Shown here piece by piece: positions 1-63,649 of a DNA stretch of 63,649 nt. The DNA comes from Bacteroidota bacterium. GTDB taxonomy: Bacteria > Bacteroidota > Bacteroidia > Bacteroidales > Prolixibacteraceae. Positions within the stretch are counted from its first letter, which is position 1, and the number at the start of each line of letters is the position of its first letter. The position numbers were made by a program, and so were the translations under genes. The stretch covers positions 1 through 63,649 of the forward strand of contig JAUXUF010000129.1 of NCBI GenBank assembly GCA_030684645.1. Direction: 5' to 3'. Under the pieces are notes generated by a model that was given only the letters and a program-made list of their open reading frames with translations, was not told the DNA's origin and did not search any database.

Positions 1-91
1 TAGTATATGGTTTATAAACTATTACTATTAGTCAAGATCTGTTCCGGGTTAAACTTTCAGAAGTTTGACTTTCTAAAAAGAAATCCGATTA

Positions 92-2740
92 TTAATTGTC
101 GCGCCATGAACTCTGCTTGGCAATTTTCAGGTCGCGGAGTATGGCAGAACTGGCTGATAGGTTGAAACTGTAGCTTTTCCGGTCGCCAAAGGGAACAAAA
201 CTAAATGACATACTCCAGCAGTGTAAGGTTCGGCTCACATTGACTGTGGTAAAAGAAAACTTCATGGCTTGAATGTCAAAATTAGTATTCATATCCATTT
301 GCCATTTGTCGGTAAAACTAAGCCTGCCACCAAGGTTTAAACTTTGATTAATTGTACTTTTCATTTTCCCATTCGCATCTGGCCGATATGGATTGTTGTA
401 GTATAATGAATAATCAAACCTGAAACTCCAGGGAATATTAAATTCGGCATATTCGATTTCGTCTTTTCTTACTGGTTTTTCTTTTTCAGACAAATCCTTA
501 TTCTTGGTCTTATCTTCGGCTCCCTTTTTATTTTTTTTCGATTCGAAATTCATCCCGAACGACAAGTTTGCATTGGTTAACCTACCAAATTTATTTAACC
601 CTTTCAGGTGGTTCCAAACATATTCATCGTATCTATCTCCTTTATTATCGACCATATATGGGTCTAAATTAGCGCCCATATTAACACTTACACCTTTAAT
701 TGTTGTCCGGGCCGAAATACCGATTGGGCTAAGTTTAAAAGAGTCGGCAATCATGTTGTACGAAGTGTTCATTCCGACATCAATGATCTTTACCTTTTTA
801 AATTTTGGCTTTTCGTCTTTAGAGGCAACACTGTCGGTTACTTCCAATACTTTGGCTTCCAGATTATTGTTTAAAGTGAGCGAAATCGACCCGTTTTCAC
901 CTCTTCCGGCAGATCCAAAAACACCTCTTTCGAAATGATTATAGAATTGTTCCTCTCCTCTCCCATCGATATATGAACCCCAGAAACCGAACTTCTTTTG
1001 CCCAAAATCAGGGGTATAACTAAAACTGACTGTCGGAGTAATTTTATGCCTGATTGATTTAATTCTCCAATTCGGGTTGCTCATGGTGTACATTCCGTAG
1101 ATATTTGTTGACGAACTTAAACTATACGAATAATCGTAATTTCTTCGGAATGAGTAAACGGTATCAATCATCACATGATTCGCACGAGGAGGCAGATAGG
1201 TGTTTTGAGGATCGTATCGTTTATTGATATAGCTGGTGTACCACCTTTCATTATAACTGAAACTTGGACTAAAATTCAGATACTTCAAAAGGTTAAACGA
1301 CGGCAATGAAATAGGGATTGAATGTCGCCAGCCGTTCTGCCAGTCTTTCAGCAAAGATTTCTTCATGATTTCCTTTTCCTTGACATTTGAAATGGAATTC
1401 TTAATATTACCTGAATAGCTAAAACTGATCTTTTCATACCATTTTGCCGGTCCGACCCTGTTCTTTACCGTAAATGGATTGATCTTCGACATGTTAATGG
1501 TAAGTTCGGGTAAACTTAATGAAATGGTTGTATCACGCGAGTTTTGCGAATGACGCAGATTCAACGACATATTGAATGGTGTATTTTCGAATTTGGTCGA
1601 ATACGAAATACTCGATGATTTTTGAGTCTGCAAATAATTCGCAACCGACTGGTTATTGTTCATATAAGAGTTCTCTTTGTCAAACGAACTGGTTGACAAA
1701 TTGACGTTTGCTGAAAACGTACGGTTTGGATTTGCTTTGCTATCCTGTGAATGCGCCCATGTTACACTAAACCCTTTTGTGACTTTATAATCAGGAAGTG
1801 GCTGTTCTGAATATTTATTGAGGTTATAGCTAAAATCGAAGCTGCCATTGTACCTGTACCTGACTTTGTAATTGGTATGAAGCTTGGTTGCCCAGGAACC
1901 CTTTGAATAAATATCACCCCGAAGCGCCATGTCGAAATGATCACTAGCGGCCCAGTAATAACCACCTTCACGGAGGAAAAATCCACGGGTTTGTTCTTCT
2001 CCGTAAGTCGGAATCAAGATGCCGGAGGTATAGGTGGATGAATTGGGAAAATATCCAAACGGAATCATCGGAAAATAAATCGGAAAATCTTCCAAAACCA
2101 TATAGGCCGGACCAGTAACAATTTTTTTGTTCGAAATAACCTTAGCTTTAGTCATTCTCAGGTAAAAGTGAGGATGTTCGGCATCACAGGTTGTATATTT
2201 TCCTCTTTCCAAAACAAATTCATCTTTACTGATTTTCTTAGTCAGCTCACTGTGAACAAATCCGTCACCCTGCGAGGTCTTTACGTCTGTAATAATTCCT
2301 TTCTGAGTTTCAAAATTATATCTCAATGTTTTGGATTCAAATTTCTCATCGCCATCTTTAAACACCGGATTGCCCACCAAAACCCCTGTTGAATCAGGTA
2401 AACCTTCTGCATAAACTTCCTTTTTGGCCAAATCAAGCATGATGTAATCTGCTTTAAGCTCGATGCTCTGATAATTGATCACACCCTTTTTGTACATGTA
2501 CATTTTTTGATTCTCAAAGTCAGGGATAATCGAATCTTCCGCAGTATAAGTAATGATTGCTTCCAGTACCTGCTTGGGTATTGAATCACTGAGCCCCTGA
2601 ATTTTAGGCACTAAAGTGGTATCGTTAAGATTAGTATAATTGGAAGTAGAAATAGTATCCGTTCCCAGATTTAACTGACCAAACGAAGATAGGGCAACTA
2701 AAAATAATATATTTGTAAGAAAAATTTTTATCAAAACCAC
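92..2740 (-). CDS. lptD: LptD/OstA-like LPS-assembly outer-membrane protein
   Basis: This 882-residue protein has an N-terminal signal peptide (about residues 1-21). An OstA/LptA-like beta-jellyroll region follows at about 55-200, where short repeated strands such as LDLAKKEVYAEG are visible. The long remainder is rich in alternating aromatic/polar residues and ends in beta-strands, as expected of an outer-membrane barrel. LptD inserts lipopolysaccharide into the outer leaflet in partnership with LptE. The motif FPMIPFGYFPNSSTYTSGILIP around residue 230 resembles the start of the LptD barrel in Bacteroidota. The gene is divergent from an amidase, with a -7 element 38 bp upstream. Assignment to the LptD family is good; the exact substrate is inferred. 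Confidence 0.85.
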   Translation of the reverse strand: MVLIKIFLTNILFLVALSSFGQLNLGTDTISTSNYTNLNDTTLVPKIQGLSDSIPKQVLEAIITYTAEDSIIPDFENQKMYMYKKGVINYQSIELKADYIMLDLAKKEVYAEGLPDSTGVLVGNPVFKDGDEKFESKTLRYNFETQKGIITDVKTSQGDGFVHSELTKKISKDEFVLERGKYTTCDAEHPHFYLRMTKAKVISNKKIVTGPAYMVLEDFPIYFPMIPFGYFPNSSTYTSGILIPTYGEEQTRGFFLREGGYYWAASDHFDMALRGDIYSKGSWATKLHTNYKVRYRYNGSFDFSYNLNKYSEQPLPDYKVTKGFSVTWAHSQDSKANPNRTFSANVNLSTSSFDKENSYMNNNQSVANYLQTQKSSSISYSTKFENTPFNMSLNLRHSQNSRDTTISLSLPELTINMSKINPFTVKNRVGPAKWYEKISFSYSGNIKNSISNVKEKEIMKKSLLKDWQNGWRHSIPISLPSFNLLKYLNFSPSFSYNERWYTSYINKRYDPQNTYLPPRANHVMIDTVYSFRRNYDYSYSLSSSTNIYGMYTMSNPNWRIKSIRHKITPTVSFSYTPDFGQKKFGFWGSYIDGRGEEQFYNHFERGVFGSAGRGENGSISLTLNNNLEAKVLEVTDSVASKDEKPKFKKVKIIDVGMNTSYNMIADSFKLSPIGISARTTIKGVSVNMGANLDPYMVDNKGDRYDEYVWNHLKGLNKFGRLTNANLSFGMNFESKKNKKGAEDKTKNKDLSEKEKPVRKDEIEYAEFNIPWSFRFDYSLYYNNPYRPDANGKMKSTINQSLNLGGRLSFTDKWQMDMNTNFDIQAMKFSFTTVNVSRTLHCWSMSFSFVPFGDRKSYSFNLSASSAILRDLKIAKQSSWRDN

Positions 2741-2777
2741 AGTTTATAAGATGAGAACACGTATTCTGTTCGGTTTG

Positions 2778-2785
2778 CAAAAATA
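2778..2785 (-). promoter_or_regulatory. -7 promoter element of the lptD-like gene
   Basis: On the minus strand the bases read TATTTTTG, a perfect match to the Bacteroidota -7 consensus TAnnTTTG. It lies 38 bp before the ATG at 2740. I see no TTG at the -33 distance, so the call rests on the -7 element alone. Confidence 0.5.
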
Positions 2786-2838
2786 TAAATAAGGCCTATA
2801 CCTAAACGTCTAGAAAGGTAAATTAATTTTAATATTTA

Positions 2839-2846
2839 TATTTTTG
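2839..2846 (+). promoter_or_regulatory. -7 promoter element of the amidase gene
   Basis: TATTTTTG matches TAnnTTTG. It ends on the GTG at 2846 that could otherwise be read as a start codon, which argues for translation from the ATG at 2867 or 2870, 20 bp downstream. With 2778..2785 it forms a divergent promoter pair about 55 bp apart. Confidence 0.5.
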
Positions 2847-2866
2847 TGTCGAAATACAAACTGATC

Positions 2867-4216
2867 ATGATGAAGCGCCATTTTTTCAACTTATTTTTAT
2901 TGCTAATTCTTAGCTCTCTTGTCCCCGTGAAATCCTTCTCTTTGACTCTGCTGAATCATCAAACCAGCAAACCTTTGATTGTTGTTATTGATCCGGGGCA
3001 TGGAGGAATTGATCCTGGCGCCGTATCAAAGGGGATTCGGGAAAAAGATGTCGTTCTTGGTGTTGGCCTTAAACTTGGAAAATTCATTAACGAGAGTTTT
3101 CCGGATGTAAAAGTAATATTTACACGTAATACAGACGTATTCATTCCTTTAATTGAACGTTCCAGAATAGCCAATAAAAACAAAGCTGATTTATTCATTT
3201 CCATACATGCTAATTTCTGCGGAACTCCATCAACGAGAGGGACCGAAACATTTGTTCTTGGTCTTCACCGTTCAAATGATAACCTGGATGTTGCCAAGAA
3301 GGAAAACTCAGTTATTCTTTTGGAAGATAATTATGCCACAACTTATGAAGGTTTTGATCCGAATTCATCAGAGTCATACATCATGTTTGAAATGGCTCAG
3401 GATATATACATGGATCAAAGTTTATCTTTTGCTGATGACATCCAACATCAATTTAAATCGAGACTTGAAAACTCGAACCGGGGAGTAAAACAAGCCGGGT
3501 TCCTTGTCTTACGGCAGTCGTCGATGCCAAGCGTACTGATCGAAACGGGTTTTATTAGTAATCAGGCGGAAGCCAATTATCTTAAAAGTGAAGAAGGTCA
3601 GCGAAATATTGCTCAATCAATCCTTGATGCATTCCGGAAATTTAAAACAAAGAATTCAGGAGCAAATACTTCGGTTATAGCTGAATCCAAATCACCGCAT
3701 GGCAACAAACAAGTTGCGGCAACCGAGGTAAATAATAATGGTTCATCTGAGTTCAAGCAGGATACTAACCTGAATAAGAAGCCGGTTGTCAATTTGGAAA
3801 AAACTTCAGTTAAACCTGAAAACCAACCAATCGAAATGACTTCTGCAAAAACGAAAGAGAATCAATCCGTAATGGATGAATCCAATATAAAGACAGAAAA
3901 AGCAAGTCCAATAGAAGAAAACACCAATTCAACTGCAGCTACATTAACCAATTCACAAAGTAAGAAAAACACCTATTACAGTGTTCAGATTGGTGCAAAT
4001 ACAATTCCGATGGAGCCTGTTGCTGCTAATTTTAAAGGTTTAAAAAATGTCAGGAGGGAAAAGAGCGATAAATATTACCGCTATTATATTGGCAAAGAAG
4101 CTTCCATCGAAAACATTACACCAGTACTGCAACAAATCAAAGCAAAATTTTCTCAGGCCTTTATTGTCTATTTCACTGACGGCCAGCGCATAATAGTTAA
4201 ATCTGACTCTAAATAA
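2867..4216 (+). CDS. N-acetylmuramoyl-L-alanine amidase (Amidase_3) with C-terminal SPOR-like domain
   Basis: This periplasmic zinc hydrolase cleaves the amide bond between muramic acid and the stem peptide. It has an N-terminal signal segment and then an Amidase_3 domain at about residues 38-265. The four expected metal or catalytic positions are visible: His in DPGHGG (about 45), Glu in GIREKD (about 59), His in SIHAN, and Glu in IETGF. A low-complexity Lys/Glu/Asn/Ser linker follows. The last 75 residues (starting YYSVQIGA) look like a SPOR-type peptidoglycan-binding domain. I chose the ATG at 2867 because the upstream in-frame GTG lies inside the promoter element. MCE/MlaD follows 93 bp downstream in the same direction. 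Confidence 0.88.
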   Translation: MMKRHFFNLFLLLILSSLVPVKSFSLTLLNHQTSKPLIVVIDPGHGGIDPGAVSKGIREKDVVLGVGLKLGKFINESFPDVKVIFTRNTDVFIPLIERSRIANKNKADLFISIHANFCGTPSTRGTETFVLGLHRSNDNLDVAKKENSVILLEDNYATTYEGFDPNSSESYIMFEMAQDIYMDQSLSFADDIQHQFKSRLENSNRGVKQAGFLVLRQSSMPSVLIETGFISNQAEANYLKSEEGQRNIAQSILDAFRKFKTKNSGANTSVIAESKSPHGNKQVAATEVNNNGSSEFKQDTNLNKKPVVNLEKTSVKPENQPIEMTSAKTKENQSVMDESNIKTEKASPIEENTNSTAATLTNSQSKKNTYYSVQIGANTIPMEPVAANFKGLKNVRREKSDKYYRYYIGKEASIENITPVLQQIKAKFSQAFIVYFTDGQRIIVKSDSK

Positions 4217-4309
4217 TTGTAGCGCTAAAGCTGAATAGAAGAAAAACGATTTGGTTTCCTGCTTAATGGTGCATAGCTTTGTATGTAGAAAACAGAAACA
4301 ATCAGAAAC

Positions 4310-5569
4310 ATGATCAAGATATCGAAATATACTAAATTAGGTTTTTTAGTTCTGGCCAGTTTAACTATTCTCATTTGGGGAATAAATTACCTGAAAGGAA
4401 TCGATTTATTAAAACGAAACTCCAATTACTATGTTGTCTATAATAAGATTGACGGTTTGCTCAAGTCTGGTTCAGTGAACATAAATGGATATCAGGTTGG
4501 ACAGGTTTCAGAAATTGGCTTTTTAGGCGACTACTCTGGGCGGCTTCTTGTAACTATTTCACTTCATGGAGATTATAAAATAGCCAAAGGAACTACAGCA
4601 AAAATCGTTTCCAGCGATATTATGGGAACTAAATCGATTAAACTTGAAATCGTACATTCCCCGGAATATTACCAGCCTTACGATACCATTCCGGGAACGA
4701 TTGAAGGAGATTTGAAAGAACAGGTCAGCATGCAAGTTCTTCCCCTGAAAAAAAAGGCTGAAGAATTAATTGCTTCTCTTGATTCAGCTTTAACCATAGT
4801 CACTTACGTTTTCAATCAACGGACCAGGGAAAATTTGACGGAGAGCTTTGAAAATATTAACCGCACGATTACCAACATTGAATCATCATCAGCTGAGCTA
4901 AATAAGATGATGACCAGTGGAAAGATTAATTCAGTTGTGGATAATATGAATAGTATTACCGGAACATTCAAACAAAACTCCGCCAAGATCACCAACATTA
5001 TAGCAAACTTGTCATCATTGTCGGATTCATTGGCTAAACTGAACATTAGCCCGGTGTTTGAAGAAATAAGCGCTTCAGTAGCCGGTGTAAATTCGATTAT
5101 TCAGAAACTGAATACCACCGACAGTTCTGCCGGTTTATTGATTAACGATCCTGTTCTGTATCAAAACCTGAACAGTTTGGCCGGAAGCCTGGATTTACTC
5201 ATGAAAGATGTCCGGAATAATCCAAAACGCTACCTGCATTTCTCAGCCTTCAACATTGGTAAAGATGTATACATTACGGCAAAACCAGGCACTTCAGAAG
5301 AAAAGGACCAGATCATATTTAAAGTACATTTAATCTCGAGTCCGGCAAAACTATCTACTGAATCCGTTTTTTTTAAAGGATTAGGTCCGGTTGAGGAAAT
5401 CAAAGTCAGTGAAACCTACAACTACATGGTTGGTAAAACAACAGATTTTAATAAAATCTCACAACTTCTGGAGCTTGCCCGAGTCAATTTTCCGGATGCC
5501 GGATTGATCGCATTTAAAAACGGTCGGAAGATAAAACTTGAAAAAGCGATCAAAAAACTAACAGAATAA
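4310..5569 (+). CDS. MCE/MlaD-family lipid-transport protein
   Basis: The 419-residue protein has one N-terminal membrane anchor (about residues 9-25). An MCE domain follows at about 38-115, with the characteristic core YNKIDGLLKSGSVNINGYQVG and a later GTKSIKLEI strand. A long alpha-helical, coiled-coil-like stretch (about 140-290) comes next. MlaD-type proteins bind phospholipid in the periplasm and partner with an MlaFE ABC transporter; no such transporter gene is beside it here. The C-terminal part, about 130 residues, is unlike classic MlaD and I cannot assign it. The following 286 bp before dnaA is very AT-rich, with no exact DnaA box visible. Confidence 0.82.
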   Translation: MIKISKYTKLGFLVLASLTILIWGINYLKGIDLLKRNSNYYVVYNKIDGLLKSGSVNINGYQVGQVSEIGFLGDYSGRLLVTISLHGDYKIAKGTTAKIVSSDIMGTKSIKLEIVHSPEYYQPYDTIPGTIEGDLKEQVSMQVLPLKKKAEELIASLDSALTIVTYVFNQRTRENLTESFENINRTITNIESSSAELNKMMTSGKINSVVDNMNSITGTFKQNSAKITNIIANLSSLSDSLAKLNISPVFEEISASVAGVNSIIQKLNTTDSSAGLLINDPVLYQNLNSLAGSLDLLMKDVRNNPKRYLHFSAFNIGKDVYITAKPGTSEEKDQIIFKVHLISSPAKLSTESVFFKGLGPVEEIKVSETYNYMVGKTTDFNKISQLLELARVNFPDAGLIAFKNGRKIKLEKAIKKLTE

Positions 5570-5855
5570 TTATTTAACAATATTTTAAATTATTGTTCTG
5601 TACGCTGCACTCCTTTGTTCGTAGGCATTTAGATTAATGTAAATGCTAACTATTTATTAATCAGCTGATTACGCTCATTAAATAAAAATTAATTTTTTTT
5701 TAATATTTAATTGCCTGAGCAATAAACCACTTAACTCTTTTTGATAAAAGTCAATAGCAAATCGATTTTTTTTCTACATTTTTTTTCACAAAATTTGTTT
5801 CAGGGAAAAATTCTAGGGAATACGTTTTATCAATTTTTTAATATCCTGCTCCAAA

Positions 5856-7286
5856 ATGATTAATGATCAGCGTTTGGTATGGGATCGTTGTCTGTCTGTA
5901 ATTCGAGACAATGTTCCAAGCATTAGTTTTAAGACATGGTTTGAACCAATTATTCCGGTTAATCTGGAAGATGAGGTACTCACCATTCAAGTTCCAAGTC
6001 CGTTCTTTTATGAATATCTTGAAGAGCAGTATATTGATTTGTTAAGGAAGACCTTAAGAAAAGAGCTTGGACAGGGAGCCAAGCTGGAATACGTGGTAGT
6101 CATGGGTAATAATCAAGGCAACTCGCAACCTTATACGGTTAAGTATCCTACAAGCAACAACAGCAAAATCCAAAATAAACCGATGAGCATTCCGCTGAGA
6201 AGCGAAGGAAAGCCATCGATTAGAAATCCTTTTATTATACCCGGAATTCAGAAAATTCAGATTGATCCTCAATTAAGGCTTGATAACACGTTCGATAACT
6301 TTGTTGAAGGTGAATGTAACCGTTTGGCGCGTAGTGCTGGATATGCAGTTTCGCAAAATCCGGGAGGTACAGCTTTTAATCCACTGATGATTTATGGTAA
6401 TTCAGGACTTGGGAAAACCCATCTGGCGCACGCAATTGGTATTGAAGTAAAAGAACGCCATCCTGATAAAGTAGTTTTATATGTAAATTCCAATAAATTT
6501 CAAACTCAATTTACCGAAGCTACCCGTAACAACAACCGGAACGATTTTTTGAATTTTTACCAGATGATCGACGTACTGATTCTGGATGATGTTCAGGAGT
6601 TTGCCGGAAAGGAAAAGACACAGGAAACTTTTTTCCATATTTTCAATCATTTGCACCAAAGTGGAAAACAGCTCATCCTGACTTCTGATAAACCTCCTAT
6701 CGAACTAAAAGGACTCGAACAACGGTTGCTTTCCAGATTTAAATGGGGCCTGACAGCTGATTTACAGCAACCAAGCTTCGAAACACGGATGGACATCCTG
6801 AAACGTAAAACTTACAAAGACGGAATCCTGATCTCGGAAGAAGTCATGGAATATATCGCTTCGCACATTACCAACAATGTAAGGGAACTCGAAGGGGCCC
6901 TTGTTTCACTGCTCGCCCAATCAACCCTGAACAAAAAAGAAATCACCATCGAGCTGGCCAGTGAAATGATCAACAAACTGGTTAAAAACTCGAAACGTGA
7001 ATTGTCGATCGACTATATTTCGAAAGTCGTCTGCGATTATTTCAATATGCCGGTCGATTCGCTTCAGGCTAAAACCCGAAAACGCGAAATTGTTCAGGCA
7101 CGGCAACTAGCCATGTATTTTTCGAAAAGCATGACTAAATCGTCACTGGCATCGATCGGTTCACAAATTGGCAACAAAGATCATGCGACTGTCCTTCATG
7201 CCTGCAAAACGGTGAATAACCTAAAGGAAACAGATAAATCCTTTAATCTTTGTGTGGATGAGATTGAAAAAAAATTAAAGTTGTAA
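5856..7286 (+). CDS. dnaA: Chromosomal replication initiator protein DnaA
   Basis: The 476-residue length and domain order fit DnaA. Domain I is at 1-80 (WDRCLSVIRD...SFKTWFEPI), followed by a variable linker at 80-140. The AAA+ domain has Walker A GNSGLGKTH at about 181-189 and Walker B VLILDDVQ near 246. The C-terminal DNA-binding helix-turn-helix carries the signature GNKDHATVLHAC. DnaA opens the replication origin by binding DnaA boxes. I found no cluster of TTATCCACA-type boxes flanking the gene, so oriC is not evident here. A clear intrinsic terminator follows 7 bp after the stop codon. Confidence 0.97.
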   Translation: MINDQRLVWDRCLSVIRDNVPSISFKTWFEPIIPVNLEDEVLTIQVPSPFFYEYLEEQYIDLLRKTLRKELGQGAKLEYVVVMGNNQGNSQPYTVKYPTSNNSKIQNKPMSIPLRSEGKPSIRNPFIIPGIQKIQIDPQLRLDNTFDNFVEGECNRLARSAGYAVSQNPGGTAFNPLMIYGNSGLGKTHLAHAIGIEVKERHPDKVVLYVNSNKFQTQFTEATRNNNRNDFLNFYQMIDVLILDDVQEFAGKEKTQETFFHIFNHLHQSGKQLILTSDKPPIELKGLEQRLLSRFKWGLTADLQQPSFETRMDILKRKTYKDGILISEEVMEYIASHITNNVRELEGALVSLLAQSTLNKKEITIELASEMINKLVKNSKRELSIDYISKVVCDYFNMPVDSLQAKTRKREIVQARQLAMYFSKSMTKSSLASIGSQIGNKDHATVLHACKTVNNLKETDKSFNLCVDEIEKKLKL

Positions 7287-7293
7287 CAAATCT

Positions 7294-7323
7294 AAAAGCA
7301 GGTCATTTTGATCTGCTTTTTTT
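7294..7323 (+). terminator. Intrinsic terminator of dnaA
   Basis: An 11-bp stem (7294-7304 with 7310-7320, one G-U pair) around a 5-nt loop is followed by a T-run of at least seven. It begins 7 bp after the dnaA stop. The T-run abuts an in-frame ATG at 7324, which makes that ATG an unlikely start for the next gene. Confidence 0.8.
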
Positions 7324-7338
7324 ATGCCGCAATTACTG

Positions 7339-7938
7339 ATGGAAGATACCTACAAAACCATTTCCAATCCTTCGGAAGGGCTTTTTAAAGAAAAAGGAAG
7401 CAAATTTATTTCTTTTGCCTATCCCGTAACTTCTGAAGATGAAACCAGAGAAATTGTTTTGTCCCTGAAGAAGGAACATCATTCGGCCCGGCACCATTGT
7501 TATGCGTGGCGCCTGGGACACGAGAAATTGCAGTTCAGGGCAAACGACGATGGCGAACCCTCCTCCACTGCCGGCAAACCCATTTTGGGACAAATACAAA
7601 GCTTCGACCTGACCAATATCCTGATTGTGGTTGTCAGGTATTTTGGTGGCACCCTGTTAGGAGTTAGCGGGCTGATCAATGCTTACCGAAATGCAGCGCT
7701 GGATGCCATTAATCAGGCTGAAATAGTAGAGAGGCTCGTTGAACAAAAACTACTGATTGAATTCAGTTATGGGGTGATGAATGAAGTCATGAAAATCTTC
7801 AAGGACGAAAAGTTGATTCAGATTGATCCCGTGTTCGACCTGAAATGCCAAATCAAAACGCTAATCAGGTTAAGTGATTTAAACCGGATTGAGGAAGGAT
7901 TGAAAAAGCTGGAAGGATTAAAAGTTTCGTATATTTAA
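7339..7938 (+). CDS. YigZ/IMPACT-family protein
   Basis: This roughly 199-residue protein has the UPF0029/IMPACT N-terminal domain with the signature run RANDDGEPSSTAGKPIL followed by VVVRYFGGTLLGVSGL. A smaller C-terminal DUF1949-like domain follows. YigZ-type proteins are widespread; a role in translation or stress has been proposed for the eukaryotic relative, but the bacterial activity is not firmly established. I prefer the ATG at 7339 (MEDTYK) over the one at 7324, because the latter directly follows the dnaA terminator T-run. Confidence 0.85.
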   Translation: MEDTYKTISNPSEGLFKEKGSKFISFAYPVTSEDETREIVLSLKKEHHSARHHCYAWRLGHEKLQFRANDDGEPSSTAGKPILGQIQSFDLTNILIVVVRYFGGTLLGVSGLINAYRNAALDAINQAEIVERLVEQKLLIEFSYGVMNEVMKIFKDEKLIQIDPVFDLKCQIKTLIRLSDLNRIEEGLKKLEGLKVSYI

Positions 7939-8000
7939 TTGCTCATTTGAAAAAACATGTTGATGTGTTAATAACCTTTTCATAAATAAAAAACCGTTAT

Positions 8001-8031
8001 TTTGATTAGATCATAAAACAGTCTAATTTTG
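8001..8031 (+). promoter_or_regulatory. Promoter of the pyrB leader transcript
   Basis: TTTG at 8001-8004 and TAATTTTG at 8024-8031 are separated by 19 bp, an exact Bacteroidota-type promoter (TTTG-N19-TAnnTTTG). The predicted start of transcription is a few bases before the leader ATG at 8039, about 210 bp upstream of pyrB. Confidence 0.7.
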
Positions 8032-8038
8032 AACTTTG

Positions 8039-8251
8039 ATGAAACACCTGATCAACCAATATTCCCGCTTTTTCGGTGAAATGCTTCACTTGGAAAAGAT
8101 TTTCCCAAATTCCCTGTTTCGTAAAAATCAGGAATCCCATTTGACTCATCAACATTTTTTTTCCGGTAAATCCGGTTCTACACAAAAGCCAACAGAAAAT
8201 TTCATTCTGTTGGCTTTTTTTTACCTCATCAACCCTAAACAATCAATATGA
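8039..8251 (+). CDS. Putative pyrB leader ORF spanning the attenuator
   Basis: A 70-codon open frame starts (ATG) almost at the predicted 5' end of the pyr transcript. It runs through a T-tract (around 8154-8162) and a perfect intrinsic terminator (8184-8222). Its stop TGA (8249-8251) overlaps the pyrB start codon at 8248. The encoded peptide is rich in Phe, His and Lys and matches no family I know. The layout parallels the enterobacterial pyrBI leader, where coupled transcription and translation lets UTP level control readthrough. Whether it is translated is inference; the alternative is an untranslated leader with a chance frame. Confidence 0.4.
8184..8222 (+). terminator. Attenuator-like intrinsic terminator upstream of pyrB
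   Basis: A perfect 14-bp stem (8184-8197 with 8205-8218) and 7-nt loop are followed by eight T (8215-8222). It lies downstream of the pyr promoter and 25 bp upstream of the pyrB start, so it would stop transcription before the structural genes unless it is overcome. Confidence 0.8.
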
Positions 8252-9162
8252 TGAAGAAAAGAGATTTAATTTCAATCACTGATTATTCAAAAGAAGATTA
8301 CCTGCGAATACTGGAACTGGCAGCCGATTTTGAAAAAAATCCAAACCAGAGACTGCTTGAAGGTAAAGTAGCAGCTTCTTTGTTTTTTGAACCATCAACC
8401 CGTACCCGCCTGAGTTTCGAAACGGCGATTAACCGCCTGGGCGGTAGGATCATCGGTTTTTCCGATGCCGGCTCGTCCAGCGTATCGAAGGGCGAGACTT
8501 TGCACGACACCACACGCATGGTGAGCAATTACGTCGATCTGATTGTAATGCGGCACCCGCTTGAAGGAAGTGCCCGATATGCGGCCGAAGTGGCCGATGT
8601 ACCGGTGATCAATGCCGGAGACGGAGCTAACCAGCATCCAACACAGACCTTGCTCGACATGTATTCGATCCTGAAAACACAAGGAACACTCGACAACATC
8701 AATATTTTCATGATTGGCGACCTGAAATACGGAAGAACTGTCCATTCGCTGCTGATGGCCATGTCTGAGTTCGAAAATCCGGTTTTCAACTTCATTGCTC
8801 CTGATGAGCTTTCCATGCCAGAGGAATACAAACTCTTTTTGAAAGAAAAAGGAATCCGGTATTTTGAACATTCCGAAATCAATGACAATATCAATCATGC
8901 CGACATTATTTATATGACCCGTGTCCAGAAGGAACGATTTATGGATCCCATTGAATACGAGAAAGTGAAAAATGTTTACATTCTCCGGAACAGCATGCTG
9001 CAAAATACCAAACCCAATGTGCGGATATTACATCCTTTGCCACGCATCAACGAAATTCATACCGATGTTGACAGCAACGAGAAAGCTTATTATTTTGAAC
9101 AGGCACGCAACGGCGTTTTCGTTCGTCAGGCCATAATTGCACATATTCTCAACCTTAAATAA
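8248..9162 (+). CDS. pyrB: Aspartate carbamoyltransferase catalytic subunit
   Basis: PyrB condenses carbamoyl phosphate with aspartate in the second step of de novo pyrimidine synthesis. The 304-residue protein has the carbamoyl-phosphate-binding signature [15 protein letters not shown] near residue 50, the motif HPTQTLLD near 130, and HPLPR near 265. It is followed 8 bp later by pyrI, so the holoenzyme is the allosteric class B type with a regulatory subunit. Two consecutive ATG codons (8248 and 8251) could serve as the start, and the first overlaps the leader frame's stop codon. Confidence 0.97.
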
Positions 9163-9170
9163 TTTTAGCC

Positions 9171-9641
9171 ATGCCAGATAGTTTAAAAAAGAAACTCAAA
9201 CTAAAAGTCAGCGCGATTAACAACGGCACTGTCATCGATCATATTCCTTCAGAAAATCTGTTTAAGGTGATTTCCATACTGGGACTTCAGAAGGTAAAAT
9301 CGCAAATTACTTTCGGGGCCAATTTCGAAAGTGAAAAGCTCGGAAGCAAGGCCATTATCAAGCTTTCTGACGTATTTTTTGAGGCCGATGAGATCAATAA
9401 AATTTCGCTGATTGCCCGGAATGCCAATTTGAACATCATCCGCGATTACGAGGTGGTTGAAAAGCGGGTGGTTGTGGTCCCTGACGAAGTGATCGGCATT
9501 GTGAAATGTTTCAACCCGAAATGCATTACAAACAACGAAGAAATCACTACGCACTTCCATGTCATTTCAAAAAACCCGCTCGACCTGAAATGTAAATACT
9601 GCGAAAAAATTACCCACGAAGATCAAATGGTTATCAAATGA
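9171..9641 (+). CDS. pyrI: Aspartate carbamoyltransferase regulatory subunit
   Basis: The 156-residue length is normal for PyrI. The N-terminal allosteric domain begins LKLKVSAINNGTVIDHI, and the C-terminal zinc domain has four Cys in a C-x4-C...C-x2-C pattern (CFNPKC and CKYC). PyrI binds CTP/ATP and tethers PyrB trimers. Its stop codon overlaps the next ATG (ATGA), so translation of the downstream fRMsr gene is probably coupled. Confidence 0.96.
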   Translation: MPDSLKKKLKLKVSAINNGTVIDHIPSENLFKVISILGLQKVKSQITFGANFESEKLGSKAIIKLSDVFFEADEINKISLIARNANLNIIRDYEVVEKRVVVVPDEVIGIVKCFNPKCITNNEEITTHFHVISKNPLDLKCKYCEKITHEDQMVIK

Positions 9642-10093
9642 ACCCAACAAATTTTTCTGAAGTTTTCCAAAAGATAGCTGAACTTGTTGAACGTAATCCT
9701 GAAGATATCTTCTTTCGGATTTGTGAACTCCTGAAACAGGAAGTTTACCACTACGACTGGGTTGGCTTTTATATTTTGGATCAGGAAAAGAACGAACTTG
9801 TACTCGGCCCGTTTGCCGGAAAGCCCACTCCGCATACAAACATCGCGATTGGAAAAGGTATTTGCGGCCAAGTTGCCGAAAGTGGTAAAACGATGCTTGT
9901 TCAGGATGTGACTAAGGTTGAAAACTACATTTCATGTGGGCTTGACGTACAATCAGAAATTGTAGTCCCGGTATTAAAAAACGACAAATTTGTGGCTGAA
10001 CTGGATATTGACAGCCACTCGCCTGCACCATTTACGCCGGATGACAGTAAGTTTTTAACCCAAATTTGCGATTTACTGGCTGACCGTTTCTGA
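9638..10093 (+). CDS. GAF-domain protein, probable free methionine-(R)-sulfoxide reductase
   Basis: This 151-residue single GAF domain resembles fRMsr enzymes, which reduce free methionine-R-sulfoxide. Two Cys are placed as in that family, C76 (GKGICGQ) and C100 (YISC, just before QSEIVVPV), 24 residues apart as between the Escherichia coli resolving and catalytic Cys. The third Cys of the E. coli enzyme, ten residues before the first, is His66 here. The ATG overlaps the pyrI stop, so it is the third gene of the pyr operon. Why a methionine-repair enzyme is coupled to pyrimidine synthesis is unclear. Confidence 0.78.
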   Translation: MNPTNFSEVFQKIAELVERNPEDIFFRICELLKQEVYHYDWVGFYILDQEKNELVLGPFAGKPTPHTNIAIGKGICGQVAESGKTMLVQDVTKVENYISCGLDVQSEIVVPVLKNDKFVAELDIDSHSPAPFTPDDSKFLTQICDLLADRF

Positions 10094-10215
10094 AACTTTC
10101 ACATTGAATTTGTAAAAGTTTTATGTCGGAACGAAAAATTTCCTGTTCGGTTTGCTTTGACAGTTTATTTTCATGAACATTGTGTTCCGGTTAATAATAC
10201 TGTTATTTTTTTGCG

Positions 10216-10235
10216 CTGTCCTGAAATCAGGACAG
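10216..10235. repeat. 20-bp palindrome between the fRMsr and DedA genes
   Basis: A 9-bp perfect inverted repeat (CTGTCCTGA / TCAGGACAG) with a 2-bp centre, with no T-run after it. The arm sequence resembles the AAGTCCTG/CAGGACTT palindrome at 44214-44230, so it probably belongs to the same family of dispersed palindromic repeats. Confidence 0.55.
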
Positions 10236-10252
10236 TTCTAATTTTAAATACT

Positions 10253-10900
10253 ATGATGAACGAAATCTACGAAATACTTTTTCACACCAATGAAGCCATT
10301 TATGCAATAGTGTCAGCCAACGTATATGAAGCCTACCTCATTCTTTTTCTGATTATCTTTCTGGAAACCGGTCTGATTATTTTCCCTTTTCTGCCAGGAG
10401 ACGGTTTATTGTTCTCGGCCGGAGTCATTGCTGCCTCTTCAAGTTTAAATGTTGCACTGCTTGTTCCAATTCTCATCTTTGCTGCCATCCTGGGGAATCA
10501 TTTTAATTACCATATTGGCGATCTGATCGGAAAAAAAATACAACGAAGCAGGAATAAACTGGTGCAGAAATACCTGGTCAAATCAATCAATAAAACCCGT
10601 ATATTTTACCGTAGGCATGGTAAAAAGTCAATTATCATTGGCCGGTTCTTTCCGATCATCCGTACATATATCCCCTTTCTGGCCGGAACAGTAAAATTTG
10701 ACTACCCTATTTTTAGTACTTATACCATCATTGGATCAGTCATGTGGGTCCCGTTTTTTACCCTGACCGGCTATTTTCTGGGCGAATTTACCTGGATTAA
10801 AGACAATTTCGAAATCATTTTTCTGGGATTAATCATTGTCACGTTAATTCCTTTTTTTTATACGGTCATTAAGTCTTTGTTATACCGAAAGAAAGTCTAA
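10253..10900 (+). CDS. DedA-family membrane protein
   Basis: The protein has about 215 residues with several hydrophobic segments. The DedA/SNARE-associated core is visible: LETGLIIFPFLPGDGLLFSAG near residue 40, and later GRFFPIIRTYIPFLAG, with the conserved Gly, Arg and Pro. DedA proteins are implicated in lipid scrambling or recycling and envelope homeostasis at the inner membrane. I take the ATG at 10253 because the upstream in-frame extension passes through a palindromic repeat. Confidence 0.86.
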   Translation: MMNEIYEILFHTNEAIYAIVSANVYEAYLILFLIIFLETGLIIFPFLPGDGLLFSAGVIAASSSLNVALLVPILIFAAILGNHFNYHIGDLIGKKIQRSRNKLVQKYLVKSINKTRIFYRRHGKKSIIIGRFFPIIRTYIPFLAGTVKFDYPIFSTYTIIGSVMWVPFFTLTGYFLGEFTWIKDNFEIIFLGLIIVTLIPFFYTVIKSLLYRKKV

Positions 10901-10926
10901 CTGAAACAGCATCTCTCCGGAAAGTC

Positions 10927-10955
10927 TTGATTATTCCACAAAAAAGCTATTTTTG
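10927..10955 (+). promoter_or_regulatory. Promoter of the amino-acid permease gene
   Basis: TTG at 10927-10929 and TATTTTTG at 10948-10955 are 18 bp apart, a good match to the Bacteroidota promoter. The in-frame TTG at 10927 is therefore a promoter element and not a start codon. Confidence 0.65.
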
Positions 10956-10974
10956 GGTATTCAAATCATATTCT

Positions 10975-12492
10975 ATGTCGAAATTATTTATTACCAAGCC
11001 AATGTCGGTATTAATGGCTGAGTCCAGTAGTGATCATGGATTACGCAAAACACTCAGTGCATTTAATCTGACCACCCTTGGAATCGGAGCAGTTATTGGC
11101 GCGGGCATATTTGTATTAACAGGTCAGGCAGCAGCTCAATATGCCGGACCGGCCATTGTAATTTCATTCCTGATATCCGGGTTTGCCTGTTTGTTTGCTG
11201 GTTTGTGCTATGCCGAGTTTGCATCTATGATTCCGATTGCAGGAAGTGCCTACACGTATGCTTATGCTACCATGGGCGAGTTTGTAGCCTGGATTATTGG
11301 TTGGGATTTAATCCTTGAATACCTGTTTGCTGCATCTACTGTTGCGGTTGGATGGTCTGGCTATGTGGTAAGTTTTCTGAAAGATTTTGGCATAGTCATA
11401 CCTGCACAACTCACCGCTGCATGGGGCTCTGTTTTGGTGGACATACCTCAAATCGGATGGAAACTGGCTACACCTGAACTGGCTAAAAGTCTGGCTGAAA
11501 GCGGAACAGCTATTGCTAGCCTTCCCCACCTAACCGGAGTTTTAAACTTGCCAGCCATGTTTGTCGTGGCTGCCATAACCATTTTATTGCTGATCGGGAT
11601 TCGTGAGTCGGCCCGGTTCAATAATGTAATGGTTGTCATCAAAGTATTTGTAATATTACTTTTCATTGGTATTGGGTTTATGTTTGTCAACAAAGCAAAC
11701 TGGCATCCGTTTATTCCAAAAAACACAGGAGTATGGGGTCATTACGGATGGAGTGGTATTTTTCGCGGTGCTGCAGTCATCTTCTTTGCCTACATTGGTT
11801 TTGATGCTGTTTCAACCGCTGCTCAGGAAGCTAAAAATCCGAAACGGGATATGCCGATTGGTATTTTAGGTTCACTCGGGATTTCGACTTTATTGTATAT
11901 CCTGGTTGCAATCGTTTTAACTGGTATCGTCAGTTATTCCTTTCTGAATGTAGCCGACCCGATTGCAGTGGGCGTAAATGCCATGGGTGAAGGTCTTTTC
12001 TGGTTGCGCCCAATTATTAAAATTGCTGCCATTGCCGGATTAAGCTCTGTTATTCTGGTGATGTTAATGGGGCAACCAAGAATCTTTTTTTCCATGTCAA
12101 AAGATGGGTTGTTACCACCGGTTTTTTCTAAAATTCATTCCCGGTTTAAAACTCCTTATGTCAGCACGCTGATTACCGGTTTTGTCGCCCTTGTGCTTGC
12201 CGGAATATTGCCGATAAACATCTTGGGCGAACTGGTTTCTATCGGTACTTTACTTGCATTTGCCATGGTTTGTATCGGAATTATCGTTTTAAGGGTAAAA
12301 AGACCTGATCTGGAACGGACATTCAAAACCCCGTTTGTACCTCTTGTTCCAATTTTAGGAGCAGGTATCTGCATCCTGCAAATGCTTTCGCTTCCATGGG
12401 AAACCTGGGCCCGGCTAATTATCTGGATGGCGATTGGTTTTGTCATTTATTTCACCTACGGTATCCGGAAAAGCAAATTGCGGAATAAGTAA
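10975..12492 (+). CDS. APC-family amino-acid permease
   Basis: An integral membrane transporter of about 505 residues with roughly 12 hydrophobic segments. The APC-superfamily signature in TM1, GIGAVIGAGIFVLTG, is clear at about residue 40, and the CAT-like motif FFAYIGFDAVSTAAQEAKNPKRDMPIGI is at about 280. It resembles cationic or general amino-acid permeases of the YfnA/CAT group; the substrate cannot be read from the sequence. Start at ATG 10975, just downstream of its promoter. Confidence 0.88.
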   Translation: MSKLFITKPMSVLMAESSSDHGLRKTLSAFNLTTLGIGAVIGAGIFVLTGQAAAQYAGPAIVISFLISGFACLFAGLCYAEFASMIPIAGSAYTYAYATMGEFVAWIIGWDLILEYLFAASTVAVGWSGYVVSFLKDFGIVIPAQLTAAWGSVLVDIPQIGWKLATPELAKSLAESGTAIASLPHLTGVLNLPAMFVVAAITILLLIGIRESARFNNVMVVIKVFVILLFIGIGFMFVNKANWHPFIPKNTGVWGHYGWSGIFRGAAVIFFAYIGFDAVSTAAQEAKNPKRDMPIGILGSLGISTLLYILVAIVLTGIVSYSFLNVADPIAVGVNAMGEGLFWLRPIIKIAAIAGLSSVILVMLMGQPRIFFSMSKDGLLPPVFSKIHSRFKTPYVSTLITGFVALVLAGILPINILGELVSIGTLLAFAMVCIGIIVLRVKRPDLERTFKTPFVPLVPILGAGICILQMLSLPWETWARLIIWMAIGFVIYFTYGIRKSKLRNK

Positions 12493-12631
12493 CCATCACC
12501 ATGTCACATCAGAATTCGTATTCTTATTGAGAATAGTTTGAATACAATAATTAAACTTACCCGGTTCCATCGAAGATTGGTTAAATCGGCAAGAAATAAC
12601 AATTACGTAGCATTCAAGACTTTATAATATG

Positions 12632-12639
12632 TACTTTTG
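12632..12639 (+). promoter_or_regulatory. -7 promoter element of the J-domain gene
   Basis: TACTTTTG matches TAnnTTTG about 88 bp before the chosen ATG. No TTG is visible at -33. Confidence 0.4.
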
Positions 12640-12726
12640 CGGCTGATTTAGAAAAAACCAAGGGCAATTGTGTTCTTCAATATGGTTAAATATTTATCAA
12701 CCACGAAATTAAGAAGGAAAACATCT

Positions 12727-13176
12727 ATGAAGCGTATTAATGAATACAAGAAATTGTTTAATGTTGAACCAGACACCGATCTCAAGAAACTCAAAACAAC
12801 CTATCGGAATTTGGTAAAAGAATGGCATCCTGATAAGTTTCAGGAAGGAGATGAAATGGGTGCAGAAGCTGAACTTAAAAGCCGGCAAATTATTGATGCC
12901 TATCATTTTCTGGTCAGTATTTCGCCCGAAACAATAGCAGCCAATAAAGACGAATATAACATTACAACCTCCGAATCGGGCATTGCTGATTCCAGGCACA
13001 AAGGACTTTTACTTGAAATTACATTTTTAGATGGTACGACGTATGAATACTTCGGAGTTCCGAAAAATGTGTTTTCGAAAATGATTAATTCTGACAAGCA
13101 ATATCGGTTTGCTAAAAGAAACATTTTCAATTCCTACCTGTACCGAAAAACAAAGAAAAGTCTTGAAGTAGCCTAA
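12727..13176 (+). CDS. J-domain protein with C-terminal KTSC domain
   Basis: A protein of about 149 residues. The N-terminal half is a J domain with the diagnostic HPD motif (EWHPDKF near residue 37), which would stimulate a DnaK-type Hsp70. The C-terminal 60 residues (LDGTTYEYFGVP...FNSYLYRK) match the KTSC pattern: a small beta-rich domain found with lysyl-tRNA synthetases and in short standalone proteins. The upstream frame to 12670 lacks support, whereas AAGAAGGA precedes the ATG at 12727. The client is unknown. Confidence 0.8.
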   Translation: MKRINEYKKLFNVEPDTDLKKLKTTYRNLVKEWHPDKFQEGDEMGAEAELKSRQIIDAYHFLVSISPETIAANKDEYNITTSESGIADSRHKGLLLEITFLDGTTYEYFGVPKNVFSKMINSDKQYRFAKRNIFNSYLYRKTKKSLEVA

Positions 13177-13200
13177 CCTTGGATTTTAACAGATCCAAAC

Positions 13201-13983
13201 CTACATTATCAACCTTTCTGCATTTTTACCTATAATAACCATTGCAGGCATGGGGGGGTTCTCGTTTTCGAGAAGTTGTGCAATATTTCCCAGGTTGCCT
13301 TCAAAGGCAACTGCTTCGGGTTGGGAGACTTTACTTAAAATCTGGACTTTGGTTTCCGGCGAAATCGTATGTTCCATCAATCGCTGTGCCAGTTTGACCA
13401 GTTTATTGAGTCCCATAAAAAAGATGACCGGTGAACCTGATTTCAGAACCGAAACGAAAGTTTCGAGGTCGCAAAAATCGCCTTCGCAATAGTGACCGGT
13501 ACCAAATAAAACCATGCTGTTTTTGCCTCTTTCAGTGAGCGGGATACCATAAAGAGATGCCGCTCCAAGCGCTGAAGTAACTCCGGGAATGACTTCGTAA
13601 TTCAATTTGTTTTCGATACAAAAGCGGATTTCTTCTGCACCACGTCCAAAAATCATCGGATCGCCCGATTTCAGGCGGATAATTTTTAATCCTTTCGCTG
13701 CGAAATCAATAATCAATTGATTAATCCAGTCCTGACGTTCAGTCTGATCCTGTCCGTCCTGATAGATTTTACCTACATAAATATGTTGTGCTTCAGGCTT
13801 GGCCAGGTTCAGGATTTCTTTACTGACCAGCGCATCATGCAAAATAAAATCAGCGTCCCGAATACGATTCAGCGCTTTAACAGTCAATAATTCCGGATCA
13901 CCCGGCCCGGCGCCAACGATGGAAATGAGATGGGAAGCCTCCAAAGGTGGGGCGAAATTCGTTTGTTTATTTGCTTTGGTCAT
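13201..13983 (-). CDS. cobA: Uroporphyrinogen-III C-methyltransferase (SUMT)
   Basis: This enzyme methylates uroporphyrinogen III twice with SAM to give precorrin-2, the first step toward siroheme. The protein has about 260 residues with the SUMT hallmarks: VGAGPGDPELLTVKA near the N-terminus, LKSGDPMIFGRGAEE, the VIPGVTSA motif and GIPLTERG. It is the last gene of the sulfite-reduction operon. An upstream in-frame start at 14046 would overlap the preceding gene, but the extension is low-complexity, so the ATG at 13983 is preferred. Confidence 0.93.
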   Translation of the reverse strand: MTKANKQTNFAPPLEASHLISIVGAGPGDPELLTVKALNRIRDADFILHDALVSKEILNLAKPEAQHIYVGKIYQDGQDQTERQDWINQLIIDFAAKGLKIIRLKSGDPMIFGRGAEEIRFCIENKLNYEVIPGVTSALGAASLYGIPLTERGKNSMVLFGTGHYCEGDFCDLETFVSVLKSGSPVIFFMGLNKLVKLAQRLMEHTISPETKVQILSKVSQPEAVAFEGNLGNIAQLLENENPPMPAMVIIGKNAERLIM

Positions 13984-14026
13984 ATTGGGAAAATTCAACT
14001 GGATTGCTCTTTTGTAATTTGACTTC

Positions 14027-14863
14027 TTACTTTTGACTTGATCCAAGACTGTCGAGGTAATCCATCGGGCTGTTGTAAATAAACTGATAGTTGAGCAATC
14101 GAATCAATTTGCTGCTGTCAACGATTTTATAATCTTCGGCCAGATCTGAAACGAGAGGTTCAGGCATTCCTGAAATCCGGGCTGCTTTTCCGTAGAAATC
14201 TCTTTTTAACGGATGTTCCGGACAACAGGCATTCAAAGTTACGCCCCAAAGTTCCTGATCCAGAATGGCCGTGATTATTCCTATGCAATCGTCCTGATGG
14301 ACCAGGTTGACCGGAGTATTTGCTATTGGCCGGAGTGATTTCAGGAGAAACCTTGCCGGATTTCGGTCAGCGCCGATCAATCCACCAAACCGGATGACCG
14401 TCGTATTAAACTCAGATTGACCTTTCAGCAGATTTTCAGCCAGCAAACACGCTTTTCCACTTTCCTTATCCGGAGACGGAATATCATCTTCACACGCGGT
14501 TTGAAAGTTTTCAGGATAAACAGAAGTGGACGAAATAAAAATCACTTTTCGGATTCCGGAATTGAGAATAAAAGGGATCAATCGCCCGATCTGGACAGGA
14601 AAAATCCGTTCAATTCCTTCGATCCGGCGTGGCGGAATGGAAATGACCAGCACCTCAGTTTCAAAAAAATCAGGATCCTCAAGGATTATTTCCGATTCGC
14701 TTAGAATAATGCGATAAGGCGAAATACCTGACTGACTTAGCCCTGCAAGCTTCTCAGGAGAGGTTACTGAACCTTTAACCGAAAATCCTTTCTCCAGCAA
14801 ATGCTTTCCGAGTGGCAATCCTAACCAGCCGCATCCTAATATGGAAACTGTTCCTGTCTTCAT
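14027..14863 (-). CDS. NAD(P)-binding SDR-like protein (YeeZ type)
   Basis: A 278-residue protein with a Rossmann fold: glycine-rich loop ILGCGWLGLPLG near residue 9, then FISSTSVYPE near 110, matching extended SDR/epimerase-like proteins of the YeeZ group. The usual YxxxK catalytic pair of classical SDRs is not obvious. It sits between hemD and cobA in the siroheme operon, which suggests a link with tetrapyrrole or sulfite metabolism, but the substrate is unknown. Confidence 0.75.
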   Translation of the reverse strand: MKTGTVSILGCGWLGLPLGKHLLEKGFSVKGSVTSPEKLAGLSQSGISPYRIILSESEIILEDPDFFETEVLVISIPPRRIEGIERIFPVQIGRLIPFILNSGIRKVIFISSTSVYPENFQTACEDDIPSPDKESGKACLLAENLLKGQSEFNTTVIRFGGLIGADRNPARFLLKSLRPIANTPVNLVHQDDCIGIITAILDQELWGVTLNACCPEHPLKRDFYGKAARISGMPEPLVSDLAEDYKIVDSSKLIRLLNYQFIYNSPMDYLDSLGSSQK

Positions 14864-14872
14864 CGTGATTCG

Positions 14873-15580
14873 CTATTTATTTTCGTCCATCCAGCGTGCA
14901 ATGGAATACTGAACAAACGATAATTCTTCCTGTTCCGGAGAAAGATACACTTTATTGGTGAAAACGCGCCATGCTGCCCGTGCAGTAGAGTTTTCGTTAG
15001 CCAGTATCAGAGAATTCGGATGGGGAAAATTACCAGAGGCTTTGTAATTTTCGATACTGTTTGGACTGAAAAACAGGTAGGCATCAAATATTCCACTCAC
15101 AAACTTTTCGATTGGCGTATTTTTATAGACTTCAAGTTCGGAATACTGCAATCCTGAACTATCAAAAACTGAGCTGATATCGTTATACAACTTATCACCA
15201 TGCAAGAATAAAATAGTCTCGCCCTGGTTCTGAACAATCACTTTTTCAGCAAGTTCGTTTGAATTTGAGAAAGAGGAAACAAAAACAGGCAGTTCAAGTT
15301 TCTGAAGAATTTCCGCCTGTTTCTCCGACCAGCAATACAGCCGGTCTGTTGGAGTTAAACCAAGTTGAGCCGCAAATCGAACCAGCCAATGTGCCGAATA
15401 GGTGCTCGTTACCACCCATTGTTTGCTCTGTCGGGCTACTGTTCCGAAGAAGGACCGATTTGGCTTTTTGTACTCGGTACGTAAAAAAGCTTGCTCGATG
15501 TACTGAATTTGATGCTTTTGCAGCCATTGCCGGGTTTTGCCCGATAATTTTTCGCCGATAAAAAATACTGGAGTTCTCAT
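14873..15580 (-). CDS. hemD: Uroporphyrinogen-III synthase
   Basis: HemD closes and inverts ring D of hydroxymethylbilane to make uroporphyrinogen III, the substrate of the neighbouring CobA. HemD is poorly conserved. The call rests on length (about 235 residues), the two-lobed pattern (TSTYSAHWLVRFA in the first lobe; FFSPNSIENYKASG and LILANENSTARAAW in the second), and position between cysI and cobA. The ATG at 15580 leaves 13 bp after cysI. Confidence 0.82.
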   Translation of the reverse strand: MRTPVFFIGEKLSGKTRQWLQKHQIQYIEQAFLRTEYKKPNRSFFGTVARQSKQWVVTSTYSAHWLVRFAAQLGLTPTDRLYCWSEKQAEILQKLELPVFVSSFSNSNELAEKVIVQNQGETILFLHGDKLYNDISSVFDSSGLQYSELEVYKNTPIEKFVSGIFDAYLFFSPNSIENYKASGNFPHPNSLILANENSTARAAWRVFTNKVYLSPEQEELSFVQYSIARWMDENK

Positions 15581-15593
15581 GATATGAATTTTT

Positions 15594-17294
15594 TTAATGT
15601 TTAAAATCAATTCCTTTTAAGGTTGCTACTACATATTGTTTCCGGATAACGAAATCGCCAAATTTTTCACCGTCGTTGCGGGATTGAGCGTAATCAGCAA
15701 TGATTGGCTTTAATTCAGCCAGAATTTGAGTTTCGGTAAGCGTTTCTTTATAGAGTGTATTCAGACGGGTTCCATTAAAATTTCCACCCAAATAGAGGTT
15801 GTAATGACCTTCTGATTTTCCGACAAAACCTATTTCGGACAGATAAGGCCGTCCACAGCCATTCGGGCAACCCGTCATTCGAATAACGATTTCTTCTTTA
15901 AATAATCCAAATTGGTCAAGAATCGATTCAATTTTGGTAATCAGAGAAGGAAGATACCGTTCTGCTTCGGCAAATGCCAGTCCGCAGGTATTCAAAGCCA
16001 CACAGGCAATGGAATTCTGCCGAAGTCCTGAAATCTCGCCAGGCAACACGCCAAATTTTTTCAGGATCACGCTCACCTTCTTCTTGTCATCAGCCGACAC
16101 ATTGGCAACAATCAGGTTTTGGTTTCCGGTCAGGATAAATTTTCCATCGATGTTTTGAGCAATTTCACGAAGCGCTGATTTAAGATTAAACCCATTTTTG
16201 TCGGCAACACGTCCACCTTCCACAAAAAGTGTCAGGCTCCATTTCGAATCAGCGCCTTTCTTCCAGCCCATACGGTCGCCATTCCGGGTAAAAGAATACG
16301 GTTTGGGCGCCTGAAGTTCGAAGCCAAGGTACTTGTGCAGTTCGTCTTTAAACCAGTCAATTCCATGATCATCGATCGTGTATTTTAGCCTTGAACGTTT
16401 CCGGTTCTGCCGGTTACCGTTATCGCGCTGGACCAGCAGTATTTTTTCGGCTACACGAAGAACCTGTTCCGGCAGACAGAAGCCAATCACTTCGGCCAAC
16501 CGCGGATAAGCTTCGGGCATTCCAAATGTAGAACCCATTCCCCCTCCCACTGCCACATTGTAACCGATAATCCGGTTTTCTTCAACGATCGCGATAAATC
16601 CCAGATCCTGAGAAAACACATCCGAATCGTTGTATGGAGGAATGGCTACCGTAATTTTGAATTTACGTGGCAGATAGCAGTCACCATACAAAGGTTCAAC
16701 CTCTTTTTTGCTGTCGTCAATCAACTTCTGGTCGAGCCAGATTTCGTGATATGCCGTGGTTGATGGCAGCAAATGTTCGCTGATCAGGCGAGCCGTTTCG
16801 TAAACTTCGGCATGCAATTCCGACTCAGCCGGATTCGGATGGCTCATCACATTGCGGTTGACGTCCCCACAAGCTGCAATGGTATCCATCAATCCGGCAT
16901 TAATTCCCTGGATAGTCTTCTTCAGGTTCGACTTGATGACTCCATGCAGCTGAAAGGCCTGACGGGTAGTCAGTTTCAACGTATGATTGGCATATTGATC
17001 CGACAATTCGTCCATCTGAATCCATTGCTTTGGAGTGACTACCCCACCCGGAATTCGAACCCGTATCAGGAATGAATAGGCAGGTTCCAGCTTTTGCCGT
17101 TTTCGCTCTTTTTCCAGATCGCGGTCGGACTGTTGGTACATGCCGTGAAACTTTGAAATTTGGGTATCAGCAAAAGCAAGTGACCCCGTAATCGGATCAG
17201 CCAGACTTTCTACCAGTGTTCCCCTTAAGTAATTGCTTTCGTATTTGATTCTTTCGAGTTCTGAAAGTTCGTCCCAGTTAATTGTATCGCTCAT
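15594..17294 (-). CDS. cysI: Sulfite reductase hemoprotein (beta) subunit
   Basis: CysI reduces sulfite to sulfide with six electrons at a coupled siroheme-[4Fe-4S] centre. The 566-residue length is standard. The cluster ligands are present as CVALNTC (C-x5-C) and GCPNGC (C-x3-C) in the C-terminal half, and the N-terminal SiR half carries [12 protein letters not shown] and [10 protein letters not shown]. It lies directly downstream of the flavoprotein subunit cysJ with siroheme-synthesis genes around it, so the operon makes both enzyme and prosthetic group. Confidence 0.95.
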
Positions 17295-17342
17295 AATGAT
17301 GAGTTTAATGTTTAAATTATTGTGTCTTAGTTTTGATATTTC

Positions 17343-19121
17343 CTAATAAACGTCTGTTTGAAAACGTTTCTCTTTTTTCAGCTTTTTGAGGTGTTCCAGA
17401 GCCAGTTCTTCGCTCATGCCACCTTCGGTTTCAAATATCTGAAGCAAGGTTTTCTGAACGTCACGGGCCATCTGTTTCATATCACCACACAGGTAAATAT
17501 TGGCTCCTTGGTTCAACCAGGCAAAAACTTCTTTTTGCTGATCAATCAAACGATGCTGCACGTATAATTTTTCTTCCTGATCGCGTGAAAAAGCTACATC
17601 AATTTTTTCCAGGTAACCATCTTTCAGTAATTTTTGCCATTCTGACTGATATAGAAAATCAGACTGAAAGCGACGCTCACCGAAGAACAGCCAGGTTTTT
17701 CCCTTCAGATTATTGGCTTCGCGGTGCTGAAGAAATGCACGGTATGGGGCCACTCCAGTTCCCGCTCCAATCAGAATGACCGGCGTTTGTCCATTTTCAG
17801 GAAGTTTAAATGCCGGGTTCTTTTCAATAAAAACGGCGACCTTCGAATCAAGATCAATCCGGTCAGCCAGATAGCTAGAACAAGCGCCGGCATGTTGTCT
17901 TCCATTGTGCGAATACCTGACCGTTGAAACAGTTAAGTGAACTTCGTCGCCAACAGCATCCTGGCTTGATGAAATGGAGTACAACCTTGGAGGGAAAATC
18001 CTCAGGATATCAGTCAGATCACTTGCACTAAGTTCGCAGGGAAATTCTTCCAGAAGATCCAGAAAATCATGACCATACAGATAACGATCAAGTTGTTCTT
18101 CGTCTTCAATGATTTCCTGAAGTTTGCCATTTCCGGCTTTTTCCTGAAACTTCCGAATGACATCGCGATTGACAACCGTAATCTCCAGATGGTCAGTCAA
18201 CGCTTCCTTTATGGAAAAAACTCCTTGTTTGAGAGTTACAATTCCGGCTCCGTCTATTTGGGATTGAATTAAAATGCTTTCGACCAATGCCGGAGGATTG
18301 TTGGCCAGAATGCCTACCGAATCGCCTGGTTCATAGGTAATTCCGGAGCCAGCCAAAGATAACTCGATATGGTAAACTTCCTTGTCGGAATCGCGTCCGG
18401 TAATTTTAACTTTATCGAGGACAGTTGCCAGGAATGGATTTTTTCTGGAGTAATTTACGTTCAATCCTGAATTATTTGTCACAAATGTTGATTGGGAAAG
18501 ATTTGCCGATGTTTCTGAGAAAACATTGGAAAACTGATTGATCCAGGATTCAACTTCATCTTCATAATCCACATCCAATGTTAAAACCGGAAGGATGGAT
18601 TTTGCACCTGATTTTGTCAATGCCAGGTCAATGTCGATCCCGGTTTTGCAAAAGAACTTGTAACTTTTATCGCCCAAAGCCACCACTGAATAATTCAGGT
18701 TTGGTAATTCGGGCGAGCGTTTACCGGTAATAAATCCATAAAAATCTTCGGCCATTGCCGGTGGTTCGCCTTCACCATGGGTACTGACAATAAAAACCAC
18801 GTTGGTTTCTGATGCTAATTGTCTGGTTTTGTATTCGTCCAGGGCAATTGACTCTACTTGAATGCCAAGGCTGGAAAGCCTTTCATCCAGATTCCCGGCA
18901 ATAATTTTGCTTCGTCCGGTATGCGTTCCATATAGAATTTTCAACTGTTTTTTAACTGTCACCAGACTGGAATTACTGATGGGCTGAACATTGCCGGACG
19001 AGACCAACAATCCTTGAAAGTAACCATTTAACCAGGTGATTTGCTCACGGTTCAGTCCAGAGGTAAGATTGACTAAGCTACTTATTTGCTGTTCGTTCAA
19101 AAGATTTAATTGAATACTCAT
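17343..19121 (-). CDS. cysJ: Sulfite reductase [NADPH] flavoprotein (alpha) subunit
   Basis: The 592-residue diflavin reductase passes electrons from NADPH through FAD and FMN to CysI. A flavodoxin domain occupies about residues 70-205 (YGTHTGRSK; STHGEGEPP). The FAD-binding domain has the RLYSISSS motif near 395, and the NADPH-binding domain has GAGTGVAPYRAFLQHR near 465. The ATG overlaps the stop codon of the preceding precorrin-2 dehydrogenase gene (ATGA), which suggests translational coupling. Confidence 0.95.
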   Translation of the reverse strand: MSIQLNLLNEQQISSLVNLTSGLNREQITWLNGYFQGLLVSSGNVQPISNSSLVTVKKQLKILYGTHTGRSKIIAGNLDERLSSLGIQVESIALDEYKTRQLASETNVVFIVSTHGEGEPPAMAEDFYGFITGKRSPELPNLNYSVVALGDKSYKFFCKTGIDIDLALTKSGAKSILPVLTLDVDYEDEVESWINQFSNVFSETSANLSQSTFVTNNSGLNVNYSRKNPFLATVLDKVKITGRDSDKEVYHIELSLAGSGITYEPGDSVGILANNPPALVESILIQSQIDGAGIVTLKQGVFSIKEALTDHLEITVVNRDVIRKFQEKAGNGKLQEIIEDEEQLDRYLYGHDFLDLLEEFPCELSASDLTDILRIFPPRLYSISSSQDAVGDEVHLTVSTVRYSHNGRQHAGACSSYLADRIDLDSKVAVFIEKNPAFKLPENGQTPVILIGAGTGVAPYRAFLQHREANNLKGKTWLFFGERRFQSDFLYQSEWQKLLKDGYLEKIDVAFSRDQEEKLYVQHRLIDQQKEVFAWLNQGANIYLCGDMKQMARDVQKTLLQIFETEGGMSEELALEHLKKLKKEKRFQTDVY

Positions 19122-19576
19122 ATTTTTGATTTTTGATTTTCTAAAAATTCTTGTATCTGATTTCGCAGCCGGATTGCCTCATAAACATCCAGAGCATTTG
19201 AGCCAACGGCAACAGTCATATTTCCATCCTGATAAATGGCTGGCGAAACAAACTGACAGAGTGCAGGATTGTCGTGGATATTGACCAGTACTCCTGCCTC
19301 CCGCCCATCCTGTAAAATTTGCCGGTCGAGTGTTTCATTGTTGGTACACGAATAAAGCATCAGGTAGCCTTTCAGATCACTTTTCTCATACTTCTTCTGA
19401 AAACAAACCACTCCGGTTGCGATAACTTCATCCAGAATATTTTCGGCAACTACTTCAAGTTGAGCGTCAAACCGAAGCAGAATTTTAATTTTCTTCAGTG
19501 CTCTTCGACCACCACCTATGATTAGGATTTTGCTATCCGAAATGTCAATGGATATTGGTAAATATTTTTTTTTCAT
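19118..19576 (-). CDS. Precorrin-2 dehydrogenase / sirohydrochlorin ferrochelatase-like protein
   Basis: About 152 residues with an N-terminal NAD-binding loop (ILIIGGGRRALKKI) and the later motif NIHDNPALCQFVSPA, the pattern of CysG-N/Met8p/SirC proteins that oxidise precorrin-2 to sirohydrochlorin. With CobA elsewhere in the operon, the CysG functions are split into separate proteins. I chose the Met at 19576; an upstream in-frame start at 19642 would overlap DUF2061. It lacks the C-terminal methyltransferase of enterobacterial CysG. Confidence 0.88.
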   Translation of the reverse strand: MKKKYLPISIDISDSKILIIGGGRRALKKIKILLRFDAQLEVVAENILDEVIATGVVCFQKKYEKSDLKGYLMLYSCTNNETLDRQILQDGREAGVLVNIHDNPALCQFVSPAIYQDGNMTVAVGSNALDVYEAIRLRNQIQEFLENQKSKI

Positions 19577-19584
19577 CTTCTGAC

Positions 19585-19815
19585 TTAGATTTGATAATCT
19601 GAACCTGTATTTTTCATCTTTCCGAATTTGATCTTGTTCCACGTACGTTCATGAACGTAATACAAGGCCATTTTCGTAAAAACCTCTATTCCTCCAATTG
19701 ATAAAGCGAGTTCAGCTTTGCCTGTTATTATCAGTGCGATTGCAATGGTATCAATGGTTCCGATGGTACGCCATGAAACTGACTTTGCAATGCTCCGATA
19801 TGATTTCTCACTCAT
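19585..19815 (-). CDS. DUF2061 small membrane protein
   Basis: A 76-residue protein with the DUF2061 pattern: KSVSWRTIGTIDTIAIALIITG, then IGGIEVFTKMALYYVHERTWNKI. It has two hydrophobic segments. The family is frequently linked to sulfate-assimilation genes, sometimes fused with them, but its activity is not established. Here it is the first gene of the sulfite-reduction operon, 20 bp after the attenuator-like terminator, so it is the first product made when the terminator is read through. Confidence 0.85.
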   Translation of the reverse strand: MSEKSYRSIAKSVSWRTIGTIDTIAIALIITGKAELALSIGGIEVFTKMALYYVHERTWNKIKFGKMKNTGSDYQI

Positions 19816-19834
19816 TTGTGGTTTGTTTATGTGT

Positions 19835-19869
19835 AAAAAAAAAGCCCCTCTGGAAACCAGAAGAGCTTT
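19835..19869 (-). terminator. Attenuator terminator in the sulfite-reduction operon leader
   Basis: On the minus strand a 13-bp fully paired stem (19869-19857 with 19853-19841, two G-U pairs) closes a TTT loop and runs into nine T (19843-19835). It sits between the Cys-rich leader peptide and DUF2061. Bases 19914-19907 just after the Cys codons (TCAGAAGG) can pair with CTTCTGG in the ascending arm, giving a possible antiterminator of about 8 bp including two G-U pairs. Confidence 0.85.
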
Positions 19870-19892
19870 AAAATATCGTGTTATAAATTCAC

Positions 19893-19970
19893 TTATATCC
19901 TATCAACCTTCTGAAAAGCCAAACACAAACACATACACATCGAAGCGCACATGGTACTTTTTGTATTCAT
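19893..19970 (-). CDS. Cysteine-rich leader peptide of the sulfite-reduction operon
   Basis: A 25-codon frame (ATG 19970-19968, TAA 19895-19893) encodes a peptide with Cys at 8, 12, 14 and 16 and Met at 7, 11 and 13; its core is MCASMCMCLC. It lies about 60 nt into the predicted transcript, and the intrinsic terminator starts 24 nt after its stop codon. Such a run of regulatory codons followed by mutually exclusive hairpins is the classic layout of ribosome-mediated attenuation. With scarce Cys-tRNA, a ribosome stalled at the Cys codons would leave the antiterminator free. The product is probably regulatory only. Confidence 0.75.
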   Translation of the reverse strand: MNTKSTMCASMCMCLCLAFQKVDRI

Positions 19971-20038
19971 TTTTGCTATTTCAGAAGAAAACTTTTTCAT
20001 CAATAAAGGATTTAATTATCTGCAATTATTTACTGCTG

Positions 20039-20068
20039 CAAATGTATGTTCTAATTTCATACTACAAA
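20039..20068 (-). promoter_or_regulatory. Promoter of the sulfite-reduction/siroheme operon
   Basis: On the minus strand TTTG (20068-20065) and TACATTTG (20046-20039) are 18 bp apart, a near-ideal Bacteroidota promoter. Transcription would start near 20032, giving a leader of about 215 nt before DUF2061 that contains the Cys-rich peptide and the terminator. Confidence 0.7.
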
Positions 20069-20121
20069 ACAAATTGATGTTTATTTTTTTGTTAATTCAC
20101 AAAATGCCGGAAATTCGATTT

Positions 20122-20129
20122 TATATTTG
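20122..20129 (+). promoter_or_regulatory. -7 promoter element of the ATP-grasp-like gene
   Basis: TATATTTG matches TAnnTTTG, 24 bp before the ATG at 20153. It is divergent from the sulfite operon promoter about 75 bp away. No TTG lies at the usual -33 spacing. Confidence 0.5.
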
Positions 20130-20152
20130 CCTCCTGATTTCTATCGTGCCGT

Positions 20153-21382
20153 ATGGAAAAACCGAATGTTTATTACTTTAATCCGACTTGCGAACTGGCA
20201 GTAGCTAATGGATCGTTCAGTTATATGCCGCCACTCCTGCTACAGGAAATGGAACGCGACCTTTCGACACTTCCTTTTGTTTTCGCAGGCCGAAACGATT
20301 TTGTTGTGACTGAAAAACTTCCAGGTACAGGATTCATTCAAAAACTAAAAGAAGTCGGTTTTGAAGCGCCTGAATTTTGCCGTTTAGCTGAACTTGAAGG
20401 TCTTCCAACCGATTCACTGGATGCCATTGTCCCATGGGGATGGAGCCCTGCCTTGCATTTCAATTTAAGGAATCTGAAAGAAAAATGCTCCGATAAATTT
20501 AAATCAAGTCCCGTTTTCGATTGGGAAAAAGAACAGAAGTTACTTTTTGAGCGTTCGACTTCGCTGGATTTATTGACCGGAATTCTGAACCAGCATCCGT
20601 ACGACTGGTTTATTGACCCGGAAATGACCGGAGAAAAAGTAAATAGTTCTGAAGAAATTGAAGCGCTTTTGGGAAAGTACTCTTCCCTGGTAGTAAAAGC
20701 TCCCGTAAGTTCTTCCGGACGGGGGATACAGATCCTCCGCAAACCTGGCTTGAATACTTCGAACAAACAGTGGATTTCGGGAGTACTCCGGCAGCAGAAA
20801 TACCTGGTTGCCGAACCTTTACTTGACAAAGCGCTTGATTTATCATTTCAATTTCAGGTTTCTGCTCATTCCGAAATTGATTACCTGGGCTATTCCATTT
20901 TTGAAACCAGTTCAAATGGTCAGTATAGGGGAACCTTGATTCATCCTGATTTGAAAAGTATATTACCGGAAGAAAATGCTGTTGTAGTGCAGGAAATGAT
21001 CGGAATAACGGCAAAAGTTATCGGGGAGGCTTTAAAAAAATCAGTTTATTCAAAAATTTACCAGGGATTTATAGGAGTTGATGCCTTGATCTTCAGGCAC
21101 CAGGAACAGTTAAGAATGCAACCTTGTATCGAAGTAAACAGCAGGATGAATATGGGAATACTGGCGATGTTTCTGGAAAAGAGAATTAGTCCCGACACAA
21201 GTGGGAAATTTGAACTTTTTTACGGATCGCCAGGTGAATTCGAAAATTTTGCCAGGATCCAAGCGCAGAATAATCCTTTACGATTTAAAGACGGGAAACT
21301 ATGTTCGGGCTTTCTACCGCTTGTGGAACCTGACAGGCAAAAGAAATTTGGGGCCTATATTTTAACAGGCGAGGCCAAATAA
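20153..21382 (+). CDS. Unrecognised protein with ATP-grasp-like features
   Basis: I do not recognise a named family for this 409-residue protein. Its middle carries VVKAPVSSSGRGIQIL (about residue 180), like the nucleotide-binding loop of ATP-grasp ligases. Near 325 it has PCIEVNSRMNMGIL, like the metal-binding strand (E-x-N) of that fold. The N-terminus has an unusual conserved-looking start, NPTCELAVANGSFSYMPP. There is no signal peptide or membrane segment. It is divergent from the sulfite operon and its 3' end overlaps the lone receiver gene by 28 bp tail to tail. A carboxylate-amine ligase-type activity is a guess from fold features. Confidence 0.55.
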   Translation: MEKPNVYYFNPTCELAVANGSFSYMPPLLLQEMERDLSTLPFVFAGRNDFVVTEKLPGTGFIQKLKEVGFEAPEFCRLAELEGLPTDSLDAIVPWGWSPALHFNLRNLKEKCSDKFKSSPVFDWEKEQKLLFERSTSLDLLTGILNQHPYDWFIDPEMTGEKVNSSEEIEALLGKYSSLVVKAPVSSSGRGIQILRKPGLNTSNKQWISGVLRQQKYLVAEPLLDKALDLSFQFQVSAHSEIDYLGYSIFETSSNGQYRGTLIHPDLKSILPEENAVVVQEMIGITAKVIGEALKKSVYSKIYQGFIGVDALIFRHQEQLRMQPCIEVNSRMNMGILAMFLEKRISPDTSGKFELFYGSPGEFENFARIQAQNNPLRFKDGKLCSGFLPLVEPDRQKKFGAYILTGEAK

Positions 21383-21762
21383 CGGTTAAGTGTATCAAGA
21401 AGAAATTTCAGCCTGATGGGCTTGGTAATGAACTCATCGCAACCAGCCTCCTGGCATAATCCTTCTTCACCCGACAAAATAAATGCAGTTTGAACAACGA
21501 TGATGATGTTTGGATAAAGCGACTTAATAATTCTGGTGGCTTCAATTCCATCCATTTTAGGCATGTTGATGTCCATTAAGATCAAATCAAGCCGGGGATT
21601 ATTCTTTACAATTTCAACAGCATCCATCCCATTTTTTGCCCAAATCATTGTTGCTTTTGTCTTCCGTAGAGCAGCTTCAAAATAGATATTACTGGTATCA
21701 TTGTCTTCAACAATTAATACTGTTTTCCCTTCCCAGGAATAATTTGCATCAGTGAATTCCAT
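21355..21762 (-). CDS. Single-domain response regulator (receiver only)
   Basis: A 135-residue CheY-like receiver with the acidic pocket VLIVEDND, the phospho-acceptor Asp in LILMDINMPKMDG and the conserved Lys in ITKPIRL. It has no output domain. It is the last gene of the chemotaxis operon, 9 bp after the hybrid kinase, and is a likely phosphorylation partner of that kinase. Confidence 0.9.
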   Translation of the reverse strand: MEFTDANYSWEGKTVLIVEDNDTSNIYFEAALRKTKATMIWAKNGMDAVEIVKNNPRLDLILMDINMPKMDGIEATRIIKSLYPNIIIVVQTAFILSGEEGLCQEAGCDEFITKPIRLKFLLDTLNRYLASPVKI

Positions 21763-21771
21763 TGTGTTTTT

Positions 21772-23355
21772 TTATATATGATTATTTTCCTGCTGTTTAT
21801 AAATTCGGTTAATGACATGGATCAGTTCACTCATAACAAATGGTTTACTCAAATAATCATCCATTCCAGCCTCGATAAATAATTCCTTGTCACTTTTCAA
21901 TGTATCGGCTGTTATAGCAATAATTGGAATCCGGGGATTTCTGTTATTCGCTTTTTCCCATTCCCTGATTTTACCGGTGGCTTCAACTCCATCCATTCCG
22001 GGCATCTGAATGTCCATAAAAACCACATCGGGCGACTCACTGATAAATCTTTCAACTGCCTGTATTCCATCAGCAACAACGATCACTGTATGCCCTAGTT
22101 TCTTTAGATTTAAGATAGCAACTTTTTGGTTAATATCGTTATCTTCAGCCAATAATATTTTTAATTCTTTATCAGACGGTATCAATTCTTCTATTTCCTT
22201 TGATTCGTCAACAGAAAGGGTTAACGAAGAAATTCCAAATTCGGCATCAAAATGAAAGATAGCGCCTTTACCTTCTTCACTGGTAATCCCGATATCTCCA
22301 TTCATTAACCGGACCAGGTTCTTCGAAATGGCAAGTCCAAGGCCGGTACCTCCAAATTTTCGGGTTGTAGAAGTCTCAGCCTGTGAAAATGACTTAAACA
22401 GTTTGCATTGATTTTCAGGAGAAATACCAATGCCGGTATCCTGAACTTCAAACTTCAGACGAACATTCCCACCATTCTTTACAATCATATTCACCCTTAC
22501 ATGCACATATCCTTCGGTCGTAAATTTTATGGAGTTGTTACATAGATTTATCAAAACCTGCTTTAGACGTAAGGGATCACCAACAAGCCATCTGGGCACA
22601 TCAGTACCAATCTCAAATGACATTTCAAGATTTTTCTGCATTGCTTTGTACCGAAGGATTTTTATGACCTCGTTCACCACATCAGCGATATTGAAACGAA
22701 TTCTTTCGAAGGTGATCTGTCCGGCTTCGATCTTTGAAAAATCGAGTACATCGTTTATGATCATCAACAGGTTTTCACCGGATATTTTAATAATATCCAA
22801 ATATTCAAGCTGTTCCCTGGTCAGCTGACTTCGTTCAAGAATATCCACCATACCAACGATTCCATTCATTGGCGTTCTGATTTCGTGCGACATGTTGGCT
22901 AGAAAGATGGCTTTTGCTTTTGCCGAATTTTCAGCCATTTCTTTTGAATGGATAAGCTCTTCCTGAGTTCTCCGGAGTGTCAAATGAAGATTTACCCTTG
23001 CCAGAAGCTCCTCTCTACTAAATGGTTTTGGAATATAATCGACCGCCCCCAGCTGAAACCCTTTAATGATGCTGTCTTTCTCTTTCTTGGCCGTCAGGAA
23101 AATGATCGGAATATCCTGAGTCTGCGGGTTTGATTTCAAATGAGTACAAACTTCAAATCCGTCAATATCAGGAAGAACAACATCAAGCAAAATCAGATCA
23201 AATTTATGTGCTTTGGCTTTGGCAATTGCCGATTTTCCGTTTATGGCGGTAGCTATCAAATACTCTTTTTCTGATAAAATATCTTTCATCAGATCAAGGT
23301 TGAGTTGCACATCATCAACGATCAGAATTTTCGAAATTTGATTTGTATCCTTCAT
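21772..23355 (-). CDS. Hybrid histidine kinase (REC-HisKA-HATPase-REC)
   Basis: This soluble 527-residue protein begins with a receiver (ILIVDDVQ; LILLDVVLPDIDG; PKPFSREEL). A HisKA domain follows with an intact H-box (FLANMSHEIRTPMNG near residue 158), then a HATPase with N-box NLCNNSIKF and glycine boxes DTGIGIS and GTGLGLAIS. A second receiver (ILLAEDNDINQ; VVFMDIQMPGMDG) is at the C-terminus. Having no sensor or membrane segment, it must take input through its N-terminal receiver or from a partner. It lies between cheB and the lone receiver in the chemotaxis operon. Confidence 0.92.
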   Translation of the reverse strand: MKDTNQISKILIVDDVQLNLDLMKDILSEKEYLIATAINGKSAIAKAKAHKFDLILLDVVLPDIDGFEVCTHLKSNPQTQDIPIIFLTAKKEKDSIIKGFQLGAVDYIPKPFSREELLARVNLHLTLRRTQEELIHSKEMAENSAKAKAIFLANMSHEIRTPMNGIVGMVDILERSQLTREQLEYLDIIKISGENLLMIINDVLDFSKIEAGQITFERIRFNIADVVNEVIKILRYKAMQKNLEMSFEIGTDVPRWLVGDPLRLKQVLINLCNNSIKFTTEGYVHVRVNMIVKNGGNVRLKFEVQDTGIGISPENQCKLFKSFSQAETSTTRKFGGTGLGLAISKNLVRLMNGDIGITSEEGKGAIFHFDAEFGISSLTLSVDESKEIEELIPSDKELKILLAEDNDINQKVAILNLKKLGHTVIVVADGIQAVERFISESPDVVFMDIQMPGMDGVEATGKIREWEKANNRNPRIPIIAITADTLKSDKELFIEAGMDDYLSKPFVMSELIHVINRIYKQQENNHI

Positions 23356-23359
23356 CCTC

Positions 23360-24427
23360 CTACAATGTTGAGTTTATCCAATTTATCAATTCATTCGGGT
23401 TGCCTATCATTTTTACCGAATTCAGTTTGATGGCTTCTTTTGGCATACCGAATACTACAGAAGATTTTTCGTCCTGCGCAAAGGTCATTGCTCCGTTATT
23501 ATACAATTCAAGCATGCCCTTCGATCCATCTCCGCCCATCCCGGTAAGCAAAACTGCTGTTATATTTTTTCCCGTGAATTTGCTTGCAGATTGAAACAAA
23601 ACATCAACAGAAGGCCGGTGGCGATTGACTAATGGCCCCATTTCAAGTTTGCATTTAAATTTCCCATTTTCATTAACCAACAACAGATGATTAAATCCAT
23701 TTGCAATGTACGCACTTCCTCGCTGAATGATGTCACCTTGCTCAGCTTCTTTCACATTTAGCGCAGATTCCATATTTAACCGGTTGGCAAATGCCTTTGT
23801 AAATTCGCCAGGCATATGCTGTACAATTAAAATACCGGGTAAATCGTTTCGCAGGTTTTTCAGAATTCGCGAAATAACTTCAGTACCACCAGTAGATGCG
23901 CCAATCAGGATTACATTTTCTGACGCCTGGCCAGACGATGATGCTAAAGGTGAAAATCTGACCGATTCATTGACCAGTTTATTTCCATTTTCAGCTGATT
24001 TTACCGGTCTGACCCGAACTCGCTCGGTCAATGCTGAAGCTTTTATGGCATCAGTAATCCGGATTCCATATTCTTCAAGCAGTTCCTTATTTGATAATTT
24101 AGGCTTAGTAACAATTTCTCTGGCGCCCAATTTTAAAGCTATAATTCCTTTTTCAGAACCTTCACCGGTGACCGATGAGATAACGACAACCGGAATAGGA
24201 TGTTGTTTCATGAGTTTACTCAGAAATGTCAGACCGTCCATGCGGGGCATTTCTATATCGAGGGTAATTACATCAGGAAGGTTCTCTGCAATTTTTGACA
24301 CCGCTTCATAGGGATCAGCAGCGGTACCGATAACCTCTATTTCAGGATCTTGACTTAAAATCTGTTTCAAGATATTTTGAACTGAAACAGAATCATCAAC
24401 GATCAGCACTTTTATCTTTCGGATCAT
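23360..24427 (-). CDS. cheB: Chemotaxis protein-glutamate methylesterase CheB
   Basis: CheB removes methyl groups from receptor glutamates (and can deamidate glutamines) for adaptation. The 355-residue protein has an N-terminal receiver (VLIVDDSVSVQ; ITLDIEMPRMDG). The C-terminal esterase has the triad in IGASTGGTE (Ser), QHMPGEFT (His) and TGMGGDGSKG (Asp). The overlap with cheD (ATGA-type) indicates coupled translation. Confidence 0.95.
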   Translation of the reverse strand: MIRKIKVLIVDDSVSVQNILKQILSQDPEIEVIGTAADPYEAVSKIAENLPDVITLDIEMPRMDGLTFLSKLMKQHPIPVVVISSVTGEGSEKGIIALKLGAREIVTKPKLSNKELLEEYGIRITDAIKASALTERVRVRPVKSAENGNKLVNESVRFSPLASSSGQASENVILIGASTGGTEVISRILKNLRNDLPGILIVQHMPGEFTKAFANRLNMESALNVKEAEQGDIIQRGSAYIANGFNHLLLVNENGKFKCKLEMGPLVNRHRPSVDVLFQSASKFTGKNITAVLLTGMGGDGSKGMLELYNNGAMTFAQDEKSSVVFGMPKEAIKLNSVKMIGNPNELINWINSTL

Positions 24428-24912
24428 TTTGTTTCATTTTGAGTTGTTTTGTCCAGATACTTTTGCAAAACTTCACCAGTCCCGGTATTAAAATGAATCT
24501 TTCGTCCCTGCTTTCCTCCGGTGCTTGAACTTACGACAGAAATACCCAATTCGGAGATCAATTTGTAAGCTAACTCGATATTTCGTTGTCCAACGTTAAA
24601 AACAGAATGTTGCTCGCCCAGAACTTCAGCGCCTCCAAAAATTTTACAAACAATATCCTCTTTTTTTGCACCAGAATCAAGCATTTTCTGAAATAGTTGA
24701 ACAATCGCCACATTTCCGTATTTCGGAGATTCCAGGCCATCGCCATTCCAGTATGGCAACATATAATGGTTGATTCCACCGATATTTTGATTTTCATCAA
24801 AAAAACAAACGGCCACACACGATCCGAGTATAGTAGTCACCCACTGTGAATCTTTACTGATACACAAGGTTGACGGATGTAGAAAATAGGGCGTTTGCCT
24901 GTCTTTGTTCAT
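24424..24912 (-). CDS. cheD: Chemoreceptor glutamine deamidase CheD
   Basis: A 162-residue protein with the CheD catalytic pattern: Cys in TTILGSCVAVCFFD and His in GGINHYMLP, then the later FGGAEVL and NVGQRNIE segments. CheD deamidates receptor glutamines and, in systems with CheC, interacts with it; no CheC is visible in this operon. It overlaps cheB downstream and directly abuts the kinase-like gene upstream. Confidence 0.93.
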   Translation of the reverse strand: MNKDRQTPYFLHPSTLCISKDSQWVTTILGSCVAVCFFDENQNIGGINHYMLPYWNGDGLESPKYGNVAIVQLFQKMLDSGAKKEDIVCKIFGGAEVLGEQHSVFNVGQRNIELAYKLISELGISVVSSSTGGKQGRKIHFNTGTGEVLQKYLDKTTQNETK

Positions 24913-25796
24913 TAGAAACTGACTTCTGAATCAACTAAAAAATCTTCCAGATCATCCCACTCATCAACTTCTACACTTTCAGGAATCGAAACCATCGCCC
25001 GAATGCCTCCTTCAAAATTGTCGTTCAGGCTCACTTCCCCTCCAAGCATTTCTGTATAAGCCTGAACGATGGATAAACCCAGACCGTGGCCTGTATTTAT
25101 CGAATTGATCTTCTCTTCAAGTTGCTTAAACCGGTCGAAAATAACAATCCGGTCATCCGGATTAATTCCTTTTCCATGATCTGAAACTTCCATGGATAAT
25201 TTTCCTTTCCCCAAAACAAACTCCAGATCGATAACCGAACCTTCCGGACTGTATTTGATTGAATTACTAATCAGATTTTTAAGAATCAGATCTAACTTTT
25301 CCTTGTCAGATGCAAACGATAGTGGCCTCTCCATTTTCAATTCATCGGTAAAGCTTACCGAAAGCCGGATATTCCTTTTATTCAGAAGTGTCTGGAAATA
25401 TTGGCAGATGTGATCGCTCAGTAAATTCAGGTTAATTGCAGTAAATTTGAATTCTTCCTTTCCTGCTTCAATCAGGGCTGCCGCAAAAATATTTTTTAGT
25501 TGAAAATCAAGATGAAAGGCTTCCTCAAAAATCAGATCAGCCATGCGGTGAGCCTGTGGCATTTCACCTTCTTTCAACTGTTTCAGATTTTCGGCCAATG
25601 CAAGTACACTGGCAAACGGGTTTACAATTTCGTTCGTAATATTACTGATGAAATGCCCCTTCAACCTTTCAGAATCGCGCAATTTTTCATTCACCTTGTA
25701 CAAGCTCCTGGCTAATTCTTCATTTTCGATTTTAAGTTGTGAAACTTGTTGTTGATAATTTTCCAACGCAATTTCAAGTTCATTTTTAGCATTCAT
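24912..25796 (-). CDS. Histidine-kinase-like ATPase lacking the phospho-acceptor His
   Basis: A 294-residue soluble protein with an N-terminal coiled coil (about 1-45), a HisKA-like dimerisation region and a HATPase domain with apparently intact ATP-binding boxes (NLISNSIKYSPEG, DHGKGI, GHGLGLSI). In the H-box position FISNITNEIVNP the usual His is Asn55 (codon AAC, one base from CAC). It therefore probably cannot autophosphorylate in the standard way. It may act as a phosphatase, a pseudokinase or a partner of CheA or the hybrid kinase. It is flanked by cheR and cheD with 4-bp or smaller overlaps. Confidence 0.82.
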   Translation of the reverse strand: MNAKNELEIALENYQQQVSQLKIENEELARSLYKVNEKLRDSERLKGHFISNITNEIVNPFASVLALAENLKQLKEGEMPQAHRMADLIFEEAFHLDFQLKNIFAAALIEAGKEEFKFTAINLNLLSDHICQYFQTLLNKRNIRLSVSFTDELKMERPLSFASDKEKLDLILKNLISNSIKYSPEGSVIDLEFVLGKGKLSMEVSDHGKGINPDDRIVIFDRFKQLEEKINSINTGHGLGLSIVQAYTEMLGGEVSLNDNFEGGIRAMVSIPESVEVDEWDDLEDFLVDSEVSF

Positions 25797-26683
25797 AAAC
25801 CTTCAGTATTTGTTTTGACATATACACTTGGTGCAATGGATTTTAAGGGCAGTTGCATGTTTATCAGCGATTCAGAATGACCAATAAACAGATAACCTCC
25901 TGTATTTAATCTCTCGATAACCTTTCTCAACACCGACAATTGAACTTGATGATCGAAATAAATCAGTGTGTTCCGAAGAAAAATTATATCAAATTGCATA
26001 TTTGTCGAGTACGAACTGTCCATCAGATTTAAATAGGCTACCCTGATTTTTTCCCTTATTTCCTTGACAACCCGAACTTTCGGATCTTTGGTATTTTTAC
26101 TTTTCAAAAAGTACCGATGTTTCAGATCCAAGGCTAATTCATCAACCTGCGACATCGGATAGACCGCCTCTTGGGCAGATTTCAACATCCGGACTGAGAT
26201 GTCGGTAGCCAGGATGGAATAATTGAACCGAACGCCTTTCATTCGCATAAACTCTTCCAGCGTAATACCAATCGTAAAAGCCTCTTGTCCACTGGAACAG
26301 CCAGCGCTCCAGGCATTTAGCTGAGACATACAAAAGTCGCCACTTTCGTGAACAAACTCAGGAAGCACATGATCTCTGATGAATTGAAAATGATCACTTT
26401 CCCTGAAAAAGTCGGTTTTATTGGTCGAGATATAATCAACTAAAACATTAAACTCAGTTGAATCGACTTGTCCGTTCAGCAAATTTGCTGCATACTCATC
26501 AAACGAATGAATATCCAATTCGCGCAAACGTCGCTGTAGCCTGGCCTGGAACATGATTTTTTTTTCCGATGGCATTTTAATTCCATACCTTTCGGTAATC
26601 ATCTTCCCAAGCTGAAGGAAAAGGTCGTCAGATATCTGGATAAATTCCGATTTCACTGTCAAGTTTAAAGTATAAATAGCCAA
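25793..26683 (-). CDS. cheR: Chemotaxis protein methyltransferase CheR
   Basis: CheR methylates receptor glutamates using SAM. The 296-residue protein has the N-terminal helical domain (MFQARLQRRLRELDI) and the SAM-binding domain with WSAGCSSGQEAFTIG near residue 125 (the motif usually reads CSTGEEPYS), DIIFLRNTLIYFD near 233 and FIGHSESL near the end. It overlaps the kinase-like gene by 4 bp. Confidence 0.94.
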   Translation of the reverse strand: MAIYTLNLTVKSEFIQISDDLFLQLGKMITERYGIKMPSEKKIMFQARLQRRLRELDIHSFDEYAANLLNGQVDSTEFNVLVDYISTNKTDFFRESDHFQFIRDHVLPEFVHESGDFCMSQLNAWSAGCSSGQEAFTIGITLEEFMRMKGVRFNYSILATDISVRMLKSAQEAVYPMSQVDELALDLKHRYFLKSKNTKDPKVRVVKEIREKIRVAYLNLMDSSYSTNMQFDIIFLRNTLIYFDHQVQLSVLRKVIERLNTGGYLFIGHSESLINMQLPLKSIAPSVYVKTNTEGL

Positions 26684-26701
26684 AGTGATTCAACACTTCA
26701 A

Positions 26702-28486
26702 TTAAAACCGTTCAAAATCGTCGTCGGAACTATCCGGCAAATCCAAATTAATAACAACTCCCTGCTTTGCTTCCTGTGAATCATGTTCAGCAGGCTTTTG
26801 AACATGATTAGCTGTTCTGACTAAACGAATATTCTTGTTCGAATCATCGATCTGGAAGAAAGAAATAATATCCTGAAGCTGCTCGGCCTGAGCTGATAAC
26901 TCTACCGCATTGGTCGATAATTCTTCGGATGTGGCAGCATTTTGTTGGGTAACCATGTTTAATTGCTGAATGGCAGAATTGATCTGTTCGGCTCCTGCAC
27001 TCTGCTCATGATTCGCCGCTGAAATATTCTGAATAAGCTGCGATGTTTTTTGAAAATCCGGAACAATTTCTTTCATGAGTTTTCCGGCTTCTTCGGCATT
27101 TAAAACGCTCGATTTGGTCAATTGGTCTATTTCCATAGCTGCCAGTTTACTTCGTTCTGCCAGTTTCCCAACTTCAGAAGCAACCACACCAAATCCCCGA
27201 CCGTGGTCACCTGCCCTCGCCGCTTCAACGGCTGCATTCAGCGCCAAAATATTGGTTTGAAAGGCGATATCGCCAATGATCGAAATTTTGTTGGCAATTT
27301 CACGCATGGCATCCACCGTTTCTATTACTTTACTGCTTCCGTGGTAAATTTCTTTTTCAGCGGTGAGAACAAATTTTTCTGTTTTTTTTGCATTTTCTTT
27401 GTTTTGCTGAATAGTTGCGGCCATTTCCTCGATGGCTGCCGACACTTCTTCAGCAGAAGCAGCTTGTTCAGAAGCTCCTTGAGAAACCAGCTGTGAGCTG
27501 GAACTAAGTTCAAGGCTTGCAGATGCCAGGTTCGCGGATGTACTCGAAACATAAGCAATAATCTTCCGAAGTTTGTGGTTCATCTCTTGCAGTTGATGAG
27601 CCAAAATTCCGATTTCATCCTTTTGGTCGATGTCAATTTCAGCTGTTAAATCTCCTTTAGCTAATTTTTGTGCAAATTCGATACCCTTTAACAAAGGCTG
27701 TGTGATAATGTTAGAAATAAAAAGGCCGATAATTACGGAAAATACCAGTGAAAAAAGAACAATAATCAGTTGAACAACAACCGATATATTGACTGATTTG
27801 ACAAAACCGTCCGACATCTTGCTTGTATAAGCTATTGCTGCATTGCGCAGGTTATCAGAATTTTGTATCAGTTTTCCTGAAATATCAGAATCTGCTTTTT
27901 TTAATTCCTGAAGTTTTGCATTTTTTTCTGCCAGCGCTTCGTTGGCAGATTTGATGTCCATTGCAGCTTTTTGGACCGGATTATTTAATTTTTTCTTCGT
28001 GGACTTCTTTGGATTCGAATTGTTCTGAATAAGTTCTGAATTCCGGCTAATTTCGTTTTGCAGGTAGTTTATATCCTGAACAGTTTTAAAAGCCATCACA
28101 ATATTCTGCTCATATTGCGGTATCAAAATGGTGGCTTCGCTTAGGTTCTGTTCTAATTTCGACAGATTCTTCGACCTTTCAAGTAATTGGCCACCTTCGC
28201 TTAATGTAGTCTTCAATGAGTCAAATTCGGCTTTGGCAATTTTATAATATTCGGGGTTACCTGTTAAATAATAACCTTGCATTTCAAGAGCCACCACTTG
28301 TGTTTCATGGCTTAATTTGGTTGAAAGTTCAAGCTGCGGAAGAAATTCTTTGGAAAACGAATTAATATCCGATTTGAAAAACAGCAAAGTTCCAACTGAA
28401 TATACTGAAATCAGAAATACAATCAGGATCAGAACACCAAATGTCCCCATCAGTTTTGTCCGTATTTTTAAGTCAACTAATCTCAT
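26702..28486 (-). CDS. Methyl-accepting chemotaxis protein with 4HB-type sensor
   Basis: The 594-residue receptor has TM1 at about 12-32, a mostly helical periplasmic domain of about 190 residues (4HB_MCP-like) and TM2 at about 233-257. A HAMP domain and a cytoplasmic signalling helix pair follow, with the conserved hairpin tip [40 protein letters not shown]. The ligand cannot be read. It is the only receptor in the operon, and I see no obvious CheR-tethering pentapeptide at the C-terminus, which ends SSDDDFERF. Confidence 0.93.
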
Positions 28487-28504
28487 AATCTGTATTTTAT
28501 AGAA

Positions 28505-28987
28505 TTACACTATCGTATTTATCAAACTAATTTCTTCTTCCGAGAATATTTTCTCAATATTCAGGATGATGACAAATTCATCATTCAAGGTTGCAATTCC
28601 ATGAATAAATTCAGTATTAAAGCCTTTCCCAACAGTTGGTGCGGGCTTTATCTGGTCCGATTCGAAGATGACAACCTTTTCAACCGAGTCAACGATAATT
28701 CCTGAGCTGACCGGTTGACCGTCCAACTCGAAAACCAAAACCAGGATACACGTATTCCGGGTGTTTTCGATTTCCGGAAAACCAAATTTAAGCCTTCCAT
28801 CAAATACGGGTAAAACTTCACCAAAGAGATTGATTATTCCTTTGAAATACCGGGGTGAATTGGGTACTTTGGTAGTCTCGGTCAATTCCAGAATTTTAGT
28901 CACATGGCCAACGTTAACAGCCAAAAGTTCACCGCCCAGCTTGAAGGTAAAGTAGGAATTTATTCCTTGTATAATTTCTGCTGCCAT
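28505..28987 (-). CDS. cheW: Chemotaxis adaptor CheW
   Basis: A 160-residue CheW-like fold begins YFTFKLGGELLAVNVGHVTKILE, then VPNSPRYFKGIINLFGEVLPVFD, the canonical CheW strands that bridge receptor tips and CheA. It lies between the receptor gene and cheA, 4 bp from cheA. Confidence 0.94.
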   Translation of the reverse strand: MAAEIIQGINSYFTFKLGGELLAVNVGHVTKILELTETTKVPNSPRYFKGIINLFGEVLPVFDGRLKFGFPEIENTRNTCILVLVFELDGQPVSSGIIVDSVEKVVIFESDQIKPAPTVGKGFNTEFIHGIATLNDEFVIILNIEKIFSEEEISLINTIV

Positions 28988-28991
28988 CGTA

Positions 28992-31052
28992 TTAAGAATA
29001 TTTTTGTATCATCTTATTTGTATCAATAACCAGAGCCAACTGGCCGGTTCCCAATATACTTGCCCCTGAAAAAACATCCTGACCTCTCAGCATTCTGCCC
29101 AAAGGCTTAATTACAGCCTGATATTCGCGTACTACAGCATCTACCACCAATCCAAATTGTTGATTTTCAAACGAAACAACTACAACAAACTGCTCTTCAG
29201 GAATAGAATTTCCGCTCTCGAACTCTTCGTGCATATTTAAATACGGGAACTGGACTCCTTCAAATTCAACAACCTGCCTAAATCCCTTTTTCAGCAGTTC
29301 AGGTTTTACGGTATATATTTTTTGAATGGCTGATGATGGGATAACGTAATAACTTTCACCAACCGTAGTTAGTAACCCATCGATAATCGACAGTGAAAGC
29401 GGCAGTTTGATGATAAACCGGGTAAACCGCCCTTTCTGCGTAAGCAGATCAATTGATCCCCGCATTTCCTGAACCCGTCTTCGAACCACATCCATTCCGA
29501 CTCCCCTGCCCGAAACATCGGTCACCAATTCTGAAGTTGTAAATCCAGGTTCAAAAATAAGCTGGTAAATTTCTTCTTCTGAAATCTTGGTTTGATTTGA
29601 CAAAATTCCCTGTGAAATAGCTTTTTTACGGATTTTATCCTTATCCAGACCGTCACCATCATCTTCAATTTCAATCTGAACATAACTTCCAACTGTTAAA
29701 GCTTTAATAGAAATCGTACCAACAACTGGTTTCTGTTTATTCTGCCGTTCATTTTTACTTTCTATACCGTGATCTATCGAATTTCGAATGATGTGCATGA
29801 GCGGTTCAATCAATCTTTCGATGATATTTTTATCCAATTCGGTTTCCATTCCATCTGTTACCAGAACGACTTCCTTATCGAGCGATTTCGATAGGTCATG
29901 AATCAGGCGTTTGAATCGGACAGTTATACTTTGAAGTGGTATTAAACTCATATCGAATGCATTGTCACGAAGTTGCCGGCCCAATTTTTCAAAAGTTTCT
30001 GTCAGCGAATCCAATTCCGGTCCATTCATTTTCAAAGCAATGACTTCGAGACGAGATTGAGCGGTAATCAGCTCACTAACCAGGTTCATATATTGATCGA
30101 TCTTATGCGAATCAACCCGGATGGAATCTACCCTGGTTTGCGTGGGAACAGGGTTATCAGGAATTTCCCGTGACGATTTTAACGATACGCCCATCTCGTT
30201 GTTTTCATCAGGAAGAGCAATTTCATCAGTCGTTTTCTGATCCTGAGTTTCGGATTCAATTGGCTCCCAATTTTCCTGATTGAACCTGGCATTCAGAAAA
30301 TCAGCCAATATCTCTTCCTGATGAATTATATTTCCGGATGAAACTTTATCGATCTGAATTTGGGCATTATCAGCCACAAAAATAAAGACATCATTCAGGG
30401 TATCAACAGTTTCACTTGTAGCAATAAACAAATTCCATGAAACATAGCATTTGGTTGAATCAATTTCGGTAAGGGTTGGAAGCCTGTCAAACGAAACCTG
30501 AACGATACATTCGCCCAACGCATGCAGCTCATCGATCAGATAAAGCGGATTGGTTCCGTTGATGAAAATATTTTCGTTGGGGACAAATGATACATAATAA
30601 GTTGTTTGAGTTGTTTCTGAAGCGATTTCATGCTTATTCGATGGTGATTTTTCTTTTTCAGGATTGAATTCGGTTAAGGTTAAACGGGAAATTTGTTTTT
30701 TGGTATCCATTTTCATTTGTTGGGCCAATAACCGATGTTCATCGGTTGGCTCCTGCACCATCAGGTTATGAAGCCCGTCAATCGAGTGAAGGGTAAAACT
30801 GATAACCTCAGAGTCCAGATGCTGTTTTTTCGACCTGAATAATTCATACAACGTTTCCAGATCGTGAGTTACATCACTGATCAGATCAAATCCAAACATA
30901 CCGCCACTACCTTTCATCGAATGCATAATCCGGAATATCTCATCAATGACCTGATGATTTTCCTGATCCTGTTCCAAAAGAAGTAATCCTGATTCGAGCC
31001 GTTCAAGATATTCCCTGACCTCTTCCCTAAATTTATCTACAAATGACTTCAT
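28992..31052 (-). CDS. cheA: Chemotaxis histidine kinase CheA
   Basis: The 686-residue kinase has an HPt domain with phospho-acceptor His44 in RIMHSMKGSGGMFG. A poorly conserved P2-like region occupies about 130-260. P3 dimerisation follows (SRLEVIALKMNG), then the P4 ATPase with N-box HIIRNSIDHGIE and glycine boxes EDDGDGLD and GRGVGMDVV. The C-terminal CheW-like P5 domain begins near IDGLLTTVGESYYVIP. It overlaps the upstream CheY stop codon by 1 bp (both at 31052). Confidence 0.96.
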   Translation of the reverse strand: MKSFVDKFREEVREYLERLESGLLLLEQDQENHQVIDEIFRIMHSMKGSGGMFGFDLISDVTHDLETLYELFRSKKQHLDSEVISFTLHSIDGLHNLMVQEPTDEHRLLAQQMKMDTKKQISRLTLTEFNPEKEKSPSNKHEIASETTQTTYYVSFVPNENIFINGTNPLYLIDELHALGECIVQVSFDRLPTLTEIDSTKCYVSWNLFIATSETVDTLNDVFIFVADNAQIQIDKVSSGNIIHQEEILADFLNARFNQENWEPIESETQDQKTTDEIALPDENNEMGVSLKSSREIPDNPVPTQTRVDSIRVDSHKIDQYMNLVSELITAQSRLEVIALKMNGPELDSLTETFEKLGRQLRDNAFDMSLIPLQSITVRFKRLIHDLSKSLDKEVVLVTDGMETELDKNIIERLIEPLMHIIRNSIDHGIESKNERQNKQKPVVGTISIKALTVGSYVQIEIEDDGDGLDKDKIRKKAISQGILSNQTKISEEEIYQLIFEPGFTTSELVTDVSGRGVGMDVVRRRVQEMRGSIDLLTQKGRFTRFIIKLPLSLSIIDGLLTTVGESYYVIPSSAIQKIYTVKPELLKKGFRQVVEFEGVQFPYLNMHEEFESGNSIPEEQFVVVVSFENQQFGLVVDAVVREYQAVIKPLGRMLRGQDVFSGASILGTGQLALVIDTNKMIQKYS

Positions 31053-31417
31053 TATCGAATAACCTTTCTTAAGGTCTGTAAAAGCTTTTCTGTACTAAAG
31101 GGCTTCATTAACCATCCGGTTGCTCCTGAATCTCTGGCCTCTTTAATCATTTCAAGTTGGTTTTCAGTGGAAAGCACCAATATGGGTATAAATTTGTAAT
31201 CTTCTTTTTTCCTAACCTTTCCAATCAATTCAAGACCGTTGAGCTTTGGCATATGGTAATCAGTGAGCAACAGGTCTATGGGCCGACCGTCAAAATACTG
31301 AAGTGCATCTAATCCGTCACAAGCAACCATAACCCCATATCCGGCATTCTCTATGCTATAGGTTAAAATTTCCCGAATACTTTCCGAATCGTCAACAATT
31401 AAGATTTGTTTAGGCAT
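31052..31417 (-). CDS. cheY: CheY-like response regulator
   Basis: A 121-residue single receiver domain: acidic pocket ILIVDDSESI, phospho-acceptor Asp in LLTDYHMPKLNG, and Lys in LMKPFSTEK. I chose the ATG at 31417, which overlaps the STAS stop codon in the bases ATGCCTAA and gives the normal CheY length; a longer frame to 31510 lies inside the STAS gene. It is the probable output regulator of CheA. Confidence 0.93.
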   Translation of the reverse strand: MPKQILIVDDSESIREILTYSIENAGYGVMVACDGLDALQYFDGRPIDLLLTDYHMPKLNGLELIGKVRKKEDYKFIPILVLSTENQLEMIKEARDSGATGWLMKPFSTEKLLQTLRKVIR

Positions 31418-31742
31418 ATAAATTGGTCTTAAATAATTCGTAACCCAACCCTGCATTCTCCAACAATAACTCCTGATCCTCATCAAGGTCCCAAATGATT
31501 TGAAAAACAATGTTTAATTCTTCTATGCGCTTAATAAAAGCGACAAATAGCTGGATGCATGAAAGATCCAGGTTCTCCGGTTTTCTGATGGTTATTTTTA
31601 CCTGATCGCTCAAGTTAGATAAAATTCCAACAAGTTCTGTTTTAATCTGTTGCGAATTTTCTAAAACAAGCATCCCCTCAATGTCCAGACCATTAATCAG
31701 ACCTTGATCATTCAATGATTTTTGAAACTTAAAGTTTTCCAT
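31410..31742 (-). CDS. STAS-domain protein at the head of the chemotaxis operon
   Basis: A protein of about 110 residues whose pattern (MLVLENSQQIKTELVGIL, then ITIRKPENLDLSCIQLFVAFIKRI) matches anti-sigma-factor-antagonist STAS domains, with Ser in DLSCIQ at the usual phosphorylation site. STAS proteins linked to Che genes may couple chemotaxis kinases to a partner-switching output. It is the first gene of the minus-strand operon. The ATG at 31742 is preferred over 31796 because the added N-terminus is hydrophobic and unlike the fold. Confidence 0.72.
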   Translation of the reverse strand: MENFKFQKSLNDQGLINGLDIEGMLVLENSQQIKTELVGILSNLSDQVKITIRKPENLDLSCIQLFVAFIKRIEELNIVFQIIWDLDEDQELLLENAGLGYELFKTNLYA

Positions 31743-31887
31743 CAGGTATATCTTGAAAAAAATAAAGATAGGCGAAATTCTCAAATTATGAATCATTTCG
31801 AAAGAATTGAGTGTTACTACACTACCTGATTTGGAATTTTTAAAAAGTTTTAAGATTTTTTAAATTACAATTTTAACTTATTGAACT

Positions 31888-31895
31888 TACTTTTG
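31888..31895 (+). promoter_or_regulatory. -7 promoter element of the secreted protein gene
   Basis: TACTTTTG matches TAnnTTTG, 24 bp before the ATG at 31920. It is divergent from the chemotaxis operon. Confidence 0.45.
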
Positions 31896-31919
31896 GCTTG
31901 AATTTAAAACCTATTCATC

Positions 31920-32534
31920 ATGAAACGGTATTTCATTTTAGCGATGTTGGCCATTTGTCTTTTCATGAATTCATCCGCACAGGAAAAGGTTCATAAACGG
32001 GTTGAACCGAAGGAAGATGTCAGGGTAAAACGTGAATATGACGAAAAAGGCAATCTGATCAAATTTGATTCAGTTTATACTTACAGCTGGTCGGGCGACA
32101 CTACCCTGATGAAATCATTTTCACCACCAGATTTTCCAAATCCATCAGGCAATCATTTCGGGTTCTTTTCCGATAGTACATTTTGGGGCAATTCATTCTT
32201 CGATGATTTTGATGGGTCATTTTTCAACCCATTCAGCCAGAAACAGGATTCTCTGCTGAGGAAGGAATTCGGTCTGAGTCAACATTATCTAAACAATTTC
32301 GGACTAAAGAACGATTCATTAGCCCTGGATTTGAAAGGTTTCGATGATTTCTTCGACAGGTTCAATGAAAATAAAAGCGACAGTATTTCTTCAGGATTAC
32401 ATGGGAAAATACTTCAAAAGACGCATCCAAAATCGATGGACGAAATGATGAAAATGCTTCAGCAACAGATGCAGGAAATGGAGAAAAAGCAGCGGGAGTT
32501 TTTAAAGGAACAACCGAAATGGAGGAAATTCTGA
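31920..32534 (+). CDS. Secreted protein of unknown function
   Basis: I do not recognise this 204-residue protein. It has a clear signal peptide (cleavage after about residue 20, SSAQ). The middle is rich in Phe, Asp, Ser and Asn (about 60-120), and the C-terminal helix has repeated Met/Gln/Lys (MMKMLQQQMQEMEKKQREF, about 175-195) that could form a coiled coil. It stands alone between the chemotaxis operon and the sulfur operon. Confidence 0.65.
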   Translation: MKRYFILAMLAICLFMNSSAQEKVHKRVEPKEDVRVKREYDEKGNLIKFDSVYTYSWSGDTTLMKSFSPPDFPNPSGNHFGFFSDSTFWGNSFFDDFDGSFFNPFSQKQDSLLRKEFGLSQHYLNNFGLKNDSLALDLKGFDDFFDRFNENKSDSISSGLHGKILQKTHPKSMDEMMKMLQQQMQEMEKKQREFLKEQPKWRKF

Positions 32535-32594
32535 AGCATCAAAAGAAAGTTATCAGATTAATAGTCACCATAAAACACACAAATAACAAGTCTT

Positions 32595-32648
32595 GGAAAT
32601 CTCCATTCAATTATTCAATAAGGTTATTGAATAATTGAATGGAGATTT
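32595..32648. promoter_or_regulatory. 54-bp perfect inverted repeat, probable ArsR-family operator
   Basis: The arms 32595-32620 and 32623-32648 are perfectly complementary over 26 bp with a 2-bp GG centre. The core ATTCAATAA-GG-TTATTGAAT resembles ArsR/SmtB-type operators. The -33 element lies in the right arm and the -7 element follows 1 bp later, so a bound repressor would block RNA polymerase. No T-run follows, which argues against a terminator. Confidence 0.75.
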
Positions 32649-32657
32649 CTATATTTG
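32626..32657 (+). promoter_or_regulatory. Promoter of the sulfur operon
   Basis: TTG at 32626-32628 and TATATTTG at 32650-32657 are 21 bp apart. The -33 element is embedded in the inverted repeat and the predicted transcript starts about 20 nt before the regulator ATG at 32682. Confidence 0.65.
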
Positions 32658-32681
32658 CAAGTCCAACAAAATAAATGTGAG

Positions 32682-33341
32682 ATGAAAGGACGTGATTTTA
32701 AAGATGCCATGTATGACGGGCTTACAAAACTACTCAAAGCCCTATCGAATCCGTTACGGCTCGAAATTATTGAAATGCTCTCGCAAGGTGAAAAAAGCGT
32801 GGAAGGAATTGTACAATCTACTAATCTGACTATTGCCAATGCCTCCCAACATCTTCAGGTCTTGAAGAACAATAACATTGTTAAAGCAAGAAAAGAAAAG
32901 CAATACGTTTATTATTCATTGGTGAATGATGAGTTTTTATCCGTTTACCAGCATGTGATCAAATACGCAGTTCACGAAATAGCCGAATTGGAAAAGATAA
33001 TGAATCGTCAGAGAGAGTACAACAAATCACTAAATGCTGTAAGTCTTAGCGAACTCGAAAGCATGATCAGTAATGAAAATGTTTTGCTCATGGATGTACG
33101 GCCTTCTGTTGAATATGAGTTTGGTCATATCACCGGGGCAATTTCCATCCCCATGAATGAATTGATGGCCAGCCTGAAAAACATTGCCAAAGAAAAAGAG
33201 ATTATTGCCTATTGCCGCGGCCCGTTTTGCGTTCTGGCTGATGAAGCCGTAAAACTTCTGAAAGAACAGGGATACAATGTCCGCAGACTCGACGAAGGAT
33301 ATCCTGAATGGAAAATCAAACAATTAGAAAACAATAACTAA
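32682..33341 (+). CDS. ArsR-family winged-helix regulator fused to rhodanese
   Basis: A 219-residue protein with an N-terminal ArsR domain at about 8-95 (LLKALSNPLRLEIIEML; LTIANASQHLQVLKNNNIV). A rhodanese domain at about 115-215 has the active-site loop YCRGPFCVLADEA with Cys in the catalytic position. The fusion suggests that sulfur status (persulfide, thiosulfate or metal-sulfur stress) controls DNA binding; that is inference. It is the first gene behind the 54-bp inverted repeat and probably autoregulates. The upstream TTG in frame is part of the -7 box, so the start is ATG 32682. Confidence 0.88.
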   Translation: MKGRDFKDAMYDGLTKLLKALSNPLRLEIIEMLSQGEKSVEGIVQSTNLTIANASQHLQVLKNNNIVKARKEKQYVYYSLVNDEFLSVYQHVIKYAVHEIAELEKIMNRQREYNKSLNAVSLSELESMISNENVLLMDVRPSVEYEFGHITGAISIPMNELMASLKNIAKEKEIIAYCRGPFCVLADEAVKLLKEQGYNVRRLDEGYPEWKIKQLENNN

Positions 33342-33360
33342 ATATTTAAAATCAAGTAAA

Positions 33361-33765
33361 ATGAAATCAAGATCAATAATTTTAATCGTCGCAACAATAA
33401 TATTTTGCTCTTTTCAAAACACTTTTGCTCAGCAAACTTCCGAAAAACAAGATACTACTCTTACCGTTGACTTTACAAAAATAAATTACACTTGTCCAAT
33501 GCATTCGGAAATCATATCTGATAAACCGGGAACGTGTCCCAAGTGTGGAATGGAATTAGTGAAGTTGGAAAAAGGGGAAAAGCAATCAGAGCCAATGCAA
33601 CATCAGATGGGTATGATGATGTGTTCAATGCACGGAATGGTAAATATGAACCATAAACACGATGAACAAAAAAAAGATAACATGAAAATGATGCAGGGGA
33701 AGAAAGGGATGGTTTTTTTGATGGTAGCCATGATGGTCGTAATGCTAATAATAAAGATGATATGA
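33361..33765 (+). CDS. Exported heavy-metal-binding-domain protein
   Basis: A 134-residue protein with a signal peptide (about 1-23), a heavy-metal-binding domain (YTCPMHSEIISDKPGTCPKCGMEL, about 42-65, with C-P-M-H and C-x2-C-G-M ligands) and a Met/His-rich tail. It ends in a hydrophobic segment rich in Met. The same small domain occurs at the N-terminus of the CusB-like protein at 45657. The 4-bp overlap with the next gene indicates an operon. Probable metal binding in the periplasm or at the membrane. Confidence 0.75.
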   Translation: MKSRSIILIVATIIFCSFQNTFAQQTSEKQDTTLTVDFTKINYTCPMHSEIISDKPGTCPKCGMELVKLEKGEKQSEPMQHQMGMMMCSMHGMVNMNHKHDEQKKDNMKMMQGKKGMVFLMVAMMVVMLIIKMI

Positions 33766-34997
33766 AAACAATTATAATTTTAGGAGGCGGTGTTGGCGGA
33801 ATTGTAACCGCGAATGAACTTAGCAACCGCTTAAGCGGTGAGCACAAAATTATCCTGATCGAAAAGAATAAAGAACACATGTTCGCACCTTCCTATTTAT
33901 GGCTGATGAACGGCGACCGCAACAAAAAACAAATAAGTGTACCGCTCAAATCGCTCCTGAAGAAGGATATTGAAGTAGTAAATGCCATTGTTAGTGAAAT
34001 TATTCCGGCTGAGCAGAAAGTTAAAGCGGGCGAACAGGAATATCTTTATGATTTTCTTGTAATAGCGCTTGGCGCCGATTTGGCCCCGGAAAAAATTCAG
34101 GGTTGGGACGATAGCATCCACACCTTTTATACCTTGGAAGGTGCGGAAAGATTACATGAAACGCTGAAAAATTTTTCAGGCGGAAAGGTCGCTGTAGTAA
34201 TTTCATCGATGCCTTACAAATGCCCTGGCGCACCGCATGAAGGGGCGATGCTTATTGAAGATTTTTTTACTGCAAAAGGACTTCAGGAGAAAGTCGAGAT
34301 CAGCCTTTTTACCCCGGAGCTCCAACCGCTGCCTGTTGCCGGGCCTGAACTTGGAAATGCAGTTAAAAGCATGCTCGACAAAAAAGGAATCCGGTTCCAT
34401 CCGTCGATGAACCTTAATTCAGTTGATACAAAATCAAAACAGTTGTTTTTCAACGGGAAAGAATATTTTGAATATGATTTACTTATAGTTATCCCACCCC
34501 ACCAGTCCCCTATGGTCATTCGTACATCAGATCTGGCAAATGCAAATGGCTGGATTGATGTGAACCCTGCATCACTTCAAACAAAGTACGAAAACGTTTT
34601 TGCGATTGGCGATATTGCATCCATACCATTGCCTGGCAGATGGTTTCCGGATAAGCCAATGATGCTGCCCAAAGCCGGAGTTTTTGCCCATTTGCAGGCT
34701 GAAGTTGTGGCAAAAAACATTGTCAAGGAAATTCAAGGTGAAAAAGCGGATGAAAAATTTTGTGCCGACGGGTACTGTATGCTCGAAGCCGGAGAGGATT
34801 TGGCAGGATTTGCTTATGGCGATTTCTTTGGAGAACCGCATCCACAGGTTCATTTAAAACAGATTGGCAGAAAATGGCACATAGGGAAAGTGCTTTTCGA
34901 AAAGTGGTGGTTAAGTCCGGTCGGCTTAAAAAAGGCATTCTATAAAAATCTGCTTCAGGCAGGAGGAAAATTAATCGGCATGCCCGTTAAACTTTAA
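33762..34997 (+). CDS. FAD-dependent pyridine nucleotide-disulfide oxidoreductase, SQR-like
   Basis: A 411-residue flavoprotein with FAD-binding loop ILGGGVGGIVTANEL at the N-terminus and a second site ending VFAIGDIASIPLPG near 283. Cys pairs are placed as in sulfide:quinone oxidoreductases: YKCPGAP near 152 and FCADGYC near 335. SQR oxidises sulfide to sulfane sulfur and reduces quinone at the membrane; the C-terminus here has amphipathic hydrophobic segments that fit membrane association. The neighbours (cysteine desulfurase, DsrE, rhodanese) support a sulfur role. Alternatives are flavocytochrome-c-like or NADH dehydrogenase-like enzymes. Confidence 0.78.
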   Translation: MKTIIILGGGVGGIVTANELSNRLSGEHKIILIEKNKEHMFAPSYLWLMNGDRNKKQISVPLKSLLKKDIEVVNAIVSEIIPAEQKVKAGEQEYLYDFLVIALGADLAPEKIQGWDDSIHTFYTLEGAERLHETLKNFSGGKVAVVISSMPYKCPGAPHEGAMLIEDFFTAKGLQEKVEISLFTPELQPLPVAGPELGNAVKSMLDKKGIRFHPSMNLNSVDTKSKQLFFNGKEYFEYDLLIVIPPHQSPMVIRTSDLANANGWIDVNPASLQTKYENVFAIGDIASIPLPGRWFPDKPMMLPKAGVFAHLQAEVVAKNIVKEIQGEKADEKFCADGYCMLEAGEDLAGFAYGDFFGEPHPQVHLKQIGRKWHIGKVLFEKWWLSPVGLKKAFYKNLLQAGGKLIGMPVKL

Positions 34998-35002
34998 CAA
35001 AA

Positions 35003-36157
35003 ATGGTTCAAGGCATGAAACATCCAATTTACCTCGACTATAACGCCACCACCCCTGTTGATCCGGAGGTTGCAAAAGAAATGATCCCATATATTGAATC
35101 GTTCTACGGAAATCCTTCCAGCTCCTATTCAATCGGGCGAAGCAATAGAGAAGCAGTTGAAAAAGCACGGGCACAGGTTGCCAAATTGATCAACTGCCAA
35201 GCGGATGAAATCTATTTTACGAGTTGTGCCACCGAATCCAACAACCTGGCCATTAAAGGGATTGCCTGGGCAAACAGCGATAAAGGCCGGCACATTATTA
35301 CTTCGGCAATAGAACACCCCGCCGTAATGGAGGTTTGCAAATACCTGAGTTCACAAGGTTTCGAGATCACCTGGCTTCCGGTCGATCATTCTGGAAGGAT
35401 TGGTCCCAAAGATGTTGAAAACGCGATCAGAAAAGATACGATCCTGATTACCATCATGCACGCCAACAACGAAGTTGGAACGATTCAGCCCATTAGTGAA
35501 ATCGGTTCAATTGCCCGGCAAAAAAATATTGTTTTTCATACCGACGCATCCCAGTCGGTCGGAAAAATTGAAACGGATGTCGATAAACTGGGGGTTGACC
35601 TGCTGACCATTGCCGGACATAAATTGTATGCCCCCAAAGGTATCGGCGCGCTGTACATCAGGCAGGGAACGCCAATCGAAAATCTGATGCACGGTGGCGG
35701 ACATGAAAAAGGCATACGCCCGGGAACAGAGAATGTCATTCATACCGTCGGACTTGGGAAAGCCTGCGAAGTGGCGATGCGCGATTTCAAAAAAAATCAG
35801 CACAATATGCAGGTTTCGCGCGACAGACTGCTCGATGGCCTGGTTTCCCAGCTAGGAAATAAGGTTCATGTAAACGGTAATCTGGGAAATTGCCTGCCGA
35901 ACACGCTGAGTGTGGCTTTCGAAAACATTAGTGCACACGCTTTAGCTTCTTTTATCAGCAGCGATGTTTTGATTTCTACCGGTTCGGCTTGTCATTCCGG
36001 AGAAACAACCATTTCATCTGTCCTTCAGGCGATGAATCTCGATTTCAGGACTGCCGCTGCAACTGTGCGGATTTCAACCGGGAAAAAGACGACGGAGGAA
36101 GAAATCGATTTTGCTGTTGAAGTGCTTGTCAATGCTGTTAAAAAACTCTCACTATAA
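35003..36157 (+). CDS. Class-V aminotransferase, NifS/IscS-like cysteine desulfurase
   Basis: A 384-residue PLP enzyme: YLDYNATTPVDPEV at the N-terminus, the PLP lysine in TIAGHKLYAPKGIGALYI near 207, and the mobile-loop Cys in STGSACHSGE near 330. Cysteine desulfurases move sulfur from cysteine to an enzyme persulfide for delivery to acceptors. No IscU or other Fe-S scaffold is adjacent; DsrE, DUF302 and SQR-like genes are, so sulfur relay is a better guess than cluster assembly. The ATG at 35015 (MKHPIYLDY) is an equally good start. Confidence 0.92.
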   Translation: MVQGMKHPIYLDYNATTPVDPEVAKEMIPYIESFYGNPSSSYSIGRSNREAVEKARAQVAKLINCQADEIYFTSCATESNNLAIKGIAWANSDKGRHIITSAIEHPAVMEVCKYLSSQGFEITWLPVDHSGRIGPKDVENAIRKDTILITIMHANNEVGTIQPISEIGSIARQKNIVFHTDASQSVGKIETDVDKLGVDLLTIAGHKLYAPKGIGALYIRQGTPIENLMHGGGHEKGIRPGTENVIHTVGLGKACEVAMRDFKKNQHNMQVSRDRLLDGLVSQLGNKVHVNGNLGNCLPNTLSVAFENISAHALASFISSDVLISTGSACHSGETTISSVLQAMNLDFRTAAATVRISTGKKTTEEEIDFAVEVLVNAVKKLSL

Positions 36158-36173
36158 ATTAAATCAACAATCT

Positions 36174-36587
36174 ATGAAGAAACATTTTATTCTACTGGTG
36201 TTTATGGCATGTGTTTTTACATCCGGAACTTACGCCAAATCACCTACCCCAAATTCAAGTTCACAAACGTCCATCGGAATGGTCATTTATTCAAACGACA
36301 CCGAAACAGTATGGAATGCGCTACGTCTGGCTAATTATTCCAAAAATCAGGGCGATTCCGTAAGTATTTTTCTGCTCGGAAAAGGTGTTGAACTGGATAG
36401 TATGGTAAAAACAGATAACGATTTGAAAGAGCAAGCCGATCAGTTTTTAGAAAACGGCGGTAGTATTCTGGGCTGCGGAACTTGCTTGCGAAGCCGGAAA
36501 AATAACGAACCACAGGTTTGTAAGTTCTCTTCCCTGGCCGATCTGTACGAATTGATCCGTAAAAACAAAATAGTATTAACATTTTAA
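36174..36587 (+). CDS. Secreted DsrE-family protein
   Basis: The 137-residue protein begins with a signal peptide (MKKHFILLVFMACVFTSGTYA) and continues with a DsrE-like fold: IGMVIYSNDTETVWNALRLANYSKNQGDSVSIFLLGKGVE, then the Cys motif GCGTCLRS near 105. DsrE proteins are sulfur carriers that accept persulfide on a conserved Cys. An export signal on a DsrE domain is unusual and suggests a periplasmic partner. A longer frame from 36111 overlaps the desulfurase and is rejected. Confidence 0.8.
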   Translation: MKKHFILLVFMACVFTSGTYAKSPTPNSSSQTSIGMVIYSNDTETVWNALRLANYSKNQGDSVSIFLLGKGVELDSMVKTDNDLKEQADQFLENGGSILGCGTCLRSRKNNEPQVCKFSSLADLYELIRKNKIVLTF

Positions 36588-36597
36588 AAGTATTGCA

Positions 36598-36921
36598 ATG
36601 AAAATTGGAATTATCATCGAAACCAAAGAGTTTGAAAAGGCATGGAACGCTTTCCGTTTTGCCGTAACCGCTAAAAAGCAGGGTCACGAAGTAAAGGTAT
36701 TTTTAATGGGCGAAGCCGTTGAATGCGAAGGACTGACCCACGAGAAATACAATGTGGATGAACAACTGCACAATTTTGTAAACGCCGGTGGTGAAATTCT
36801 TGCCTGTGGCACATGTATCAAATCACGCCATCTGGAAGATTCATTGGAAGTTTGTCCGGTCTCAACCATGGTCGATTGTGTGAATGTGGTTGTCTGGGCC
36901 GATAAAACGGTAACATTTTAA
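36598..36921 (+). CDS. Cytoplasmic DsrE-family protein
   Basis: A 107-residue paralog of the preceding protein without a signal peptide (IIIETKEFEKAWNAFRFAVTAKKQGHEVKVFLMGEAVE). It has the Cys motif ACGTCIKSR near 65 aligned with GCGTCLRS of the secreted copy, plus two further Cys downstream. It is 10 bp after the secreted copy, so the two are tandem duplicates assigned to different compartments. Confidence 0.85.
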   Translation: MKIGIIIETKEFEKAWNAFRFAVTAKKQGHEVKVFLMGEAVECEGLTHEKYNVDEQLHNFVNAGGEILACGTCIKSRHLEDSLEVCPVSTMVDCVNVVVWADKTVTF

Positions 36922-36933
36922 AAACAAGAAATC

Positions 36934-37353
36934 ATGCGAAAAGAAAAAATGATAGAAATGGTCATGCACCAAACAGATAGTAACCTCACTGCCGAACAAA
37001 TTGCTGGTCAGGTTGAAGCTGCATGTAATAAATATAGTCTGGCCTTGCTTCAAACCTATAATTATCACGAGATCGTTGAAACGAAAGGCTTTCCTATCCA
37101 AAGGAAAGTGTTTGTTTACAATATTTGTCAGGCAAAAACAGCATCGATGATGCTCACATCAAATCCTGAGTTTTCAACATTTATGCCCTGTACCTTAGCA
37201 GTGTATGAAGTAAACAACAAAACGGTTCTCTCTACAATGAACATGGAAATAATGCTCGAAGCAGTTAAATCGAATAAAGAATTGTATAATCAGGCATCAA
37301 ACCTGTTTAAGTCATTCACCCAAATGATGGACGAACTGGCTGCCGGAAAATAA
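36934..37353 (+). CDS. DUF302 protein
   Basis: A 139-residue protein with a DUF302-like core (YSLALLQTYNYHEIVETKGFPIQRKVFVYNICQAKTAS, then PEFSTFMPCTLAVYE). The family is often found beside sulfur-oxidation and metal-resistance genes; no activity is established. It is the last gene of the sulfur operon and a hairpin follows 20 bp later. Confidence 0.78.
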   Translation: MRKEKMIEMVMHQTDSNLTAEQIAGQVEAACNKYSLALLQTYNYHEIVETKGFPIQRKVFVYNICQAKTASMMLTSNPEFSTFMPCTLAVYEVNNKTVLSTMNMEIMLEAVKSNKELYNQASNLFKSFTQMMDELAAGK

Positions 37354-37372
37354 AATAGATGTACTGAAATAA

Positions 37373-37403
37373 TTGATCTGGTGGAATAAAGCCACTGGAT
37401 CAA
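37373..37403 (+). terminator. Hairpin after the sulfur operon
   Basis: A 12-bp stem (37373-37384 with 37392-37403, two G-U pairs) with a 7-nt loop lies 20 bp after the DUF302 stop codon. Only three T follow it, so termination strength is uncertain. The rest of the gap to 37557 shows nothing I can assign. Confidence 0.4.
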
Positions 37404-37557
37404 TTTATGAATCTTAGTTAGAGCGTTAATCGCAATACATTATTTATTCCGCTCCCTGTGGATAATCGAAAAAGGGTAAGGCATGTTTTCCTGACTCTGA
37501 AGTAAAGCCGTATAGGTTTGGTTGATTAAATCAAATTTTGTAAAATATGACTTTGCA

Positions 37558-38658
37558 CTAAAACACAGGAACGACATGATCAAACCGGAAGGTCGGTTCA
37601 GGCCGTCCTGGACTCAAACATCTCAGTGCCAAGATTTTTACATCAAGTTGACCACGGGTTGAATCAAGCATTTCGCGTACCACGAGTTCGAGTGCTTCAG
37701 GACTCATTTCCACACGGGCATTTAGAGTTAAACGAGCCTCAGTTCCAATTCCGGCCGATCCGCGAAAATTAAGCGTATCACCCATCCCTGTTAAATTACC
37801 CATCAGGTATTGATCTCCAGATTCGAGCATCATTTTTACATGGCCAACTGAAGCCCTAATGTTGTCGAACTGCTGACTTAGCCCTTGCATGAAATTTCGT
37901 GCAAAAATATCCCAATCCGTCAGCTCTCCATTTAACATGATCGTGCTGTTAAGCCATCCCAAAACAGCTTCACCTTCGGCATAAACATCGTAATCAACCT
38001 CGACAAGGCGCTGTCCGGCATCGGTACGATTCAATACTTCATTCAGCCATTCATCAACTCCTGTCCTGCTCTTTGAACTAATCGTCATGACTTCAGAATC
38101 CGGAAAGTTCAGTTTCACCCGTTCTTTCAGCTTTTCCAAATCTTTTGGGAAAAGCAGGTCAGCTTTACTAATCAGGATAAGATCACTCTCTTCCAGCTGT
38201 TTGCGAAATATATAAGCAGCGCTTGGGTGTAATCCGGCCGTACTTCCATCAAGAATATTAGTCAGGCGCACCGGATCGGCCATCACTGAAAGCGGACTGA
38301 CCAACAATTCACCTTTCATACTTTCTTTAAGCGGCTGGACAATGGTAGCCGAAAGATCAGTACAACTGCCAACCGGTTCAGCAATGATTACATCGGCATT
38401 GGCATCATCACGAACCTGCCTCATGGCATTGATCAGTCCGTTAAAATTACAGCAGAAACAGCTGCCGCTTACTTCGGCAACCTTCACTTCGTCACGCGAT
38501 AAAATAGCAGTATCGACTAATTCAGAAGCCTGGTCGTTAGTAATCAATCCTATTCGCTTACCATTTTCCATTAACCGCTGGGCAGCTTCCCATAACAAAG
38601 TGGTTTTTCCTGCACCAAGGAATCCACCAACCAATATAAGTCGTGTTGTTTTCATCAT
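37558..38658 (-). CDS. G3E-family GTPase (CobW/YjiA-like)
   Basis: A 366-residue P-loop GTPase: Walker A GGFLGAGKTT near residue 13, the metal-binding CxCC motif SGSCFCCN near 66, IAEPVGSC near 92 and SKAD near 165. G3E proteins deliver or insert metals (Zn, Ni, Co) into client proteins. No client enzyme is adjacent. It lies 6 bp downstream of an aquaporin remnant and is probably co-transcribed with it. Confidence 0.85.
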   Translation of the reverse strand: MMKTTRLILVGGFLGAGKTTLLWEAAQRLMENGKRIGLITNDQASELVDTAILSRDEVKVAEVSGSCFCCNFNGLINAMRQVRDDANADVIIAEPVGSCTDLSATIVQPLKESMKGELLVSPLSVMADPVRLTNILDGSTAGLHPSAAYIFRKQLEESDLILISKADLLFPKDLEKLKERVKLNFPDSEVMTISSKSRTGVDEWLNEVLNRTDAGQRLVEVDYDVYAEGEAVLGWLNSTIMLNGELTDWDIFARNFMQGLSQQFDNIRASVGHVKMMLESGDQYLMGNLTGMGDTLNFRGSAGIGTEARLTLNARVEMSPEALELVVREMLDSTRGQLDVKILALRCLSPGRPEPTFRFDHVVPVF

Positions 38659-38664
38659 TTTCGT

Positions 38665-38901
38665 TTATTTTTGAAGTGGTTCGTCGTTGGCGCAATTACA
38701 CGATAGTACCGAACGGTTCATCGCCGGTTCAAGTATATTTACAAAAAACAGTGAAGCCAGGATTCCGCCCAGGATTGGAGCCGGGATGTAAACAAAGAAA
38801 AAGCCTCCTGCATGGTCAGGAAATGCAGCAGAGCCCCAACCAAATAAAACCAGCATAAAAGCGCCCAGCGTTTCGCCAATAAACTCTTTTGAATATCTCA
38901 A
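38665..38901 (-). pseudogene. Internally deleted aquaporin/MIP-family remnant
   Basis: The 78-codon frame begins like an MIP channel (EFIGETLGAFMLVLFGWGSAAF, the TM1 pattern). It then jumps straight to a TM6-like end (GGFFFVYIPAPILGGILASLFF). The two NPA loops and about four membrane helices are missing, so it cannot be a functional channel; an in-frame deletion of roughly 170 codons would explain it. Promoter and spacing to the downstream GTPase are intact, so it may still serve translation of that gene. It could alternatively be a short membrane protein in its own right. Confidence 0.5.
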
Positions 38902-38965
38902 TATTTTAGCCTCGTTAGTTTATAATTCAGTTCAGCTTATGTTTTATTCGTGCTGATTAATGGCG

Positions 38966-38994
38966 CAAATATATTGAAATCGTAAAAAACACAA
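38966..38994 (-). promoter_or_regulatory. Promoter of the aquaporin remnant/G3E GTPase operon
   Basis: On the minus strand TTG (38994-38992) and TATATTTG (38973-38966) are 18 bp apart, about 65 bp before the start codon at 38901. Confidence 0.6.
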
Positions 38995-39057
38995 GCTGAG
39001 TTTAAACTTGTTAACAAAACTAATTCAGTTGAAAAGTTCAACCAATTAGATTAAACA

Positions 39058-39065
39058 TACCTTTG
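39058..39065 (+). promoter_or_regulatory. -7 promoter element of the copper cluster
   Basis: TACCTTTG matches TAnnTTTG, 37 bp before the ATG at 39103. The nearest TTG is 26 bp upstream, too far for a good -33 element, as would fit an activator-dependent promoter. Confidence 0.4.
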
Positions 39066-39102
39066 GAGAACATTTTTCAGTTAATTCTGTTTGACTAATT
39101 AA

Positions 39103-39522
39103 ATGAAAAAACTTTTTTCCATATCATTCACTCTGCTCATTTTGCTTTCGGGTATGCATTTTTCGATTGCCACACATTACTGTGGTGATGAAATTGCTGC
39201 AACCAAAGCATCATTCACCGGCGAGCTGGCTACTTGTGGTATGGAAGGTCCGTCTGACCAACATTCAACTCCGGGCAATCAAATTGAAAATCATTGTTGT
39301 GACAACAGCATTTCCGTTTTTGCTGTCGATCAAAATTATGCCCCATCATTTACCGAATTCACTTCGTTTTCACAACCACTTTTACAGGTTTTTATTGTAC
39401 CTGTAAATCCTGAAATACATTCGCTTACCGCTATTAATCTGAATAGCACAGATAGCAGTCCGCCTGAAAACATTCTGGTACACGCTGTAAGTCTGCCCAA
39501 AATTTGTGTTTTCCTGATCTGA
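39103..39522 (+). CDS. HYC_CC_PP-family secreted protein
   Basis: A 139-residue protein with a signal peptide (about 1-23) and the three hallmarks that name the family: HYC (near residue 26), a CC pair in NHCCDN (near 66) and SPPE (near 124). The paired Cys and nearby His suggest metal binding. It is the first gene of the copper/silver efflux cluster. Confidence 0.78.
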   Translation: MKKLFSISFTLLILLSGMHFSIATHYCGDEIAATKASFTGELATCGMEGPSDQHSTPGNQIENHCCDNSISVFAVDQNYAPSFTEFTSFSQPLLQVFIVPVNPEIHSLTAINLNSTDSSPPENILVHAVSLPKICVFLI

Positions 39523-39635
39523 TTTTATTGAATATTATTTTCAGTAGAAAACTTTCTATTGAAAAATTTCGTCTTGGTACTTAAAACTTGTATCCGGATA
39601 ATTTCTATTATTCAATAACATTAATTTTCAAAATC

Positions 39636-39989
39636 ATGAAAACTGTAAAAATTATATTAGTTGCCTTATTGGCAACAACTTTGGGTGTAAACTCTTATGC
39701 TCAAACCAACAATCAATCACAAGTGCTAACTGAAAAAACTGAAATAATTAAAGTTTCAGGAAACTGTGATATGTGTAAAGCACGTATCGAGAAGGCTGCA
39801 AAGCTGGATGGCGTTTCGAAAGCCGAATGGAACAAAAAAGACAAAACCCTGACTGCAACTTTCAATCCGGCAAAAACAAACATGAACGAAATTGGGAAAA
39901 AAGTTGCAGCTGCCGGTCACGATACTGAAAAGATGAAGGCGAATGAAACAGCCTACGACAAGCTTCCTGGCTGTTGCCAATACAGGTAG
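39636..39989 (+). CDS. Exported heavy-metal-associated (HMA) domain protein
   Basis: A 117-residue protein with a signal peptide (cleavage near SYAQ) and one ferredoxin-like HMA domain whose metal loop is SGNCDMCKARIE (C-x2-C). It ends in an unusual tail, DKLPGCCQYR. The domain and tail are closely repeated at the C-terminus of the CusB-like protein at 45657. It probably acts as a periplasmic copper chaperone for the efflux complex. The Met at 39636 is preferred over a start at 39588 because it begins the signal peptide. Confidence 0.85.
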   Translation: MKTVKIILVALLATTLGVNSYAQTNNQSQVLTEKTEIIKVSGNCDMCKARIEKAAKLDGVSKAEWNKKDKTLTATFNPAKTNMNEIGKKVAAAGHDTEKMKANETAYDKLPGCCQYR

Positions 39990-39990
39990 A

Positions 39991-40025
39991 AAAGCCCCCT
40001 AAATCCCCCAAATGGGGGACTTTTC
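39991..40025. repeat. Dispersed palindromic intergenic repeat
   Basis: A C-run/G-run hairpin (CCCCCA...TGGGGG) with AAAAGCCCCCTAAAT on one side and ACTTTTC on the other, a form common between genes in Bacteroidota. It starts immediately after the HMA gene stop codon. Confidence 0.6.
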
Positions 40026-40083
40026 GATCTGCAAAATCATTACAAATGCTTGTAAAATAGCACCGCTTGAAATTTTCATTGCC

Positions 40084-40127
40084 CAAACTCCCTTCCCTTT
40101 TGGGGAAGGGCCGGGGATGGGGCTTTA
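40084..40127. repeat. Dispersed palindromic intergenic repeat
   Basis: CTTCCC/GGGAAG arms followed by a GGCCGGGGATGGGG stretch, another repeat type seen between Bacteroidota genes. It ends 12 bp before the CusA-like ATG, so it lies in that gene's translation-initiation region. Confidence 0.55.
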
Positions 40128-40139
40128 AATTTTACCATC

Positions 40140-43100
40140 ATGTTTAACGGACTTATAAAATATTTTCTAAACAACCGGCTGATTACCTTCATTTTACTGC
40201 TCACGTTCATCGTATATGGAGCCGTAACCATGCCGTTTAACTGGGACACGGGCATTTTGCCCCGTAACCCGATTCCGGTAGATGCGATCCCGGATATTGG
40301 CGACAACCAGCAGATTATCGCTACCGAATGGATGGGCCGCTCGCCTCGCGACATCGAGGATCAGATCACCTACCCACTAACTTCAACCTTACTTGGAGTG
40401 CCTGGAGTTAAGACTATACGAAGTACCTCCATGTTCGGCATGTCGTTTATCTACATCATTTTTAAAGACGATGTGGAGTTCTACTGGAGCCGGTCACGTA
40501 TCCTCGAAAAACTCAATTCACTTCCTTCCGGAACCTTGCCTCCAGGCGTTCAACCCTCGCTTGGACCTGATGCCACCGCACTTGGACAAATATTCTGGTA
40601 CACGCTGGAAGGCCGTGATCCGAAAACGGGTAAACCAACCGGTGGCTGGGATCCTCATGAATTACGAACGGTTCAGGATTATTACGTCAAATATTCATTG
40701 GCTACTGCCGAAGGTGTTTCCGAAGTAGCCTCCATCGGTGGATTCGTCAAAGAGTACCAGGTGGACCTCAATCCTGACGCTATGAAAGCTTCCGGAGTGA
40801 CGGTAATGGATATGATGCAGGCGGTGAAAAAAAGTAACCTCGACATTGGCGCCGAAACCATTGAGCTGAACAAAGTTGAATATGTCATTCGCGGTCTGGG
40901 TTACCTGAAAAGTTTGGATGACCTGAAACTGGCTGTTGTGGCTGTTCGCAACAATGTGCCTGTTCGGGTCGGCGATGTGGCACGCGTTTCGTTTGGCCCG
41001 GCCACCCGGCGTGGTGGCCTCGACAAAGGTGGCGCCGAAGCCGCCGGTGCAGTGGTTGTTGCACGCTATGGTTCGAATCCCATGGCTGTAATTAAAAATG
41101 TAAAAGAGAAAATAAAGGAAATAGCGCCGGGACTTCCTTCCAAAGTGCTGCCCGATGGAACCGTGTCGAAAGTGACCGTTGTTCCGTTTTATGATCGTAC
41201 CGGCCTGATTCAGGAAACCATTGGTACGCTCCAATCAGCGCTTTCACACGAAATTCTCATCAGTATCATTGTCATCATTGTGCTGATGTTTAACCTGAGG
41301 GCTTCAATATTGATTGCTGGATTACTGCCCGTTGCCGTTTTGATGACGTTTATCGCTATGAGCCTGTTTGGCGTGGATGCCAATATCGTTGCACTTTCGG
41401 GAATAGCTATTGCCATCGGGGTGATGGTCGATGTCGGGATTGTGTTTGTCGAGAACATGATCCGCCATCTGGAGATGCCTGAAAATGAAGGTGTCCAGGG
41501 TGAAAAACTGAAAGCGGTGATTTATGAAGCCACCATTGAAGTATCGTCAGCTATTACCACGGCGTTGCTCACAACCATTGTCAGCTTTTTACCGGTATTT
41601 GCGATGCAGGCTTCCGAAGGAAAATTATTCCGGCCGCTGGCTTTTACCAAAACGTTTGCCCTGTTGGCTTCGTTTCTGTTGGGAGTGGTTGTTTTACCAA
41701 CCCTGGCGAACTTTCTGTTCTCCATTCGATTCGACCGCAAACGGTTCAGCTGGATTTTTAATTCAATACTGATAATACTTGGTCTGGCAGCTGTAATTTT
41801 TTGGGGAACCTGGCAGGCGCTTGCGTTACCGGCCATTGGAATTAATAACCTTTTAGCTTCACGCTGGCCCGAAAAACGAAAAAACTTCCCTAACCTGTTC
41901 AATATCGGAATTACGCTTCTGTTTGCGGTTTTCTTTCTTACCGAAGAATGGCTTCCTCTTGGAGCGCACAACAGTTTTATAACCAACTTTCTGTTTGTTG
42001 CCGGAATTGTTGCCTTTGTTCTGAGTTTGCTCATGGCGATGGTTCACTTTTACGAACCGGTATTGCGCTGGTGTCTCCGGCATAAGTGGCAGTTCCTGAT
42101 GTTGCCGGTATTTACCGTATTGTTTGGCATAAATATATGGCTTGGTTTCGACACACTTTTTGGTGTTGTTGCTAAAGGGACCAATGCAGTAGGATGGGAT
42201 ATCCGGCAAACTTCTTTTTGGAAAAGTGCGGACGAAACATTCCCCGGTATTGGCAAGGAATTTATGCCGGCGCTGAATGAAGGTTCGTTTTTGCTGATGC
42301 CAACCAGTATGCCACATGCCGGAATTGAGCAGAACGTGGATTACGTCAAGGATTTGGACAAACGACTGATGTCGATTCCTGAAGTAGATGTGGCGGTTGG
42401 AAAATGGGGCCGGGTGAATTCCGCTTTGGATCCGGCGCCGGTGCAGATGTTCGAAAATACGATCAATTATTTACCTGAATATATTCTGAATGAAGACGGT
42501 CACCGCATGAAGTTTAAAGTGGACCATGACGATAATTTTGTCCTGACCGACGGAAAGACTTATAATCCGGAACGGGAAGGGTTTAAAAAGATTAATCCCA
42601 AATTGCTGATTGCGGACGATCACGGCGAATATTTCAGGCAATGGAGAAAAGAGATTAAATCGCCGGATGATATCTGGAACGAAATTGTGCAAGTGACCAA
42701 TTTACCCGGACTGACGTCAGCTCCGAAATTACAGCCAATTCAAACTCGTTTGGTCATGCTTTCAACCGGAATGCGTGCACCGATGGGTCTGAAGGTATTT
42801 GGCCCTGATCTGGAATCGATCGAAAAAGCAGGACTCGATCTGGAGCGTTTGCTGAAAAAGGCACCGGGCGTGGTTCCTTCGTCAGTATTTTATGATCGTG
42901 CAGTTGGTGCGCCATACCTTGAAATCAAACTGAACCGTGCTGCAATTGCCCGATACGGAATGACAATCAGCGATATACAGGAGGTACTTCAGGCTGCTGT
43001 GGGTGGAATGGCGCTGACAACGACCGTTGAAGGACGTGAACGCTTCCCGGTCAGGTTACGTTATCCTCGCGAATTGCGCACCACTCCTGAAGAATTGGAA

Positions 43101-44006
43101 AAAATTCTGGTACCATCGATGGGCGGTACCCAGGTTCCGTTGGGCGAACTGGCCGACTTTAATTATACCCGCGGACCTCAGATGATCCGTAGCGAAAACA
43201 CCTTCCTGAACGGTTATGTCATCTTCGACAAACAGCCTGGAATTGCTGAGGTGGATGTGGTCGAAAATGCGCAAAAATACCTCACAGAAAAACTGGCTTC
43301 CGGTGAATTAACACTCGCAGCCGGGGTAAACTACAAGTTTGCCGGAAACTATGAACAAGAGTTACGGGCTACCAAACGTCTGTTGGTTTTGATCCCGATT
43401 AGTCTGATTCTGGTGTTTTTGCTGCTGTTTTTTCAGTTTAAAACTGTAATAGCTTCATCTATTCATTTTTCCGGGGTGTTTGTAGCCTTTGCCGGAGGTT
43501 TTATCATGCTTTGGCTATACGGCCAGGGTTGGTTCCTGAATTTCTCTCTCGCCGGAACGAATATGCGAGACCTGTTCCAAATGCACACCATTAACCTGAG
43601 TGTGGCGGTCTGGGTGGGTTTCATTGCTCTTTTTGGTATTGCTACCGATGACGGGGTGATCATGGGAACCTATATTCACCAGGTTTTTGAGGAACGGAAA
43701 CCCTCTACGTTAACCGAAGTGCGCGAAGCCGTGGTTGAAGCCGGTAAAAAGCGTGTCCGCCCTGCCATGATGACGGCTGCCGTGGCCATTATTGCTTTAC
43801 TTCCGGTACTAACCTCAACGGGGAAAGGAGCCGACATCATGGTTCCGATGGCTATCCCGACTTTCGGTGGAATGATCATCCAGATCATGACCATGTTTGT
43901 GGTTCCGGTACTTCAATCAATATGGCGCGAAGGGGCAATCAAAAAAGAACAAAAACAATTAGCTGCTCATACACTGAGTATCGGAAAGGAGGAAAATCAT
44001 GAATAA
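40140..44006 (+). CDS. CusA/CzcA-type heavy-metal RND efflux pump
   Basis: This inner-membrane proton antiporter (1288 residues) would pump Cu(I)/Ag(I) or divalent metals through a tripartite channel. RND signatures are clear: PVDAIPDIGDNQQII near 40, the motif GIAIAIGVMVDVGIVFVENMIRH near 425, FGIATDDGVIMGTY near 1165 and the GKKRVRPAMMTA loop near 1200. It is about 240 residues longer than Escherichia coli CusA. The extra sequence, at about 525-680 and 790-860, adds hydrophobic helices after the first RND repeat and a polar insertion in the second periplasmic region. Metal specificity is inferred from neighbours. Confidence 0.93.
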   Translation: MFNGLIKYFLNNRLITFILLLTFIVYGAVTMPFNWDTGILPRNPIPVDAIPDIGDNQQIIATEWMGRSPRDIEDQITYPLTSTLLGVPGVKTIRSTSMFGMSFIYIIFKDDVEFYWSRSRILEKLNSLPSGTLPPGVQPSLGPDATALGQIFWYTLEGRDPKTGKPTGGWDPHELRTVQDYYVKYSLATAEGVSEVASIGGFVKEYQVDLNPDAMKASGVTVMDMMQAVKKSNLDIGAETIELNKVEYVIRGLGYLKSLDDLKLAVVAVRNNVPVRVGDVARVSFGPATRRGGLDKGGAEAAGAVVVARYGSNPMAVIKNVKEKIKEIAPGLPSKVLPDGTVSKVTVVPFYDRTGLIQETIGTLQSALSHEILISIIVIIVLMFNLRASILIAGLLPVAVLMTFIAMSLFGVDANIVALSGIAIAIGVMVDVGIVFVENMIRHLEMPENEGVQGEKLKAVIYEATIEVSSAITTALLTTIVSFLPVFAMQASEGKLFRPLAFTKTFALLASFLLGVVVLPTLANFLFSIRFDRKRFSWIFNSILIILGLAAVIFWGTWQALALPAIGINNLLASRWPEKRKNFPNLFNIGITLLFAVFFLTEEWLPLGAHNSFITNFLFVAGIVAFVLSLLMAMVHFYEPVLRWCLRHKWQFLMLPVFTVLFGINIWLGFDTLFGVVAKGTNAVGWDIRQTSFWKSADETFPGIGKEFMPALNEGSFLLMPTSMPHAGIEQNVDYVKDLDKRLMSIPEVDVAVGKWGRVNSALDPAPVQMFENTINYLPEYILNEDGHRMKFKVDHDDNFVLTDGKTYNPEREGFKKINPKLLIADDHGEYFRQWRKEIKSPDDIWNEIVQVTNLPGLTSAPKLQPIQTRLVMLSTGMRAPMGLKVFGPDLESIEKAGLDLERLLKKAPGVVPSSVFYDRAVGAPYLEIKLNRAAIARYGMTISDIQEVLQAAVGGMALTTTVEGRERFPVRLRYPRELRTTPEELEKILVPSMGGTQVPLGELADFNYTRGPQMIRSENTFLNGYVIFDKQPGIAEVDVVENAQKYLTEKLASGELTLAAGVNYKFAGNYEQELRATKRLLVLIPISLILVFLLLFFQFKTVIASSIHFSGVFVAFAGGFIMLWLYGQGWFLNFSLAGTNMRDLFQMHTINLSVAVWVGFIALFGIATDDGVIMGTYIHQVFEERKPSTLTEVREAVVEAGKKRVRPAMMTAAVAIIALLPVLTSTGKGADIMVPMAIPTFGGMIIQIMTMFVVPVLQSIWREGAIKKEQKQLAAHTLSIGKEENHE

Positions 44007-45639
44007 TATAAAGTTCCAGGTTTCAGGTTCCAGGTTTTTTACCCTGAAAGGGTTAAATCTGATTAACCACCGGTGGAACCGGTGGGCAAGGATCGCAAAC
44101 GAATCAACAACCCTGAAGGGGTTGAATATAAAAAGCTTTATGAGTTCAACCCTTTCAGGGCTGCTCTTGTTGATTGGCTCTTTCCGTGGGTTTCACCCAC
44201 GGTTATTCAAATTAAGTCCTGTCAGGACTTTAAAAAGGATACAATTTCTCCTGATTGCTCTTTTTCTGCTTCTATTGGCTGGAACGGTTCATGCACAGGA
44301 ATCACTGTCGGTTTATCTGGAACTGGCAGGAAAAAACAATCCGGATCTGCAGGCCAAATACCTCGAATATTCGGCGGCACTCGAAAAAGTACCGCAGGCA
44401 GGTGCACTGCCCGACCCGACAGCTCAATTGGGATTTTTCCTGAAGCCGATGCAGTTGCTGGGTGGAAATCAGTTAAGCAATATACAGGTGATGCAAATGT
44501 TTCCGTGGTTTGGAACACTGAAAGCAGCAAAAGATGAAGTATCGCAGATGGCCCTGATGAAATTCGAGGAGGCCAGCGATGTTCGCAACCTGCTTTACAG
44601 TCAGGTAAAAACATCCTGGTACCGTTTGTATCAAAAAAAGCGTGAAATAGGTATTCTGAACGAAAACCTTGATTTGCTTCGAACGCTTGAAAAGGTAGCT
44701 CTTTCTAAATATACGAATGCAAAAAGCTCCGGTTCGTCAGGAAGTCCGTCTTCAGGAAATACAGCTATGCCGGCACAATCCACCCCAAATTCAGGAGTAA
44801 TGGGAAGCATGCAAAACGGTGCATCCAATCAGGCAGCACCGGCAACTTCCGGAGGAATGGGTGGTGGATCATCATCTATGAGTTCTAAAGGTTCAGGAAT
44901 GGTTGATGTGCTTCGTGTGCAGATGGAAATCGCCGAACTGGAAAACCGGGTATCAGTCACTCAGGATTTGCTGGGTACTGAAGTGGCCCGTTTCAATAGT
45001 TTACTGGACAGGCCATCGGAAATGCCGGTTTTTATACCTGACAGTCTGAGTCCAGTTGAACTGGCTGTTGACTTGAATGCTATGTCTGACAGTCTGAAAA
45101 ACAACCCAATGTTGCGTATGACTCTTGCACAACGGGCTGCAGGGCAGGCTCAGCAAGAGATGGCGAACAGGATGGGCAAACCGATGCTTGGCGTAGGCGC
45201 CAATTATATGTTGATCGAAAAGCGCGCGGGAAATCCTTCCATGATGAATGGCAATGATATGGTTATGCCGATGGTTTCCTTCACCATTCCTTTTTTCAGT
45301 AAAAAGTACAAAGCCATGGAACGGGAAGCAGGGTTTAAAATAGAGGCATCGGAAAAATCATACAAAAATACCATGAATGGTTTGGAAGTATCCTTTCTGG
45401 AAAGTATTCAGCAGTATAAGGATGCCGGTCGCCGATTGACATTGTATCAAAAACAAGCTGCCCTGGCCCGAACAAGTGTCCGACTGCTAACAACTGCCTT
45501 TTCAGCCTCTGATTCTGACTTTGAAGAAGTGCTTCGAATGCAGACTCAATTGCTTGATTATGGATTAAATGAGCTCGCCGCCCTGACCGACAGAAATTCG
45601 ATTGGTGCACAGCTTGAATATTTGGCCGGACTTAAATAA
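43999..45639 (+). CDS. TolC/CusC-family outer-membrane efflux protein
   Basis: The mature part is a TolC-like outer-membrane channel: helical repeats such as YLELAGKNNPDLQAKYLEYSAAL near 105-127, plus a Gly/Ser/Met-rich insert at about 240-300. The signal peptide (FLLIALFLLLLAGTVHAQ) starts only near residue 78. The preceding 77 codons read through a cluster of palindromic repeats with no stop codon and no Met next to the signal peptide. The ATG at 43999 overlaps the CusA stop codon. The ancestral start may have been swallowed by repeat insertion; another start could be the Met at 44137 (residue 47). Confidence 0.85.
   Translation: MNNIKFQVSGSRFFTLKGLNLINHRWNRWARIANESTTLKGLNIKSFMSSTLSGLLLLIGSFRGFHPRLFKLSPVRTLKRIQFLLIALFLLLLAGTVHAQESLSVYLELAGKNNPDLQAKYLEYSAALEKVPQAGALPDPTAQLGFFLKPMQLLGGNQLSNIQVMQMFPWFGTLKAAKDEVSQMALMKFEEASDVRNLLYSQVKTSWYRLYQKKREIGILNENLDLLRTLEKVALSKYTNAKSSGSSGSPSSGNTAMPAQSTPNSGVMGSMQNGASNQAAPATSGGMGGGSSSMSSKGSGMVDVLRVQMEIAELENRVSVTQDLLGTEVARFNSLLDRPSEMPVFIPDSLSPVELAVDLNAMSDSLKNNPMLRMTLAQRAAGQAQQEMANRMGKPMLGVGANYMLIEKRAGNPSMMNGNDMVMPMVSFTIPFFSKKYKAMEREAGFKIEASEKSYKNTMNGLEVSFLESIQQYKDAGRRLTLYQKQAALARTSVRLLTTAFSASDSDFEEVLRMQTQLLDYGLNELAALTDRNSIGAQLEYLAGLK
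44018..44238. repeat. Cluster of REP-like palindromes inside the CusC-like reading frame
   Basis: Six short palindromes lie in a row: 44041-44053 (ACCCT/AGGGT), 44067-44085 (CCACCGGT/ACCGGTGG), 44108-44124 (CAACCC/GGGTTG), 44150-44160 (CCCT/AGGG), 44184-44202 (CCGTGGGT/ACCCACGG) and 44214-44230 (AAGTCCTG/CAGGACTT). A duplicated TTCCAGG/TTTCAGG stretch precedes them. Such clusters are normally intergenic in Bacteroidota. Confidence 0.7.
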
Positions 45640-45656
45640 TTAAAAAATACAAGACA

Positions 45657-47270
45657 ATGAAAAAATATAAAATATTTCAAAACAATTGGGCAAAGCCGGC
45701 AATCTATGTTGTCGGTGGATTGATTCTGGGGTGGTTAATTTTCCACCATTCAGAGCCAGCAAAGAATACCGAAGGAACCGTAGTTCAGGAAAACGTGCAC
45801 GATGAAGCGGCACATCAAATATGGACTTGCGCCATGCACCCGCAAATCAGGATGGACAAACCGGGGCAATGCCCTATATGCGGTATGGATCTAATCCCAT
45901 TAAAAACGGCCACAGCGGAACTCGATCCGGATGCGGTGCAAATGACCAAAGAGGCCATTAAACTTGCTGAAGTGCAAACAACCATTATAGGCAGGCAGGA
46001 TGCTGAAAAAGAAGTGAGTCTCTATGGAAAAGTACAGGCCGACGAACGCCGGATCAAAACGCAGGCGGCTCATGTTCCCGGAAGAATAGAAGAGTTGCTG
46101 ATCAGTTTTACCGGAGAAACCGTGAGGAAGGGACAGGTAATCGCCCGCATATATTCACCTTCGATGATCACCGCCCAGGAAGAGTTGTTGCAGGCCAAAC
46201 AACTGGTACCGGCCCAGCCTGCACTAATTGAAGCTGCACGTGAAAAATTACGGCAGTGGAAATTATCCGGCAAACAAATTGCTTCCATTGAACAAGGTGG
46301 AAAAGCACAAACAGTTTTTGATGTGTTATCCAACGTTTCCGGCATTGTACTGACCAAACTGGTTAATCAGGGCGATTACGTGCAACAGGGAGCTGCATTG
46401 TTTGAAGTGGCAGATCTTTCGAATGTCTGGGTACTTTTTGATGCTTATGAAAGCGACCTTCCCTGGATAAAAACAGGTAGTTCAGTGGCATTTACGCTCC
46501 AGTCGTTGCCTGGTCAAAAATTCTCCGGAAAGATTACGTTTATCGATCCGGTCATCAATCCAACAACCCGGGTGGCTTTGGTACGGGTTGAAGCTTCAAA
46601 TCCGGGAGGCAAACTCAAACCCGAAATGTTCGTGAACGGTATCGTAACTTCAGCCCTGCCTAAATACAACGACGGAATAGTTATTCCGCAATCGGCTGTA
46701 CTGTGGACAGGTCCACGCTCAGTCGTTTACGTGAAAATTCCCGGGGCTAAAGAACCCGAATTTCTGATGCGAGAAATTGAGCTTGGACCAGCTCTGAGCA
46801 ATGCTTACGTGGTGCTTAGCGGATTAAAGGAAGGTGAAGAAATCGTCACCAATGGTACATTTGCTGTAGATGCCTCTGCCCAGTTGGCAGGCAAACCCAG
46901 CATGATGAATCCTGAGGGGAATCAAGTGTCTTCAGGCGGAATGGCAGGTATGGATATGGGAAATGCATCTGAGACTCAAAGTCGCGCCCGGAGTGGAACC
47001 ATGAAACAGGAACATCAAATGATCAAAGTCTCCGGCAATTGTGAAATGTGCAAGGATCGGATCGAAACGGCAGCCAAATCGGTTTCCGGAGTAATGACAG
47101 CCGACTGGAGTGCTGAAAAACAAATGCTGAATGTTGAGTTTGATCCGAACAAAACCAATTTGGATGCCATTCAGAAAGCCGTTGCCAAAGTTGGCCACGA
47201 TACCGAAAAATTCAAGGCTCCGGACGAGGTTTATAAACAACTTCCGGAGTGTTGTTTGTACCGGAAATAA
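45657..47270 (+). CDS. CusB-type membrane-fusion protein with HMBD and fused C-terminal HMA domain
   Basis: A 537-residue periplasmic adaptor of the RND pump. It has an N-terminal membrane anchor (about 15-30), a heavy-metal-binding domain (WTCAMHPQIRMDKPGQCPICGM, about 60-82) and an MFP core with barrel-sandwich hybrid and helical hairpin at about 95-400. A Met/Gly/Ser linker and a C-terminal HMA domain (SGNCEMCKDRIE near 460) follow, and the tail is KQLPECCLYRK. The HMA part is a paralog of the free protein at 39636, so a chaperone appears to have been fused to the pump. Confidence 0.9.
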   Translation: MKKYKIFQNNWAKPAIYVVGGLILGWLIFHHSEPAKNTEGTVVQENVHDEAAHQIWTCAMHPQIRMDKPGQCPICGMDLIPLKTATAELDPDAVQMTKEAIKLAEVQTTIIGRQDAEKEVSLYGKVQADERRIKTQAAHVPGRIEELLISFTGETVRKGQVIARIYSPSMITAQEELLQAKQLVPAQPALIEAAREKLRQWKLSGKQIASIEQGGKAQTVFDVLSNVSGIVLTKLVNQGDYVQQGAALFEVADLSNVWVLFDAYESDLPWIKTGSSVAFTLQSLPGQKFSGKITFIDPVINPTTRVALVRVEASNPGGKLKPEMFVNGIVTSALPKYNDGIVIPQSAVLWTGPRSVVYVKIPGAKEPEFLMREIELGPALSNAYVVLSGLKEGEEIVTNGTFAVDASAQLAGKPSMMNPEGNQVSSGGMAGMDMGNASETQSRARSGTMKQEHQMIKVSGNCEMCKDRIETAAKSVSGVMTADWSAEKQMLNVEFDPNKTNLDAIQKAVAKVGHDTEKFKAPDEVYKQLPECCLYRK

Positions 47271-47344
47271 TGGATTTATACTCATATGATGATTTGGAGT
47301 CAACAGGTGAGTATAAAAGTTGATCGCATTGTGAAAAGTTAAAT

Positions 47345-47454
47345 AAAAAAAATGCCACCAAGGACTCAAAGGCTCAAAGTAGCACTAAGAATTGAATAAT
47401 AAGCATTTAGACTTTTTGTAACTTTGTGTATTCGTGTCTTTGTGGCAAAAAAAA
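47345..47454. repeat. Imperfect inverted intergenic repeat
   Basis: The ends AATGCCACCAAGGACTC and GTGTCTTTGTGGCAAAA are near-complementary and enclose about 75 bp containing CTCAAAG and CTTTGTG echoes. This repeat type is common downstream of Bacteroidota genes. I see no gene in the 47271-47544 gap. Confidence 0.5.
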
Positions 47455-47544
47455 CACTTTTCGGAGTACACACAAAATTGAAACTAATTTCTGATAACAA
47501 AATTGCTTCCTGCTTGTTTTACTTGAAAATCAAAGCCATTTATC

Positions 47545-48177
47545 ATGCTTCGCGATATTCGAACCAATTATCAGAAATTTGAGCTAACTGAAAAAACAGT
47601 TGATAAGAATCCTTTTCAACAACTAAACTTATGGCTGAAGGAAGCTGTTTCAGGCAAAACCCCCGATCCGACCGCGATGATTCTTTCAACCATTGATCAG
47701 GATGGAAATCCGGAATCCAGAGTGGTACTTTTAAAGGAACTGACTTCGGAAGGACTGATATTTTTCACCAATTATCAGAGTAAAAAAGGTCAGCAAATTT
47801 CAGCCAATCAGCATGTTTCTGTGGTTTTTTTCTGGGCTGAAACCGAACGGCAGGTTCGGATAAAAGGAATCGCTGAAAAAATTTCGGATGCAGATTCTGA
47901 AGCCTATTTCTTGTCAAGACCATTGGAAAGCCAACTTGGCGCCTGGGCTTCACCACAAAGCCAAATCATTGAGGACCGGCGAGTATTGGACGAAAACTAT
48001 AGTCGCTACCAGGAATATTTCCGGAATAATGAAATAAAAAAACCACCGCACTGGGGTGGTTATCTTATCCGGCCCGAGTATTTCGAATTCTGGCAAGGTC
48101 GCTCAAACCGTCTGCACGACCGGATTGAATTTTGTCTATCCCAAGATCAATGGATAATTAACCGACTTGCTCCATAG
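47545..48177 (+). CDS. pdxH: Pyridoxamine/pyridoxine 5'-phosphate oxidase
   Basis: PdxH oxidises PNP/PMP to pyridoxal phosphate with FMN. The 210-residue length is standard and motifs are clear: AMILSTIDQDGNPESRVVLLKE (FMN-binding strand), FFTNYQSKKGQQI, RQVRIKGIAEKI and the C-terminal FWQGRSNRLHDRI. It is followed by ligA 32 bp later. Confidence 0.96.
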   Translation: MLRDIRTNYQKFELTEKTVDKNPFQQLNLWLKEAVSGKTPDPTAMILSTIDQDGNPESRVVLLKELTSEGLIFFTNYQSKKGQQISANQHVSVVFFWAETERQVRIKGIAEKISDADSEAYFLSRPLESQLGAWASPQSQIIEDRRVLDENYSRYQEYFRNNEIKKPPHWGGYLIRPEYFEFWQGRSNRLHDRIEFCLSQDQWIINRLAP

Positions 48178-48191
48178 TTTTTGTATTTTAG

Positions 48192-50216
<2,025 letters not shown>

Positions 50217-50302
50217 ATGTGACAGATTACTGTTTTATTAAGCTTTGTACTATCAATCCGGAACTTTTAGCTATTTTAAACAGGATGAAACAAACGAATT
50301 GT

Positions 50303-50310
50303 TATTTTTG
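50303..50310 (+). promoter_or_regulatory. -7 promoter element of the DUF6913-like gene
   Basis: TATTTTTG matches TAnnTTTG, 9 bp before the ATG at 50320. The transcript would have almost no leader, and an upstream start at 50245 would be untranscribed from this promoter. Confidence 0.45.
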
Positions 50311-50319
50311 CATGCAATT

Positions 50320-50844
50320 ATGGGTTTAAAATCAAAGATTGCCAATCGGATATTGAACTTCAGATTGAGTTCAGTTGTCAGAGAAAAAAAGATTTTCAAC
50401 CTGGATTCTGCCCAAACGGCTGGAATTCTTTGGACGATTGATCAGAAGGAATCATTTGACCGGATGGAAACAGAACTCCAAAAGGTGGGTATTAAACCTG
50501 TTGGTTTATGCTATTTTCAACTAAGAAAAGCTGTAATTCCTGCTGAAATCAACGGTTTTTCGCGAAAGCAGACCAGATGCTGGACTGAAGTCCCAAAAGC
50601 TGAATTGGCTGAGGATTTTATTCATCAGAAATTTGACATTCTGATTGATTTGACCGGGCAAAAAATCTTTCCGATGGTTTATGTAACGGCCTTGTCAGAG
50701 GCAGCATTCAAAATCGGATATGCCGGAAATACAGTCAATTATTACGACTGGAATATTGAGTTTGGTGAACAACCTGAAACCAGCCAACTGGCCGAACAAA
50801 TATTGTATTATTTGAAAAGAATTAATAAAACAACGATAGAATGA
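50320..50844 (+). CDS. DUF6913-like protein
   Basis: The 174-residue protein resembles a small Bacteroidota family: SSVVREKKIFNLDSAQTAGILW near the start and FDILIDLTGQKIFPMVYVTALSEAAFKIGYA in the second half. I can assign no activity. Its last codons overlap the dapA ATG by 4 bp, so the two are probably translated together. Confidence 0.65.
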   Translation: MGLKSKIANRILNFRLSSVVREKKIFNLDSAQTAGILWTIDQKESFDRMETELQKVGIKPVGLCYFQLRKAVIPAEINGFSRKQTRCWTEVPKAELAEDFIHQKFDILIDLTGQKIFPMVYVTALSEAAFKIGYAGNTVNYYDWNIEFGEQPETSQLAEQILYYLKRINKTTIE

Positions 50845-51743
50845 CACATTCGTTTACAGGAGCCGGAGTTGCATTGATCACACCTTTCAGTGAGGACAAA
50901 AGCATTGATTACAGTGCATTGGAAAGGTTAATTGAAGATCAGATTTCAGGAGGAATTGATTATTTGGTGGTGCTGGGAACTACCGCTGAAACCCCTGCCC
51001 TTTCGGAAGATGAAAAGAAGGAAATCGTACGTTTTGTGATCGAAAAAAATGCCGGTCGTTTGAAGATTGTGGTTGGAATGGGCGGAAACAATACCTCTGC
51101 TTTGGTTCAATCGATACAAAATGCCAATTTTGATGGAGTGGATGCCATTCTTTCTGTCACTCCTTATTACAGCAAACCAACACAGGAAGGATTGTTTCAG
51201 CATTTCAAACTAGTTGTTGAAGCCAGCCCGGTTCCGGTTATACTTTACAATGTTCCCGGACGAACCGGTGTCAATATGGATGCTGACACAACGCTCCGGA
51301 TTGCCAGTCTGTCGGAGAAAGTGGTTGCCATAAAAGAAGCTTCGGGCGATCTGGGACAATTCGCAAAAATCATCAGCAATGCGCCTGCTTATTTCAAGGT
51401 CATTTCAGGCGACGATGGTCTGACTTTGCCTTCCATTGCAATGGGCTCTATCGGAGTTATTTCGGTTATAACCAATGCGTTACCAGCTAAACTAAGTCAA
51501 TTGACTCATGCTTCACTCGAAGGGAATATGGCCCTTTCCGGAAAGTTACATTTGCAAATGGCTGAAATGCTGAAACTAATTTTCAGGGAAGGAAATCCGG
51601 GTGGCGTAAAAGCCTTGATGGAAATGATGGGAAAGGCAAAAAACCAACTCCGGTTGCCGCTAGTTTCAGTATCTGCTTCAACTTGGTTGGCGATTGAGGC
51701 TGAATGGAAGAAAATCAGGAATAATGAAAACGCAATGAAATGA
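50841..51743 (+). CDS. dapA: 4-hydroxy-tetrahydrodipicolinate synthase
   Basis: DapA condenses pyruvate with aspartate semialdehyde on the lysine/diaminopimelate pathway. The 300-residue protein has the active-site Tyr in VTPYYSKPTQEG near 108, the Schiff-base Lys in VVAIKEASGD near 162 and GTTAETPALS near 45. Its last 29 bp overlap, tail to tail, the 3' end of the YoeB-like toxin gene. Confidence 0.96.
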   Translation: MTHSFTGAGVALITPFSEDKSIDYSALERLIEDQISGGIDYLVVLGTTAETPALSEDEKKEIVRFVIEKNAGRLKIVVGMGGNNTSALVQSIQNANFDGVDAILSVTPYYSKPTQEGLFQHFKLVVEASPVPVILYNVPGRTGVNMDADTTLRIASLSEKVVAIKEASGDLGQFAKIISNAPAYFKVISGDDGLTLPSIAMGSIGVISVITNALPAKLSQLTHASLEGNMALSGKLHLQMAEMLKLIFREGNPGGVKALMEMMGKAKNQLRLPLVSVSASTWLAIEAEWKKIRNNENAMK

Positions 51744-51975
51744 CCTTAATGCGGTTGTTTTTCACCGTGTAAATTATACGATGTTCATCTGAAATGCGAC
51801 GGCTCCAGTATCCACTTAGTTCATGTTTCAGGGGTTCTGGTTTTCCTATTCCTGAAAAAGGTGTCTTTGCAATACTTTCAAGCAATTTTGTTATCTTTTT
51901 CTGAATGATCATATTCCCTGATTTTTTCCAAAAATCAATATCATCGAGAGCCTTATCAAGGAAATCTATTTCCAC
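51715..51975 (-). CDS. YoeB/Txe-family mRNA interferase toxin
   Basis: An 86-residue RelE-fold toxin of the YoeB group. The C-terminal signature GYWSRRISDEHRIIYTVKNNRI...LRFHYS carries the Arg and terminal His expected at the RNase site. YoeB cleaves mRNA in the ribosomal A site. The start overlaps the antitoxin stop by 10 bp, and the 3' end lies inside the dapA 3' end. Confidence 0.88.
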   Translation of the reverse strand: MEIDFLDKALDDIDFWKKSGNMIIQKKITKLLESIAKTPFSGIGKPEPLKHELSGYWSRRISDEHRIIYTVKNNRIKVISLRFHYS

Positions 51976-52190
51976 AGATCGGATGTTTTGATTGTTTTTC
52001 CGGATTTACCTTCTTCAACCTGATTCACCCCATGCAATAAAGCATCTTTATTTGCTTTTGAAGACATAAGAAACTCAGTTTCATCCAGAAAACGGATAGA
52101 ATTGTCATTCTCTGCTTTCGCTAAAGCTTTGAGCATTTCAATAACATTTTTCCCAATCTTGGTCTTTTCGTTAATCTGTATAGTTGTCAT
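51966..52190 (-). CDS. Antitoxin of the YoeB-type pair
   Basis: A 74-residue acidic protein directly upstream of and overlapping the toxin. The N-terminus (MTTIQINEKTKIGKNVIEML) looks like a DNA-binding strand-helix, and the C-terminal KTIKTSDLWK tail resembles the toxin-neutralising segment of such antitoxins. It probably represses the pair together with the toxin. Confidence 0.82.
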   Translation of the reverse strand: MTTIQINEKTKIGKNVIEMLKALAKAENDNSIRFLDETEFLMSSKANKDALLHGVNQVEEGKSGKTIKTSDLWK

Positions 52191-52208
52191 ATTAAAAAAT
52201 GCTTTTTA

Positions 52209-52216
52209 CAAAAATA
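52209..52216 (-). promoter_or_regulatory. -7 promoter element of the toxin-antitoxin pair
   Basis: The minus strand reads TATTTTTG, 18 bp before the antitoxin ATG at 52190, so the leader would be very short. Confidence 0.45.
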
Positions 52217-52260
52217 CTAATTTTAAGCTTTAACCTGAAAGAAATTCTTCACCTGAAAAT

Positions 52261-53139
52261 TCAGCAATCACAATCCTCACACGAAATAAATTCATACTGA
52301 AAAGTAGTATGAGTAATTCCAAAATGGCTTTTTAACAGCAGCTTCGCATTTACGGAAATTGCATGTGTTTCAGAAACAGAATGATTTTCGGATAAAACCA
52401 GGTGCGCTTCAAAATAGATCTGGTGATCAGACAGCTGCCAGATATGAACATGATGAACGCTGCTAATTTCCTGAATTTTCTGAAGCACACGAACAACCTC
52501 CTGCTGATCAATTTCCGGCGGAGCAAACTGCATGAGGATTCCGACACTTTCCTTCAGGATTTTAAAGGTATGAACAAAGATATAAATGCTAATCAGCACT
52601 GTAACCAGCGGATCGATCCAGTAAACCTGAAAAAGCCAGATGCAAACAGCGCCGGCAATAACCGCCAGTGAGGTCAGCGCATCACCAATCAGATGAAGGT
52701 ATGCTGCCCTGATGTTCAGATTTTCTTCTTTGTTCTGATGCAAAATCAGTACAGAAAGACCATTGGCAATAAATCCCAGGATTCCAAGCCCCAACATCCA
52801 GAGATAATCAACTTCTTTGGGATTGAGGAACCTCTTCCCTGCTTCAACCAGCAAATAAACGGAAATGGCAATAAGTGAAATGGCATTAATAAATGCAGCC
52901 AGGATCTCAGCCCTTTTAAAGCCAAAAGTTGAATTGAGTGTTTGGGGCCGAAGACCGATGCGATGAGCTACATAAGCCAGAATCACGGAAATTACATCGC
53001 TGAGGTTGTGCAAAGCATCTGACAACAATGCCAAACTTCCTGAAATAATTCCGCCAACAAACTGGGCAATGGTGATTATTCCGTTCAGAATAACAGTTAT
53101 GGCCAGGTTTCTTTCAGTATGTTCATGATGACGTGCCAT
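52261..53139 (-). CDS. Cation diffusion facilitator (ZitB/CzcD type)
   Basis: A 292-residue efflux transporter for Zn or similar divalent metals. It has six hydrophobic segments and the metal-site motif SDALHNLSDV in TM2 with its counterpart HLIGDALTS in TM5. A His-rich start (MARHHEHTERN) precedes TM1, and a cytoplasmic C-terminal domain has several His and a Cys-rich end (SCEDCDC). The direction of transport and metal are inferred from the family. Confidence 0.92.
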   Translation of the reverse strand: MARHHEHTERNLAITVILNGIITIAQFVGGIISGSLALLSDALHNLSDVISVILAYVAHRIGLRPQTLNSTFGFKRAEILAAFINAISLIAISVYLLVEAGKRFLNPKEVDYLWMLGLGILGFIANGLSVLILHQNKEENLNIRAAYLHLIGDALTSLAVIAGAVCIWLFQVYWIDPLVTVLISIYIFVHTFKILKESVGILMQFAPPEIDQQEVVRVLQKIQEISSVHHVHIWQLSDHQIYFEAHLVLSENHSVSETHAISVNAKLLLKSHFGITHTTFQYEFISCEDCDC

Positions 53140-53201
53140 CTCTTTTTTATATATTTAACATTCAAAACAAATCGAAGTTTCAACAAGAATAAAACTTTTA
53201 C

Positions 53202-53209
53202 CAAAAATA
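53202..53209 (-). promoter_or_regulatory. -7 promoter element of the CDF gene
   Basis: The minus strand reads TATTTTTG, 62 bp upstream of the CDF ATG at 53139. No TTG is seen at the -33 spacing. Confidence 0.45.
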
Positions 53210-53215
53210 ACTTTT

Positions 53216-53347
53216 ATGCGGTTGCTTTTAATCATTCTTCCAATAATCATCTGGTCAACATGTGCGAATGGTCAAGGCATTAATTCTCAGGAAGGTAGTC
53301 GTATCGGTGATGAGATGGCTAAAATAGAACAGCAGAGATTTAATTAA
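53216..53347 (+). pseudogene. Short fragment with signal peptide
   Basis: A 43-codon frame begins with a convincing signal peptide (MRLLLIILPIIIWSTC) and ends after only about 25 further residues. In another frame the sequence continues as YQGRKIAGSPYLDRQFISGLIIKT, which looks like the rest of a small secreted protein. A frameshift remnant is therefore likely. I cannot name the family. Confidence 0.35.
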
Positions 53348-53603
53348 GAAATAAAGTATATCAAGGAAGAAAGATTGCCGGAAGTCCATATCTCGACAGA
53401 CAATTCATTTCAGGACTGATTATTAAAACCAATAACACTGAATTGAGGTGGAATAGGAAAAAGCAGAGGCACAGAAAAAGGAAAAGGATAATGAGTGATC
53501 CCCGCCTGCCGGCGAGGCAGGAGTCGCAGTTTCCAGTTGTGCCTAATGTCTGGGTACACTACAACTATGATAGATTCTCATAGAAATTAAGTAAATTTAT
53601 TTC
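53348..53603. other. Decayed intergenic stretch
   Basis: No intact gene. It holds the out-of-frame continuation of the preceding fragment and, at 53505-53521, a CCTGCC/GGCAGG palindrome of the kind dispersed between Bacteroidota genes. Confidence 0.4.
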
Positions 53604-54118
53604 TTGAAACCAGTGTTCCAGCATATTGATATAGAGATTGATAAATTGAGAATTCAATTGAGAATTTAGTAACTGGAGATAGTTTCCAAACAGATGTTTT
53701 ATTAGTTGATAGTCATGACTTAAAGAAGGTTTTGAAAAAGAATGGATGGCTTTTTAATTAAGCAGAATTTGAACTCCCGGATAGAGACGTTTATAAATTG
53801 ACTATCTCAGGTAATCCATTAATTATTCAAGGACTAATAAGTCTAACTGAAAGAGAAGATCATATTTATATGCATTTGATTGAAAGTGCACCTTTTAATT
53901 TAGGTAAGAACAAGGTTTATATTGGTGTTCCAGAAAATCTGGTGGCATTTGCATGTAAGATATCGTTCCATCGGGGATTTGAAGGATATATTTCTTTCAT
54001 GTCTAAAACCCAACTAATAGAACATAATGAGAAGACATTAGGAGCAGTAAATGCTGGAGGACATCTTATGATTATTAACACAGATGCAGCCTTAAAATTA
54101 ATTAACAAATACTTTTAA
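53604..54118 (+). pseudogene. Broken gene of a small Bacteroidota family (GNAT-like)
   Basis: Joining three pieces gives one coherent protein of about 170 residues: IDIEIDKL in frame 1 to about 53650, then a +1 shift to NSIENLVTGDSFQTDVLLVDSHDLKKVLKK, an in-frame TAA at 53759-53761, and then an open part to 54118 (ISGNPLIIQGLISL...YIGVPENLVAFACKISFHRGFEGYISF). The last part looks like an acetyltransferase-type strand-helix. From memory, this family and the next small protein occur side by side in Bacteroidota, with unknown function. One frameshift and one stop mark this copy as dead. Confidence 0.55.
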
Positions 54119-54129
54119 AATTAAATATT

Positions 54130-54293
54130 ATGGGACTAATAAGAGAACCGGTAGATGTTGACTTCTTTGTTGACCCCAGGCCGCTAACAATAGATGAAAA
54201 AAATTGATAAGCGATTTCATAAAAGCTGACAAGGAAAAGAGGAAGCATCTAAGGAAACCGAAAAAAATTACTTATTCGCAGCACACGGAATAA
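54130..54293 (+). pseudogene. Frameshifted small partner gene
   Basis: The frame from ATG 54130 reads GLIREPVDVDFFVDPRPLTIDEKN and stops at 54205-54207 in an A-run. After a one-base shift it resumes as ISDFIKADKEKRKHLRKPKK to a stop at 54291-54293. Together they give a lysine-rich protein of about 55 residues that follows the broken gene by 11 bp, as expected for a two-gene cassette. Confidence 0.55.
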
Positions 54294-54350
54294 ATTAATA
54301 ATTCCAGATTCGTGGTTTTTAATCTATATATTTAGAAGAAAAATTTAACT

Positions 54351-55478
54351 GTGGAAACAGCGATTCAACTGGTAGCTTTTAACATTCCTTATCCTCCTGA
54401 TTATGGTGGAGTCATTGATATATTTTACAAAGTAAAAGCGCTTTCTGAATGTGGCATTTCGGTTTACCTCCATTGCTTCGAATACGATCGCCCACAGGCC
54501 ATTGAACTTGAAAAATACTGCACGAAGGTTTTCTACTATCCCCGGAAGAAAGGTCTTCGCTATCAATTTTCAGCTAAACCATACATTGTAATTACACGAG
54601 TTAATAATCAGTTAATAAATAACTTATCTTCAAACAAGGCACCCATTTTATTCGAGGGACTGCACACCTGTTTTTATCTTGATCATCCGTTACTTGCCAA
54701 CCATCTCCGGTTAGTCAGAACACACAATGTAGAGCACGAATATTACCTGAATTTGTATAAGGCTGAGCGAAATGTTTTTAAAAAGCTATTCTTCAGGATT
54801 GAAGCCTGCAAGATATCGGGGTATGAAAAAGTGCTTCAGAATGCCTCGCATTTGTTGTGCATTTCTCCAAACGACAACTTCTATTTTGACCGGAAATACG
54901 GACATTCGCATTTTATTCCCGCTTTTCATCCTTTCAGCGAAATCAAATCGAAAGAGGGTCGTGGAAAATACATCCTGTTTCACGGAAATCTTTCGGTATC
55001 CGAAAATCTTCAGTCTGTTGAGTTCCTGATTAAAAATGTGTTTGGAAAGATCAGTCAATCAGTCATTATTGCCGGGAAAAATCCACCAGACCGTTTAATT
55101 CAAAAGATTAAACAACTTCCGAATATTCAACTGATTTCAAATCCGGAAAATGAACAGATGGAAGCATTGATTCAGGACGCACACATTTCTTTGTTACCTA
55201 CATTTCAGGATACCGGGTTAAAGCTAAAGCTGCTTGCATCGCTCTTTTCCGGCCGCTTTTGCATTGCCAACACGCCAATGATTCATAAAACCGGGCTGGA
55301 ACACCTGTGCCATCTGGCGGACACTCCAGAAGAAATGATTGGGTTGATTAATAAATTGTTTGCTCAGGATTTTACTTCCGAAGAAATTGAAAGACGGAAA
55401 ATAATTTTGGAAGATGCCTTTTCGAATCACCGTAATGCGCTGAAAATTATTCAATTAAAAGTTAATTCTTCTTCCTGA
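54351..55478 (+). CDS. Glycosyltransferase (GT4-like)
   Basis: A 375-residue GT-B-type enzyme. An N-terminal acceptor domain (VAFNIPYPPDYGGVIDIFYK; VRTHNVEHEYY near 125) is followed by a donor domain with ILFHGNLSVSENLQSVEFL near 200, and DAHISLLPTFQDTGLKLKLLASLFSGR near 280, where nucleotide-sugar contact is expected. The sugar and acceptor are unknown. The start is GTG at 54351; no ATG lies in a better position. The 3' end overlaps the HicB-like gene by 28 bp tail to tail. Confidence 0.82.
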   Translation: METAIQLVAFNIPYPPDYGGVIDIFYKVKALSECGISVYLHCFEYDRPQAIELEKYCTKVFYYPRKKGLRYQFSAKPYIVITRVNNQLINNLSSNKAPILFEGLHTCFYLDHPLLANHLRLVRTHNVEHEYYLNLYKAERNVFKKLFFRIEACKISGYEKVLQNASHLLCISPNDNFYFDRKYGHSHFIPAFHPFSEIKSKEGRGKYILFHGNLSVSENLQSVEFLIKNVFGKISQSVIIAGKNPPDRLIQKIKQLPNIQLISNPENEQMEALIQDAHISLLPTFQDTGLKLKLLASLFSGRFCIANTPMIHKTGLEHLCHLADTPEEMIGLINKLFAQDFTSEEIERRKIILEDAFSNHRNALKIIQLKVNSSS

Positions 55479-55660
55479 AGCATTTCACCGTCAGGCTGGT
55501 ATCTTTCCCTAACATCTTCCAGATACATTTCCAATGCGTCAGCTATATTTTCCCTTAACTCTTCTATTGATAATCCTTGCGTAAAGACAGCAGGTAATTC
55601 TTTAAGTTGCCCAATCAAGTAGCCACTTTGTCCTTTTTTTACAATCAATGTAAGCTTCAT
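55451..55660 (-). CDS. HicB-like protein (orphan)
   Basis: A 69-residue protein with the HicB/UPF0150 partial-RNase-H pattern: LTLIVKKGQSGYLIGQLKELPAVFTQGLSIEELRENIADALEMYLED. HicB usually neutralises a HicA RNase encoded beside it, but no HicA-like frame is visible on either side. It may be an orphan antitoxin or a solo family member. Confidence 0.75.
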   Translation of the reverse strand: MKLTLIVKKGQSGYLIGQLKELPAVFTQGLSIEELRENIADALEMYLEDVRERYQPDGEMLQEEELTFN

Positions 55661-55728
55661 TCCTTTTGATTTAAAGAGTTACACAAATATAAACAAATTG
55701 ATAGACCACAGAAAGTTCAGCACTAAGA

Positions 55729-55886
55729 GACTGTTTAAATTTTGTTTTCTTGTTCCGTTAGGAACTAAAGGTCGGTAGAATAAATGAAAATATGCATGTC
55801 TTTTGTCCCGTAAGGGACAATCCCGTGAATGAAATTGACATTTCTACCGACAGATTTTCCCTACGGGAAATTTTTAAACAGTTTCT
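55729..55886. repeat. Composite palindromic repeat with nested hairpins
   Basis: Outer arms AGACTGTTTAAATTT (55729-55743) and AAATTTTTAAACAGTTT (55868-55884) enclose an inner pair GGTCGGTAGAA (55770-55780) and TTCTACCGAC (55842-55851). Three small hairpins lie within: 55752-55765 (GTTCC/GGAAC), 55804-55820 (TTGTCCC/GGGACAA) and 55856-55870 (TTTCCC/GGGAAA). It could be a non-coding mobile miniature element; no target duplication is evident. Confidence 0.6.
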
Positions 55887-55930
55887 AAGACAATTTGGAA
55901 ATTAAATGTCATTTATAAGGTTTTAGATCA

Positions 55931-57271
55931 TTAGTTTTTCTTAGCCCGTTTTCGCTCAACTCCCCGGTTGGTTGGCTTTACTTTTCGTGGTTTGCGTTCA
56001 CCGGGTCCACCCAGGTTCACCTTTTTGTTTTTATCCTTCTTTTCATGAAAAGCGCCTTGCGAATCACCGATGCCTTTCGGTTTCCCGATATAATCCTTAT
56101 CAAACAGAACGGGATTTTCCTCATCGGTAAAAATGTTCGAGATTTTCAATCCTGAAGGAAGCGGTTTTTCTTCCAGTTGCCTGTTAATGAATTTCTCGAT
56201 TTCAGAAAGGTGTTTCATTTCCGGATCATTCACTAAAGTGATCGCAATTCCGGCCTTTTCAGCCCGTCCGGTGCGACCAATGCGATGAATGTAATCTTCA
56301 GGAATATCGGGAACATCAAAATTAATGACATGCGAAATATCCAATATATCTAAACCACGGGAAGCAACATCAGTAGCTATTAACATCCGCGACATTCCGT
56401 TTTTGAACCGCTCCAGGGAATTGATCCGGTAATTTTGTGATTTGTTGGAATGCAGGACACCAATCTGGTCTGGGAATGAAGGATCAAGAAGTTCGAAAAC
56501 ACGGTCGGCAAATTGCTTGCTGGATACGAAAATCAGAACACGTTCAAACTCTTCTGAATTTGCAAGAATATTTTCGAGCAGATTTATCTTGGTAAAAAAA
56601 TTCGGAACTGCATAGTAATACTGAGTGATCTGTTCGAGTGGTGTCCGTTGGTTTTCCACTTCAATCATGATCGGATCGTAAAAATAGCTGTCAATCAGCA
56701 TGCCAACTTCATCAGTCAGCGTGGCCGAAAACATGAGGTTTTGCCTTCGTTGCGGCAAGCTTTCCATAAAACTCATCAGTTGTGGCCTGAAACCCAGGTT
56801 CAGCATTTCATCCACTTCGTCGATCACCAGTTTCTGAATGGATTTCATCCGTAAAACACCGGTCAGTACGATATCGACCAAGCGCCCCGGAGTGGCAACC
56901 AAAATGTCCATCCCATTGAAAACCACCTGTTTTTGGGTGTTAATGTTCGTTCCACCGTAAACACCAACCGCTTTCAAATTCATGTATTTGGTGAGTTTTT
57001 CAATTTCACCAACCACCTGAAGCACCAATTCGCGCGTTGGAACCACAATCAAAATCCGGGGATGTTTGGATTCCGAATATTTCAACTGCCGTAAAAGTGG
57101 AAGCAGGTAAGCGAAGGTTTTTCCCGTACCGGTTTGAGCTATTCCAACCGCATCACGGCCCGACAGAATGACCGGATAAGCTTTTTCCTGAATGGGTGTT
57201 GGATTTTCAAAACCTAAATCATTCAAGGCATTTTGCAAGGGCGTATTTAAATTTAATTCCAGAAAAGTCAC
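55931..57271 (-). CDS. DEAD-box RNA helicase
   Basis: A 446-residue helicase core with all expected motifs: FENPTPIQEKA (Q motif), AQTGTGKT (motif I), PTREL, TPGR, LVIDEVDEM (motif II, DEVD rather than DEAD), SAT, ATDVASRGLDI and HRIGRTGRA. A Lys/Arg-rich C-terminal tail (from about 395) probably binds RNA. It resembles RhlE-type helicases with roles in ribosome assembly and RNA decay. Confidence 0.93.
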   Translation of the reverse strand: MTFLELNLNTPLQNALNDLGFENPTPIQEKAYPVILSGRDAVGIAQTGTGKTFAYLLPLLRQLKYSESKHPRILIVVPTRELVLQVVGEIEKLTKYMNLKAVGVYGGTNINTQKQVVFNGMDILVATPGRLVDIVLTGVLRMKSIQKLVIDEVDEMLNLGFRPQLMSFMESLPQRRQNLMFSATLTDEVGMLIDSYFYDPIMIEVENQRTPLEQITQYYYAVPNFFTKINLLENILANSEEFERVLIFVSSKQFADRVFELLDPSFPDQIGVLHSNKSQNYRINSLERFKNGMSRMLIATDVASRGLDILDISHVINFDVPDIPEDYIHRIGRTGRAEKAGIAITLVNDPEMKHLSEIEKFINRQLEEKPLPSGLKISNIFTDEENPVLFDKDYIGKPKGIGDSQGAFHEKKDKNKKVNLGGPGERKPRKVKPTNRGVERKRAKKN

Positions 57272-57293
57272 AGTTCAATTTTTTAATTCGCTG

Positions 57294-57323
57294 CAAAGGT
57301 AATCCGAAAGAATGATTTAACAA
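57294..57323 (-). promoter_or_regulatory. Promoter of the DEAD-box helicase gene
   Basis: On the minus strand TTG (57323-57321) and TACCTTTG (57301-57294) are 19 bp apart, 22 bp before the ATG at 57271. Confidence 0.6.
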
Positions 57324-57385
57324 TTTAACAATTTGGCAATTTGGTAATTCGACGATTCGGCAATTTGAAAATTTGAAAATTCAAT
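57313..57385. repeat. AT-rich tandem-like degenerate repeats
   Basis: Units of about 8-9 bp such as CAATTTGG, CAATTTAA and AAATTTGA recur with variation. This is a simple-sequence tract of the kind often seen between genes in this phylum. The rest of 57386-57538 holds nothing I can assign apart from a weak -7-like TATCTTTC near 57492. Confidence 0.45.
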
Positions 57386-57538
57386 TGGTCATTAGATGCA
57401 CTTTTTTAGGTTATTTTTCAATCATTATTCTTTACATATCAAAAAGCAATCATTAGTTTTTCCAGACAGAACCTCTGCGTCTCATTTTTGTTATCTTTCA
57501 GAAAGAATTACTTTCAAAATTTAGCAACATATAGAATC

Positions 57539-57988
57539 ATGGATTTTACAATCAGTCAATTTGAATACGGACAGCGGCCTCCGGTCAGCCTTCCTTCTAC
57601 TGAAATTCTGGAAAAACTTACTGAAGAAGGAATACGTCGAATGGTAAGTGATCACTACGACCTTTTAAGCCGGAGCGAAATCAGAAACTTGTTTCCACGT
57701 ATTGAAGAAGCGCTTGACAAGGCGAAACAGCGATCGTCCGACTTTTTTATCCAAATTTGTGGCGGGCACCCCTATTATAATGAAAACAGAGGAAAACCCA
57801 TGCTTGCCAAGCGACATTCCCCATTTAAGATTACTCCGGAAGCCAGAATCGTCTGGTTGAAATGTTACCAACAAGTACTTATGAAGCTAGATATTCCTGA
57901 AAATTTGATTCAGTCGTTCTGGAATTACCTGAACGTGTTTTCATTTTGGATGGTTAATACAAATGAAGGACGTAACCTTCCTAAATAG
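57539..57988 (+). CDS. Truncated-hemoglobin-like globin
   Basis: A 149-residue protein matching the bacterial group II globin pattern used in Bacteroidota: ICGGHPYYNENRGKPMLAKRHSPFKITPEARIVWLKCYQQVL. The probable proximal His is in AKRHSPF, and a late WNYLNVFSFWMVNT helix follows. It probably binds heme for O2, NO or sulfide chemistry. The ATG at 57539 starts the conserved part; the upstream frame to 57488 is rejected. Confidence 0.82.
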   Translation: MDFTISQFEYGQRPPVSLPSTEILEKLTEEGIRRMVSDHYDLLSRSEIRNLFPRIEEALDKAKQRSSDFFIQICGGHPYYNENRGKPMLAKRHSPFKITPEARIVWLKCYQQVLMKLDIPENLIQSFWNYLNVFSFWMVNTNEGRNLPK

Positions 57989-58049
57989 GGCAAATCAAGT
58001 AATATCTTCACTATTAATCAAAGTGGATTAACAAACAAATAATTTCCGG

Positions 58050-60392
58050 ATGAGAACGAAATATGAAAAAATTTCATTTTGGGCTTTTTTGATCGTAATT
58101 GTTATAAGCGCTATTGCACTGGCAGGATGGCTTTCCAATAAATTGTTCCTGGCCGGAATGGGAGAAAATTTCATCCCTATGGCACCGGGGACTGCATTAT
58201 CCTTTATCCTTACAGGCATCGCGTCTCTAAATCTTTTACTGAAAAAGAAACAGTCAGCAATATATAAAATCATTTTATTTTGTGTTCTGGCATTTAATTT
58301 CCTGGTACTGATCGATTTCCGGTCAGGATATCCCATTGAAATTGAGCAGATCTTTGGACCTTCGCCGGGCTCTTTTAACAACTTTCCGATTGGGCGCATG
58401 TCGCCTGTCGCCTGTATTCTATTCCTGATCAGCGGAGTATCATTATTGCTGATGACCACCGACGCAGTTAAATCAAACAAATTATCCATATTTCTTAGCT
58501 CTGCCGGAATCATCATCGCTTTCATTGTTAATCTGGTTTATTTATTTAGGGATCCGCTTCTTTATGACCATAAAATCATTCCCTTAGCATTGAGTGCTTC
58601 CATTGCATTTACCTTTTTGTTTATTGGAATATTATCCGGTTTTGGTACGAACGAACTGCCATTGAAATTATTCATTGGTGAATCGCTAAGGGCAAGATTG
58701 ATGAGGAATTTCCTGCCGGTAACATTACTCATCATCCTCATTGCAGGTTGGTTTGATGCCATTATTTTACAATACAGCAACGATCAGGTATTTGCAACTG
58801 CATTGGTTACCATCTTTTCGCTTTTCGTGTTGGGTATAATCATATTTAAACTGGCAAAAAAAATAGGAAATGATATTGACCACGCATTTGCATTCCGCAA
58901 AGAGGCAGAAGAAATACTGAATCGCGAACGAAAATTGCTTCGAACCCTGATTGATAACCTTCCCGCAACTATCTATGTGAAGGATGCCGAATGCCGGAAA
59001 ATAATTGCAAACCGTGCTGATCTGGGAGTTGTTCGTGCAAAATCAGAAGATGAGGTTCTGGGGAAAACCGATTTGGATACATTTGATAATGAAATTGGAA
59101 AACGGGGATATGCAGATGACAAAAAGGTAATTGATTCAGGAGAAGCCGTCCTTAACCGGGAAGAAGATTTTTATGATATAAACGGTGCTCATCGATGGTT
59201 CCTGACCTCAAAAATCCCTTTGACTGATGAAAGCGGGAAGATTATCGGATTGGTTGGATTTGGCAATGATATAACCGAACAAAAACAGGCACAGGAAAAG
59301 ATTTTAAAATTATCAAAAGCGATCGAACAAAGTCCGGTTTCAATAGAAATATCAGACATTAAAGGTATTATTGAATATGTGAATCCCCAATTTTGTGTAA
59401 ATACGGGTTATTCTTCCGAAGAAATCATTGGAAAACATGTCCGGTTTCTAAAATCAGGAAACATGCCTGAGGAAATCTATAAAGATCTTTGGAAAACAAT
59501 TAGTTCTGGTAATGTTTGGCAGAAAGAACTTCTCAACAGGAAGAAAGATGGTTCCATGTTTTTGGAATCAGTAATCCTGACTTCAATCAAAAACGACAAA
59601 GGGATTATTACCAATTACATAGCCATAAAAGAAGATATTACTGACCGGAAGAAAATGCAGGTTGAGCTCATTGAGGCCAAAGAAAAAGCTGAAGAAAGTG
59701 ACAGGCTGAAATCGGCATTTCTCGCAAACATGTCGCACGAAATACGGACTCCATTGAACAGTATCATTGGCTTCTCAGAATTATTAAGCGATCCTTATTT
59801 TGATCAGGAACAAAAAGATGAGTTTATCAGGACCATTGTTGACAATGGGAATAGCTTGCTGGTCGTTATCAGCGATATCATGGATTTTTCCATGCTTGAG
59901 ACAAGTCAGATGAAAATCCGGAATGAAGTCATCTCGACCAGGAAACTGCTTCACGATATAGTAAATGATTTCAGCAGCCAAGCAACCCAAAAAGGAATTG
60001 AAATCCGTATCGATCAGTCTCAAAATAGTCCTGATGTTAGGTTTGAAAGCGATTCATACCGCATTAAACAAATATTCAATAACCTGATTGGAAACGCATT
60101 AAAGTTTACTAATGAAGGATATATCGAAATCGGTTATAAAATCCATACTGAAGCAGTTGAATTTCATGTAAAAGATACGGGTATTGGCATATCTCCTGAA
60201 AATCATCAGGCCATTTTTGAACGTTTTCGTCAAATTGATTCTGGCAAAACACGCAAATATGGAGGAAATGGTTTGGGATTGGCAATTTCCAGGAATCTGG
60301 TAAAACTGCTGGGTGGAAATATCTGGGTTGAATCAGAGGTGGATAAGTTTTCTGATTTCTTTTTTACAATTCCGATAAACACAAACTTGTAA
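58050..60392 (+). CDS. Membrane-bound PAS sensor histidine kinase
   Basis: A 780-residue kinase: about eight hydrophobic segments at 1-265 form an integral membrane sensor. Two PAS domains follow (about 290-415 and 420-540; the latter with EYVNPQFCVNTGYSSEEIIGKH). The HisKA domain has an intact H-box FLANMSHEIRTPLNS (His near 562), and the HATPase has NNLIGNALKF, DTGIGIS and GNGLGLAIS. There is no receiver domain and no adjacent response regulator, so its partner is elsewhere. Confidence 0.92.
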   Translation: MRTKYEKISFWAFLIVIVISAIALAGWLSNKLFLAGMGENFIPMAPGTALSFILTGIASLNLLLKKKQSAIYKIILFCVLAFNFLVLIDFRSGYPIEIEQIFGPSPGSFNNFPIGRMSPVACILFLISGVSLLLMTTDAVKSNKLSIFLSSAGIIIAFIVNLVYLFRDPLLYDHKIIPLALSASIAFTFLFIGILSGFGTNELPLKLFIGESLRARLMRNFLPVTLLIILIAGWFDAIILQYSNDQVFATALVTIFSLFVLGIIIFKLAKKIGNDIDHAFAFRKEAEEILNRERKLLRTLIDNLPATIYVKDAECRKIIANRADLGVVRAKSEDEVLGKTDLDTFDNEIGKRGYADDKKVIDSGEAVLNREEDFYDINGAHRWFLTSKIPLTDESGKIIGLVGFGNDITEQKQAQEKILKLSKAIEQSPVSIEISDIKGIIEYVNPQFCVNTGYSSEEIIGKHVRFLKSGNMPEEIYKDLWKTISSGNVWQKELLNRKKDGSMFLESVILTSIKNDKGIITNYIAIKEDITDRKKMQVELIEAKEKAEESDRLKSAFLANMSHEIRTPLNSIIGFSELLSDPYFDQEQKDEFIRTIVDNGNSLLVVISDIMDFSMLETSQMKIRNEVISTRKLLHDIVNDFSSQATQKGIEIRIDQSQNSPDVRFESDSYRIKQIFNNLIGNALKFTNEGYIEIGYKIHTEAVEFHVKDTGIGISPENHQAIFERFRQIDSGKTRKYGGNGLGLAISRNLVKLLGGNIWVESEVDKFSDFFFTIPINTNL

Positions 60393-60415
60393 CAAAAATC
60401 TTTTTATAATGCTGG

Positions 60416-61288
60416 TTATCTTTTCTTTCTGCTCTTTATGGTAACAAAAATTACCACCAGAAGAATTGCCAAGATCAAAATCGAATAAAACTTCAAATCA
60501 AATTTTGCAGGAGCTTCTTTAGCCTGAGATTGCTCTGCAAGTATAGCTTCAGTGGCGTAACCCTCAAACCAACCGGCAAGTTCAACATGACTTTCAAGTT
60601 TAGTTTCCAGATCATCAGGAAGTTGCGAAAAGAAATCAAATCCGGTCAGTTTTTCTGCTTCATCGGTGGTTACTGCAAAATCAGTTAATGGGCGGTCGCT
60701 TTTTGCATTCGGAAGTACAAAAGCAATAAGTTTCGGTTCATCAGTCGCATCATATATGATCTTGAAAAAATACCCGGGAACCAGCACTTTATCTTTACCA
60801 ATCGAGCCTTTATTATCCAAAAAAACCGGACCAGTTGCCACAACTAATTTGTGCTCTTTTATTGCCCATTCGCGGACTGTCGTTTCAAGTTCTTTCCAAA
60901 CTCCACGGTTAAAATCGGGAGTCTGAGGTGAAATGTTCGACATCAGAAAGCTTTCTTCCATGGCAACCGGGTTGAAACCCATGTCGGCAGCCGGGCACAA
61001 GTGTCCACGATCATAACCGCTCTTGGTGTAGTCTGAAGATTTTGCCGATCCGGTTGCAACCAGCTTATCCATCCTGAATGAATTGCTCCTCTCCTCCCCT
61101 CCGTTTATCACCATGCTATCTGTCAGTGTATAATACACCCAGTTTGCCTGTTCGTATTGTTCATTATACGAAAGCGTGTAATATGCATGCCTGACAAGAT
61201 CCTTAGAAGGGATCGGAAGATAATCAGTAGCTTTAACTGCAATAACCTGGGCACTAATCAGAAAATAAATAACGATAAAAAATTTCAC
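60416..61288 (-). CDS. DNA/RNA non-specific endonuclease, exported
   Basis: A 290-residue protein with a signal peptide (about 1-20) and the beta-beta-alpha metal nuclease core: DRGHLCPAAD near 93 (catalytic His), then SNISPQTPDFNRGVWKELE near 118 with the metal-binding Asn. A C-terminal hydrophobic helix (FDLKFYSILILAILLVVIFVTI) followed by a basic end (KSRKKR) suggests membrane anchoring after export. It is probably used for nutrient or extracellular nucleic acid degradation. Confidence 0.88.
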   Translation of the reverse strand: MKFFIVIYFLISAQVIAVKATDYLPIPSKDLVRHAYYTLSYNEQYEQANWVYYTLTDSMVINGGEERSNSFRMDKLVATGSAKSSDYTKSGYDRGHLCPAADMGFNPVAMEESFLMSNISPQTPDFNRGVWKELETTVREWAIKEHKLVVATGPVFLDNKGSIGKDKVLVPGYFFKIIYDATDEPKLIAFVLPNAKSDRPLTDFAVTTDEAEKLTGFDFFSQLPDDLETKLESHVELAGWFEGYATEAILAEQSQAKEAPAKFDLKFYSILILAILLVVIFVTIKSRKKR

Positions 61289-61380
61289 AGGGCCTGAATT
61301 TATTGATTCGGAAAATTAAAGCTAAAAATAAAGCCTTTCCTGAAAACAAAAATTATTTTTGACTGAAAATTTTAAATCAA

Positions 61381-62049
61381 ATGACCTTTGAAAATAAACA
61401 TTTCACCGAAAATGACCGGGTTTTTTATTCTGATGGTTACCTGCTTGCCCAATTAGCCATTCAACAAGGTTTCTCAAACGACACTTTATTTTCAGCTATC
61501 GAATCGTTGTATGCTGCTATTGACGGACTTAATGATTCGGTTATTTCGCTGGCAAAAAGGCAAAATATCGATGTGGCTTGTTTTAAAGGCTGCCAATGGT
61601 GCTGTCATCAAGCTGTTTTTGCCAATTCTTATGAATTACATTTTCTATCCGAAGAGGTTAAAAAGAATTTTAATTCTAAAGAGCTTTACAGAATAGTTGA
61701 AAGAGCAGAAGCCAAATATGCCCGCACCTCAAAATTAAATGAGGATGAAGTCCTGAAATACAAGTCTCCCTGTCCGTTGCTTAAAGATGGCGCATGCTCC
61801 ATCTATCACGCAAGACCAATGGCTTGCCGGATCTATCTTTCAACCAAGCTGGAAACCTGCCTTGAATTTTATCATCATCCGGAAAATGAGACCAATTTCC
61901 CTGCCTTGATTGAATTTCCTTTGAGAGCCGGCCGCATGATGAATGAAGGATTTAGCGCTGCGTTAAAAGAATTTGGGACTGAAACTGCTGAATTCAAACT
62001 GGAGGATGGTTTGCGGATTGTGCTAAAAAATAATCAGCCAAAATTCTGA
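61381..62049 (+). CDS. YkgJ-family cysteine cluster protein
   Basis: A 222-residue protein with the cysteine cluster CFKGCQWCC near 61-69, then CPLLKDGACSIYHARPMACRIY near 130-151, the spacing typical of YkgJ/UPF0153 proteins that probably bind an Fe-S or Zn centre. Function is not established. It ends before a 1.1-kb stretch without a convincing gene. Confidence 0.85.
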   Translation: MTFENKHFTENDRVFYSDGYLLAQLAIQQGFSNDTLFSAIESLYAAIDGLNDSVISLAKRQNIDVACFKGCQWCCHQAVFANSYELHFLSEEVKKNFNSKELYRIVERAEAKYARTSKLNEDEVLKYKSPCPLLKDGACSIYHARPMACRIYLSTKLETCLEFYHHPENETNFPALIEFPLRAGRMMNEGFSAALKEFGTETAEFKLEDGLRIVLKNNQPKF

Positions 62050-62339
62050 TAAACAAATCATTAGACGATTAAGTTATAAATGGCTGATATTATCAAATTC
62101 GAACTTGAAAAACTGTTCATAACATCATTATTGAAAAATGAAATACATATTAAAACTCTGTATTAATGAACATTAAATGGCAATTATCTTTATCAACAAT
62201 TGTTAATAACTACTGATTAAAACCAGTTGAATCAAAATCGATAAAAAATTTGATTTTACTATTCAGAATGTATTAAATTTATAACATCAGACGAGCGATA
62301 AAAAGTTGCTTTGAACGGATGGAGAAGGAAGAAGGTACT
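62050..62339. other. AT-rich gene-free stretch
   Basis: No gene, terminator or exact TAnnTTTG element is visible. Sequence is strongly AT-rich up to about 62290 and more balanced after that, where the hairpin-rich region begins. Confidence 0.4.
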
Positions 62340-62880
62340 TAACTGCACCCCAAACCCAATCAACCGGATCTTCGGATCCGCATTCCGGAAAAGCTGAAGT
62401 TCGAACCAAAGCATTCATTTGCCAGGTTCATCAACAAAACGGATGATCGCGAAAACGTTCACTTACATGTTGATCCAAAAAAGAGGAAGACAGAAGAAAC
62501 TTTGGTTTCTTCAAGGTCTGACTGAAAACGAAATGATCTTCGGATCAAAAGTAGTTTTTCACCAATCACCGGTTTGCAAAAACAGGTGAATAAAAAGGTG
62601 GCTTCGATGGGACTTCGTTCGGGAAGACAATTCTCAGGAAGCGTCAAACGAACGGCTGAAACGTAATGTTGTAACAAACATTTCGGGACAGCTCAAGGTT
62701 GAGAAAAATGGTTGTAGAAACCGGATGGATCAGCCAACTCTAATAACCGTAATCTGGCACTGAGGAAAACCTTCGGGTTGACCAAAAGTGAATGGGAACT
62801 TTCCTCAAAGGATTGTTCCCATTCGTGTTTTAGCTGGTTACCAACATTGGAAATCACGAAAAAAAATATATCGGATAAAG
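62340..62880 (+). ncRNA. Candidate structured RNA upstream of parA
   Basis: No plausible coding frame, but many hairpins. Three canonical C(UUCG)G tetraloops lie on the plus strand: 62365-62380 (6-bp stem), 62534-62547 (5 bp) and 62768-62779 (4 bp). Others are 62493-62512 (8-bp stem, TTTG loop), 62665-62682 (6 bp) and 62790-62824 (10-bp perfect stem). UUCG loops are stable on only one strand, which favours plus-strand transcription. I do not recognise tmRNA, RNase P or SRP RNA here. The alternative is a decayed element. Boundaries are approximate. Confidence 0.4.
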
Positions 62881-63142
62881 CGGGAAACGAGGAATTGTAT
62901 TAAAGAATCAAGAGAATCCATTAAACTGTCAAATGAATCGGTTGAAATTCTTAAATAGTTTGCTGATCAGGGATTTTACAATTCAATCCACATAAGGGTT
63001 GCACTTTTCGGGTTAATGTCGCCTTAATTAATTCTACATTTCAATTTAAATATTTATTAATACATTATTCTATATACCAACTACTTACAAGTAATCTAAG
63101 TTTAATTAATAAATATTCACAACCTGATTCTGTTTTAAATAT
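62881..63142. other. Gene-free stretch before parA
   Basis: AT-rich, with no recognised gene. I see no full parS-like palindrome or cluster of DnaA boxes in it. Confidence 0.35.
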
Positions 63143-63150
63143 TAACTTTG
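63143..63150 (+). promoter_or_regulatory. -7 promoter element of parA
   Basis: TAACTTTG matches TAnnTTTG, 26 bp before the ATG at 63177. Confidence 0.45.
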
Positions 63151-63176
63151 GAACTTACCAAATAAGTAGTTTTTGT

Positions 63177-63649
63177 ATGGGAAAAGTAATTGCGCTTGCT
63201 AACCAAAAAGGAGGAGTTGGAAAAACCACTACAGCGATAAATCTGGCTGCAAGTCTTGCCGTTCTGGAATATAAGGTATTGATTATTGATGCTGACCCAC
63301 AGGCCAATGCCACTTCAGGAGTAGGTTTTGATGTCAGAAATGTAAAAACCAGTATTTATGAATGTATTGTTGATGAACTTGATCCACGTAAAATCATATT
63401 AAATACTGAAATCCAAGGATTGGATCTCATTCCATCGCACATCGACCTGGTAGGAGCTGAAATTGAAATGCTGAATCTGCCAAACCGCGAAAAAGTATTG
63501 AGGCATGTCATTGAAAAAATCAGGGACGATTACGATTTTATCCTGATCGATTGTTCGCCTTCATTGGGTTTGATAACTGTGAATTCCCTTACAGCCGCCG
63601 ATTCGGTTATTATTCCGGTTCAATGCGAATATTTTGCATTGGAGGGTTT
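63177..63649 (+). CDS. parA: ParA/Soj chromosome-partitioning ATPase (partial)
   Basis: The visible 157 codons begin IALANQKGGVGKTTTAINLAASLA, a deviant Walker A motif of ParA ATPases. They continue with LIIDADPQANATSGVG and FILIDCSPSLGLITVNSL. ParA works with ParB bound at parS to segregate replicated origins. The frame runs off the end of the window. ParA genes are often near the origin, yet dnaA is 57 kb away here. Confidence 0.93.
   Translation, partial: MGKVIALANQKGGVGKTTTAINLAASLAVLEYKVLIIDADPQANATSGVGFDVRNVKTSIYECIVDELDPRKIILNTEIQGLDLIPSHIDLVGAEIEMLNLPNREKVLRHVIEKIRDDYDFILIDCSPSLGLITVNSLTAADSVIIPVQCEYFALEG

Follow-up and report, generated by a model that had tools for sequence, protein, structure and literature searches.

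A candidate ribosome-mediated attenuator with cysteine and methionine codons ahead of a sulfite reductase and siroheme operon in Prolixibacteraceae

The sulfite reductase and siroheme operon of a Prolixibacteraceae bacterium (Bacteroidota; assembly GCA_030684645.1, contig JAUXUF010000129.1) is preceded by a short frame rich in Cys and Met codons, by an intrinsic terminator and by further RNA arms able to pair with it and with each other. On the sequence evidence, this arrangement is most probably (roughly 0.86) a classical ribosome-mediated transcription attenuator sensing Cys-tRNA and probably Met-tRNA too. Comparison among related genomes establishes the leader, its codon enrichment, the four arms, the covariation of arms 2 and 3 (2:3) and of arms 3 and 4 (3:4), the link to the operon and the recurrence of such a leader at cysK. 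The initial annotation had proposed that a shortage of Cys-tRNA, perhaps also of Met-tRNA, switches the operon on. The recurrence of the element, compensatory changes in the antiterminator, the enrichment of Cys and Met and the Cys leaders of other sulfur genes all speak for the attenuator, while the Met part is plausible and less certain. The window, i.e., the whole stretch of DNA analysed, comprises 63,649 nucleotides, and all features listed below lie on its minus strand.

20039..20068, minus strand: promoter-like element TTTG-18-TACATTTG (from its letters; TAnnTTTG recurs before related leaders)
19893..20000, minus strand: predicted leader peptide gene, 35 codons plus stop, MKKFSSEIAKMNTKSTMCASMCMCLCLAFQKVDRI (open frame and relatives)
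19974..19987, minus strand: arm 1, partner of arm 2 when no stalled ribosome stands between them (duplex prediction, fold)
19923..19952, minus strand: run of regulatory codons, with the first bases of Cys codons at 19949, 19937, 19931 and 19925 and of Met codons at 19952, 19940 and 19934 (sequence)
19907..19918, minus strand: arm 2 (CTTTTCAGAAGG), partner of arm 1 or arm 3 (duplex prediction, covariation)
19857..19869, minus strand: arm 3, ascending arm of the terminator and antiterminator partner of arm 2 (terminator finding, covariation)
19835..19853, minus strand: arm 4 and T tract of the intrinsic terminator (terminator finding, covariation, fold)
19585..19815, minus strand: DUF2061 membrane protein, first gene behind the putative attenuator (PF09834)
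19118..19642, minus strand: siroheme synthase N-terminal domain, precorrin-2 dehydrogenase type (TIGR01470 over cut-off)
17343..19121, minus strand: cysJ, sulfite reductase flavoprotein (TIGR01931 over cut-off)
15594..17294, minus strand: cysI, sulfite reductase hemoprotein (TIGR02041 over cut-off)
14873..15610, minus strand: uroporphyrinogen-III synthase, HemD family (PF02602 over cut-off)
14027..14863, minus strand: protein weakly like an NAD-dependent epimerase (no Pfam family; TIGR01179 far below cut-off)
13201..14046, minus strand: uroporphyrinogen-III C-methyltransferase (TIGR01469 over cut-off)

The genes behind the leader serve cysteine supply, namely cysJI and the siroheme genes here, and cysteine synthase or MetY elsewhere. 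From this layout we infer the following course of events, including translation of the leader, stalling and termination, a response to starvation and a part for Met. RNA polymerase would start near 20033 and a ribosome would begin the leader, probably at 20000. With an ample supply of Cys-tRNA (and probably of Met-tRNA), the ribosome would reach the stop codon and cover arm 2, leaving arms 3 and 4 to form the terminator, and the operon would stay off. When charged tRNA is short, the ribosome would stall in the Cys/Met run and split arm 1 from arm 2; the freed arm 2 would then pair with arm 3, no terminator would form, and the sulfite reductase and siroheme genes would be read. Finally, when no ribosome translates the leader, arms 1 and 2 would pair (1:2) and termination would win.

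The initial annotation had pointed to a promoter at 20068-20039, and this element holds up. On the minus strand, TTTG (20068-20065) is followed after 18 nt by TACATTTG (20046-20039), a combination that fits what we take to be the Bacteroidota promoter consensus; promoters of this type lie outside the coverage of the sigma-70 promoter scan of the window. TAnnTTTG stands within 110 nt ahead of the leader in 48 of 54 related loci, and in all 18 of those from the genus of the window, and it is accompanied by TTG 17-23 nt further up in 27 of the 54. Transcription would presumably start at about 20035-20030. The leader frame is open from the ATG at 20000 to the TAA at 19895-19893, with Cys at codons 18, 22, 24 and 26 and Met in between. 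The 25-codon frame from 19970 that had been described before, with Cys at positions 8, 12, 14 and 16 and Met at 7, 11 and 13 exactly as stated there, is the 3' part of this 35-codon frame. As judged from the sequences, 20000 is the likelier start, because all 54 relatives have an in-frame ATG 28-39 codons ahead of the stop (in part an effect of the finder, which prefers ATG) and Met at codon 11, which corresponds to 19970, occurs in 28 of 54; the start at 19970 is possible and probably to be replaced. The leader peptide matches no known protein family in NCBIfam and Pfam.

The intrinsic terminator extends from 19869 to 19841, with T continuing to 19835. Its description as a perfect 13-bp hairpin is right in the number of pairs and has to be amended in their kind, since 11 are Watson-Crick and 2 are G-U. 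The earlier observation that bases behind the Cys codons can pair with its ascending arm stands as well: CAGAAGG at 19913-19907, 9 nt behind the last Cys codon, is complementary to this arm. To these elements a further arm is added here, at about 19987-19974, which can pair with 19918-19907 and would thereby enclose the Cys codons. Duplex predictions yield all three pairings, 1:2, 2:3 and 3:4. The 1:2 region folds with a z of -3.11 in the window and -4.47 in the related locus L042, and in both folds the Cys/Met run sits in the upper part of the hairpin. A finder for a leader plus terminator, run over 140 tiles of 900 nt from both strands of the window, returned this site and one other.

Since riboswitches with the same terminator logic control sulfur genes in other phyla, a metabolite riboswitch (e.g., for SAM) overlapping a chance frame was considered. 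The Rfam search gave no match over threshold in the window, nor in nine further loci, and this candidate was set aside; moreover, the conserved part consists of codons and short complementary arms, with no larger conserved fold seen, and the probability of such a riboswitch is close to negligible.

The element is widespread in the family. DUF2061 was matched in 67 of 140 family genomes, at 78 places in total, of which 70 were examined and eight weak matches left out. By a fixed rule, leader and terminator occur at 54 of these 70 places, in 53 genomes; six rows (L036, L051, L055, L060, L062 and L063) were taken out by hand ahead of the terminator rule. These places cover 64 of the 67 genomes, in ten of which no Cys leader was seen. 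In several of the leaderless places DUF2061 closely follows another gene and may lie inside another transcription unit. One of the rows taken out, L055, carries a leader of another type, with 26 residues, nine of them Cys, and a long terminator before DUF2061.

The leader is associated with the operon. This small membrane protein heads the sulfite reductase operon, CysJ being the next gene in 27 of 80 named loci, and the leader accompanies 24 of these 27 against 3 of the remaining 53. The initial annotation had suggested aligning such upstream regions as a check, and the Cys run and terminator do recur in them, both at the 54 family places and in the named loci of the same gene order. The three leader loci in which CysJ was not seen are L079, whose contig ends early, L096 and L139, in which no terminator was found. 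The list of leaders in named loci was compiled by hand, and L071 and L002 denote a single contig. Most of the closest named matches are titled as Prolixibacteraceae or Bacteroidota metagenome-assembled genomes (MAGs). Two loci titled Odoribacter and Chlorobiota (L078, L096) carry the leader and operon genes, and these titles may be wrong. Within the genus, model R1 matches the element at E ≤2.1e-10 in 17 of 23 genomes, the sources of R1 included.

The codon content of the 54 leaders is strongly skewed. Behind the start codon, Cys makes up 12.0% and Met 16.5% of residues, compared with 0.8% and 2.1% in nine window proteins, i.e., an enrichment of about 14-fold and 8-fold, respectively. At least three Cys are present in 48 of 54 leaders, the number ranging from 1 to 6 and rising higher in some class-level leaders, and the motif MCM is present in 50 of 54. 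It is possible, if somewhat doubtful, that the attenuator senses cysteine alone and that the Met codons reflect spacing or a constraint on the RNA sequence around UGU. Cys is the feature common to the cysK leaders and to several class-level leaders with few Met, and the letters of ATGTGTATGTG are conserved nearly base for base across the family, which an RNA constraint could explain. The very excess of Met and of MCM argues against such a sensor, as do four loci (L002, L003, L004 and L070) that retain their Met codons with a single Cys codon left in the run, and the two leaders before MetY, both of which mix Cys and Met. The spacing, read in the light of the size of a ribosome footprint, suits an attenuator. 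The last Cys codon, taken from its first base, lies a median of 18 nt (range 6-24) from the core of arm 2, and this core likewise a median of 18 nt (range 9-21) from the stop codon in the 54 leaders; stalling within the run would in most cases leave arm 2 free, and a ribosome at the stop codon would cover it.

Covariation supports a predicted antiterminator that would be mutually exclusive with the terminator. In alignment A3 (MAFFT, 34 of 54 loci), used for the 2:3 and 3:4 statistics, arms 2 and 3 pair in 97.4% of cells, compared with at most 57% for versions slid along. Double-change cells number 21 for 2:3 against a shuffled mean of 8.6 (0 of 500 shuffles, as also for the 2:3 score) and 24 for 3:4, which pairs in 93.0% of cells, again against 8.6 shuffled; because the sequences are related, such cells cannot be counted as separate events. 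As for the pairs that show a double change, their number, three for 2:3 (80 of 500 shuffles) and four for 3:4 (238 of 500), stays within the shuffle range because few pairs vary. A second alignment, A2, holds 47 of the 54 loci, seven near-duplicates being left out; its agreement at the start is partly built in, because segments were cut at the ATG chosen by the finder.

The 1:2 hairpin would protect the terminator when the leader is untranslated. Arms 1 and 2 pair in 340 of 378 cells, compared with a permuted mean of 322.4 (sd 4.0, maximum 335), across 42 of 54 loci, the other 12 having a non-standard arm 1 and being left out of this count; the core columns of the 1:2 analysis are biased because the regular expressions for the terminator and arm 2 favour core letters. 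Those expressions do not extend to the two 2:3 pairs richest in double changes. Compared with a null model of redrawn synonymous codons, pairing is significant (p<0.05) for 1:2 in 28 of 54 loci and for 2:3 in no more than 7; the recurring Gln-Lys, which already fixes CAG AAG, may account for part of this outcome. The leader of the window itself is significant for neither pairing in this comparison (1:2 p=0.11, 2:3 p=0.13).

The covariation also bears on the reading in which the frame is an unrelated small-protein gene with its own constitutive terminator and the operon is driven from behind that terminator. Small genes with terminators are common, and the sigma-70 scan gave a match downstream, within DUF2061 at 19754. 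An independent terminator, however, would not require arm 2 to covary with arm 3, the same layout recurs at several sulfur genes, and no Bacteroidota-type promoter is apparent by eye in the 19 nt between 19835 and 19815, which makes this reading extremely improbable.

The same genome holds a second leader, MIANFSYMYMCCCYKQCGEGMFSIEI, which is followed by a terminator and cysteine synthase A (G000:C2:62905-63022; L153). Model R1 scores it at an E of only 0.02, similar to other places in the genome, the predicted fold of its 1:2 region is no more stable than those of shuffled sequences (z -0.56), and its 2:3 pairing has p=0.08 against shuffles. A similar leader stands before cysK in 8 of 12 further loci of the genus, as judged by eye, and the other four comprise two Ile/Val/Leu leaders, one Cys leader before an OsmC-like gene and one locus with nothing clear. 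The OsmC-like case (L218) has a leader with Cys and Met before an OsmC-like protein and a trans-sulfuration-type enzyme, with metal-related-looking genes upstream (by eye). Leaders rich in Ile, Leu and Val, each with a terminator, also precede an ilvD-like gene (by eye) at two places in the genome of the window (G000:C407:231-293 and G000:C341:301-363; L264, L265), which speaks for attenuation being in use there. CysD- and CysH-like genes of this genome, again identified by eye, have no Cys leader directly ahead. A search of the same genome for His runs gave one place.

Beyond the family, Cys leaders were found across the class Bacteroidia. Among 159 genomes drawn from it, 40 have the sulfite/nitrite-reductase-family protein of the class-level leader loci, the query protein itself being among the 40. 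Its best NCBIfam matches are to nitrite-reductase-type models, far below their cut-offs, and we infer from the leaders ahead of the gene that it is a sulfite reductase. By a fixed rule, a Cys-dense small frame plus terminator occurs in 17 of the 40 upstream regions, six of which hold two such units. The same rule gave 2 of 140 window tiles including the finding itself (1 of the 139 others) and none of 40 reverse complements. The Cys-dense frame alone occurs in 26 of 40 upstream regions versus 22 of 140 tiles and 12 of 40 reverse complements, and some of these 26 frames resemble another small protein, not leaders. Run class-wide at E ≤0.01, R1 matched 81 of 295 genomes. Twenty of 29 matched loci were inspected, of which seven have Cys leaders (L166, L167, L168, L173, L174, L179 and L181); no Cys leader was seen in the remaining 13, and many of the remaining matches may be plain terminators.

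Other class-level leaders precede MetY, a peroxiredoxin and cysteine synthase pair, and an aldo/keto reductase (L167). Two Cys leaders stand before DUF2061 in Marinifilum sp. D714 (L091) and in Labilibaculum sp. K2S (L102). Series of two Cys leaders, in most cases with a terminator for each, lie before sulfur-related genes in L167, L168, L173, L174, L179 and L181; the gene behind those of L167 is the aldo/keto reductase, and the leaders of L179 have runs of four and six Cys codons. Among the units in series, 2:3 pairing is stronger than in shuffles (p<0.05) in 6 of the 11 evaluated out of 12, so that the tandem reading is only partly supported; the upstream unit of L174 has no 2:3 pairing to speak of. 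We consider it an even bet that these leaders form a Bacteroidia-wide regulon, in which ribosomes would read Cys and Met supply on mixed leaders before sulfite reductase, cysteine synthase and MetY, often on two units in series, so that two stalls would be needed and the switch would be steep.

Since Cys-rich upstream frames serve copper genes in some proteobacteria, it was also considered whether the leader peptide is itself the sensor, the nascent chain binding copper or another metal or responding to a redox signal. Both Cys and Met, in which the peptides are rich, are ligands of soft metals, one class-level leader pair precedes peroxiredoxin and cysteine synthase, and the genes ahead of the leader in L218 look metal-related. 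The peptide, however, is variable outside the run, with its changing number of Cys, and the genes behind the leaders belong mainly to the sulfite/nitrite-reductase family or encode cysteine synthase or MetY. The exceptions are the aldo/keto reductase (L167), the OsmC-like protein (L218) and the peroxiredoxin (L179), with no metal exporter among the genes inspected. Sensing by the peptide is very unlikely on these grounds, and ribosome-mediated attenuation remains the preferred reading.

Attenuation of this kind is known from the trp, his, thr and ilv operons of enterobacteria, where leaders with mixed codons, such as that of thr (Thr/Ile), also occur. The element described here resembles these attenuators in having a leader with codons of the product, arms 1-4 and an intrinsic terminator ahead of biosynthesis genes. 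It differs from them in its Cys and Met codons, in its sulfite reductase and siroheme genes, in occurring in Bacteroidota, and in the position of arm 1 well upstream of the regulatory codons, which sit within the 1:2 hairpin. Among cysteine leaders, the mycobacterial polycysteine leader was reportedly the subject of work by Canestrari in 2020. The portion available of one account, which cites that work, treats it as translation attenuation (PMC13236596). Cys leaders ahead of cysteine genes are described in Mycobacterium and other Actinobacteria, with no obvious terminator hairpins in the mycobacterial regions according to the sections at hand (PMC1262725). Like the present element, these leaders are short frames that contain Cys runs and precede cysteine genes; as far as those sections go, the difference lies in the conserved terminator and antiterminator found here.

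Another parallel is uORFC-8-2 before cysS in Rhodobacterales, a predicted leader in which two Cys codons stand in tandem and which comes with an intrinsic terminator (PMC8632094). Both are computational predictions of a Cys-codon leader with an intrinsic terminator; in the available part of PMC8632094, no Met run is mentioned for uORFC-8-2. The element of the window belongs to another class of bacteria, has DUF2061 and not cysS as its first gene, and has no Rfam match. Within the phylum, strong indications of attenuation by leader peptides ahead of amino-acid operons are reported for Flavobacterium psychrophilum, with no cysteine leader named in the main text as available (PMC9723704), and the accessible passages of a further paper mention leader-like small frames in Bacteroides thetaiotaomicron (PMC7366714). 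According to the relevant passage of PMC2965389, its authors knew leader-peptide systems only from Proteobacteria and Actinobacteria before their own case in Firmicutes. The initial annotation knew of no Cys leader described in Bacteroidota, and likewise no description was found in the PMC literature, in so far as its texts were available, a coverage outside which most subscription journals lie. Judged by the literature searched, the kind of mechanism is known, and what is new lies in the combination of Cys with Met codons, in the operon targeted, in the phylum and in the tandem cases.

Translation in Bacteroidota mostly starts without Shine-Dalgarno sequences. Under the proposed attenuator, a stalled ribosome would be able to act on the polymerase in these bacteria, and the tandem form, if real, would be a natural two-stage attenuator. 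The element offers a directly testable control mechanism for assimilatory sulfur metabolism in Bacteroidota, for which the papers searched describe none.
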